From a virus, in IMG/VR virus record IMGVR_UViG_3300032160_001542, positions 1 through 37,078 of that record: a stretch of DNA of 37,078 nt, one strand, 5' to 3'. The notes under the pieces are model-generated. The model saw only the letters and a program-made list of their open reading frames with translations. It made no database searches and had not been told where the DNA came from. How positions within the stretch are numbered: the stretch's first letter is position 1; each line of letters begins with the position of its first letter. Made by a program: the position numbers and the translations under genes. This document shows positions 1-37,078 of the stretch, piece by piece.

Positions 1-792
1 ATGAGCACTCAACCGATCAATGTGCGACAGGTGGGCTATCCAGATTTCTGGCCCACTGTGCTGGAGAAGTACAAGAAGTTCTTCCTCGTGACGCAGGGTC
101 TCGGCCCGACCATTGACGACCTGTTCTCAGTCGCCCACGCCGAGCCATTCCACAAAGTCGGTCGTCACCTCGCGAAGATGGTTACCAACTCGGTCGGAGC
201 CGTACTCCTGTTGGGGATGAACGGGTACGGTATCGACGCAATCAAGGTTGCACGCACGATGTTCGAATCGGCTGTCACTCTGGCGTACCTCAGAAAGCAC
301 CCAGATGAGTTCGATAACTACCTCGATTTCCACTTCATCGTCGCAATGAAGCGGCATCGGTACATGGAGAAGCATGCCCCGCAACATCTCAAGCTGGAGA
401 CGCCGGAAGCCCTCGACTCCATCAACAAGGGATACGCGAGAGTAGTATCGCGTTTCACCGTCGACGGGAGAGTTCGAGGTCGCTGGAGCAAACGATATTT
501 CTCCCACTTATGCGCGGACGTAGGCCTTGAGAGTCACTATCTTTCCTTCTATGCTCTTGCTTGCAACATCACGCATGCGGACATCAGCGGTGTGATGGCA
601 CAGGCGGACCCGGAGCCGGAAGTATTGGACGTAGACCTTGCTCCATCGGAGCAGTTTTTGAAGGAAGCATTTATCACGGCACACGGCATGTTCGTGCTTG
701 CCGTCAGCGAATACATCGCGCTTGCTCGTCCCGAAAAGCAATCGGTTGCAGACAAGATACAGAGCGATTTCGATACAGCGTGGAAGAACTGA
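1..792 (+). CDS. DUF5677-like protein
   Basis: The 263-aa protein has the look of the DUF5677 family: a helical core with an MFESAVTLAYL segment (about residues 87-97), followed by a region rich in H, D and Y, and a second conserved helix near NITHADISG (about 188-196). The function of DUF5677 is unknown; members occur in bacterial chromosomes, prophages and defence-rich islands. The reading frame begins at the first base of the window with ATG, so an upstream start cannot be excluded. It is followed at once by tiny candidate ORFs and then by the deaminase gene on the same strand. Whether it belongs to the phage or to the flanking host DNA cannot be decided here. Confidence 0.72.
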   Translation: MSTQPINVRQVGYPDFWPTVLEKYKKFFLVTQGLGPTIDDLFSVAHAEPFHKVGRHLAKMVTNSVGAVLLLGMNGYGIDAIKVARTMFESAVTLAYLRKHPDEFDNYLDFHFIVAMKRHRYMEKHAPQHLKLETPEALDSINKGYARVVSRFTVDGRVRGRWSKRYFSHLCADVGLESHYLSFYALACNITHADISGVMAQADPEPEVLDVDLAPSEQFLKEAFITAHGMFVLAVSEYIALARPEKQSVADKIQSDFDTAWKN

Positions 793-898
793 TATGGACG
801 AAGCTCCCAAGCCAAACCTTTGCGGCTTCCAAGGCGGTGCAATATGACGATTTGTATTCACCTTTCTGGGGGCGGGTCAATCGTAACCGGAACCGTTC

Positions 899-1036
899 AT
901 GTTTGTGGCGATCGACAGGTCAGGACGTCCGCCATTTTTCTATAGGGCGGTAGGACAGTTCGCGGACAAACCAGAACTGGAAGGAATGCTTAACGACACC
1001 GCAGCGAAAACCTACAGTAAGCATCTGCTGAGTTGA
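899..1036 (+). CDS. possible 45-aa protein
   Basis: A short frame starts at ATG 899 and ends at TGA 1034. It encodes a polar protein with ordinary composition (RPPFFYRAVGQFADKPELEG in the middle). A weak GGAA lies just upstream. Two still smaller frames precede it, 794-847 and 844-945; they overlap each other by ATGA, and the second overlaps this one. I do not recognise any of them. The claim rests only on plausible composition in a gap of about 355 nt between two genes on the same strand, so the gap may simply be noncoding. Confidence 0.3.
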   Translation: MFVAIDRSGRPPFFYRAVGQFADKPELEGMLNDTAAKTYSKHLLS

Positions 1037-1148
1037 GAGTCTCTGGGCTAAATATACACATGAGTACCGTTCACCAATGTAACCTTGCTTCAGCGGCTCC
1101 CGGCCTGTCATGGTGAATAGTAACCGCCAACGATAGAGAGGTGCTTAC

Positions 1149-1706
1149 GTGCCTGAGGACGAATGTGCCACAGCCAAACCGACCAGACCAAACTGGGATG
1201 AATACTTTTTGAATATCGCCAAGGCTGTGTCCACGAAATCGAAAGACCCAAAGTGCGCTGTCGGCGCGGTAATTGCCTCATCAGACAAGGTTGTTCTGTC
1301 AACGGGCTTTAACGGCTTTGCGCGTGGCGTAGACGACGATGAAAACATTCTCGCAAATTCCGACGAGAAGATAAAGTTGATCTGTCATGCCGAGCAGAAC
1401 GCCATTGTGAACGCAGCCCGCATCGGTGTGTCTCTTCAAGGTGCGTCTATCTTTGTGACAAAGTTCCCTTGCCTTGCATGCTGCAACGCCATCATCCAGG
1501 CTGGCATAACCCTGATTCGTACCGACGACAACAAATACTGGGATGATGATCCGCTTGATGGCGATCACTCGCGCAAGAAAAGCATACTCCGACAGACATA
1601 TCTCAAAGTCGACGCTCCAAATCATCCCGACTACACACCAGACTTAAAGACCATCCGAATGAATCTCGGCCAACTAGGACAGTCGGAGAAGACGATTAAG
1701 TCTTAA
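1149..1706 (+). CDS. dCMP/cytidine deaminase family protein
   Basis: A zinc-dependent nucleotide deaminase, 185 aa. The zinc signature is complete: H80-A-E82 in CHAEQNAI and C108-L-A-C111 in FPCLACC. These supply the zinc ligands and the catalytic glutamate. The KDPKCAVGAVI segment (33-42) is typical of deoxycytidylate deaminases, which make dUMP from dCMP for thymidylate synthesis. It starts at GTG 1149 with AGAGAGG about 8 nt upstream; no better in-frame start exists. Phages often carry dCMP deaminases to supply dTTP, but no thymidylate synthase is visible here, so the exact substrate (dCMP or another cytosine compound) is inferred. Confidence 0.85.
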   Translation: MPEDECATAKPTRPNWDEYFLNIAKAVSTKSKDPKCAVGAVIASSDKVVLSTGFNGFARGVDDDENILANSDEKIKLICHAEQNAIVNAARIGVSLQGASIFVTKFPCLACCNAIIQAGITLIRTDDNKYWDDDPLDGDHSRKKSILRQTYLKVDAPNHPDYTPDLKTIRMNLGQLGQSEKTIKS

Positions 1707-2087
1707 GCGGGATACAGCTCCAGCCTCGTCCGCATCGTCAGCGCAAAACCGTCATCGTGATCAACATCACGTCTTGCTATCCAGCCTAGTAAGACAGCCC
1801 ACCTCTATCTCTGCTGGGCGGAGAACACCTTCCTCTCCTCCTCTGCCAGTAGGTATGTGTGTAGCACAGCATTCCGTTCTCTCACGTCCGTCCGATGAAG
1901 CATTTCCTTTACAAGTCTGAGCCTGATCTTCGTCAACAGAACTGTGAAAACAGACTTCGCATCGAGTATTGAACGATGAGCGCGGGCCGACTCCCGCCTC
2001 GTTTAGAACCGGATGCGGCGCTGGAAACCCGCTCTGACCCCCATCCATAGTTCTAGGAAAAATAGGAACCGAGGCTAGATATCCAAT
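1707..2087 (+). other. intergenic gap before the late operon
   Basis: I see no convincing gene in these 381 nt on either strand. The gap holds one small hairpin just after the deaminase gene (CGTGAT-CAAC-ATCACG, 1756-1771, no T-run). Its last 40 nt are A-rich and include AGGAACCGAGG, which supplies the ribosome site of the next gene. This is the natural place for a late-operon promoter, but I cannot pick out convincing -35/-10 boxes. Confidence 0.4.
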
Positions 2088-2483
2088 ATGACCAACTGGA
2101 ACCAGATGAAGGAGCAAGCCCGACTTCGCCAAGCCGCGAACTCGAAGGCTGCTCCCACGACGCCCACTAAGCCGCCACGCGGAACTCCCGCTAAGTCACT
2201 CCCGGCTCCTACCTCAGCCGATGAACTCCGCGCTCGCTTCGAGAAGGTGATTCTCGCTGAGGGCTACTCCGCTGAAGCCTGCGACGGGATTCTCGATGAG
2301 CACTTCGATAGCAAGCTGGCCGACATCCTGCGCGACGTCCCCAAGTTCGAACGCATGCTCGCTGAATACGAATCGCGCCAATCACATCGCCCTGTCACTG
2401 GCTCCACTGGCTCACAAGGCGCAATCGCCTCAACAGGTGTCACAGGTCCGACCGGAGCTACAGGCTCAGCGGAGAACGACTAA
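2088..2483 (+). CDS. phage protein with short collagen-like tail
   Basis: First gene of the packaging/head run, 131 aa, not recognised as a family. The N-terminal 45 residues are low complexity (Lys/Ala/Pro/Thr). Residues about 46-98 look like a small helical domain (DELRARFEKVILAEGYSAE). The last 30 residues become glycine-spaced (TGSTGSQG, then TGVTGPTGATG), close to a collagen Gly-X-Y repeat with one slip. Such short stretches occur on phage virion and fibre proteins. Its stop overlaps the start of the next gene (TAATG), so the two are probably translated together. Its position ahead of the terminase suggests a packaging-accessory or early structural role, which is inference only. Confidence 0.72.
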   Translation: MTNWNQMKEQARLRQAANSKAAPTTPTKPPRGTPAKSLPAPTSADELRARFEKVILAEGYSAEACDGILDEHFDSKLADILRDVPKFERMLAEYESRQSHRPVTGSTGSQGAIASTGVTGPTGATGSAEND

Positions 2484-2989
2484 TGGCTGAACTCACACAG
2501 GAGCAGATCGCTCTGCTTCAGAAGCTGGCTGCCGAGAGTAAAGGCGCGATGATCTTCATCAGCGGTTCTAGTGACACCAAGGCTCAGGGTGGCTACGTCG
2601 TTGACGTGGCTATGCCCGAAGGCGGACGTCAGACGTTCAGTCCGACGGACTTTCTCCGGATGTATCAGGACAGCCGTGACCGCTCTGCCAAGGGGCCGAA
2701 CTTCCTCGCCGCTCCATGTCCGCGTGGTGAAGTGTTCCACCTTCTGGAAGCGGCTGCTAATCCGCTGCACACGAAGTTGGACCACATCACGGAGAACCTG
2801 AAGTTCTTGCCGTACCACGCCATCTGTATCGACCTGATCCTTCACAAGCTGGGCATCACTGAGGCTGAGGTTGACGCTCACGGCGAGAAGCTGAAAGCGG
2901 AAGCGGACGCGCAGGAGAACGCCAACAAGCTGGAGCAGGCCATCGCGCAACAGGTGATCGACGACGCGGGCGGTGGAGCGCGGGCGTAA
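2483..2989 (+). CDS. uncharacterised phage protein
   Basis: A 168-aa protein I do not recognise. The start ATG overlaps the previous stop. The N-terminal half predicts a mixed alpha/beta domain (GAMIFISGSSDTKAQGG, then VVDVAMPEG). The C-terminal third is a charged Ala/Glu/Lys-rich helix (about 125-165) that could be a coiled coil. It lies in the pre-terminase block with genes of the same style on both sides, so it is probably co-transcribed with them. No catalytic motif is visible. Confidence 0.7.
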   Translation: MAELTQEQIALLQKLAAESKGAMIFISGSSDTKAQGGYVVDVAMPEGGRQTFSPTDFLRMYQDSRDRSAKGPNFLAAPCPRGEVFHLLEAAANPLHTKLDHITENLKFLPYHAICIDLILHKLGITEAEVDAHGEKLKAEADAQENANKLEQAIAQQVIDDAGGGARA

Positions 2990-3009
2990 TTCATTTTTCA
3001 GGAGCAATC

Positions 3010-3375
3010 ATGAGCACTCACAAGATCACAGTAGGTGGTAAACCGCTCGGCGAACTCATCCCGGCTGACGCTTCCAAGGTTGGCTTCTCCCGTCGTGGAG
3101 ATTCCTTCCAGTTGGATATCGAGCAGACGAAGACGTGGTCCACACCGGGAGTCATCAAAGCCGACTACCAGCAGGTCACTCAGACCACTCACTACCTTGG
3201 CCTGGACGGAACGCTGCAAGCCTCGTGTGTATACGAGAAGGACGCGGAGTTGGTGAAGCAGCCCATCAACGTCCATGACCTCCAGAAGGAACGCGAGCAG
3301 CTTGGGAGGCCGGAGCCGTCCCGCATCATCCACCCTGCGAGTGTACAAGCACCACGCCCGATCAAGATCAAGTAA
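3010..3375 (+). CDS. uncharacterised phage protein
   Basis: A 121-aa protein of unknown family. AGGAGC lies 7-12 nt before ATG 3010, a good ribosome site. The first 75 residues look beta-rich (KITVGGKPLGELIP, then SFQLDIEQTKTW). The C-terminus is basic and proline-containing. Its TAA overlaps the ATG of the DUF5681 gene (TAATGG), which ties it to the packaging genes. No known motif is seen. Confidence 0.68.
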   Translation: MSTHKITVGGKPLGELIPADASKVGFSRRGDSFQLDIEQTKTWSTPGVIKADYQQVTQTTHYLGLDGTLQASCVYEKDAELVKQPINVHDLQKEREQLGRPEPSRIIHPASVQAPRPIKIK

Positions 3376-3881
3376 TGGCAGACGAGACACCCAAGCCGAA
3401 GGGCGACCACCTGTTCAAACCGGGACAGTCTGGGAATCCTCTAGGCAGACCGCCCGGTGTGAAGTCGTCGCGCTCGAAGCGGCTCTCGCTATTCGGGCAA
3501 ATCTGGGGACGTGCTGAGGCTCCCGACGATTGGTTCGGCGACAGCCTGAAGCTGATGAAGAAAATGGCCATGACCGTGGACGAGCTGATCGCTCTGCGCG
3601 TCCGGTGGTGCCTCGCTACCAACGTCAAGTTCAACAACGCTGGCTTGCTCAAGGAAGTGATGGACCGCAGTGAAGGCAAGATTCCTCTCCGCGTGCTCCA
3701 CCGGGATGGCGAGGACGGTGAAGACGATCTCGACGATCTCACTCCTGAAGAACTCCGCGCTTACGTGCAAGGCATGGAGCGTCGCGCTGCGCTCGCGGCT
3801 GCGAAGGTAGAGCAAGAGAAACAGGCCGATCCCCCTCCGGCTCTAGCGGAGGGCAGTCCGAATGCCGAAACAAACTCCTAA
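3375..3881 (+). CDS. DUF5681 protein, probable small terminase partner
   Basis: The N-terminus has the DUF5681 signature FKPGQSGNPLGRPPG (residues 14-28), a short arginine/glycine motif found in phage proteins encoded next to the large terminase. The middle (about 35-105) is helical, and the tail is acidic (EDGEDDLDDLTPEE). Small terminase subunits recognise phage DNA and regulate the motor. The place immediately before TerL, with a 20-nt overlap of reading frames, fits that role, although no classical helix-turn-helix is obvious. The role is inferred from family and position. Confidence 0.75.
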   Translation: MADETPKPKGDHLFKPGQSGNPLGRPPGVKSSRSKRLSLFGQIWGRAEAPDDWFGDSLKLMKKMAMTVDELIALRVRWCLATNVKFNNAGLLKEVMDRSEGKIPLRVLHRDGEDGEDDLDDLTPEELRAYVQGMERRAALAAAKVEQEKQADPPPALAEGSPNAETNS

Positions 3882-5547
3882 GGCTGACGAAGAAAGGATC
3901 ACTCGCTCTGACATCGTTCGTCTCGAACGAGGGAAGCTGAAGTTAGAAGCCCTTGAACTGGCGAATAACTTTCCAGCATTCTTCCGCGCTGCATGGGCTG
4001 CGATGAATCCCGACGTGCCGCTCACGGAGTCGTGGCATTACGACTACATCGGCGAGTGGCTCCAGTACGCGGAGTCTGGCGAGTTCCGCAAGGCTCACCC
4101 GGAGATGCGCGGCATCATCATCAACGTCCCGCCACGCACGCTGAAATCTTCTGAGGCGAACATCTACTTTCCAGCATGGGTGTGGGCAAGACGTCCCGAG
4201 CGCAAGGTTCTTCGCGTCTCCTACGGGCAGACATTCTCTGAGAACGAAATCAGCGTGCCTTGCCGCAAGCTGCTGGAGTCCGAGTGGTATCAGCAACGCT
4301 TTCCCAAGACGCGGATCAGTGAGGACATGAATACCAAGGAGCGTTATAGCTCCACGGCTGGTGGCTACATGCACTCCACGGGCTGCGGTGGTTCAGGTTT
4401 CGGAGCGAACGACATCATCATCGACGACATTCTCCAGTTGGAAGAGGCTTACACTTCCGCTCGCGACAAGGCGAATGCCTACTACCAAGACACGCTTTGG
4501 TCTCGCCGCAACGATGCCTCGAAAGATTTCTACATCGTCATCTGTCAGCGGCTCCACGAGAATGACCTTCCCGGCTACCTGCTGAAGAACGAGCCGGGTT
4601 GTTGGCAGCACATTGTGATCCCGCTGGAGTGCATGGTGGACACGGATTACGTCTACCCGATTTCTGGTAAGGTGTTCCACCGCAAGAAGGGCGACATCCT
4701 TCTGCCCTCGCGCTTCCCACAGCACGAGATCAATCTCCGAAAAACGAACCCGGTGATCTGGGCTGGTCAGTGCCAACAGGAGCCGATGCCTGACACGGGA
4801 AACCTCTGCGACCCGTCATGGTGGATGTACTACGAGACTGACATCCACGGCAGGCCTCTTCCCGGTGCGCTCCCGACCTTCGACATGGTCTTGTGGTCGG
4901 TGGACACGACGTTCAAGGACACCAAGGGTTCCGACTACGCCTGCATCACGAAGCAGGCTTTCACTCGCGAGAAGCAGTACATCCTCGATTGCATCAACGA
5001 GCGCATGGATGAAGTTGCGCTGGAGAATCGGCTCGTCAACTTGGTGGCCGAGGACGCCAAGCTGGACAAGAACGAACGCGCCCAGTTGTTGTTGATCGAA
5101 GGTTCAGCCAATGGCGCGGCCATCATCACGCGTCTGAAGAGGATGGAGCACCCGCTCCCGGTGGCGATTGTCGAGGTAAAGCCGGAAGGTGGCAAGATGT
5201 CCCGCGCCATGGCAGCACAACCGGAGTGCCGCAACGGTAATTGTTATCTGCCGAAGATTGCGCCGTGGCTCGTTGAGTTCAAGAAGCAACTCGCTCTGGG
5301 CGTTCTCGCCGCTGAACACGACGACATGATCGATTCCTGGAGTCAGGGATGGACGTACAGACGGGAGCATCGCTGGGCATTCTTCGAGGCTATGGAGAAG
5401 AAGGCCGCTACCAAAGTTGCCTCGCCCGAAGCTGAGCGAGCGCGGGTGTTGAAACCTACCGTGCCCACTCCTGATGAGCGTGCCGATGCTTCGAAAGCGA
5501 TGGTAAGAGCCGAGTTTCAGCGTCGGCTCGGAAGGAGATTCAGGTAA
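3862..5547 (+). CDS. terL: terminase large subunit
   Basis: The motor ATPase and nuclease that packages DNA into the prohead, 561 aa, a usual length. ATPase domain: a deviant Walker A, VPPRTLKSSEAN (89-100); the adenine/Q-like segment lies upstream. Walker B is DIIIDD (184-189), and a coupling segment QRLHENDLPG follows at 229-238. Nuclease domain (RNase H fold): D348 in WSVDTTFKDT, E413 in LLIEGSANG, and D488/D491 in EHDDMIDSW form the expected acidic metal-binding set. The start lies inside the end of the DUF5681 gene. The stop overlaps the next ATG. This is the clearest phage hallmark in the window. Confidence 0.95.
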   Translation: MPKQTPKADEERITRSDIVRLERGKLKLEALELANNFPAFFRAAWAAMNPDVPLTESWHYDYIGEWLQYAESGEFRKAHPEMRGIIINVPPRTLKSSEANIYFPAWVWARRPERKVLRVSYGQTFSENEISVPCRKLLESEWYQQRFPKTRISEDMNTKERYSSTAGGYMHSTGCGGSGFGANDIIIDDILQLEEAYTSARDKANAYYQDTLWSRRNDASKDFYIVICQRLHENDLPGYLLKNEPGCWQHIVIPLECMVDTDYVYPISGKVFHRKKGDILLPSRFPQHEINLRKTNPVIWAGQCQQEPMPDTGNLCDPSWWMYYETDIHGRPLPGALPTFDMVLWSVDTTFKDTKGSDYACITKQAFTREKQYILDCINERMDEVALENRLVNLVAEDAKLDKNERAQLLLIEGSANGAAIITRLKRMEHPLPVAIVEVKPEGGKMSRAMAAQPECRNGNCYLPKIAPWLVEFKKQLALGVLAAEHDDMIDSWSQGWTYRREHRWAFFEAMEKKAATKVASPEAERARVLKPTVPTPDERADASKAMVRAEFQRRLGRRFR

Positions 5548-5864
5548 TGCGAGCAATCTGGGAGTACATAAAACACCACATCAGGCTGTGGTACATGGCC
5601 GCGTTCTTCGTGGATCGTCACAGCGTGCTGGCCTGCCCCGGCTGTGGTCTCGTCGGCCAGAAGAAAGTGGAATTTCAGAATCAATATCAGAGCGTGATCG
5701 CTACGTGTCCACGCTGCACCGCTAAGTGGGGTGTACCGCCAGTCGTACCTGCTCCTCAATGGCAAGTTAAGGGGCTGGCTGAGTTCGAAGAAGAGCAACA
5801 GGCGAAGGAACTCCAAGCGGCTGTGATCGCTCAGAAACAAAGACTTGAGGTAAACCGTGAATAA
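5547..5864 (+). CDS. small zinc-ribbon protein
   Basis: A 105-aa protein placed between TerL and portal. It has two CxxC knuckles, C30-P-G-C33 and C54-P-R-C57, 20 residues apart, which form a probable zinc ribbon. The N-terminal 25 residues are hydrophobic and aromatic (IRLWYMAAFFV), perhaps an interfacial helix. The C-terminus (about 72-105) is a Glu/Gln/Ala-rich helix. ATG overlaps the terL stop (TAATG), and its end overlaps the portal start by 8 nt. HNH nucleases often sit at this position, but no HNH motif is present, so the function is unknown. Confidence 0.75.
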   Translation: MRAIWEYIKHHIRLWYMAAFFVDRHSVLACPGCGLVGQKKVEFQNQYQSVIATCPRCTAKWGVPPVVPAPQWQVKGLAEFEEEQQAKELQAAVIAQKQRLEVNRE

Positions 5865-7551
5865 GTACGTCGCGTCGATGTTGAAAAAGATGGCTCTGCC
5901 GGTGCAGAACACAACGGTTCCAATGCCTCAGATTCAGAGGCCCGGTGGATCGCAGACCGTCTCACAACTCAACGAGTACTGGTTCAGCGCGTTGCGGCCT
6001 ATCACGCCACAGGCTCCTCCAAGCTACCGTCCACGCAAGTGGCCCTTCGTCCCCGGCTGGAACCAAATCTGGTCTCCGCGTGATGAGGAAGGCAATCGTG
6101 TTCCTTATGACATTCTCTACCGCTGCGCTGAGGAGTGGGATCTGTTCTCATCCGCGATGGAGACGGTGATCGACAAGATCACTTCGCTTGACTGGCAGGT
6201 TCGCAAAAAGACGCAGAGCAAAACTGCTGAGGCGAAGATTCAGGCGCAGGACGATCCCGTCGCTGCCAAGATCACCAAGTTTCTCCAGAAGCCGTGCCGC
6301 ATCTCCGGCTGCGACACCACACGTGGTTTCTTCAACGCGCTTCTGACCGATATGTACATCGGTGATTGCGCGACCATCTGGGTTGAGAAGAACGTTCTCG
6401 GTCAGGTCATTTCGCTGTCTCCGATTTTTGGACCAACGATCAAGTGCCTATTGGATGACACTGGCCGTCGCCCATCGGACATCAACCCTGACAAAACTGT
6501 CAACCCTGACGGTAAGAAGGACGCAGCCTTCCAGCAGGTGAACTACGGCCTGCCTGTCGTTGACTTCACGGAAGACGAAATCATCTATGCAGTGCGTAAG
6601 CCGCGCAACAACACTCCGTACGGCCGTTCGCACCTTGAGCAAATCCTGACGTGGGCCAACATCGGCATTCGCAATCAGCAGTTCTTGCTCGAATACTACA
6701 CGTCGGGCAACACGCCAGAGATGCTCATCCCGGTGGACGCATCCACTCCGGCTGAAAAGGTTGAAGAGTGGAACGAGATGCTGGACACGGAATTGTCCGG
6801 GCAGCTTGGCGAGCGTCGCAAGATCAAGATGGTCCCGGTGATGAACAGCAGTGGGAAGTTCGAACCTGTCTTCCCAAAGCAGCCATTGTTGGTGTCACAG
6901 CTTGACGAGTTCCTCGCCCGCATCGTTTGCTTCACGCTCGGTCTGAACCCGCAAGCGTTCGTCAAGAGCATGAATCGCGCGTCAAGCGAGCAGGCTCAGG
7001 ACGCGGCTGAGGCAGAAGGTCAGGCTCCGGTCATTCGTTGGCTGGAGGACGTGATGAACGAGTGCATCATCCGCATGGGCTATGGCGACACGCACGAGTT
7101 TACCTTCCGCATCGCTCGTGAGCAGGACGGCCTGAAGCAGATGCAGATCGACACGGGCTACCTGGCGAAGGGCGTGTGGTCGATCAACATGGTGCTCGAA
7201 GACTTGGGTCTCGATCCGATCAACGAGCCGTGGGCGAACAACCATTACATCGACACGCCAACTGGCGCGGTACCGATGGATCAGCTTGACGCCTTCATGG
7301 ACGCGACGATCAAAAAGATGACGGCTCCTCCGCCAGCCCCTGGTGCTAATCCGGCAGGACCGAAGCCGGGTAGCCAGTCGCCAGCCGCGCAAGTTGCAGC
7401 AATCCAGAAGTCATTCTCGGACGTGCTCACACTGGTAAAGGCGCATCACCCAGACGCGAAGGAAGCGGCAGACAAACTCGAAGTGAAGATCGCAAAGAAG
7501 CTGAAGGAAGCACAGGCAGCGGTCGAGGCGAAGATTCGCGAGGTCGCGTAA
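5857..7551 (+). CDS. portal protein
   Basis: The dodecameric ring at the capsid vertex through which DNA enters and leaves, here 564 aa. Placement after terL and before the head morphogenesis gene is canonical. Portal-like features include the N-terminal stretch with YDILYRCAEEWDLFSSAMET, the ADEII-like FTEDEIIYAVRKPRNNT (about 228-246), YGRSHLEQILTWANIGIRNQ, and a C-terminal helical and Ala/Lys-rich tail. It starts at GTG 5857, with GAGG 7 nt upstream, and the frame overlaps the previous gene. The acidic/Ala-Pro tail (about 485-510) is a linker. Confidence 0.92.
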   Translation: MNKYVASMLKKMALPVQNTTVPMPQIQRPGGSQTVSQLNEYWFSALRPITPQAPPSYRPRKWPFVPGWNQIWSPRDEEGNRVPYDILYRCAEEWDLFSSAMETVIDKITSLDWQVRKKTQSKTAEAKIQAQDDPVAAKITKFLQKPCRISGCDTTRGFFNALLTDMYIGDCATIWVEKNVLGQVISLSPIFGPTIKCLLDDTGRRPSDINPDKTVNPDGKKDAAFQQVNYGLPVVDFTEDEIIYAVRKPRNNTPYGRSHLEQILTWANIGIRNQQFLLEYYTSGNTPEMLIPVDASTPAEKVEEWNEMLDTELSGQLGERRKIKMVPVMNSSGKFEPVFPKQPLLVSQLDEFLARIVCFTLGLNPQAFVKSMNRASSEQAQDAAEAEGQAPVIRWLEDVMNECIIRMGYGDTHEFTFRIAREQDGLKQMQIDTGYLAKGVWSINMVLEDLGLDPINEPWANNHYIDTPTGAVPMDQLDAFMDATIKKMTAPPPAPGANPAGPKPGSQSPAAQVAAIQKSFSDVLTLVKAHHPDAKEAADKLEVKIAKKLKEAQAAVEAKIREVA

Positions 7552-8147
7552 TGACCGCAGCGGACATCAAAGCCATTCTCGCGGTGATCGACTGGGCTGA
7601 TATTTCAAATGATATCCAGCCTCAGTTAGAACAGGCCACACTTGCAGGGGCTAGTGACGCGCTCCTTGGTGGTGATGTTGACGACGCGGACCTCATCAAC
7701 GAAGCCAACGAAGGAGCGCGGGAGTATGCCAGCGAACGAGCGGCTGAACTCGTCGGCTCTGGCGCACAGTCCATTGCAGAGACCACACGCGAGAAACTGC
7801 GCTCCATTCTTACTCAATCCTTCGAGGGTGAAACCAACGCGGAGGATCTGATCGACAACATTCAGGAGTCGGGTGTATTCAGCGAGGCCCGCGCCACGAT
7901 GATCGCCCGTACAGAGGTCAACCGTGCCGAACTCGGTGGCAACATCGCGGCTTGGCGAGAGTTGGGTAACGTATCTCTAGTCGATTGGGAAAATGGCGAG
8001 GAAGCCTGCGACGACTGTCAACAGTTCGAGGACAACGGTCCCTACACGCTGGAAGAAGCCGAAGACCTGCTGGATCAGACCCACCCCAACTGCAAGTGCG
8101 GACTCGTTCCTCACACCCCTGATGCAGACGACGCGGACGAAGAGTAA
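7551..8147 (+). CDS. head morphogenesis protein (SPP1 gp7 / Mu gpF type)
   Basis: A minor head protein that binds the portal and helps prohead assembly or DNA exit. The conserved end of the domain is plain: MIARTEVNRAELGGN (117-131), then C153-D-D-C156 and H178-P-N-C181-K-C183, the Cys/His pattern typical of this family, possibly metal binding. It has 198 aa, which is shorter than Mu gpF because only the minimal domain plus an N-terminal helical region is present. The ATG overlaps the portal stop (TAATG). The acidic tail DADDADEE ends the protein. Confidence 0.9.
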   Translation: MTAADIKAILAVIDWADISNDIQPQLEQATLAGASDALLGGDVDDADLINEANEGAREYASERAAELVGSGAQSIAETTREKLRSILTQSFEGETNAEDLIDNIQESGVFSEARATMIARTEVNRAELGGNIAAWRELGNVSLVDWENGEEACDDCQQFEDNGPYTLEEAEDLLDQTHPNCKCGLVPHTPDADDADEE

Positions 8148-8157
8148 CTTCGCACTT

Positions 8158-8169
8158 CCTTTATAGAGG
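8158..8169 (+). promoter_or_regulatory. CCTTTATAGAGG leader element, copy 1
   Basis: An identical 12-mer lies before the protease/scaffold gene (here) and before the tail tube gene (13021-13032). Its 3' half, TAGAGG, is the ribosome binding site. The TTTATA half might be a -10-like or initiator element. Only these two exact copies were noticed in the late operon. Confidence 0.4.
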
Positions 8170-8174
8170 CAACG

Positions 8175-9710
8175 ATGGCTAAGAATTTCGAGTGGCAGGA
8201 GATTTTCCAGATCACCAAGATGGACCCTTTGCAGGGAAAGTTCTGGGCGACTGCCGCACTCGGTGGAGTCAAGGACCGCGCTGGCGAGCGGTTGAATTAT
8301 CCGAAGTCCAAGCCCAACTTCGAAGCAATTGTCAAAAGCCAATCGGCCGCCACAGGCGGCGATTCGGTGTTCCCGCTCCGACTACAGCACGATGACAAGT
8401 TCTGTGCTGGCCGTATCGACGTGATGAATTTCGACGATGGCGCACAGCGCATCGACGTTGAAGGTACTGTCGTACACCCCATTGCAAAGATGCTTCTCGC
8501 GGAAAAGTGCCTCACTGGCGTTTCCATCGGTGGCTCCTGCACCAAGTCGCGTCTGCCAGATGGGACTGTCGAGTACGTTGCCATCCCACAAGAAATCTCG
8601 GTCGTTGATCGTCCGTGCCTCGAACAAGCCACGTTCCAGTTGGTGAAAGCTGACGGATCGTTCGAGATGACGAAGTTTAACAGTAATGAGACTTCACACT
8701 CCCTGATCGAGACCCTGCTCAAAGCACAACCAACTATGTCTGCTGAAACTGAGAAGAACGTCGCTGACATGCTCGCGAAGTTCGATTCCATCGAGAAAAG
8801 CATCAACGCAGTCTTTGAATTGGCTAAGGCACAAGCTGCGGCTTGTCCATGCAGGATGTGCGAGACGTGCTGCAAGCGCGACTTCTCGGACGACGAGCGC
8901 AAGAAACTGGCGGACTCCGGTGAGGCTCTCCCGGACGGCTCCTACCCGATCAAGACTGTGGGCGACCTTGAGAATGCGATCCAAGCATTTGGTCGTGCCA
9001 AGGACCCAGAGAAAACAAGGGCACACATCATCGCCCGTGCGAAGGCACTCGGCGCAACCGCGAAACTTCCCGATTCTTGGGGTGTATCGCAAAAGTCTGA
9101 CTTTCCAACACCTAAATCAGAGGTCACCATGAGCAAAGAACTGAAGGACATGAATCAGGAAGAACTGGCAAAGGCGCACAAGTCCGCGATGGATCATCTC
9201 GCGCTGGCAAAGTCTGCCCACGCCGCACACGTTGCAGAAATGCACAAGGCGCACGATGCTGCGCACACCGAAATTTGTGGTCACCTCGACAACTGCGCGA
9301 AGGCCATGGGCGTTGAAACCGTTCCGATGACAACGACCAAGTCCACTTCGACGACCGACATGACCAAGTCCGAGACGAAGCCTGCCAAAACTCAGGATGA
9401 AGTGATCACCGAGACGGTGACCGCTGTTCTGAACAAGGCTCTGGGTATTGAGCCTCCGAAGGAAGAGACGCTCGAAGAGAAAGTCCAGAAGGCCGTGAGC
9501 GCGGTTCTGGAACCGATTCTCAACAAGACGGCTCCCGGTGCGCCTCGTCCGACGTTCAGCAAGCCTGCTGCCACGGGCGAACAGCCTCTGACGGAAGAGA
9601 AGCGTGCTGAGCTCGCGAAGCGTGCGAACGCTGGCGACCGCGAAGCCGTGATCGAAATGTTCAAGGCGACGTCGGCCCAGCAACTGGCCCAGCGTCCCGC
9701 TGCTGCCTAA
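8175..9710 (+). CDS. XkdF-like prohead protease fused to scaffold
   Basis: A 511-aa maturation protease with C-terminal scaffold. The protease part (about 1-165) has H72 in LRLQHDDKFCAGRI and a nucleophile candidate S117 in TGVSIGGS, the His...Ser arrangement of XkdF/U35-like proheads. Next come an unusual cysteine cluster CPCRMCETCC (224-233) and a segment typical of DUF6582-like phage domains (LADSGEALPDGSYPI then RAHIIARAKALG, about 246-293). The last 190 residues are Lys/Ala/Glu-rich, helical and scaffold-like. The start follows the 12-mer with AGAGG. A strong in-frame internal start at 9129 probably makes scaffold alone. The protease cleaves scaffold and capsid protein during maturation. 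Confidence 0.85.
   Translation: MAKNFEWQEIFQITKMDPLQGKFWATAALGGVKDRAGERLNYPKSKPNFEAIVKSQSAATGGDSVFPLRLQHDDKFCAGRIDVMNFDDGAQRIDVEGTVVHPIAKMLLAEKCLTGVSIGGSCTKSRLPDGTVEYVAIPQEISVVDRPCLEQATFQLVKADGSFEMTKFNSNETSHSLIETLLKAQPTMSAETEKNVADMLAKFDSIEKSINAVFELAKAQAAACPCRMCETCCKRDFSDDERKKLADSGEALPDGSYPIKTVGDLENAIQAFGRAKDPEKTRAHIIARAKALGATAKLPDSWGVSQKSDFPTPKSEVTMSKELKDMNQEELAKAHKSAMDHLALAKSAHAAHVAEMHKAHDAAHTEICGHLDNCAKAMGVETVPMTTTKSTSTTDMTKSETKPAKTQDEVITETVTAVLNKALGIEPPKEETLEEKVQKAVSAVLEPILNKTAPGAPRPTFSKPAATGEQPLTEEKRAELAKRANAGDREAVIEMFKATSAQQLAQRPAAA
9129..9710 (+). CDS. probable nested scaffold protein (internal start)
   Basis: ATG 9129 lies in frame inside the protease-scaffold gene and is preceded by AGAGG (9119-9123) with a 5-nt gap, as good as any gene-start site in the operon. 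Translation from it gives 193 aa (MSKELKDMNQEELAKAHKS...) that excludes the protease, cysteine cluster and DUF6582-like part and keeps the whole helical scaffold region. Lambda (C/Nu3) and related phages make scaffold this way. The arrangement is seen in the sequence; use of the start is inferred. Confidence 0.6.
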   Translation: MSKELKDMNQEELAKAHKSAMDHLALAKSAHAAHVAEMHKAHDAAHTEICGHLDNCAKAMGVETVPMTTTKSTSTTDMTKSETKPAKTQDEVITETVTAVLNKALGIEPPKEETLEEKVQKAVSAVLEPILNKTAPGAPRPTFSKPAATGEQPLTEEKRAELAKRANAGDREAVIEMFKATSAQQLAQRPAAA

Positions 9711-9740
9711 CAAGGCGCTGCTGGTCGAAGACATTGCCAA

Positions 9741-9758
9741 GTCAGCAAATTTGCTGAC
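9741..9758. promoter_or_regulatory. perfect 18-bp palindrome before the capsid gene
   Basis: GTCAGCAAATTTGCTGAC is its own reverse complement. It lies 27 nt upstream of the capsid ATG and 30 nt after the scaffold stop. As RNA it can form a 7-bp stem with an AATT loop. It could be a 5' stabilising hairpin, a processing site, or a protein-binding operator. There is no T-run, so it is not a classic terminator. Confidence 0.6.
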
Positions 9759-9784
9759 TGTATGAAGAGATTTAGGAGACTCAA

Positions 9785-11374
9785 ATGAGCAACAAAGCGA
9801 ACCTGATGGAACTGCTCCGTGGCGTTCAGCGCATGAGCAAGGATGCGTCTTCGAGCGGTGGATCGATTTTCTCGAACCTCGGCTTGAACGCTGTCAACTT
9901 GGAGCAGGACGCAAAGTCTCTGATTCCTTACAACGCGCCATTCTTGAAGAGCACTCCTCGCGTCGTTAGCGACGTGGGTGGTGCGAACGTTCAGTGGAAG
10001 GCCGTTCTGACCTCCTCACCCGGAATCGTGACCCTGCCGGAAGCACTCCGTGCGGCTCCGATGAGCTTCTTGGAAAAGGATTACAGTGCGCCGTTCAAGA
10101 CGACCGCTGTTGAAGTATCCGTTTCCAGCTTCGCGCAGCAGACTGGTCGCGGCTTCCAAGACAACCTTGGATTCGCCCAGTATTCCGCGCTCCAGACATT
10201 CCTGCGTGCTCAGGATCAACAGATTCTGTGCGACGGCAACTCGGGTCCGACCTCAGCGGATGGAAACGGTTTCGCCCTTGGCGTAACTGGCACTCCAGTC
10301 GTTTCGCTGGTCGCTGGCGGCTCCATCGGTTCGAGCGTCCCGGTCTCGGTGTTCGCCGTGGCCCTGACCAACTTTGGTGTTCGAGCTCAGAACGATCCGA
10401 ACTTGAACTCGGAGATCGTGGACGGTTCCGTCAACGGTTTGACTCCGCAGTTTGAGTTGACCAACGCTACTGGCACGGACATCACTGCCTCTGGTGGAAC
10501 TGGCATCATCTCGCTGGCGTCCAACGTGGTCACCACGACCACGCCCGACCAGGCTGTGCAGATCGTCGTGCCTGCGGCCATCGGTGCGGTGGGTTACGCC
10601 ATCTATGCCGACTCGACCGACGACAGTTCTCCGGCTGAGTCGCACGCCAAGTTCCAAGGCATTTTCAATACCAACACCATCATCCTGACCTCGCTTCGCA
10701 GCGGAACTCAGGAAGCAAGCGCGGCCACTGGTCTCGCCACCGACTACAGCTACGATCCGAACGCGGTCGATAGCTACATTGCGTGGTCCGTCAACTGGAA
10801 CAACCCGCCTGCTGGTTACGAGCAGTTCGCTTCGTACTACCTCGACATGGGTGGCGCGACGCTGACTGGCGACGGCGCTGGACAGATCGAGCAGTTCACC
10901 ACGATTGGCGCGTACCTGTACGACAACTACAAGTCCGCTCCTGATCGCATCCTGATTTCTTCGCAGAACGTCAGCGGTGGTTCGATGCGTGCCGAGATTC
11001 AAAAGGCTCTGTTGGCTGGTGCCACACCGAGCGCGGCTCGTATCAACTTCACTGCCAACTCGCAGGGCCAGATGACAGGTACCTACGACTGGACCTACGA
11101 GTGGGCTTACTCGTACGACGGTCAGCCGAAGCAGCTCACGATTGAAGTCATGCCGTGGCTTGCTCCCGGTCAGATCATCTTCGAGACGACAAAGAACCCG
11201 TACCCACAGTTCAGTGGGCAGATTCCTGCGGCCTTCGAGGTTCACTGCTTGCTCGACACGTTCAGCGTGTTGTGGCCAGTCGTTCAGTACGAGCAGAGCC
11301 TTGGTATCGCCAACTTCACGGCGACCAAGTCTTACCTGCCGCACGTGTCCGCTGTGCTGCAAAACGTCGGCTAA
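9785..11374 (+). CDS. major capsid protein with inserted domain
   Basis: A 529-aa capsid protein directly after protease/scaffold, the standard order. The ribosome site is AGGAGA (9774-9779). An N-terminal helical region (about 1-30) leads into LIPYNAPFLKSTPRV and VQWKAV, then the capsid core. RILISSQNVSGG (about 388-399) resembles the P-domain segment of HK97-fold capsid proteins. Residues about 165-315 are Gly/Thr/Ser/Val-rich beta sequence (GTDITASGGTG, then IGAVGYAIYADSTD) that look like an inserted immunoglobulin or fibronectin-like domain, probably displayed on the capsid surface. Capsid identity is confident from context; the fold of the insertion is inferred. Confidence 0.88.
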   Translation: MSNKANLMELLRGVQRMSKDASSSGGSIFSNLGLNAVNLEQDAKSLIPYNAPFLKSTPRVVSDVGGANVQWKAVLTSSPGIVTLPEALRAAPMSFLEKDYSAPFKTTAVEVSVSSFAQQTGRGFQDNLGFAQYSALQTFLRAQDQQILCDGNSGPTSADGNGFALGVTGTPVVSLVAGGSIGSSVPVSVFAVALTNFGVRAQNDPNLNSEIVDGSVNGLTPQFELTNATGTDITASGGTGIISLASNVVTTTTPDQAVQIVVPAAIGAVGYAIYADSTDDSSPAESHAKFQGIFNTNTIILTSLRSGTQEASAATGLATDYSYDPNAVDSYIAWSVNWNNPPAGYEQFASYYLDMGGATLTGDGAGQIEQFTTIGAYLYDNYKSAPDRILISSQNVSGGSMRAEIQKALLAGATPSAARINFTANSQGQMTGTYDWTYEWAYSYDGQPKQLTIEVMPWLAPGQIIFETTKNPYPQFSGQIPAAFEVHCLLDTFSVLWPVVQYEQSLGIANFTATKSYLPHVSAVLQNVG

Positions 11375-11403
11375 TCGCTGGCAAAACGATTTACGAGACA
11401 ACA

Positions 11404-11442
11404 GAGGGGCGAGGCCACAAGCCTCGTCCCTCAATTTGTTTT
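11404..11442 (+). terminator. hairpin terminator after the capsid gene
   Basis: GAGGGGCGAGGC (11404-11415), a CACAA loop and GCCTCGTCCCTC (11421-11432) form a 12-bp stem with one G-T pair. It is followed by AATTTGTTTT. This is a rho-independent terminator shape. Because tail genes continue on the same strand, it probably acts as an attenuator or a 3' stabiliser that gives extra capsid mRNA. Confidence 0.8.
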
Positions 11443-11450
11443 GAGGACAC

Positions 11451-12035
11451 ATGCAGACAAATCCAAATGAGCAGTTGAGCACGGTAGCTCTCGTCAAAGC
11501 GGAATTCGCGAGTGGCCTCGACACGTCTGTTGCCGACTCTGACATCCAGGAATACATCGACCACCTTAGCCAGGACTGGCTCCGGCGTTGCGGCGTCTAC
11601 TCGCTGAGCACTCTTTACATCTTCACGGATGTTTACGACGGCAGTGGCACGCGGAGACTTAAGGTGCGTCAAGTCCCGCTCAACTCCGTCACAACCCTCA
11701 TGTTTGGTGTCACTGTGATCCCGCAGAGCACAACTCCGACGCAGAACGGATGGGGTATTGAGAGTAATGGAAACTTCATCTTCCTACGGGGCTATTGGTT
11801 CCCGAAGGGTATCCAAAACATTACGGTGACGGGCAACGCGGGCAACGATGGCGTCCCCGGCGACGTGCAGCGTGCCTTTACACGCCACTGCGCTATTGAG
11901 TTCAAGCGGAAGGACAGCATCAACGTCAAGTCGCTCAGCCTTTCGAGCGGTGGTACCACGACTTACTTGACCAACGATGAGCTACCTCCCGACATTCTGC
12001 GTGTGATTCGCAATCATTCGAGATTGGGGATGTAA
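11451..12035 (+). CDS. head-tail connector (gp6/gp15-like)
   Basis: A 194-aa adaptor expected to bind the portal after packaging. N-terminal residues 10-45 (LVKAEFASGLDTSVADSDIQ) match the style of gp6-like connectors. The C-terminal helices, with VPGDVQRAFTRHCAIEFKRK and LPPDILRVIRNHSRLGM, are typical of the group. GAGGA lies 4-8 nt before ATG 11451. The gene follows the capsid attenuator and comes before a gp10-like gene, which is the usual order. Confidence 0.8.
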   Translation: MQTNPNEQLSTVALVKAEFASGLDTSVADSDIQEYIDHLSQDWLRRCGVYSLSTLYIFTDVYDGSGTRRLKVRQVPLNSVTTLMFGVTVIPQSTTPTQNGWGIESNGNFIFLRGYWFPKGIQNITVTGNAGNDGVPGDVQRAFTRHCAIEFKRKDSINVKSLSLSSGGTTTYLTNDELPPDILRVIRNHSRLGM

Positions 12036-12039
12036 CGTC

Positions 12040-12528
12040 GTGATCGCTGTACAGCACAACATTGATAGCTTCACGGGCCAGATGCGTGCCCGTGCTGTCG
12101 TGCTCTCGCAACGATTGATAACTTCGATCAACGATCTCTCGATCAAGCTACAGCAGCGCATCTTGAACCGTCCTGGTAGCCCCGCGAGTGCCTCTCACCG
12201 GAGGAAAGGATGGCTCGGCAACTCAGTGCGGCCTATCCCCGCCGAGGCTGCTGGAGGGGTCGTCTCTGGTGGCGTTCAAGGCGCTGGTGGTGATGCGTGG
12301 TACGGGAAACTGTTTGAAGAAGGCACGACTAGTGCATACGAGATCATGGTTCGCAACAAAAAGGCGATGATGTTCGCTTTGCATGGGGACCAGATGATCC
12401 TGCGCAAGGTGATCCATCCGGCTTTCGACAGCAGCAAGTTGGCATTCATGTCGCCCGCGCTGAAGGATATGGAAGCCGAGATCACAGCAGAGATTCAGGC
12501 AGTGACAATGGAGACGTTACGTGGCTAA
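12040..12528 (+). CDS. HK97 gp10-like head-tail joining protein
   Basis: A 162-aa neck/tail completion protein. The central part with WYGKLFEEGTTSAYEI, followed by MMFALHGDQMILRKVIHPAF and a C-terminal MSPALKDMEAEI helix, follows the pattern of HK97 gp10-like proteins (compact beta domain plus end helix). It starts at GTG 12040, 4 nt after the previous stop; GGGGATG in the end of the previous gene serves as ribosome site. The last 8 nt overlap the next gene. Confidence 0.82.
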   Translation: MIAVQHNIDSFTGQMRARAVVLSQRLITSINDLSIKLQQRILNRPGSPASASHRRKGWLGNSVRPIPAEAAGGVVSGGVQGAGGDAWYGKLFEEGTTSAYEIMVRNKKAMMFALHGDQMILRKVIHPAFDSSKLAFMSPALKDMEAEITAEIQAVTMETLRG

Positions 12529-13006
12529 GGCACCGAGGGAACAAGTTTTCGCTGCTCTTTATCAACTTTTGCTGACCGGAGACTATCCATTCGAGATAGT
12601 GAATGAAGGACAGGGACGGTTGATGCGCCAGTGGGACCAGTTCCCATCGGCGAATCAGCCCGCTCTCTACCTTCAGGAGGGTCCACAGAAGGCGGAACAG
12701 AACACCCCTGGCGGGGCGCTGGGGTTGAATCGTTGGCTCTACACTGCGAAGGCTTGGTTTCTCTTCCGTCGCGATGCCTCCGTACTTCCAGCTACTGTGT
12801 ACAACCAGATTCTTGACGCCGTCGATGCTGTAATTGTCCCTCCTGCACTCCCCGGCCAGAAGCAGATTCTTGCAGCACAGAATGGTGGCAGGCCGCTCGT
12901 GACCAACGTGCGCGTAACTGAAGCGATGTGGGACGAGGGAACTCTCGATCCAGTTGTGGGCCAGGTAATAGTTATGGTGGGCCTTGAAATCCTGACCAGC
13001 AATTAA
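12521..13006 (+). CDS. probable tail terminator protein
   Basis: A 161-aa protein placed between the gp10-like protein and the tail tube, where siphoviruses encode the tail terminator (lambda gpU-like) that caps the tube before joining to the head. Features that fit are an N-terminal helix (REQVFAALYQLLL), a beta strand with aromatic residues (WLYTAKAWFLFRR), and a C-terminal strand (VVGQVIVMVGLEI). It starts at GTG 12521, overlapping the previous gene. The assignment relies on position and shape, not on a diagnostic motif. Confidence 0.65.
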   Translation: MAKAPREQVFAALYQLLLTGDYPFEIVNEGQGRLMRQWDQFPSANQPALYLQEGPQKAEQNTPGGALGLNRWLYTAKAWFLFRRDASVLPATVYNQILDAVDAVIVPPALPGQKQILAAQNGGRPLVTNVRVTEAMWDEGTLDPVVGQVIVMVGLEILTSN

Positions 13007-13020
13007 TCGACTTCCGCTCA

Positions 13021-13032
13021 CCTTTATAGAGG
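13021..13032 (+). promoter_or_regulatory. CCTTTATAGAGG leader element, copy 2
   Basis: The second exact copy of the 12-mer, lying 10 nt before the tail tube ATG. It contains the ribosome site AGAGG. It falls in a 36-nt gap, unlike most junctions in this operon, which overlap. Confidence 0.4.
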
Positions 13033-13042
13033 TAAACGCAAC

Positions 13043-13843
13043 ATGTCCAGCTCCGCGATGCAACTCGTAGACTCATTTGCCATTGGGAACATCTTCATCA
13101 ATCCCAACAGCGGTCTGCTCCCGGCTAATCCGACGCCGTTCGAACTCAAGACGATCTCCGAAATTTCGCTCGACTACAAGGGCAAGAACGTGGCCCTGCG
13201 TGGACAGTATCTCGTCCCGGTCGATGCGCGTATTGCCGACGTGGAATTCACGGGCAAGTTCACCATCGGAACCTCGAGCCTCAACCAATTGAACAACCTG
13301 CTGTTCGCTGGAACGCTGAACACGGCGGTTGTGGACAACATCGTTCCCGATGAAGCAGCGACTCCAGCCGAGGCTGGCAGTCCTCCATCCGGCCTGTTCC
13401 TTTATCAGGTCGCTGGCCACGCCTCCTTCGTGGAAGACTTGGGCGTATCAGCTCAGGCAAGCTCGGCTCAGTTCGAGCGGGTCGCGACTTCTGACGACGT
13501 GGTTCAGGCGGGTCAGTATTACGTGGATGACGAAGGCAACTACAGTTTCTTCGACGATACACCAGTCTTCATTTCATATGTGAACACCGTCGACACAGGC
13601 GCGTCTCTGTCGATCCCGAATAACCTGCAAGGCCAGTCGCCACAGTTTGAGTTGGCCGCTTGGATTCCGGCCTCGGCAGGAGCCACCTCTGGTTACAACG
13701 GCTACCGTTTCTTCGCGTGCCGCGCAACAAGCTGCAAGCTTCTGGCAGGCAAGAACAACGACTTCAACAAGTGGGAAGTTGACTTCTCGATTTATTGCCC
13801 AGTAAACGCGCAAGTGGGAGAGCTGATCCAGACCGTCATCTAA
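13043..13843 (+). CDS. major tail tube protein
   Basis: A 266-aa protein expected to form the tail tube, present in many copies. It is beta-rich and starts with SFAIGNIFINPNSG. The sequence then reads ISLDYKGKNVALRG and DVEFTGKFTIGTSSLNQL, a pattern like other siphovirus tube proteins, and ends with WEVDFSIYCPVNAQVGELI. It sits between the terminator candidate and the tail chaperones, which is canonical. The 12-mer leader and a following hairpin suggest a separately boosted expression unit. No tail sheath gene is present, which supports a non-contractile tail. Confidence 0.82.
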   Translation: MSSSAMQLVDSFAIGNIFINPNSGLLPANPTPFELKTISEISLDYKGKNVALRGQYLVPVDARIADVEFTGKFTIGTSSLNQLNNLLFAGTLNTAVVDNIVPDEAATPAEAGSPPSGLFLYQVAGHASFVEDLGVSAQASSAQFERVATSDDVVQAGQYYVDDEGNYSFFDDTPVFISYVNTVDTGASLSIPNNLQGQSPQFELAAWIPASAGATSGYNGYRFFACRATSCKLLAGKNNDFNKWEVDFSIYCPVNAQVGELIQTVI

Positions 13844-13860
13844 GATTCACCAACGAGTAA

Positions 13861-13884
13861 TGGGAGTCTCGCCCGAGACTCCCA
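13861..13884 (+). promoter_or_regulatory. strong hairpin after the tail tube gene
   Basis: TGGGAGTCTC, a GCCC loop and GAGACTCCCA form a perfect 10-bp stem. No T-run follows. In a 120-nt gap between tail tube and tail chaperone, it may stabilise the 3' end of the tube message or slow read-through. Confidence 0.65.
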
Positions 13885-13963
13885 GCAGTATTAATCCATC
13901 ACGCGGCCTTCGCACTCTGCGGACGCCCAATCGTTCTGAAAAATCCCTATCAAAGGACACACC

Positions 13964-14293
13964 ATGTTTGGATCTGACAAAAAGAAAATCCCCGTCAAGC
14001 CGACTCAGTTCGTCGCGACCATCGCAGGGCAAGATTACCGATTCGGTGCCCTATCTCAAAGGGAGATGGAGAAGTTCGTCAGCGAAGAACTCGCCGTCAA
14101 AACCGACCCAGGGAAACTCAAGGCCGTGTGGCAGCAGGTTGTCGCCACCGCTCTCAGCAAAGGTGGCAACGACACCACTGTTGAAGACCTCGCGGAGTTG
14201 GACGTGCCTCTGTTCAACGCGTTGTTTCAAGCCATCATGAACGCACACCACATGAAGCTTGAGTCGAAGCTGGGGGAAGCGAAACCTCTTTAA
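13964..14293 (+). CDS. tail assembly chaperone, first frame (G-like)
   Basis: A 109-aa small chaperone that would coat the tape measure during tail assembly. It lies between tail tube and tape measure, as lambda G does. AAAGGACAC precedes the ATG. The N-terminal beta part (VATIAGQDYRFGAL) and helical remainder suit the group. Its end overlaps a -1 frame that is open from 14263 and continues into the next gene. A GGGGGAA run at 14272-14278 is placed in frame as G GGG GAA, the only slippery-looking heptamer in the overlap. It probably yields both G and a G-T fusion. Confidence 0.75.
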   Translation: MFGSDKKKIPVKPTQFVATIAGQDYRFGALSQREMEKFVSEELAVKTDPGKLKAVWQQVVATALSKGGNDTTVEDLAELDVPLFNALFQAIMNAHHMKLESKLGEAKPL

Positions 14294-14307
14294 CCGAGTG
14301 GCTGCGG

Positions 14308-14679
14308 TTGATGAGGGGAAGATTGGCCATCGAGTGCGGCTACTCGCAGGAGTACATCGACCAGATGGAATTCCTCGACGTGCAGAAGATGGCGGAATAC
14401 TGGGCGATTGAACCACCGCTCGCATACATGTACTTCGCTGCCCACTTCAAGCGCAAGGAGAAAACTGCGCAGGGCATGAACATCATTCCGAACACTGGTG
14501 GATCGAAGCCGTGGCACCAGCAGCCCGCGCATATCAAGCAGGCGATTATCGGTCACTACTTGGCCGCGAACCCCGGTAAGACGGCAGAGGATTTTGAGAA
14601 GGAACGAGCGGCTCAGCAGAAGGCGCGTTACACCGCACGGCTGCAAGAAGAACGCAAGAAGAAGCAGGCCACCCATTGA
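14308..14679 (+). CDS. tail assembly chaperone, T part reached by -1 frameshift
   Basis: This frame is -1 relative to the G-like gene and open from 14263. Starting alone it would have to use TTG 14308 or ATG 14311, neither with a ribosome site. Upstream codons read V-E-A-G-G-S-E-T-S-L-T-E-W-L-R-L and run smoothly into MRGRLAIECGYSQEYI, so a fusion protein is more likely. Features: a helical domain (YIDQMEFLDVQKMAEYW), then a basic Lys/Arg/Gln tail (HIKQAIIGHY... ERKKKQ). The T domain of such fusions recruits tube subunits to the tape measure. The end overlaps the tape measure start (TTGA). Confidence 0.7.
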   Translation: MMRGRLAIECGYSQEYIDQMEFLDVQKMAEYWAIEPPLAYMYFAAHFKRKEKTAQGMNIIPNTGGSKPWHQQPAHIKQAIIGHYLAANPGKTAEDFEKERAAQQKARYTARLQEERKKKQATH

Positions 14680-16907
14680 GCGATGAGATCGTAATTCGAA
14701 TCACCGGGGACCCGAGTGACGCGAACAGCGCCATCAACGAGGTCACGCAGGACACCAAGGCTTTGGAGAACGCACTGTCCGGTGCCGGTGCTGCTGGCAT
14801 TGAGGCTGGCAACCAGATCGCAGAAGGTGCGCAGAAGGCCGACTTCTCCATGCGCGAGGCTCGTGGAACCGCTGCTTTGCTGGGCGAAGAAATCGGAGTC
14901 CGCATCCCACGTCACGTTGCATCCTTCGTGGCAGAGATTCCAGGAGTCGGTGAAGCTATGGCTCTCGCCTTCTCAGGTATCGCGGTCATCGCCCTGGTCG
15001 AAATCCTAACCAAGGGCATCGAGAAGCTTGAGGAGTTCATCTCCGAAACCTTCATCTTCACGTCCGCCCAGAAAGCACTCAACGATGAAATTCTGGCCAG
15101 CAATGCAAGGATCGCGGACTACGACAAGAAGCTGAAGGAACTCGGCATCGAGTACGAGAAAATTGGCAAGACTGGTTCGCAGCTAACCGACATCGATCTC
15201 GCTCACGGCACCGATGAGATTCTGAAACAGCAAGCCGCTCTCCGCCAGTTGGCCGATGAAGTCTACGGCGTCAAGAATCGCATGGTCACCCTGCCCGACG
15301 CCATCAATACCGTCAACGGTGCGCTGACAAATCTCAACCCAGGTCTGAAAGGCGATGAGCTGAAGAAAATGCTTCTGCCAGCCAGTGCTGACCAGGAGAC
15401 GGTCCTCGCTGCATACGCGAATGTGCAAGGCCAGTTGCAGAAGCAACTTGAGGTTAGCCAAGCTGCCATCCAGAACATCGCTAAGAAGGGCAGCGTCGAA
15501 TACCAAGAGGAACAGAATCGTATTCAGGAAGCGATCCTCACTTCGACTAAGAACTTCCTTGACGCCAAGGCAAGCATGATGGAAGCGGCGGCGAAGACTT
15601 TGCCGTCCGACTCCACTGCCGAGATCCAAGCATCGACCAACCTTGAAAAGATCGCGGCCCAGCAGCGTCTGGCAGCAGCGAAGGAAGAAGTCGAAGGCAA
15701 GATTGCCATCGCGCAGCAGGACCCGACTAAGAACGCGGCTCTAATCACTGAGCTGAATGGCCAGCTCCAGACACTTCAGGAGAACTACCGGAGCAAGCTG
15801 CTGGAGATTGACGCTTCGTATTACACGAAGGTCACCGCGTTAATGGAGAAGCAGCAGAAGGACTCCGAGAAGCTCATTGACGAGGAGTTAAAGACCGAAC
15901 TCGATGCCGACTTGAAGCGTGGCGAAGCCATCCTCAAGGCTACTGATGCTCAACTGAAACTCAATGAAGCTACCGCCAGAGCGGCTGCAGAGACGCAAGC
16001 GGACGTGGTGGGACGAGACAAGGCTGCTGGCCTTGTCGATAAGGCGATGCAGGATGAGGCGAGACTCGTCGAGCTACTCCAGCAACAGAAGGCGGCTGAG
16101 CTTGGCATCGTGGACGCAAAACTTGCTGAAGCGCAAGCGGCTATGGAAGTCGCAAAGACCTCCGGTGCCGGCGGTGGAGAAAATGTTACCGATTACAACA
16201 CCGCGCTCGCGCAGTACACCGAGTACCAAGCCCAGCGCGTGCAGATCGCAGCCGAGGCTGACAGGAAAATTGCAGCCGCTCAGGATTCTGAACTGAAGGG
16301 AGAGACGAAGGAATACCAAGCCTACCTCCAGCAGTTCAACACTGAGTTCGCTACCGCATTTGCCAACATCGAGATGGGTCACGAGACCCTGGGCAAAGCG
16401 GCCATGAAGATGTACGACCAGATGGCACAGTCGCTGCTCAAGAATTTAGCGATCATGGCTCTGGCTGAACTCGAAGGTTTGGCGTTGCACAAAACGGTAG
16501 CCGCACAGAAACAGCTCAGCGACGCCAAAGGCGCGGCGGCTGGCGCATACAACGCCGTGGCCGACACTCCGATCATCGGTCCTGTCATCGCCCCAATCGC
16601 AGCCGCAACAGCGTTCGCTGCCGTCATGGCCTTTGATGAGGGCGGAATGGTGCCACAGACGCAGATGGCTCTGGTCCACAGTGGCGAGGCAGTGCTGACT
16701 CCGCAACAGGCTGAGAACCTGCGCTCTGCCGCAGACGAAGGTGGCGGTGACACGCACTATCACCAGCACGAGACCAACATCAGCACTATGGACTCCGCGG
16801 ATTTTGCTCGTTTTCTGAAACGCAACCCCGGTGCCCTGAGCGCAGGAATTACGCACGCTGCGAAGAACGGCCACTTGGATGTGGCTTCTCTCGCCAGAGG
16901 TAAATAA
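14676..16907 (+). CDS. tail tape measure protein
   Basis: 743 aa, the ruler that sets tail length; at about 1.5 angstrom per residue this predicts a tail near 110 nm (rule of thumb). It starts at TTG 14676, overlapping the previous stop; there is no nearby ATG. Residues about 88-120 contain a hydrophobic segment (MALAFSGIAVIALVEIL) likely to meet the host membrane. Long Ala/Glu/Lys/Gln-rich coiled-coil regions run from about 130 to 620. A second hydrophobic stretch (PIIGPVIAPIAAATAFAAVM) precedes the typical tape measure end FDEGGMVPQTQMALVHSGEA (about 649-668). These features make the call firm. Confidence 0.93.
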   Translation: MSDEIVIRITGDPSDANSAINEVTQDTKALENALSGAGAAGIEAGNQIAEGAQKADFSMREARGTAALLGEEIGVRIPRHVASFVAEIPGVGEAMALAFSGIAVIALVEILTKGIEKLEEFISETFIFTSAQKALNDEILASNARIADYDKKLKELGIEYEKIGKTGSQLTDIDLAHGTDEILKQQAALRQLADEVYGVKNRMVTLPDAINTVNGALTNLNPGLKGDELKKMLLPASADQETVLAAYANVQGQLQKQLEVSQAAIQNIAKKGSVEYQEEQNRIQEAILTSTKNFLDAKASMMEAAAKTLPSDSTAEIQASTNLEKIAAQQRLAAAKEEVEGKIAIAQQDPTKNAALITELNGQLQTLQENYRSKLLEIDASYYTKVTALMEKQQKDSEKLIDEELKTELDADLKRGEAILKATDAQLKLNEATARAAAETQADVVGRDKAAGLVDKAMQDEARLVELLQQQKAAELGIVDAKLAEAQAAMEVAKTSGAGGGENVTDYNTALAQYTEYQAQRVQIAAEADRKIAAAQDSELKGETKEYQAYLQQFNTEFATAFANIEMGHETLGKAAMKMYDQMAQSLLKNLAIMALAELEGLALHKTVAAQKQLSDAKGAAAGAYNAVADTPIIGPVIAPIAAATAFAAVMAFDEGGMVPQTQMALVHSGEAVLTPQQAENLRSAADEGGGDTHYHQHETNISTMDSADFARFLKRNPGALSAGITHAAKNGHLDVASLARGK

Positions 16908-16909
16908 CT

Positions 16910-17629
16910 ATGCCAGTTCCGTCAACCATCTCGGGCACGCCGATCCTTGGGTTTTCTGATCCAAAGACCTTCTTCGTGGGTTACACGGGCAGTGGAACAT
17001 ATCCTCTGCGCGGCCTCGGCTGGTCGATGGTTGACGAACCAACTTTCGTCACGCTGGACCAGAAGACGCAAGGTGGACGCGAGGTCATGAATGCCATGTA
17101 CCTCAACCCGCTGCACGCTTTCAAGCTCGTCTACAACTTCTTGGAGAACGATCCCGCGCTGAACATCAGCGGGAACCCTGACACCGATTTCAGAATGCTG
17201 TACAGCTTTTACCTCGCGCAGAATGGCCGCTTTCAAGAATTGCTGTACCAGACGCGAGAAGCCTCGGTGGTCAAGCAGGCACTCGCGGCACCGGACTCCA
17301 ACGGCTACGTCGAGATCGTTTACTCGAATGGCCCATTCTTCAGCGAGTCAGTGCAGGAGATGAATAACGTCCTGCCGACTATCTATTCGGTGAACGATGG
17401 CGTGTACACCGACCGGACAGTTGACTGCTCGTTCTACACGGCTGGCTCCGTCGCTCCATACTCCGGTATCACGTTTACGAGCACGTACACGCTGGGCGCT
17501 GGAGAGTTCTTCGCGTGGAGCGGCACGTGGTACTACCGCTGCCACTTCGACAAGGACAGCTATTCGTTCGAAGAATTTATGTATCAGCTCATGAAGGTCG
17601 GAGTGGGCCTGTCGCAAGTTCGTATTTAA
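16910..17629 (+). CDS. distal tail protein (DUF2460-like)
   Basis: 239 aa. After the tape measure, siphoviruses encode Dit, the ring joining tube to tip. Here the end of the protein, WYYRCHFDKDSYSFEEFMYQ (about 205-224), is typical of DUF2460 proteins, the Dit of Rhodobacter-type gene transfer agents. The middle contains FKLVYNFLENDP and FYLAQNGRFQELLY. It starts 2 nt after the tape measure stop and is followed 4 nt later by the hub gene. The assignment comes from motif and order. Confidence 0.8.
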   Translation: MPVPSTISGTPILGFSDPKTFFVGYTGSGTYPLRGLGWSMVDEPTFVTLDQKTQGGREVMNAMYLNPLHAFKLVYNFLENDPALNISGNPDTDFRMLYSFYLAQNGRFQELLYQTREASVVKQALAAPDSNGYVEIVYSNGPFFSESVQEMNNVLPTIYSVNDGVYTDRTVDCSFYTAGSVAPYSGITFTSTYTLGAGEFFAWSGTWYYRCHFDKDSYSFEEFMYQLMKVGVGLSQVRI

Positions 17630-17633
17630 TCTC

Positions 17634-18926
17634 ATGAAACGAGTCATCAACACAGCGGGAGTTGATCGCACTGCCATGTGCTTCCAGTGGCTGACAGGCC
17701 AAGGAGTAGCCGCGTGGTCCTCCGTCACGGATTACGTCAAGGGCGACATGGCGCAGACCTCGGACAACAAGCTGTGGCGCTGCATCCTCGCGAACACGAA
17801 TGAGGAACCTGGCACGGGTGGCAGTCCTCCAGGGACTTACTGGCTCCCGGTTGACCAGCACGGCGAGCGCAACGTCGTGATGAAGGATTTCTACTTTCTG
17901 GGCCCACCAGTTTTCTACCCAAGCTTGGATCAGGGAACTCCGGCTTTGGATTCCAACTACGGTGCTTACCCTTTGGTGGACGGCGATTTTCCTATCGCGT
18001 ATCAACCGTACCCTGAGATTCCAAACCAGGACTATGTGCCCGTCATTACGTTCGTCCCGTTCAGCGTCGAAAAGGACAAGCTGGAATACAAGACTGGCTT
18101 CGAAGCATCGACCATGACGCTGACCTTGCGACCGCGTGATCCGAATCCCGCGACTGCTCCAGCGAGCAATGTCGAACCGTATCTCAGTCGTGGTCCTGCT
18201 GGGACGGTCGGCAGCTACGAGACGCCCTCCTTCGCAGAGAGCGTGCAGACGGTTCCGCCATATTCGGACAGCTACGCGCACGTGGCGACGAAGCTTTATC
18301 AGACGATGCGGCAGTCCTTCGCGCAGAGTCAGGAGTGGTACCTCGGCCCGCTCACGGTGTGGCGAACGTTCAGTCCCGCTGAGGACCCATCGGACGTCAC
18401 GAGCTACGGAGCGGCAGTTATGTTCCGTGGCCGCGTGTCGAACATCAACGTGGACGCCGAGGACGTCAAGATTCAAGTTGCCTCGCTGATGGAGATTTTC
18501 AAGCAGAAGGTTCCTTCGCAGACTATTCAGCCAGGGAACCGCTGGGCACCGTTCAACTTTCAAGGCACAGAGGACTACTTCGTCAGCATCACGAACAGTC
18601 CGATTGCCAGTTTCAGCTACTGTCAGTTTGAGTTCCCAGGAGAAGTAGCCGATGGCGACCTCGCCGAAGGGTTCGCCCTTGTGGCCGCGTTCAATGGCGT
18701 GGATCTCGCAGGCTGCTGGTGGAGACATATTTACACCAACATTGGCACGTTCCAGTCAGGTGGAAACTACTACTCCACGGTCGTATTCCTCGAGCCTCTG
18801 CCGCTAATGCTCAACTCAGGCATCGTGGAAGCGCGGCTCTGGAAATCGAGCGACACGAGTACGAATCCAAGTGGACCGGGAAGCGGCTTCCCGTATGTGC
18901 CTCAGCCGTTGACGGGCATTGCCTAA
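17634..18926 (+). CDS. tail tip hub protein (DUF2163-like) with sugar-binding-like insert
   Basis: 430 aa. Position between Dit and the NlpC/P60 peptidase matches gp13 of gene transfer agents (DUF2163). The C-terminal half resembles that family: WRTFSPAEDPSDVTSYG, then FRGRVSNINVDAEDVKIQVA. Residues about 26-73 instead look like a small CBM5/12-type carbohydrate module (W28, Y33, G37, LWRC, then PP-TYWLPV), rich in exposed aromatics. A similar segment occurs in the large hub. It starts at ATG 17634, 4 nt after the previous stop, and its TAA overlaps the peptidase ATG. Confidence 0.72.
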   Translation: MKRVINTAGVDRTAMCFQWLTGQGVAAWSSVTDYVKGDMAQTSDNKLWRCILANTNEEPGTGGSPPGTYWLPVDQHGERNVVMKDFYFLGPPVFYPSLDQGTPALDSNYGAYPLVDGDFPIAYQPYPEIPNQDYVPVITFVPFSVEKDKLEYKTGFEASTMTLTLRPRDPNPATAPASNVEPYLSRGPAGTVGSYETPSFAESVQTVPPYSDSYAHVATKLYQTMRQSFAQSQEWYLGPLTVWRTFSPAEDPSDVTSYGAAVMFRGRVSNINVDAEDVKIQVASLMEIFKQKVPSQTIQPGNRWAPFNFQGTEDYFVSITNSPIASFSYCQFEFPGEVADGDLAEGFALVAAFNGVDLAGCWWRHIYTNIGTFQSGGNYYSTVVFLEPLPLMLNSGIVEARLWKSSDTSTNPSGPGSGFPYVPQPLTGIA

Positions 18927-19381
18927 TGACACAAGCACTGACGCACGAGCAACTCGAACGCAATGAGGTTATCGCTGAAGCCCATCGGTGGGTCGGCACG
19001 CCTTTCAAGCACGACGCTGAAGTGCTCGGTGGTGGAGTGGATTGCGCCCATCTGGTAAACGCCGTGTACACGGCAGCGAACAGGATGACGCACATCAAAT
19101 TTCCACATTACGCGCCCGACTGGTGGAAGCACACGAGTGATCCTGAGCAGCACATCATCGAGAACGCGAAGCTCCACTTCAAGGAAATCACTGCTGCGCA
19201 GGCAAAGCCGGGAGATTGGGTCGTGCTGTTCATCGGGAAAGCATGGGCACATTGCGCCATCATCGTGGGAGACCATCAAGTCATCGAAGCATGGCCCACG
19301 CGGGCGCTAGTCTCGCTGGTCAACAGTCGCGAGGAGCGGCTGTATCGCACACATCAGAAAAGGTATTTCACATGTTGGTAG
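18926..19381 (+). CDS. NlpC/P60 tail-tip cell wall peptidase
   Basis: 151 aa. A papain-like cysteine peptidase that cuts cell wall peptides, carried at the tail tip to help DNA entry. Catalytic residues visible are C40 in GGGVDCAHLVNAVY and H109 in AWAHCAII. A polar third residue is likely in DHQVIEA (H117 or E121). The helix before the Cys (EAHRWVGTPFKHD) is typical. The frame is open further upstream, but ATG 18926 overlaps the hub stop and gives the normal length, so I use it. The order Dit-hub-NlpC-large hub is that of gene transfer agents. Confidence 0.88.
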   Translation: MTQALTHEQLERNEVIAEAHRWVGTPFKHDAEVLGGGVDCAHLVNAVYTAANRMTHIKFPHYAPDWWKHTSDPEQHIIENAKLHFKEITAAQAKPGDWVVLFIGKAWAHCAIIVGDHQVIEAWPTRALVSLVNSREERLYRTHQKRYFTCW

Positions 19382-19527
19382 AAACCGAGAAGGTCTACAA
19401 GGTTCTCTTCACTTTCACGGTGAAGGCCAATTCGCAGGAGCAAGCCAACGAATTCATCCTTGATCGCATGAGGAAGTTGGCAGAAGCAAACGGCTGGGAT
19501 GTTCCGCAGGCACTGGAGAAATTGTAA
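19372..19527 (+). CDS. 51-aa tail-tip-region protein
   Basis: A small protein starting at ATG 19372 and overlapping the peptidase end by 10 nt. Its stop overlaps the start of the large hub (TAATGG). It contains a beta strand pair (VYKVLFTFTVKA) followed by a helix (QEQANEFILDRMRKLAEANGW), a compact alpha/beta shape. AAAAGG lies 9 nt upstream. The tight overlaps on both sides make it a real gene. I do not recognise the family; a tail-tip accessory role is inferred from position. Confidence 0.72.
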   Translation: MLVETEKVYKVLFTFTVKANSQEQANEFILDRMRKLAEANGWDVPQALEKL

Positions 19528-22500
19528 TGGCTGGTGGATTAGTAGGCGCAAAGACGAACGCGACGCAGGAGCCGCAAATCCTGGGTGTCCAAGTCACCAC
19601 GTCACTCTACAACCAAGCCATTCCTCTGCTTATTGGCAAGCGTCGTGCCGCAGGCCACGTCATCTGGTACGGTGACTTCGGACCCTCGGGCGGGTCGGGC
19701 AAAAAGGGCAAGTCAGGCAAGAAAGGTGGGCCAACCAGCTATCAGGCGAACCTCGACCTGCTCATTGCCTTCGGTCCCATCTGGTCCATTCAGTCCATCT
19801 GGCAGAACAGCAGCATCGTGGGCTACGGCTCCGGTCTGTCCTCGTTCTCGCAAGCTGGCAGCCAGACATTCACCATCTCGGCTGCGAGCACCTTCAGCGG
19901 CACGGTCAACAATCAGCCGGGAGGCTACAACCTAGACTTCATTTCAGCGATCAGCTTCACTCCGTCCACACCAGTCTCGGCAACCATCGATGACTACGGC
20001 GATCCGCTCGGCTCGCGCACCATCACCGAGACGGAGACTGAGCAGTGGCTCTACAACACCTACGAGAATTTCTCCAGCTCAGGTCTTGGCAGCATCGCGT
20101 GGCGTCCCGGCTCGTGGGAGTTCGGCCAGCCATACTGCAACGCACCAAGCTGCAGTTTCCCCATCGGGGTCGATCACGGTGGCGCGGACTTCACCTGCAC
20201 CTTCCCTGAAGCTGTCACTGGAACGATCACCGTCTATTGGGGAGCCACTAAGGCCGACCACGACAATCCGCTCACGTACATCCACTACGAGTTCGAAGCA
20301 GAACTCGGCTCCGGCAACGAGTTCAGTTCAACCCCGAGCCAGCAGATCATCTACCCGGAACTATCCGGTGTTGGTGGCGTGGCCATCGATCTCGGTATTT
20401 CAGGCACGGCTCCTGAACTTGACGTCGAGGCGCAAGGTCTCTATTCGCTGGACAAGAATGGCCAGGTCAATCCTGCCGATCTGATCCTCGATCTGATTCT
20501 GTCTGGCAACGCTTATCACAACAATCTGAACGGCACGTGGACGCCGTTCTGTTTCAGTCACGGTTTGAACTTCGGTGGCGACCCGAGCCGCGAAACTTTC
20601 CAAGGATTCGATCCCGGATTCCCTGGCTCGCTCACATGGCCGCCAGTTTGCAGCTTTCCTTGGGTTCTGCCAATGCCTGCTGCAGGAGCGGCCTCTGGCT
20701 CACAGTTTCAAATCTTGCGTGACCCTCCGACTTTCAACCAGGGACCATTTATCGGTTCGAGTGCGCCATACTCTGCCAATTCGATTGTGGAGGGCAGCGA
20801 CAGCAATTTCTATCGCGCCTTGACCTATGCCGACGCGGACCCTGTCAGCGGTGGCAGCACGACGTGGGCACAGTTCGACGGCGACTTCTCAGATGGTTTG
20901 GAGGACGTGCGCAATTACTGCGCAGCGAACGGCATCTTCATCTCGACCTACATCAATTCGCAGAAGGCTTGCTCCGACATCCTCAACGAAGTTTGCGAGA
21001 TTGCCAACTGCGTCCCGGTGTGGAACGGACAGTCGCTAGACTTCTATCCGCTCAGCGAAGTGAGCCAAGTTGGCGGAGGGGTTGTATACACCCCGCGCAC
21101 GGCGTCTGGACCCATCGTCGTGCTGGATTCCAACTACTTCGAGATGGAGAAGGACGAGGCACCCGTCACCGTGAAGCAAGAGAACATGCAGTCGGTGTGC
21201 AACATTCTGGACATCAACTACTCCGACGCGGCCTTCGACTCCAACGGCATGTGCGGCTACCAAGCTTACCAGTCAACGTCCGTTCGCATCTCCGACGCCG
21301 AGCACTGCGGCCTCTATGGGCCGATGAACGGCTCGCCTCGCGGCTACGACGACTACATCTGCGACGCCACAACCGCCACGAAAGTGGGCTGGCCCATCAT
21401 GAAGCGGCAGAGATTCGCTGATACCTACGCCGTGGATTTCAAGTTGCCTCAGACCGTTGGAAGTTTGCTTGATCCGATGGACCTCATCACGGTGAACGAT
21501 CCACTGTTCGGTGGCACTCTGACAACGGGAGTAGCCACCACTGGCCCTGCGGGTCAGGATGTGCGCATTAGCGAACTTTCCGAAGACAAGGACGGCGTCT
21601 GGACTTTGTCTTGCGAGCGTTTCATGTACGGCATGTCGGCTCCGCAAGCGCCATCAACTGCCGGCACAGTATCGAACCCGCCACCGAGTGTGAGTGCTCC
21701 GGCAGGCAGCGTCAACACTCCATATTTCTTCGAGCCAACGGCTGCTCTGGCTGTGGCTCTCGGCATGACCTCAGAAGGTGGGCTGGCCATCGCTGCATCC
21801 GGCTCGGCAACAAACTACGGCGGCTGCGTGGTCAACGTCTCGACAGATGGTGGATCAAGCTACAGTGCAATCGGCAGGTTGCCTGGAAATTCCACCATGG
21901 GCTACACCACCGCCGATTACCCGCTGTCACCGAACCCTGATGCCAGCGACACGCTGTCCGTGGACCTGACCGAGTCGGAAGGCGAGTTGATGTCGTACAC
22001 GTCTGGCCAGCAAGCACAACTGATCCCAATTGCGCTGGTGGACAACGGCGGCACGCCATCCTCGGGTAGCGCAGCAGGCTACACCACCGAGATTCCATAT
22101 GAGATCGTCGCTTACGAAACCGTGACGCTCGTGTCTACCTACAACTATGATCTGCCTCCAACCATTCTTCGCGGACAGTTAGGAACGGTGTCCGCTGACC
22201 ATCCATACGGTGGTTCGCCAGCCGAGGGCAGCGTGTTCGTGGACCTGAGCAATCCCAATTCAGTTTTCAAAACTTCGGTCCCGAGCGGCAACATCGTGGG
22301 CAATACGCTGTACTTCAAGTTCCAAACATTCAACCAGTACGGCGCTGCGATCCAGGACATCTCGGACTGCACGGCATACAGCTTTGCTCTGACTGGCGCG
22401 ACCAACCCGACCTCACCAACCAGTCCCGGTGGCAGCTACACGCTGACTCCGTCGCCACTTTTGTACCAAGGCAAGACCGGGGGATGGCCAGGAGTAGACG

Positions 22501-22859
22501 GCTCCTCGACGTCGTGGACAAACCCAGACTACGTCTACTGGCCAGCATTCACTGCGAACTTCGCCTCAGGTGCCGTGGACTATGCAGCCAACGATTCTGG
22601 GACTTCCGCCTTCACTGGCAGCGGACAAACTGTCTACGTAACCATCTACGACCCGAGTCGTTCAGGATCAGGAACGGTTCACGTGGATTCGACCAACGCG
22701 AATGCGACCACTCCCGGTTACGTCTATCTGGGAACGATCACGTCGATCACCGGAGGAACTTCTGGAAGCACGGGTGGATCGAGCGGCACTGGTGGGCCAC
22801 AGGACGTCGGCACCGTGGGTTCGTACGCAATCTTTGTGAACGGGACACCGATACAGTAA
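19527..22859 (+). CDS. large tail hub / baseplate protein (gpJ/gp15-like)
   Basis: 1110 aa, the largest protein in the window. The N-terminal part (1-110), with TTSLYNQAIPLLIGKRR and LDLLIAFGPIWSIQSIWQN, is typical of phage hub proteins. Residues about 465-720 (ACSDILNEVCEIANCVPVW, SVCNILDINYSDA, then ISELSEDKDGVWTLSCERF) resemble the Phage-tail_3/gpJ hub core. A short module at about 412-446 (PYSANSIVEGSDSNFYRAL...TTWAQF) resembles the sugar-binding insert of the DUF2163-like gene. The C-terminal third is beta-rich, fibronectin-like, and ends in a Gly/Ser-rich linker (TGGSSGTGGP), consistent with holding a fibre. Confidence 0.85.
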   Translation: MAGGLVGAKTNATQEPQILGVQVTTSLYNQAIPLLIGKRRAAGHVIWYGDFGPSGGSGKKGKSGKKGGPTSYQANLDLLIAFGPIWSIQSIWQNSSIVGYGSGLSSFSQAGSQTFTISAASTFSGTVNNQPGGYNLDFISAISFTPSTPVSATIDDYGDPLGSRTITETETEQWLYNTYENFSSSGLGSIAWRPGSWEFGQPYCNAPSCSFPIGVDHGGADFTCTFPEAVTGTITVYWGATKADHDNPLTYIHYEFEAELGSGNEFSSTPSQQIIYPELSGVGGVAIDLGISGTAPELDVEAQGLYSLDKNGQVNPADLILDLILSGNAYHNNLNGTWTPFCFSHGLNFGGDPSRETFQGFDPGFPGSLTWPPVCSFPWVLPMPAAGAASGSQFQILRDPPTFNQGPFIGSSAPYSANSIVEGSDSNFYRALTYADADPVSGGSTTWAQFDGDFSDGLEDVRNYCAANGIFISTYINSQKACSDILNEVCEIANCVPVWNGQSLDFYPLSEVSQVGGGVVYTPRTASGPIVVLDSNYFEMEKDEAPVTVKQENMQSVCNILDINYSDAAFDSNGMCGYQAYQSTSVRISDAEHCGLYGPMNGSPRGYDDYICDATTATKVGWPIMKRQRFADTYAVDFKLPQTVGSLLDPMDLITVNDPLFGGTLTTGVATTGPAGQDVRISELSEDKDGVWTLSCERFMYGMSAPQAPSTAGTVSNPPPSVSAPAGSVNTPYFFEPTAALAVALGMTSEGGLAIAASGSATNYGGCVVNVSTDGGSSYSAIGRLPGNSTMGYTTADYPLSPNPDASDTLSVDLTESEGELMSYTSGQQAQLIPIALVDNGGTPSSGSAAGYTTEIPYEIVAYETVTLVSTYNYDLPPTILRGQLGTVSADHPYGGSPAEGSVFVDLSNPNSVFKTSVPSGNIVGNTLYFKFQTFNQYGAAIQDISDCTAYSFALTGATNPTSPTSPGGSYTLTPSPLLYQGKTGGWPGVDGSSTSWTNPDYVYWPAFTANFASGAVDYAANDSGTSAFTGSGQTVYVTIYDPSRSGSGTVHVDSTNANATTPGYVYLGTITSITGGTSGSTGGSSGTGGPQDVGTVGSYAIFVNGTPIQ

Positions 22860-23702
22860 ATGCCTCCAACTCCAATCACGTTTAACGATACGACTCCCGC
22901 TGCTCCTGGCACCGACGTCAACGTCAAGTGGCAGACGGACAGCAGCGGAAACCTCTCGGCTCACGTGCCTGCGAGCGGTGGCGGTGGCTCAGGTGCGTCG
23001 AGCGGTACCCTGCACAGCGTCGTCATCAATGCTTTTGGCTTAGGTGGAAGCGGCTCTCAGCTCGGTGCGACTGCGGTCTCTGTGGGAACTGTCTCAGGTC
23101 CATTCTCTGGTGGTGCCAACGCGAGCATCCCTTGGTTCAGAATTGAATCCACAGGCTCACCGAGCGGCATTACCGATGACGTGACGCCGATCATGACTCC
23201 CGCCACCATGCAGCAGATTCAATTCTATGCAGGGATTGGAAGCGGTTCGCTGGGCAGTGGTGTGCTGACTGGTTGCCGTTGGTGGTTAGGATTTTCGAAC
23301 CTTGGAATTGGCTCACTGGGTGCGACCAACCCAACTGGCAACATAATCGCATTCCGTTTGGATCAGAGCGGTGGACTCAACACGCCAGATACGAACTGGC
23401 AAGCGTATGTCGGCAACGGTACCACAGAGACGGTGGTGGACACGGGTATCGCTCCGAATCCGTACATCAGCAGCGGACCTCCACCGTATGGCGATGTCAC
23501 CGACCAGTTCAAGATCACGCAGGACGGAGCAGGTGGATGGAATTTCTACATCGATGGCACGAAGGTCGCCAACATCCCGAGCGGCTCGGCAGGCATGCCC
23601 GCTGCTAGCACGCAGATGCTCTACATCATGGAAACCGACGCTCAGTCCAGCTACACATCGCAGCTTTTCATCCACTCCATGCAGTGGTGGAGTGTGTACT
23701 AA
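22860..23702 (+). CDS. tail fibre / receptor-binding protein candidate
   Basis: 280 aa. ATG immediately follows the hub stop with no gap. A Ser/Gly-rich linker (ASGGGGSGASSG, about 38-49) joins a short N-terminal part to a beta-rich domain. The segment with NIIAFRLDQSGGLNTPDTNW, then QFKITQDGAGGWNFYIDGT (about 222-240), looks like a concanavalin-A-like lectin fold, often used for host recognition. As the last gene of the structural run it is the best candidate for the adhesin. No chaperone gene follows. The fold is inferred from pattern only. Confidence 0.68.
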   Translation: MPPTPITFNDTTPAAPGTDVNVKWQTDSSGNLSAHVPASGGGGSGASSGTLHSVVINAFGLGGSGSQLGATAVSVGTVSGPFSGGANASIPWFRIESTGSPSGITDDVTPIMTPATMQQIQFYAGIGSGSLGSGVLTGCRWWLGFSNLGIGSLGATNPTGNIIAFRLDQSGGLNTPDTNWQAYVGNGTTETVVDTGIAPNPYISSGPPPYGDVTDQFKITQDGAGGWNFYIDGTKVANIPSGSAGMPAASTQMLYIMETDAQSSYTSQLFIHSMQWWSVY

Positions 23703-23731
23703 GTCTTCTCGTTTATCTCTTAGAGGAAAGA

Positions 23732-23767
23732 ATGTCAGGACCGGCAACAGCAGCGAGGGAAGCCTGA
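23732..23767 (+). other. 11-codon ORF with strong ribosome site, possible broken gene
   Basis: TTAGAGGAAAGA precedes ATG 23732 exactly as in the real genes of the operon, but the frame stops after 11 codons (MSGPATAAREA). A -1 shift near the end would continue for about 28 more codons to TAA 23842 (GSLTAVDDHANSANKRTVSL...). It may be a small gene broken by a 1-nt indel, or a meaningless ORF. Confidence 0.3.
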
Positions 23768-23809
23768 CTGCGGTCGATGACCATGCGAACTCCGCGAACA
23801 AGAGAACCG

Positions 23810-24106
23810 TCAGTCTTGGAGACCGACTAGGTCCTCCGAAGTAACGATGTGCCTCGGCTGGAAGCCTGAATCAATCTGTTGCGTGCCTATCTGGATCCCA
23901 GCTTCAAGCGCCTCGTTCTCGGTTGCGAAGATTTCCCCGGACTCGAAGGGTGTCTCGTCGGAGTACCGCCCTATATCTTTCCTAATGCTAACGTGAACCG
24001 TGAAGCTATTTTCCGGCTCCCGCAGCGGTAGTGCGGTGGCCTTGATGACGAAGCGTTTGTAGGATTTCTGCAATCTACTCATGCTTGTTTGATGCTCTGA
24101 AATCAC
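23810..24106 (-). CDS. uncharacterised small protein
   Basis: 98 aa from ATG 24106, or 90 aa from ATG 24082 (MSRLQKSYKRF). It reads like a genuine one-domain alpha/beta protein: beta strands (KRFVIKATALPLREPENSF, VHVSI) followed by ETPFESGEIFATENEALEAG and a helix ending GTQQIDSGFQP. Similar 70-90-aa proteins with an F-x-T-x-x-E-A helix and ID-G end are common in Proteobacteria and Acidobacteria; I do not know their function. It converges with the late operon, so it is the first gene outside the structural unit. Confidence 0.68.
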   Translation of the reverse strand: MISEHQTSMSRLQKSYKRFVIKATALPLREPENSFTVHVSIRKDIGRYSDETPFESGEIFATENEALEAGIQIGTQQIDSGFQPRHIVTSEDLVGLQD

Positions 24107-24189
24107 CCACAGATTCCACAGAGGGGCCAGATTCTGTCCTCGCCCCTGCCGTTTTTGGTGGAATACCAGAGATATGGGAAACTGAGAGA

Positions 24190-24372
24190 ATGCAGCAGCG
24201 AAACCTACGAGTGGTCAAATGGATCGGCACGATTCCCGTTATCGGAGTCTGTACCTTCTGTGACCGCTCGTTCACGGTTCCGTTGCCCGCGATAAAAAAG
24301 GTCGCGGACGCGCAAGAAAGTCTCAGGGTTCAATTCACCGAGCACAAGTGCAAAGGAGAGGATGCTAACTAG
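24190..24372 (+). CDS. 60-aa CxxC protein
   Basis: Starts at ATG 24190 behind GAGAGA; the frame is open upstream, but the protein-like part begins here. MQQRNLRVVKWIGTIPVIGV leads to C-T-F-C (27-30), then DRSFTVPLPAIKKVADAQES and a final EHKCK. This matches, from memory, a frequent family of short acidobacterial proteins with a CxxC knuckle and a DAQ..L...F..HKC ending, probably binding zinc. Function unknown. It diverges from the gene at 23810-24106. Confidence 0.7.
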   Translation: MQQRNLRVVKWIGTIPVIGVCTFCDRSFTVPLPAIKKVADAQESLRVQFTEHKCKGEDAN

Positions 24373-24463
24373 AAGTCAGTCTCGCCCTGCCCAAAAATAA
24401 ATGCCCAAAACTGTTCAAAATTGACCATTCCTGACAGCAACTTTGGAGCAGCATTAAACCGCC

Positions 24464-24607
24464 ATGACCAAAGAACTCAGCACCAAAAAGGCGCTTGAAA
24501 TCATTTGTCCAACCTGTGGAGCCGCTCCGGGAGAGAAGTGCGAACTTAGTACGGGCCAACCCCGCACCGAGCCGCATCGCGACCGGCGATTGATCGCAAA
24601 AGATTGA
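24464..24607 (+). CDS. 47-aa phage-type zinc-binding protein
   Basis: A short gene: ATG 24464, TGA 24605. The protein has C16-P-T-C19, C26 and H38 in ICPTCGAAPGEKCELSTG followed by EPHRDRRLIAKD. This Cys-Cys-Cys-His pattern with GA-PG-KC and PHRxR is a known small zinc-binding domain common in phage and actinobacterial proteins. GGAG lies about 15 nt upstream, so the ribosome site is weak. A structured hairpin with T-run follows 55 nt later and probably ends its transcript. Role unknown, probably nucleic acid binding. Confidence 0.72.
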   Translation: MTKELSTKKALEIICPTCGAAPGEKCELSTGQPRTEPHRDRRLIAKD

Positions 24608-24661
24608 GTGGCACATACGGAAGCCATACGCATCAGCACCTGAGTATTTGATTATGGGGTA

Positions 24662-24731
24662 AAGGGCAGCCATCTCTGGCTGAGCCGTTAGCCAACATTG
24701 GTGCCAGACTGTCTGCCCTTCTCCAATTTTT
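24662..24731 (+). terminator. long branched hairpin ending in a T-run, terminator or small RNA
   Basis: AAGGGCAG (24662-24669) pairs perfectly with CTGCCCTT (24713-24720). Inside, TCTGGC (24675-24680) pairs with GCCAGA (24703-24708), and GGCT/AGCC and CCAA/TTGG can form two tip hairpins. CTCCAATTTTTT follows. It ends transcription from the left. The size and branching exceed a simple terminator, so a small structured RNA is possible. Confidence 0.6.
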
Positions 24732-24810
24732 TATGGATCGTCGGAATCGCAGTCGGGGCAGAAACGCTCCTCAGAGACCAGACGAGTGCTCTCCGCGTGA
24801 CTGGAGGGAA

Positions 24811-24963
24811 ATGAGCGAACACCGCGCTCGTCGTGATCTCGTCAGCCGCGTTCCCAAGCAGCACATCTCGCTAAGCGCGGCTCGTACGCTGCTTGAACTC
24901 CACCGCATCTTCGCGCTGCCTGACTACGATCCACCCATGTTGGTTCCCCGCGCCAATCAATGA
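24811..24963 (+). CDS. 50-aa basic protein
   Basis: The frame is open from ATG 24733, but that ATG touches the T-run of the preceding terminator and has no ribosome site, whereas ATG 24811 has GGAGGG just before it. The product has a basic start (MSEHRARRDLVSRVPKQH) and one helix (SAARTLLELHRIF), ending with PPMLVPRANQ. Not recognised; composition is plausible for a small DNA-binding or regulatory peptide. If the longer start is used the protein is 76 aa and very Arg-rich. Confidence 0.45.
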   Translation: MSEHRARRDLVSRVPKQHISLSAARTLLELHRIFALPDYDPPMLVPRANQ

Positions 24964-24979
24964 GCCGGAAGCTTCGGGA

Positions 24980-24996
24980 CTGTTACAGTTTGAAAT
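24980..24996. repeat. 17-bp inverted repeat, left arm
   Basis: CTGTTACAGTTTGAAAT; its exact reverse complement is at 25347-25363. The pair encloses the frameshifted membrane gene, and this arm ends on the first base of its stop codon. Confidence 0.8.
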
Positions 24997-25303
24997 TAGT
25001 GGCCGAATCGCCCGACGATGACACCTATGATGGTGCCGCCGATAACTCCCATGCCGATAATCGGCCCATAGGCTTTAGTGATGAGGGCGTCGGAGATGCT
25101 CAGTAGCAGACCGAAGCAAAGTCCGACTGCCCATCCCGGCCACGGCAAGCGGCTGCGCCGATGACGAATCCGATGCCAAACCGCGCGATAAACGCCGCAG
25201 TGATTGCCGTCTTCTTATCTGGAAAGCTCATCGGTAGCATGATTCCGACGTCGATGGCTCCGAACACCAACCCGCAGATGACGCCAAGCAGGACTCTGGA
25301 CAT
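24996..25303 (-). pseudogene. small four-helix membrane protein, frameshifted
   Basis: Reading from ATG 25303 (AGGAG 7 nt upstream) gives MSRVLLGVICGLVFGAIDVG, two to three membrane helices, then the frame derails near 25145 and stops at 25100. The neighbouring frame continues perfectly: WPGWAVGLCFGLLLSISDAL, then PIIGMGVIGGTIIGVIVGR, ending at TAA 24996. Restoring one base in GCTTGCC gives A-L-P-W-P-G-W, the expected join. The full protein would be about 102 aa and is like small conserved bacterial membrane proteins of unknown function. It is either a real 1-nt deletion or a sequencing error. It lies inside perfect 17-bp inverted repeats. Confidence 0.75.
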
Positions 25304-25346
25304 GCTTCACTCCTGTCAGGCGGGACACTAAAGCTACGGCCTGTGG

Positions 25347-25363
25347 ATTTCAAACTGTAACAG
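25347..25363. repeat. 17-bp inverted repeat, right arm
   Basis: ATTTCAAACTGTAACAG, the exact reverse complement of 24980-24996. It is itself flanked by 10-bp direct repeats GGCCTGTGGA at 25338-25347 and 25363-25372, 25 nt apart. The direct repeat edges share one base with each side of this arm. Confidence 0.8.
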
Positions 25364-25370
25364 GCCTGTG

Positions 25371-25403
25371 GAGAAAAAGAAAAGCCAGCCGGTTGGCTGG
25401 CTT
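25371..25403 (-). terminator. terminator for the leftward accessory operon
   Basis: AAGCCAGCC-GGTT-GGCTGGCTT (25382-25403) is a perfect stem. Read leftward it is followed by TTTTCTTTTTCTC. It lies 27 nt after the stop of the gene at 25430-25690. The overall design (stem plus TTTTCTTTTT) matches the other leftward terminator at 26687-26724. Confidence 0.85.
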
Positions 25404-25429
25404 GGAAGGGCCTTACGAGAAACCGCTCG

Positions 25430-25690
25430 CTATTTCCTCCCTTCCTGAATGCCTTTTGCGATGCACTCTTGCTTTTCCTGCCAATGGCCGTTCTTGTCCG
25501 CGAAGACCGCCTTGCAAAGTTGCTGGTCCATCATCCGGTCGTGTTTCCGGACGGCCTCTTCCCGACTCTTTGTCTGTTGAATTTTGAACGCGATGGTCCC
25601 GACAATCAGCACGAGCACTGCCAGCAGTCCGATAATGATTTTGTTGGTCGTTATCTCGTCTCCCCCTCTTCGCGAAACAGTTTTTGTCAT
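25430..25690 (-). CDS. 86-aa single-pass membrane protein
   Basis: ATG 25690 overlaps the stop of the upstream gene (TAATG), which fixes the start and implies coupled translation. A basic N-terminus (MTKTVSRRGGDE) precedes one membrane helix (IIIGLLAVLVLIVGTIAF, about 20-37). A charged periplasmic or cytoplasmic tail follows with two cysteines (C57 in QQLCKAVFADKNG, C74 in KQECIAKG), perhaps a disulfide. It ends in a clear terminator. Not recognised. Partner of the paralogue gene upstream. Confidence 0.7.
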   Translation of the reverse strand: MTKTVSRRGGDEITTNKIIIGLLAVLVLIVGTIAFKIQQTKSREEAVRKHDRMMDQQLCKAVFADKNGHWQEKQECIAKGIQEGRK

Positions 25691-25956
25691 TAGCGTGCAC
25701 CTGCCTTCGCAGCCTTCGCCTTCGCTGCAACTTTGAGGACGCCGTTCGCCACGCACCAGTAGGCGTAGCGCACCACGCGGTCGTTCGTAACCTTCTTGCC
25801 GTCGAACTGTCTTCCGGTAAACTCCGCCTGGAGTTCCGCCACTGTGGCCTTGCCCTTCTTCGCGACGAAATCTACGAAGTGTTTGACGAAGCCGCGTTTG
25901 ATCGAGTCGGTCTTGGCAACCGTCAGTGTCTGAGTTTTAATCGTCTTGTAAGCCAT
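25690..25956 (-). CDS. helix-rich protein, paralogue of 27018-27350
   Basis: 88 aa from ATG 25956, chosen because AGGAG lies about 9 nt upstream; a longer frame to 26070 exists but runs into noncoding-looking sequence. The core reads DSIKRGFVKHFVDFVAKKG, then AEFTGRQFDGKKV and RVVRYAYWCVANG. The same skeleton appears in the gene at 27018 (ETVRRGFLKEFCDFTRKKG, AEFAGRQIDGHKI, RVHRYIRYAVNNG). The helix-loop-helix-(K/R)V-RY pattern suggests a small winged-helix DNA-binding fold, but I do not know the family. The tail is Lys/Ala-rich (VAAKAKAAKAGAR). Confidence 0.7.
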   Translation of the reverse strand: MAYKTIKTQTLTVAKTDSIKRGFVKHFVDFVAKKGKATVAELQAEFTGRQFDGKKVTNDRVVRYAYWCVANGVLKVAAKAKAAKAGAR

Positions 25957-26100
25957 CGGTGTTTCTCCTTGTCGGCAGTTGCCGATGACGAGATCATGTC
26001 CGCGCATGACGACGACCGACATGGGCACCGAAGGGTCACCCGTGAAAACTTTCGTGTCAGGAGTAGCCAATTACAGGTAGAGTGTGGTGAAATCAGTTTC

Positions 26101-26179
26101 GAGCTATAGAAGGCTGTGGGAGAGCCAGCGTCTGGGCTGGGCACACGCTCGCGGGACGATTGAGGGGGTTCTATAGCTC
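26101..26179. ncRNA. candidate structured RNA closed by an 11-bp inverted repeat
   Basis: GAGCTATAGAA (26101-26111) and TTCTATAGCTC (26169-26179) are exact reverse complements 57 nt apart. Between them lie GGCT/AGCC (26112-26115 with 26123-26126) and AGCGT/ACGCT (26127-26131 with 26145-26149), so a three-way junction is possible. It lies in a 240-nt gap between two leftward genes. Strand and role are unknown; it could instead be a DNA operator. Confidence 0.4.
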
Positions 26180-26198
26180 AGGACGACGGCTCGGAGCA

Positions 26199-26669
26199 TT
26201 AGGCCTTTGGCTTCCTTCCGGTGATCGACAGGCAGAAATTGTTCTCGAACTCCGACAAAACTTCTGCCACCTTATCCTGTCGCCAGTACCTTTCTGTCTG
26301 CGTTTTCGACGTTGGACTGTCGCGCTTCGCCCGTGCGTCAGCTTCGCTTCTCGGGATCAAAAATATGCGTCTTCCGATCTGATCTGCTCCCGGTAGCAGA
26401 ACGACGGCCAACCAATCGAACTGATCTTTGGCGTCATAAACGACAAAGGTGCTACCACCACGCTTGAAGGTTCGGGACTTCACCGAAATGCGTTGTGGCG
26501 GCCCACCATCTGGTGGCTGTGCGATAACGTCATAGCAAGGCCAGTTGTCCGGCACCTTCATGGCCGGAACGCCAGCCAAGGTCAACTCGGCAGCGACCAA
26601 CATCTCGCAAGCATCGCCCATCTGTTTGGATGTGTACAGTCGTGCGTCTCGCGTCGATTGTTTTGGCAT
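26199..26669 (-). CDS. PD-(D/E)XK nuclease-like protein
   Basis: 156 aa from ATG 26669. The start helix has GDACEMLVAAELTLAG (a glutamate in the first helix), then D in CYDVIAQ and a V-K pair in QRISVKSRTF, followed by strands (FVVYDAKDQFDWLAVVLL). That order (E...D...xVK) is the PD-(D/E)XK fold of restriction enzymes and Holliday resolvase-like proteins; here the usual E/Q before xK is replaced by S, so activity is uncertain. Frames further up (26708) lie in the terminator of the next gene. TATAAT ends 7 nt before ATG 26669, as in leaderless transcripts. No methylase neighbour is seen. Confidence 0.68.
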   Translation of the reverse strand: MPKQSTRDARLYTSKQMGDACEMLVAAELTLAGVPAMKVPDNWPCYDVIAQPPDGGPPQRISVKSRTFKRGGSTFVVYDAKDQFDWLAVVLLPGADQIGRRIFLIPRSEADARAKRDSPTSKTQTERYWRQDKVAEVLSEFENNFCLSITGRKPKA

Positions 26670-26676
26670 GGGTCGC

Positions 26677-26682
26677 ATTATA
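26677..26682 (-). promoter_or_regulatory. TATAAT -10 box placed for a leaderless transcript
   Basis: A perfect TATAAT on the minus strand sits 7 nt before ATG 26669, so transcription would begin at or next to the start codon. No ribosome site is seen. A clear -35 box is not visible. Confidence 0.4.
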
Positions 26683-26686
26683 CGAT

Positions 26687-26724
26687 TACGACAAAAAGAA
26701 AAGGGCACCCGTGAAGGGTGGCCC
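26687..26724 (-). terminator. terminator for the 27350-26743 genes
   Basis: Read leftward: GGGCCACCC, TTCAC loop, GGGTGCCC, then TTTTCTTTTTG. The stem has one bulged base. It lies 19 nt after the stop of the GDWGD gene and just before the nuclease gene, separating the two units. Confidence 0.82.
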
Positions 26725-26742
26725 GAGATTTGTGTGGGGTGA

Positions 26743-27021
26743 TCAGTATTCGTCTGGAAGAAGAAAGGTCGTCGCGCTCCGGTCGGCTTCCGTGATGATC
26801 CAGAACTTCACGCCCGTGCTGAGCGTGTAAGCCGACAGCAGACGCCAGCCGTGCTGGAGGCTGAGTTCGTTCTCGTGCCGGTCGTGCTCGTCAACATCGC
26901 CCCAGTCGCCAGCCAGATGCCGCTCAAGAAACACGAGCGGTGATTCTCCCGATGCCCTGAATGCGTCCAGGACACCGGGAGTCGCCACGACCGAGCCGGG
27001 AGAAAACTTCACCGCGCTCAC
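26743..27021 (-). CDS. small conserved protein (TPG...GDWGD family)
   Basis: 92 aa. Known to me as a widespread short protein of unknown function, often annotated only as hypothetical or plasmid-related. The family pattern is complete: VVATPGVLDAF (11-21), LERHLAGDWGDVDEHD (32-47), NELSLQHGWRLLSAY and the ending KFWIITEADRSATTFLLPDE. It starts at GTG 27021, overlapping the upstream stop (GTGA), with AAGG 6-9 nt ahead. It is co-transcribed with the helix-rich paralogue before it. The function is not known. Confidence 0.85.
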   Translation of the reverse strand: MSAVKFSPGSVVATPGVLDAFRASGESPLVFLERHLAGDWGDVDEHDRHENELSLQHGWRLLSAYTLSTGVKFWIITEADRSATTFLLPDEY

Positions 27022-27350
27022 TTCGCCTTCTTGAACTGCCCGTTGTTGACGGCGTAGCGGATGTATCGGTGGACTCGCGCAGCGTCGATTTTGTGTCCAT
27101 CGATTTGCCTGCCAGCAAATTCTGCGATGAGCATCGCGGCATCCACCGTGCCCTTCTTCCTAGTGAAGTCGCAAAACTCCTTTAGGAACCCGCGCCTGAC
27201 CGTTTCAGTTGAGCCGATCGTGTAACGCTCGGGTTCGGGTGGGGCGGTCCTCAGCGAAGTGGTTACCTTCGCTTTCTCGGCCTTCCCGTTCTCCGGTTTG
27301 TCGTTCGCTGCTGCCCGCTTCGCGTCTGTCGTCGTGACTTGTTTCTTCAT
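27018..27350 (-). CDS. helix-rich protein, paralogue of 25690-25956
   Basis: 110 aa. GAGGAGA lies 7 nt before ATG 27350. The Lys/Ala/Asn-rich first 35 residues look flexible. The remaining 70 align throughout with the gene at 25690: STETVRRGFLKEFCDFTRKK, then AEFAGRQIDGHKI, then RVHRYIRYAVNNGQFKKAK. Both copies start a leftward two-gene unit whose second gene overlaps the first by one to four nt. Probably a small DNA-binding (winged-helix-like) protein; no published family comes to mind. Confidence 0.75.
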   Translation of the reverse strand: MKKQVTTTDAKRAAANDKPENGKAEKAKVTTSLRTAPPEPERYTIGSTETVRRGFLKEFCDFTRKKGTVDAAMLIAEFAGRQIDGHKIDAARVHRYIRYAVNNGQFKKAK

Positions 27351-27504
27351 CGCTGTTCTCCTCGATTTGAATTAGGGGGAGGCGAGAGATTGTGTCCCAG
27401 TGGGAGGAGGGCCGACATCAACTTTCTGGAGGATCAGGCCGAACTTACATTCGTAACTTGCGGAGTGGATGCTGGCGATAGTCCACTAATAGCTGGAGGT
27501 TGCT

Positions 27505-27798
27505 ATGAGGTTATTGTCGCTCTGCATTGTCTGCGCGCTCGCTCTTTGCACGACCGCGTGCAACTCCCGATTCAGCGATACAGATGTTGCGAGAACTGAG
27601 TCTGATATCAGGAGTCAGTTCGAGCAGAAGGGTTTTGTAGTCGAACAGGTCAGCATGGTTCGGGATTCCGACAGGCACATGTCCGGCTTCGCGAAAGTGA
27701 GAAAGCCGGGACTGCTGACAAGCAAACTTGAGTCGACCAAGAATTGCACCGCGACGATGGATGAAGGCTCCGGGAAGTCTATTTGGCAGTGCAAATAA
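27505..27798 (+). CDS. small lipoprotein
   Basis: 97 aa. A signal sequence of 18 residues (MRLLSLCIVCALALCTTA) ends at C19, a lipobox of the form L-C-T-T-A-C, so the mature protein is anchored by lipid. The mature part has a helix (DTDVARTESDIRSQFEQKG) and strands (FVVEQVSMVRD, GFAKVRKPG), and two cysteines near the end. GGAGG lies 5 nt before the ATG. This shape resembles small DUF4333-like lipoproteins, but I would not name the family. It is divergently placed from the 27350 operon. Confidence 0.75.
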   Translation: MRLLSLCIVCALALCTTACNSRFSDTDVARTESDIRSQFEQKGFVVEQVSMVRDSDRHMSGFAKVRKPGLLTSKLESTKNCTATMDEGSGKSIWQCK

Positions 27799-27814
27799 GA
27801 ATAGGATCTAAACA

Positions 27815-28117
27815 ATGAGTGACAACGCAATCGCGGTAGTGGTTCCCTTAGCGGTCCTCGGATTCTTGATCGCAATTATCTGGTTGGCTTTGCGACAACA
27901 CTACAAGCAGGCCGCACGAGAGTATCTTTGCCTCGGATGTGAAACGGTATCCTCCAACAACTTTGCTAAGCGTCCCTTCTGGCCTTGGTTTATTGTCGGC
28001 CCATTCGCGCTGCTATGGCCGAAGAAAATGACGTGTCGGACATGCAATTCCCACGAACTCGTCCCAGCGGATTCTCCACGTGCCCGAAAGGTCATGGGAG
28101 CGGCTGCGGGAAAGTAG
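27815..28117 (+). CDS. membrane protein with zinc ribbon
   Basis: 100 aa. A membrane helix (AIAVVVPLAVLGFLIAIIWLA, 5-25) is followed by two CxxC pairs, C39-L-G-C42 and C74-R-T-C77, with a second hydrophobic and aromatic stretch between them (FWPWFIVGPFALLW, 55-68). The Cys pairs would form one zinc ribbon on the same side of the membrane. AGGAT lies 8 nt upstream. It follows the lipoprotein gene by 16 nt, so the pair is likely one unit. Not recognised. Confidence 0.72.
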   Translation: MSDNAIAVVVPLAVLGFLIAIIWLALRQHYKQAAREYLCLGCETVSSNNFAKRPFWPWFIVGPFALLWPKKMTCRTCNSHELVPADSPRARKVMGAAAGK

Positions 28118-28149
28118 TAAACAAACATCATCCTTAATTGGAGGAGGAA

Positions 28150-28275
28150 ATGTCAGACGATCCATCCGAGCCTTTGAAATGGCAGGACATGCTGCGGTCC
28201 TGTAATAAGGCGTCGCCGGAGGGCAGTGACTGGAAGCCATTCCCAGGGATTCGACAAATAGGAGAAAGACAATGA
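28150..28275 (+). CDS. 41-aa protein coupled to the next gene
   Basis: GGAGGAGG lies just before ATG 28150, one of the best ribosome sites in the window. The frame ends at TGA 28273 and overlaps the next ATG by four bases (ATGA), a standard coupling. The product (MSDDPSEPLKWQDMLRSCNK...GIRQIGERQ) is soluble and not recognised. The two gene-like signs together make it more likely real than chance. Confidence 0.62.
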   Translation: MSDDPSEPLKWQDMLRSCNKASPEGSDWKPFPGIRQIGERQ

Positions 28276-28835
28276 AACGGATTCTGGTAGCAATGTTCAG
28301 CTTGATGGTGGTAACGAGTGCGTTAGCCAAAGACAAAAAGAAACCAGAGTTTGCAAAACTTTCGGATTATGATCAGGTAGCTCATGTGCTGGGTTATGAA
28401 CAGCCCTTTGAAGAGCAGGGCGGAGTTACTTTTTCCGACGGTTCCTCAGTGGCTTGCAGAGATATTGGGAATCAGACGTACTGCCATGAAGCAGATGGTA
28501 AGATTAAGCAGCTTGTGGTTGGAACGAGCAAGGGTGAATTGGAAATGACTTTGAACCCAGATCCTGCGCCTTGTTGTGAGGCTCCAACTCACGATTCTAT
28601 TCAAGTGCAGTTTGCTGACCCAATTAGAGATATCATTCTGAGTGATCCAACTGCCAAAGGTAATGCTGGTGGCTCGTTTGTGTTTCGGTTTGAGGATACT
28701 CATATCTACTCAACTATTGCTGTTCCGGTGATGGCTAAAGACAAGAAAGGGAATGTGGTAGTAATAGGGGAGAGAACCTACACGGCGTATCCATGTAACA
28801 GGAATGCGGGTTTTTGCAAGGTATTGGGGAAGTAA
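28272..28835 (+). CDS. secreted protein of unknown function
   Basis: 187 aa. N-terminal signal peptide MKRILVAMFSLMVVTSALA, cut probably after A19. The mature part has six cysteines (for instance CRDIG, TYCHEADG, PCCEAP, PCNRNAGFC), which suggests disulfides in the periplasm. Strand-rich segments follow. Start overlaps the 41-aa gene by ATGA. Base composition is visibly more AT-rich than the structural genes, suggesting a different origin. Not recognised. Confidence 0.7.
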   Translation: MKRILVAMFSLMVVTSALAKDKKKPEFAKLSDYDQVAHVLGYEQPFEEQGGVTFSDGSSVACRDIGNQTYCHEADGKIKQLVVGTSKGELEMTLNPDPAPCCEAPTHDSIQVQFADPIRDIILSDPTAKGNAGGSFVFRFEDTHIYSTIAVPVMAKDKKGNVVVIGERTYTAYPCNRNAGFCKVLGK

Positions 28836-28991
28836 CATTCTTCGGAAGCTGCGCCGTTGCTGGTCCCGAATCTACACCGCAATCCCCACCCGTCCAACCT
28901 CACCCTCGGACCGACATTACCTTGCGCACCTATCAATCCATAAGACTCAAGGGCGAGACTTTTATAAACAGCAGCGAAGCTGAGAGAGACA

Positions 28992-29795
28992 ATGAAGAAG
29001 ACGTCCCTCACGTTGATCAACCCGAACGGCGTCGCGGACACGAACGCTGCCACGGCGATAGAAGTGGATTACATCCAGCTTGTGGCGTGGCTTCTGATGA
29101 AGAAAACCAATCCCAACTGTCCTGTGCCGGGTTGCAAAGCGAAAGCGCCACATACGGATGACCCGATTGTTAAGGGACTCGTCCACAACTTTTCCGATCT
29201 GGCAAATGTTGCTGGATGGACGTGCGCGTCGTTAGCCGAGCTTGGGAAGTCGATGGCTGACGACATTGCGGCTGGCCGCCATTTCGCGCTGGTCACTCGC
29301 ACTCGCCAACCGGAAGAACTTTACGTCCGTGCGCTGTACGCCATGTTCATCGCCGACCCCGGCGAAGTGGCGCATATCATGTCGGACGCAACGCCGAACA
29401 GCTTCACCGTGATGTACCGGAAGGTCAATAAGCTGATATTCGGAGGAAAGGGAATACTTGAAGTGTCGCAGCCCGGTCTTACCTCCGGCACGTTTACTGC
29501 GATGGGCACGATCAACAGCGGGGCGCACGCATCCTTCTCGGCGATGTTGATGGTGGTCGGACTCGTTAAGAATCCCGAGCACCTTGCTGCGTTCACGGAC
29601 GGGAAATACCTCGACCACATTTCCCTCTACTGTAGCTACCTCGATCATGCACGCAGGCTTTTCGCTGAGGGCAAGGACAAAGCTGCGGTCTTGGCTGAGA
29701 TGGTCGAGTTGCACCGCCCTCAAACTTTCGCGGCGTCTATGGCGACGGTGGCGTCTGTCAGATTGAAGAAGAAAGAGGCGGGCGCTACAGGCTAG
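28992..29795 (+). CDS. uncharacterised 267-aa protein
   Basis: GAGAGACA precedes ATG 28992. The N-terminal part has C43-P-V-P-G-C48 with H54 (PNCPVPGCKAKAPH), a possible metal site. The remaining 200 residues look all-helical: LVHNFSDLANVAGW, MFIADPGEVAHIMSDATPNS, then YLDHARRLFAEGKDKAAVLA. The last 15 residues are basic (SVRLKKKEAG). I do not recognise it. It has the length of a real domain protein and ends near a convergent gene, 120 nt away. Confidence 0.68.
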   Translation: MKKTSLTLINPNGVADTNAATAIEVDYIQLVAWLLMKKTNPNCPVPGCKAKAPHTDDPIVKGLVHNFSDLANVAGWTCASLAELGKSMADDIAAGRHFALVTRTRQPEELYVRALYAMFIADPGEVAHIMSDATPNSFTVMYRKVNKLIFGGKGILEVSQPGLTSGTFTAMGTINSGAHASFSAMLMVVGLVKNPEHLAAFTDGKYLDHISLYCSYLDHARRLFAEGKDKAAVLAEMVELHRPQTFAASMATVASVRLKKKEAGATG

Positions 29796-29917
29796 GACGG
29801 TTCGGAATCGCAAACCAGTTGCCCTTTGGGGCTGATCTATGTCTTCAAAACCATTCCAGCGTCGTCTTCAAACCTGTCGCCAACTGAGAATGGAAATCAG
29901 TGAGTCTTCGAGCAGGT

Positions 29918-30160
29918 TCATGCGGGGGATTTTATCGGGTCTCGGACGTATTGCGGTCGTTTCTTCTCAAATCTGGACTCTTCTATGGAACATCGGGTAC
30001 ACGTGTGCAAGTGTTCGTCGAGTCTGGCGAGGCGAGAGTTGTATTCTCCTGTGTCGAACTTTTCTGCGAGTACATCTTCCTGCGTTTCAAAGTTCACGAA
30101 TGTCTCTGCAAGTTTCTCGTAGAGACTCCATCCCGTCGAGCAATAATGAGGGTTGTCCAT
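29918..30160 (-). CDS. 80-aa protein with ZAS-like HxxxCxxC motif
   Basis: ATG 30160 follows GGAGCCGGAAG, with the upstream gene's stop 17 nt away. The core RLDEHLHTCTRCSIEE contains H50-x3-C54-x2-C57, the pattern of zinc-binding anti-sigma (ZAS, zf-HC2) domains. The N-terminus has another cysteine (PHYCSTG) that would supply a fourth ligand. No membrane helix is present. Small ZAS-like proteins can bind sigma-like or regulator proteins; being paired with a winged-helix gene makes a regulatory pair plausible. Inference only. Confidence 0.6.
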   Translation of the reverse strand: MDNPHYCSTGWSLYEKLAETFVNFETQEDVLAEKFDTGEYNSRLARLDEHLHTCTRCSIEESRFEKKRPQYVRDPIKSPA

Positions 30161-30179
30161 TTCACTTCCGGCTCCGTTC

Positions 30180-30881
30180 TCAGCCTTTTTTATTGAAACA
30201 AAAAAACAGGCGTTCGGACTGGAAAAATGCCATCCTAGCTTTTTCTAAGCGATCCAATTCGCTCCGCATCCTCGGCTCGAAAAATACCTTTGGAATTTTG
30301 ATCTCTTGGCACACAGGGCATCTCACGTTTTCTTTTTCGTAATCGTACCTGCTGACACAACAATGAGCGCAAGACCCACCATCGTTTACGGGGAAAATTC
30401 CGCATTTGACACAGAGGTCGCCGCCGGAAGCCTCATGTTCTTTGAGTAGCATCAGTCGCCACGCTGTGATTAGAGTGATCCCCTCAGTTGTAGATAACCT
30501 CTCATGCTCTCTGTACAGCCTAAGTTCAGATCGCATCTTCAGCTTTTCGACATGCAGCAGGTAAATTCCAGAGCGACCTGACTCCCCCTTGATGTCAGCA
30601 ATCTTCGACAAGGCACCAAATTCAACCAATTTATCAATGTAGCGTCGCACCGTGGCGAGGCAGAAGCATCTCTCAGCGACCATTGCGGGCACTAGATACA
30701 ACTCGCAGCCGCTAACCCGGAAGTCGAGCATGTACCGCAACCCCCAAGAAGAATTACCCGGAAGATCAGAGTGTCCGACCATAGTTTGCATCGCATAGCA
30801 GCACTCCTCACAGTCGCAGTCTGCCTGCCAGCGTTCAGGCGTTCCGTGCGGTGCCAGAGCAGCCGTATTCGTTTCAGGCAT
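30180..30881 (-). CDS. winged-helix protein with Cys pairs, probable regulator
   Basis: 233 aa. Residues about 48-110 form a winged-helix: CFCLATVRRYIDKLVEFGAL (72-91, recognition helix region), then strands GRSGIYLLHVEK. Cys groups: C22-D-C24-E-E-C27-C28, C157-V-K-C160 with C171-A-H-C174 (a zinc ribbon), and C188-P-V-C191. The gene faces left and is divergent from the lipoprotein at 31111. Direct repeats AAGGCGAA at 30926-30933 and 30937-30944 lie upstream of its start and may be its operator. It could be a phage-type regulator or replication initiator; no family is certain. Confidence 0.65.
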   Translation of the reverse strand: MPETNTAALAPHGTPERWQADCDCEECCYAMQTMVGHSDLPGNSSWGLRYMLDFRVSGCELYLVPAMVAERCFCLATVRRYIDKLVEFGALSKIADIKGESGRSGIYLLHVEKLKMRSELRLYREHERLSTTEGITLITAWRLMLLKEHEASGGDLCVKCGIFPVNDGGSCAHCCVSRYDYEKENVRCPVCQEIKIPKVFFEPRMRSELDRLEKARMAFFQSERLFFCFNKKG

Positions 30882-30925
30882 TTTTCGTTACCCGCCTTAT
30901 CGCTTCAACGGTAGCACGAGCCAGA

Positions 30926-30944
30926 AAGGCGAAGTCAAGGCGAA
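30926..30944 (-). promoter_or_regulatory. two AAGGCGAA repeats, possible operator
   Basis: AAGGCGAA occurs twice with an 11-nt period (about one helical turn) 45-63 nt upstream of the winged-helix gene's ATG. A shorter AAGGCG copy lies on the other strand near 30894. Such spacing suits a dimeric regulator. Confidence 0.35.
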
Positions 30945-31110
30945 AGATTGTCTACTTTGAGTCTTGTCTGTGGAAAATTAGGTAGCGAACAAATGTGGTC
31001 TGCTTTGCGACCGCTTATGACCAAGGTAATTTTCACCGCTGCCGAACATGACCTCGGTTACCTACAACCCCCGTCGCTAACGGACGAGAATCATTCTGAG
31101 GAAAAGACCA

Positions 31111-31515
31111 ATGAAGAAAATCGCACTGCTGTTTGTGCCGCTGCTTTTTTCACTTGGGTGTAGCAAGGGTCTTGCGACTCCTGCGGCTACACCATCATAT
31201 GTAACCATTAGTCCTCAAACTGCCGCTGTGACCTGCGATGTCAACGGTTGCACGCCACAGACGGTCGAGTTTACGGCTACGGTTTACGCTTCAGACGGGA
31301 CAACCCTAATGCCCAACGCCACTGTGAGTTTTTCGGACGATGTCAATGACGGATTCAGCCATCCTAATTTCACTAAAGTTTCACAAGGCCAAAGTGAGAC
31401 GCTCACATTTCTAGCCGACTCTCCAGCAGGCACGGTTTATCCAACAGCGATAATCACTACATACGGAGGCACTCTAGTGAAAAGTCAAGCGACGATCACC
31501 GTGACCCAACAATGA
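31111..31515 (+). CDS. lipoprotein with Ig-like domain
   Basis: 134 aa. Lipobox LFSLGC with C17 after MKKIALLFVPLLFSLG. Mature part: YVTISPQTAAVTCDVNG, then TVEFTATVYASDGTTLMPN, VSFSDDVND and SQATITVTQQ form the strand pattern of a bacterial Ig-like (Big) domain. GAGGAAAAG lies 6-14 nt upstream of ATG. The stop overlaps the next ATG (ATGA). A surface lipoprotein of this kind carried by a prophage may modify the host surface, but this is not proven. Confidence 0.75.
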   Translation: MKKIALLFVPLLFSLGCSKGLATPAATPSYVTISPQTAAVTCDVNGCTPQTVEFTATVYASDGTTLMPNATVSFSDDVNDGFSHPNFTKVSQGQSETLTFLADSPAGTVYPTAIITTYGGTLVKSQATITVTQQ

Positions 31516-31787
31516 CTATTATGATCGTGGATGGCATCGAGATTGATACAACGAAGTGGATTGATGCGAATGTCGCCCAGTTCAAGAACCCAAATGAATA
31601 TTTGGGGAAGCGCCGTAAGCTTCTGTCGAAGGAGATTGCCACTCGCAAAATTGACCTTCAGAATTTCGATTCTCGTGACACTCAGGGGCAGGCGCATCTC
31701 AAAGCATACATTCAAGAACTAGAGCAGCTAGACAAAGAACTCACGGACGAATGGGAGCAGAAGGTCAAAGGAGCGACCGGACGCTAG
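31512..31787 (+). CDS. 91-aa coiled-coil protein
   Basis: ATG 31512 overlaps the lipoprotein stop (ATGA). An alternative ATG lies at 31521. The N-terminal 30 residues read IVDGIEIDTTKWIDANVAQF; the rest is a long charged helix (KRRKLLSKEIATRKIDLQ, then AYIQELEQLDKELTDEWEQK) likely to form a coiled coil. No membrane segment. It converges with the candidate gene at 31784. Not recognised. Confidence 0.66.
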   Translation: MTIMIVDGIEIDTTKWIDANVAQFKNPNEYLGKRRKLLSKEIATRKIDLQNFDSRDTQGQAHLKAYIQELEQLDKELTDEWEQKVKGATGR

Positions 31788-32029
31788 ACCAGAACTTTGT
31801 CCTGTGATACCCAAACCCTGAATACTCCTGAGTCGTTCGGGATTTTCACTTCACGCATGATGTGACCGTGGCCGTACGCATCCGCTAAGCGATGGTCCAC
31901 CGACTCCGAGCGAAACCTGGGTTTGATAGATGAAGTCGCAGTTCGAGAGCATTGCACTCGGAGGTTCACGCCATCTTTGTTTTTCTCGACCGAAGACCAA
32001 TCGCCGGAATCGCAAAGCGGGCAGATCAC
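31784..32029 (-). CDS. possible small zinc-knuckle protein
   Basis: 81 aa from GTG 32029. The start MICPLCDSGDWSSVEKNKDG has C3-P-L-C6 and a further cysteine at 28, so half of a zinc ribbon. The remainder has polar, ordinary composition and ends FRVWVSQDKVLV. No ribosome site is visible, and the last bases overlap the convergent gene's stop. I keep it because the CPLC start is specific-looking, with low confidence. It may itself be decayed, as it lies next to a recombinase remnant. Confidence 0.42.
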   Translation of the reverse strand: MICPLCDSGDWSSVEKNKDGVNLRVQCSRTATSSIKPRFRSESVDHRLADAYGHGHIMREVKIPNDSGVFRVWVSQDKVLV

Positions 32030-32094
32030 GGGGCGAATTTACTCTCAGGTTCGGGGTGTGTCAATGGATGGCGTTATCCACCTAGTTTCGAAGC

Positions 32095-32217
32095 TTAAGC
32101 CCACACCGCGTTGACCTTCAGCCTTTTTCGACTCCGCCTTGGCGAGATAACGCATCGTGCTTTCCAACTTTTTGTGCCCGAGCAACTAGCGTGCCGCGAA
32201 CTTCTGCGTGACACACA
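32095..32217 (-). pseudogene. decayed C-terminus of a tyrosine recombinase
   Basis: One minus-strand frame reads V-T-Q-K-F-A-A-R, stop (TAG 32188), LLGHKKLESTMRYLAKAESK. This is the box II end of a phage integrase (LGH...STMRYL, with H and the catalytic Y). A neighbouring frame supplies K-V-N-A-V-W-A and TAA 32095, a usual ending of such enzymes, so at least one in-frame stop and one frameshift separate it from a working gene. MRHGFQYA in that second frame just upstream might be the ruined HxxR box. It differs from the intact integrase at the right edge. Confidence 0.65.
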
Positions 32218-32426
32218 CTCCGCATACTGAAAGCCATGACGCATCGGCAATCGTTGTTTATCGGTACACGCTCGCGTTACCTTTGTCACCAGAATGCGAG
32301 TCCTTGTCTCTTGATTTTCCGAGCGGGAATCCGTACCGTTGATATTGAAGCCTCAATAGCTGTAAGGTCGCATCCACCTAAAAGCGGTGCCCTAAACGCG
32401 GTACTCGGAAGTATGTTTGTGTACCT

Positions 32427-32620
32427 ACCAGTGGACGCCTGGTAATCAAAGCGCACCCCTTCTTTGGTATTTGTGCGTTCGAGGGGCTACAACCAGTCGT
32501 TGCCTGGTTATCAAAGCACCTTCCTTCGTTGGCATCCGTGCGTTCCGAAGCCTAAACCAGTGGACGGCTGGCGATGAAGGCATTCCTGTTAGGCGTCATG
32601 CCGTGCGCGTAAACGGTCTT
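32427..32620. repeat. about 64-nt structured tandem repeats, 2-3 units
   Basis: Units start at 32427, 32492 and 32556 (65 and 64 nt apart). Each opens with a hairpin of fixed stem and changing loop: ACCAG-N7-CTGGT (third unit CCAG-N7-CTGG). ATCAAAGC follows in units 1 and 2, then a conserved block TTGGYATYYGTGCGTTC. That block is enclosed by stems that differ but still pair: CCCCT(T)C/GAGGGG in unit 1, CTTCG/CGAAG in unit 2. Unit 3 is degenerate. No unspaced identical repeats with unique spacers, so this is not a CRISPR array. The period is not a multiple of three. Confidence 0.6.
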
Positions 32621-32782
32621 CACTAGCACAGGGATTCGTGTTCCCGACCCCGAGTCTTTTTCGTAAGTAACAACGAAACCAACCAAAAATGTTTAATGAT
32701 GTTTCAGCCTGGTTCCACAGAGCCGAGGACGTAGTAGTGCATCTCTTCGTCCTCTATCATCTCGTGAGAACTCTGTTCTTTA

Positions 32783-32870
32783 ATCGTCGCGGGCGATAGC
32801 GACGGCTTGCATTCGACGATAAGTCTGAGGAATCCCCGGTGCCGAATCCGGGTATTGCCGCAGAAGCGGC
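32783..32870 (+). ncRNA. cluster of three hairpins upstream of the PilZ gene
   Basis: ATCGTCG (32783-32789) pairs with CGACGAT (32814-32820); CCCGG (32835-32839) pairs with CCGGG (32848-32852); GCCGC-AGAA-GCGGC (32857-32870) is a tetraloop hairpin. Three perfect stems in 88 nt is suggestive of a structured leader or small RNA. I checked it by eye for the conserved GGGACGCAAAG-type segment of c-di-GMP-I riboswitches and did not find it. Confidence 0.35.
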
Positions 32871-33057
32871 GCTAGAAGTGTGCCTGAGAGAGAACGATTG
32901 CTCGATGCGTAATTGCGACTGTCCAGTTTCTTGGACAGGAACATTTACAAATCGTTACAAAACTCCCAAGAGAAAAACGAGTTGTTACAAAATCGGAACA
33001 GAATTTCGCGCTATAAGGGAATGGCGTCGACACACTACACAGGAGGGCGAGCTTTTG

Positions 33058-33084
33058 ATGAGCAAGTCAGGTCGAAAAGAGTGA
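33058..33084 (+). CDS. 8-codon leader ORF before PilZ
   Basis: AGGAGGG (33041-33047) lies about 10 nt before ATG 33058, the best ribosome site in this area. The frame (MSKSGRKE) ends with TGA 33082, which overlaps GTG 33081 of the PilZ frame (GTGA). It is either a leader peptide that couples translation or the true N-terminus of PilZ separated by a 1-nt frameshift. Confidence 0.4.
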   Translation: MSKSGRKE

Positions 33085-33368
33085 CTGAGGCGCGGCGGTA
33101 CCCTCGGTTCAAATTGGGAGTCGATGTGACAGTGCGGTCCCCAACGCTAGGTCTGATTCCCGGCATGTCGATAGAAATGAGCGAATCTGGAATGTCTGCC
33201 ATCCTGCCCGTCGAGGTGCCTGTCGGGGAGACCGTGGATTTGCGCATCAGTCTCCCACTTGGGCCGGTGGACCAGCGTGCCGTCGTGCGAAATAGAAATG
33301 CTTTTCGCCACGGGTTTGAATTCGCTCACCGCAAAAAGGAGACTTCGGCCAACGCAAATGAAACATGA
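33081..33368 (+). CDS. PilZ domain protein (c-di-GMP binding)
   Basis: PilZ domains bind cyclic di-GMP and pass the signal to motility, polymer or transcription targets. From GTG 33081 the protein is 95 aa, a single bare PilZ domain. The arginine motif RxxxR is present (R5-RYP-R9). The second motif, normally D/NxSxxG, reads E32-M-S34-E-S-G37, so the D/N is an E. Strands VDVTVRSPTLG, VDLRISLPLG and RHGFEFAHRK follow. The frame is open further up to 32913, but only GTG 33081 is coupled to a good ribosome site. The c-di-GMP link suggests a lifestyle or biofilm role. Confidence 0.8.
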   Translation: MTEARRYPRFKLGVDVTVRSPTLGLIPGMSIEMSESGMSAILPVEVPVGETVDLRISLPLGPVDQRAVVRNRNAFRHGFEFAHRKKETSANANET

Positions 33369-33516
33369 AATAAGGTGGAATTCCGAGCTTGAGGAATGGT
33401 TTTGCTCAAGATGCGGTCGAGTCTCTGACCACCTTGTGCGCGAGGATGCTCAAGCTGAGATGGAGTTGTTGGAGTGCGAACTTCCCTTTAATGCATCGGG
33501 GAAATCCACTCAATGA
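33358..33516 (+). CDS. 52-aa CSRC zinc-knuckle protein
   Basis: ATG 33358 lies within the last codons of the PilZ gene; AAGGAG is 16 nt upstream. The protein has WFCSRCGRVSDHLV (C16, C19) and EDAQAEMELLECELP (C40). From memory this resembles frequent short acidobacterial proteins with CxxCGRxSD and DAQ.E...EC, of unknown function. The end overlaps the next gene's ATG (ATGA). This is a good taxonomic hint toward Acidobacteriota but not proof. Confidence 0.66.
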   Translation: MKHEIRWNSELEEWFCSRCGRVSDHLVREDAQAEMELLECELPFNASGKSTQ

Positions 33517-33605
33517 AACTCAACAGTTTTCGGCTTTGGCTGGTTGTTGTCTCCCTGACACTGGTGACAATCGTACTGGTTCTACTCGTGGCTCATGCGA
33601 AATAG
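33513..33605 (+). CDS. 30-aa membrane peptide
   Basis: ATG 33513 overlaps the previous stop (ATGA), and the frame ends at TAG 33603. The product is one membrane helix: MKLNSFRLWLVVVSLTLVTI followed by VLVLLVAHAK, with basic residues at both ends. Coupled position makes a real small membrane protein likely. Candidate roles (regulatory peptide, holin-like pore) cannot be separated; one helix of this kind is not enough to call a holin. Confidence 0.5.
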   Translation: MKLNSFRLWLVVVSLTLVTIVLVLLVAHAK

Positions 33606-33713
33606 CACTTGCAGGCGCACACTGTGGGGGTAATCATCCTCACGTCCGCCTGACCCCTTGCCGACCAGTTTTTCACACCGATCTCCCGAATCAGGTCGGA
33701 CTGCGCCAGAGAT

Positions 33714-34514
33714 TCAGGTGGCAGCGGGCGGAGGACCAGCAGGCTTGGTTTGTCGGAAAGACTTCGGTCGCTCAAAGTGGTTGGTGGGCGCAAGTCTCCA
33801 CAAAGCAGAGTGATCCGTCACACCGCCGACCTGTACGTAATTTGCAATTCCCTTCGCCCACGTCTCGTACGCTCGCAAGAATGCGATGTACTCCTCTCGG
33901 AACTCGTCTAGTTGCACAATGGAGTCTTCGCCCAACGGTTTTGCCACCGCAAGCTGCTTTTGGGCACGGATTGCGTAGTTCGTGTTGAACGCCTGGACTA
34001 TATGGCTAAACTCTCGGCATTTACTCAGTAATTGATCCAAGGACTTGGCAGGAAAGGTCAGTTGCTCGCTGTAGCAGTAGAGCCAGCTGCCAATGTAGTC
34101 TGCGACGATGATCTGCTCCACCGCCTGCATGTTTTGTGAGTACGCTGAGCGGACGATGTTGATCAGTGACCTGGCATTATTGATGGAAGTGAACACTGCG
34201 AATGTCTCCACCAGTTCCCGCAGCCGAACATCATTCTCGGCGATGAATCGCTGATTGCGTTTCCCGGTTCGGATTTGTTGTAACCACACCACCAAGCGCG
34301 GTTTGGCGAACCATATCAAGACGAGCACGCCGAGAGCGACGAGAGCATCCAACACCCAAGGCCTGGAGAGCCACGGATACTTGCCGTTCAATCCCGCAAG
34401 GAATAGTGCAAGACCAAGAGCGGGCGTGAGGAATTTTAGAATCTCGACGGCGAGTTCGTGCCGACGTGGCGGGGCCACGGACGGTCTACCCAGGTTTGGG
34501 TCTAAGAATTCCAT
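33714..34514 (-). CDS. membrane protein of unknown function
   Basis: 266 aa from ATG 34514. The frame is open to a TTG at 34604, but the segment before 34514 has no ribosome site and a non-protein-like composition. Two membrane helices: ILKFLTPALGLALFLAGL (25-42) and VLDALVALGVLVLIWFA (54-70). A long soluble helical part follows (NDVRLRELVETFAVFTSINN, AVEQIIVADYIGSWLY, SLDQLLSKCREFSHIV), ending in a Pro/Ala-rich tail. Two-helix hairpins with a cytoplasmic domain occur in many small sensor or effector proteins. Not recognised. Confidence 0.65.
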   Translation of the reverse strand: MEFLDPNLGRPSVAPPRRHELAVEILKFLTPALGLALFLAGLNGKYPWLSRPWVLDALVALGVLVLIWFAKPRLVVWLQQIRTGKRNQRFIAENDVRLRELVETFAVFTSINNARSLINIVRSAYSQNMQAVEQIIVADYIGSWLYCYSEQLTFPAKSLDQLLSKCREFSHIVQAFNTNYAIRAQKQLAVAKPLGEDSIVQLDEFREEYIAFLRAYETWAKGIANYVQVGGVTDHSALWRLAPTNHFERPKSFRQTKPAGPPPAAT

Positions 34515-34624
34515 CACTCTGCTATCTGCCCCTACAGCACAGCACAAGACTGACGGCAGGGCAGTTTTCCCAGTGCGCGGATATGGTTCAATCTGCCGTA
34601 CCAATCATCCCTGGCTGATTTAGT

Positions 34625-34873
34625 TCACAGATGAAATGCTTCACGTTTCGGGTCCGAAGGTTGCCCGCTAAGAGCTTCCCAGACCTGACCGGGCATTGCT
34701 TTGACTTCCAAGAAGTTTCCCTGCACTAATAGAACCTCATGCCCCGCTTCCCGCAACAATTTCGCACAATGTTCAATCAACCCGAGCCTCTCCGGATTGG
34801 GTTTACGACACCAAACGCCAGCCTTCGATTGTGTGAGACTGAATACACCCGTCTTTTTGTTGTAGCCGCCCAT
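34625..34873 (-). CDS. 82-aa protein
   Basis: The ribosome site TAGGGA overlaps the stop of the 45-aa gene, 10 nt before ATG 34873; the longer frame to 34951 is not supported. Reading MGGYNKKTGVFSLTQSKAGV, then CRKPNPERLGLIEHCAKLLR and GHEVLLVQGNFLEVKAMPGQ, it looks like an alpha/beta domain with W and E at the end. Not recognised. The following leftward gene (34514) may be in the same operon. Confidence 0.62.
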   Translation of the reverse strand: MGGYNKKTGVFSLTQSKAGVWCRKPNPERLGLIEHCAKLLREAGHEVLLVQGNFLEVKAMPGQVWEALSGQPSDPKREAFHL

Positions 34874-34884
34874 CGTTATTTTCC

Positions 34885-35022
34885 CTAAGCTACTGGCTGA
34901 GCAATAGACACAACAGACGCTCGTCTCGGCTTTCCATGCAACTGACGCCATTCCTTTGCGGAAGGCACAATCCAGCCCTCCGTCAAGTGAAGTGACAGCT
35001 TTCGTTTGATCTCAATTTTCAT
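34885..35022 (-). CDS. 45-aa protein, first gene of a leftward unit
   Basis: ATG 35022 (AAGGA just upstream) to TAG 34885. The product MKIEIKRKLSLHLTEGWIVP continues SAKEWRQLHGKPRRASVV...PVA, a basic protein with beta character. Its TAG is part of the ribosome site of the next gene, 11 nt away. Stop and ribosome site overlap, ordered spacing and ordinary composition support it. Confidence 0.55.
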   Translation of the reverse strand: MKIEIKRKLSLHLTEGWIVPSAKEWRQLHGKPRRASVVSIAQPVA

Positions 35023-35135
35023 GGTCCTTAAAACCGGATTCTAGCACGACAAATTGTGACTCACGTAACTAACATCCCATCATTCATCCGTGTTAAGAAA
35101 AAGATGAACTCACAGCGGATTTGGGAGATGCGCAA

Positions 35136-35822
35136 ATGAAAACGCGAGTTGTCGTTTCGATGGTGCTTGCCACCGTGCTCATGGCATCAGCCCGCGACAA
35201 GAATGCAAGGGGCGGGCCGTATGTGTTCACGAGCAAGGCTTCCGCGCAGACGCTGAAGCCCTTAATCGTTCAGGACATGCTCAAGGATGGTTATGCTCTC
35301 GATAACGAGAGCCAATTTCAGCTGCGTTTCTCGAAGGTGGTGCAGATGCCGATGATGGGTGCTCTTTTCTCAATCCCAAGTGCTTGTACGGGCATGCAGA
35401 CACACAAGGTGTGGACTTACACGATGGTGGAACTCAATGGCACCACAACGGTCACGGTTCAGCCCGTGTGGGAATATCCGGGTGATTATTGCAGAACTCA
35501 GACTCACGAATTGATTTGGAACAAGCCGGACCAAATAAGCGCCTTTCAGGCAATGTTGGACCAAGCACCTGCTGCGACTGCGCCGCCCGCACCGGCACCT
35601 AGGGTCAGTGCGGCGACGACTTCAGCGGATGCGCCAACGCCCGTTGCCGCGTCGCATGACCAACAAAATAGCGCGAGTACTCAATCTACTCAGCCTCCAA
35701 CGCAGACTGCTGCAGAGCCTGTTGTAGGGGAAGAGAGTTTAGGAGATGCGGCACGACGCGCACAACAACGTAAAGCTTGCTTGGATCTGGCTAAGGACAA
35801 TCCCAGCATCAGCTGTAAATGA
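35136..35822 (+). CDS. secreted protein with Ala/Pro/Thr-rich tail
   Basis: 228 aa. ATG 35136 has GGGAG 8-12 nt upstream; the in-frame ATG at 35121 is less supported. Signal peptide MKTRVVVSMVLATVLMASA. Residues about 25-145 hold a folded part with paired cysteines (SACTGMQ, GDYCRTQTHELIW). From about 146 to 205 there is an unstructured Ala/Pro/Thr/Gln linker (QAPAATAPPAPAPRVS), and the end is charged with two cysteines (KACLDLAKDNPSISC). It is typical of periplasmic or surface proteins and likely host-derived or a surface moron. Not recognised. Confidence 0.7.
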   Translation: MKTRVVVSMVLATVLMASARDKNARGGPYVFTSKASAQTLKPLIVQDMLKDGYALDNESQFQLRFSKVVQMPMMGALFSIPSACTGMQTHKVWTYTMVELNGTTTVTVQPVWEYPGDYCRTQTHELIWNKPDQISAFQAMLDQAPAATAPPAPAPRVSAATTSADAPTPVAASHDQQNSASTQSTQPPTQTAAEPVVGEESLGDAARRAQQRKACLDLAKDNPSISCK

Positions 35823-35902
35823 GAATTTCCGCGCCAGAACCGCTGCCGCTTTGTGGGGTCCGCGATAGTGATAGGCAGGCTTCAGGAGAGAGGGAACGCG
35901 GG

Positions 35903-37078
35903 TTACACGAAGGCTTCGTACGACGCAGCCACTTGCGCCTGCGAGTGCTCCGAGGCAGCGTCCGAGCCTTTCAGATAGGCCATCGTCGTTTCAAGGTCCG
36001 AGTGGCCTAGCCAGTTTTGCAACGTGCGGACGCTGATGCCGTGCTCGTGGTGGAAGGTGGCGAAAGTCTTTCTAAACTTGTGCAGTTCCCACTGGCCAGC
36101 AATCTCGGCTTCCTCCACCGTGTTCTTTAGCATCCGCAGGAAGTGGCCCTGCGGTTTGCCCTGCTCATTCGGGAAGACCAGCGCGGTCGGAGCAGCCTTG
36201 CCCTTGCGCGTGGCCAGTTTCTCCATCACAGCCGGAGGCACGGGCACGAACCGATCCTCGCGGTCCTTCACTTTCCAGTTGCGGTCGGGTTTCGGCTGCA
36301 CGTGGAGCACGTTCTTCTTGAAGTCCAGGTCACGCCACTCAGCGTGAGCCACTTCACCTTCGCGGCATCCAGTCCACAGGAAGTATTCCCAGACCAGTTT
36401 GTCGTCCGCGTCACAGGCCGCGAACAGCGCCTTGAGTTCGCCTGGCGTGTACGCGTCCACCACCTTCTCATCGTAATCGAGTTTGCCGAGCAGAGAGCCA
36501 GCGATGAAAATCTTGTTGGCGCGAAGAAAGGTGTTCAGTCCTTGGAAAACGTTGTAAACGGTGCGGGCACCTTTGGCCGAGTCGTAACGCTTACGGAGGA
36601 AACGAATGAACTGCTGGCAGTCAGCTTCGGTGATCTGGTCGAGGAACTCCTTGGAGCAGGACTCCTGAAACAGAGCCAGCATCCGTTTGCGAGCCAAATG
36701 GGTCTTGACCGACTTTCCGGCTTTCACGTCCTCAAGGAAAACTTCGACGGCATCCGCCACGGTGACGCGCTTGCCCGTTGACTTCGCCACCTGCTCGGCT
36801 GCCCCGGCTACGCCATTCAGCAAAGCCTCGCGGTTGAGTTTCGCCTGCCACGCGGACAGCGCATCCTTGCCCACGTTCTCGAACTGCTGCTTCTTACCTT
36901 CGAGCCAGGTGACATAGTAAGCGTGGACTTGGGATGCGTCGATCCGAACCTTCCGTCCCTTGACCAGCACTGCTCCGCCGTCGGGCCAGCCCGTGGATCG
37001 CATCGCAGGTTTGTAATAGGAACGCTTGCCGTTGACGGTCGCTGCGGCCAGCAACCTTACTCTCAGATTCTTCGCCAA
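35903..37078 (-). CDS. int: tyrosine-type integrase, start at or beyond the window edge
   Basis: 391 visible residues; the frame begins with TTG (MAKNLRVRLL) at the last bases, so the true start may lie outside the window. An N-terminal arm-binding region and core-binding helices (VTVADAVEVFLEDVKAGKSV, about 105-124) precede the catalytic domain. The active site is complete: R239 in TGCREGEVAHAEW, K269/K271 in RNWKVKDRED, H333 and R336 in WELHKFRKTF, H359 in WLGHSDLE and the nucleophile Y368 in TTMAYLK. It catalyses site-specific integration and excision. Its leftward direction, opposite to the structural genes, is usual for temperate phages. An attachment site is not obvious in the 80-nt gap to its left. 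Confidence 0.92.
   Translation of the reverse strand: MAKNLRVRLLAAATVNGKRSYYKPAMRSTGWPDGGAVLVKGRKVRIDASQVHAYYVTWLEGKKQQFENVGKDALSAWQAKLNREALLNGVAGAAEQVAKSTGKRVTVADAVEVFLEDVKAGKSVKTHLARKRMLALFQESCSKEFLDQITEADCQQFIRFLRKRYDSAKGARTVYNVFQGLNTFLRANKIFIAGSLLGKLDYDEKVVDAYTPGELKALFAACDADDKLVWEYFLWTGCREGEVAHAEWRDLDFKKNVLHVQPKPDRNWKVKDREDRFVPVPPAVMEKLATRKGKAAPTALVFPNEQGKPQGHFLRMLKNTVEEAEIAGQWELHKFRKTFATFHHEHGISVRTLQNWLGHSDLETTMAYLKGSDAASEHSQAQVAASYEAFV

Follow-up and report, generated by a model that had tools for sequence, protein, structure and literature searches.

The 37,078-bp stretch of viral DNA analyzed here (hereafter, the window) encodes a large terminase, portal, tape measure and tail proteins and an integrase, and thus appears to come from a tailed, probably temperate phage. 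The segment of interest is delimited by two exact 17-bp inverted arms, namely CTGTTACAGTTTGAAAT at 24980-24996 (plus strand) and its reverse complement at 25347-25363 (minus strand), which measure 384 bp from end to end, in agreement with an initial sequence-only reading of this DNA. That reading also held that chance could hardly have placed such arms so close together. Indeed, the base composition predicts about 0.003 perfect 17-bp inverted pairs within 1 kb, and no second pair of this kind was found anywhere in the window. The possibility that a repeat surrounds a phage gene by coincidence, for which nothing speaks other than the missing target-site duplication (TSD) at this locus, can be practically dismissed given this expectation and is already refuted by the recurrence of the same gene and arms in a bacterial genome (see below). 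Among 2.9 million viral contigs, the exact 17-mer gave seven single matches in unrelated sequence, compatible with chance.

The ends and flanks of the bacterial counterpart indicate that the arms are parts of terminal inverted repeats (TIRs) which, in full, carry GGTA at the outer end. The left TIR (24976-24996, plus strand; GGgACTGTTACAGTTTGAAAT) differs by one mismatch from the family end GGTACTGTTACAGTTT and lies at the 3' end of the enclosed gene, with GGgA as its outer tip, whereas the right TIR (25347-25366, minus strand), at the 5' end of the gene, matches the left arm in its inner 17 bp and has an eroded, unrecognizable outer GGTA tip. As the initial reading noted, no TSD is apparent: depending on the placement of the tip, the sequences to be compared are TCTCCACA and either GAAGCTTC or CGAAGCTT. 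The 10-bp direct repeat reported next to the right arm, GGCCTGTGGA, is present at 25338 and 25363; its inner copy (25338-25347) overlaps a stretch immediately interior to the TIR, TCCACAG, that the window has in common with two bacterial elements described below (L011 and L056), and its outer copy (25363-25372) is flanking DNA.

The passenger gene (24996-25303, minus strand) encodes a small hydrophobic protein. The sequence-only reading took it to be an intact 102-codon membrane gene, which is not the case: the frame that starts with the ATG at 25303 runs into a stop at 25100 after 67 codons, and the remainder of the protein is encoded in another frame that ends with the TAA at 24996-24998, overlapping the arm by one base. 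Given that one base is missing near 25153-25159 compared to the intact L011 homolog, its closest relative, the window gene is frameshifted, unless the missing base reflects an assembly error, which is possible. Among the codons compared on both sides of the missing base, 31 changes between the two copies are synonymous and 5 replace a residue, which implies that selection acted on the gene during most of the period following the divergence of the copies. The leader (25304-25346, minus strand) includes, ahead of the ATG, a possible ribosome-binding site, CAGGAGTGAAGC, and is about 60 bp shorter than in L011, lacking an upstream stretch that is common to the loci L010, L011 and L012. Just outside the cassette, upstream in the sense of the gene, there is a terminator-like hairpin with a T-rich tail (25382-25403, minus strand). 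No sigma-70-like promoter was found in the upstream region, although such a scan says little for Acidobacteria.

In accord with the sequence-only reading, the open reading frames adjacent to the segment match no recombinase family; the integrase gene is located at the right end of the window, 10 kb away, and the window encodes no transposase of the IS1-like kind. A short reading frame at 24464-24607 (plus strand) with a CPTCG...C motif looks like a small zinc-binding protein. Fragments of a related tail gene were detected in one Acidobacteriaceae genome (G011), with at most 77% identity over 48 residues, which weakly suggests an acidobacterial host for the phage. A search for related phages produced no contig that covers the cassette locus.

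The same cassette and its gene in bacterial genomes

No significant matches to the passenger were obtained in Pfam, PHROGs or NCBIfam, nor among viral contigs and phage records. When bacterial genomes were searched with the two pieces of the passenger reading frame joined by an X, most of the homologs proved to be acidobacterial, and more distant ones were detected in Spartobacteria, Bacilli, Chloroflexi, Spirochaetes and Bradyrhizobiaceae; one match with 48% identity is encoded on a Gemmatirosa plasmid. The closest counterpart is locus L011 of Acidobacteriaceae bacterium palsa_199, where an intact, 94% identical gene lies between nearly identical arms. This 450-bp element starts with GGTATTGTTACAGTTTGAAAT, ends with AATTCAAACTGTAACAGTACC and is flanked on both sides by a perfect 8-bp TSD, CGGCATGA. 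Homology between the window cassette and that of L011 extends from TIR to TIR, apart from the approximately 60 bp of leader absent in the window; it ends at the TIR ends or a few bases from them, and the two copies have no flanking DNA in common. On the basis of L011 alone, a 2-bp TA duplication was considered, and this option was dropped once the GGTA tips and the 8-bp TSDs were recognized.

Immediately upstream of the L011 cassette lies a gene group (534-3879) in which two RepB/ParB-like genes come after a serine recombinase gene; this group is perhaps part of an integrative element, and the context differs from that in the window. A search of 130 genomes for the empty site of the L011 insertion gave no match besides the genome itself, and a scan for GGTACTGTTACAGTTT across the wider phylum detected, apart from L011, only single unpaired matches.

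The passenger gene is present in 24 of the 398 Acidobacteriaceae genomes sampled, and arms were found in L011 only. Because a single carrier has the arms, the gene is normally an ordinary one that was captured between TIRs. The small hydrophobic protein is encoded mostly by an ordinary, armless gene in soil bacteria of several phyla. This distribution bears on the suggestion that the gene is controlled by the arms, in the form of a long-range RNA duplex or an operator pair. If the whole segment were transcribed, both arms would be included in the RNA and could form the 17-bp pairing, and each arm in the window includes a near-palindrome, CTGTTACAG. Nevertheless, the gene is armless in 23 of its 24 Acidobacteriaceae carriers, the same arms surround other genes or nothing (see below), and no RNA family matched any part of the window. 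Since the pairing of the arms follows from the TIR architecture, no duplex needs to be invoked, and we consider regulation of this kind very improbable.

IS1-like elements with the same or related ends

A scan of 300 Acidobacteriaceae genomes for the core of the arms identified a 2,895-bp element (L056) that has the TIR GGTACTGTTACAGTTT at both ends and an 8-bp TSD, TATTTGTT. In addition to small passengers and a P63C-domain protein, it encodes a transposase whose reading frame is interrupted by one in-frame stop. The N-terminal part of this transposase is similar to the NCBIfam IS1 profile (E=1.4e-11; 44.7 bits, compared with a cut-off of 100), and the C-terminal part shows weak similarity to PF03400, DDE_Tnp_IS1 (18.5 bits, against a cut-off of 24.1). 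Furthermore, the bases that immediately follow the TIR of L056 on its inner side, GAAGTCCACAG, are similar to their counterparts in the window and L011, GAAATCCACAG. When the two flanks of L056 are joined, the resulting sequence has continuous matches in several other genomes; in one of these, L207, CATATCTGTTTGACC stands against CATATTTGTTTGACC at the junction. For an element that bears the TIR of the window, the comparison of L056 with L207 serves as a direct empty-site test. IS6 was also considered as the source of the TIR and rejected: none of the 14 loci, among those fetched, that encode IS240-type transposases scoring above the family cut-off has such ends.

Relatives of the transposase are encoded in 94 of 200 Acidobacteriaceae genomes, within elements whose TIRs conform to the pattern GGTAnTGnnnCAGTTT. 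When 150 genomes were scanned with this pattern, some turned out to carry many copies (in G029, 46 matches, compared to 0 with a reversed-pattern control). We examined 42 TIR pairs, chosen with the flanks unseen: a first set of 22 closely spaced pairs, of which 14 have an 8/8 TSD and 5 a 7/8 TSD, and 20 pairs from three high-copy genomes, with 7 and 5, respectively, so that 21 pairs overall are flanked by an 8/8 TSD and 10 by a 7/8 TSD. The TSDs of the sister copies grade from 8/8 to 4/8.

The sister elements, which are common in Acidobacteriaceae, span a wide range of sizes, from palindromes of 33-42 bp that consist of TIRs only, through elements of 0.1-1.2 kb without a detected transposase, to elements of 0.9-4.3 kb with a transposase and, mostly, passengers as well. 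In the palindromes (L057, 4287-4320; L059, 4214-4246; L163, L164, L166 and L175), the two ends stand back to back and several copies have TSDs of 8/8 or 7/8, as though a pair of ends could be inserted on its own or the intervening DNA had been lost; the TSD of the L057 palindrome is ATTCCCGC, and that of L058 is GATCCTCC. A close parallel of the window cassette is a 559-bp cassette (L113/L162) that lacks a transposase, encodes a single hydrophobic protein of 107 amino acids and is flanked by a perfect TSD, CAGGCTTC. Other passengers match the nSTAND/AAA ATPase, SLFN_AlbA_2, Clp protease, SDH protease, dCTP deaminase, NYN, OMP beta-barrel and P63C families.

Several IS1-like elements of 1.7-4.3 kb (L099, L159, L160, L162, L171, L173 and L174) carry STAND/AAA ATPase, Schlafen/AlbA_2, P63C, Clp-like or SDH protease and NYN passengers, and a small lysine-rich protein that ends with an AARW(K/S)-type motif recurs in several of them and in L056. 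TIR positions 8-10 are variable (TTA, GGT, GTG, TCT, GCT and others) but usually agree between the two ends of the same element, and may mark subgroups of end recognition. We found no earlier description of this acidobacterial group in open-access papers.

The TSDs produced by IS1 elements are about 8-9 bp long, and those of L011, L056, L099, L110 and others are 8 bp. The TIRs start with GGTACTG in L056 and L011 and with GGTAGTG in the sister elements, in accord with the GGnnnTG end attributed to the IS1 family (PMC6807381).

The recurrence of the arms also bears on the proposal that a site-specific recombinase flips the DNA between them to turn expression of the gene on or off. A single gene tightly enclosed by exact inverted arms, together with an integrase at the right end of the phage, would suit such a switch. 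However, no recombinase adjoins the arms, the integrase is 10 kb away, and the homologous arm pairs represent insertions flanked by 8-bp TSDs, within a transposon family whose members vary in size and content. Moreover, switching would do little because the gene is frameshifted. An invertible segment, which the sequence-only reading listed among its possibilities, therefore appears highly unlikely. By contrast, its guess of a small mobile cassette is borne out by the same gene and arms at an unrelated locus with an 8-bp TSD, by the transposase-bearing L056 and by the many sister elements. Of the checks that it proposed, the search for the same arms elsewhere recovered them around the same gene (L011), around other genes (L056) and, in the palindromes, around nothing, and an empty site was found for the L056 element (in L207) but not for L011.

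Nature and history of the cassette

Taken together, these observations make it very likely that the segment at approximately 24976-25366 is a mobile insertion cassette (MIC), that is, a passenger gene enclosed by IS1-like TIRs, without a transposase, in a probably temperate phage. It has two IS-type inverted repeats, with the same ends in L011 and L056; the passenger, a frameshifted homolog of a cellular gene, has no transposase inside the segment or nearby; and a transposase-encoding element, L056, possesses the same ends. A TSD, 'usually observed' with MICs (PMC3913671) and so not strictly defining, is missing at the window copy and is perfect (8/8) at the homologous L011 copy. Under this interpretation, a transposase of the L056 subfamily in an acidobacterial host would have recognized, in trans, the TIRs of the cassette and transferred it to the phage or a prophage, after which the window copy would have decayed and become inactive. 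The lack of a TSD, the eroded outer tip, the short leader, the frameshift and the terminator-like hairpin upstream all indicate inactivity, and the window copy probably does nothing.

A different route of entry would be passive, with recombination or aberrant excision bringing in host DNA that already contained the MIC. The absence of a TSD at the window copy and the mismatch of the outermost bases of the right arm to the TIR could be accounted for in this way, but the homology with L011 stops at the TIR ends or within a few bases of them and the flanks are not common to the two copies; besides, TSDs also fade by mutation, as illustrated by the sister copies with 8/8 down to 4/8. Passive acquisition thus seems unlikely, and we favor transposition of the MIC into the phage or prophage.

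Elements of both kinds, MICs and ISs with passengers, are already known, and this cassette is a new member. The described MICs include MIC231 of Bacillus cereus, found with IS231A and shown to move in trans, and the qnrD mic (PMC3913671). Like the window segment, MICs have IS-type TIRs around a passenger and no transposase of their own, and the window group resembles them also in the TSD of the sister copy (L011) and in the existence of an element with matching ends and a transposase (L056). Unlike MIC231, the window cassette has IS1-like rather than IS231-like ends, is phage-borne and decayed, and its movement in trans is inferred. ISs with passenger genes have been termed transporter ISs (PMC3129680). 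The likeness to the IS1 family extends over the GGnnnTG ends, the 8-bp TSD and the combination of an IS1-like transposase with passengers in L056, L099 and L160; the differences are that the window segment lacks a transposase and that the score of the L056 transposase does not reach the curated cut-off for IS1. An IS1 subgroup with long members, such as ISMhu11, is included in ISfinder. MITEs, which are described as devoid of coding capacity (PMC3733652), are similarly short, non-autonomous, TIR-ended and present in many copies, as are the elements of 114-211 bp in G029, G114 and G126, whereas the window cassette contains a recognizable gene. REP palindromes with RAYT transposases have been reported from Acidobacteria (PMC3733652) and resemble the sister palindromes in being short, in having GTAG near the end and in occurring in the same phylum; this assignment was rejected given that REPs have the tag at one end, in contrast to GGTA at both ends, 8-bp TSDs and an IS1-like rather than a tyrosine transposase here.

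With this analysis, an unexplained repeat becomes a defined element, and the findings suggest that acidobacterial gene cassettes derived from ISs find their way into phages. It is conceivable, although unlikely, that the GGTAnTGnnnCAGTTT elements constitute a general system that shuttles genes between acidobacterial chromosomes, integrative elements and phages, with some of the passengers serving phage or host defense. A single group of IS1-like transposases would then move many short cassettes in trans, with STAND/AAA ATPases, Schlafen/AlbA_2 and P63C proteins, Clp-like proteases, dCTP deaminases, NYN proteins and small membrane proteins as the passengers. The sister elements, which extend from TIR-only palindromes of 33 bp to passenger-bearing elements of 4.3 kb, represent a natural series for the study of the pick-up and loss of genes by transposases, in a dominant but poorly cultured soil phylum.
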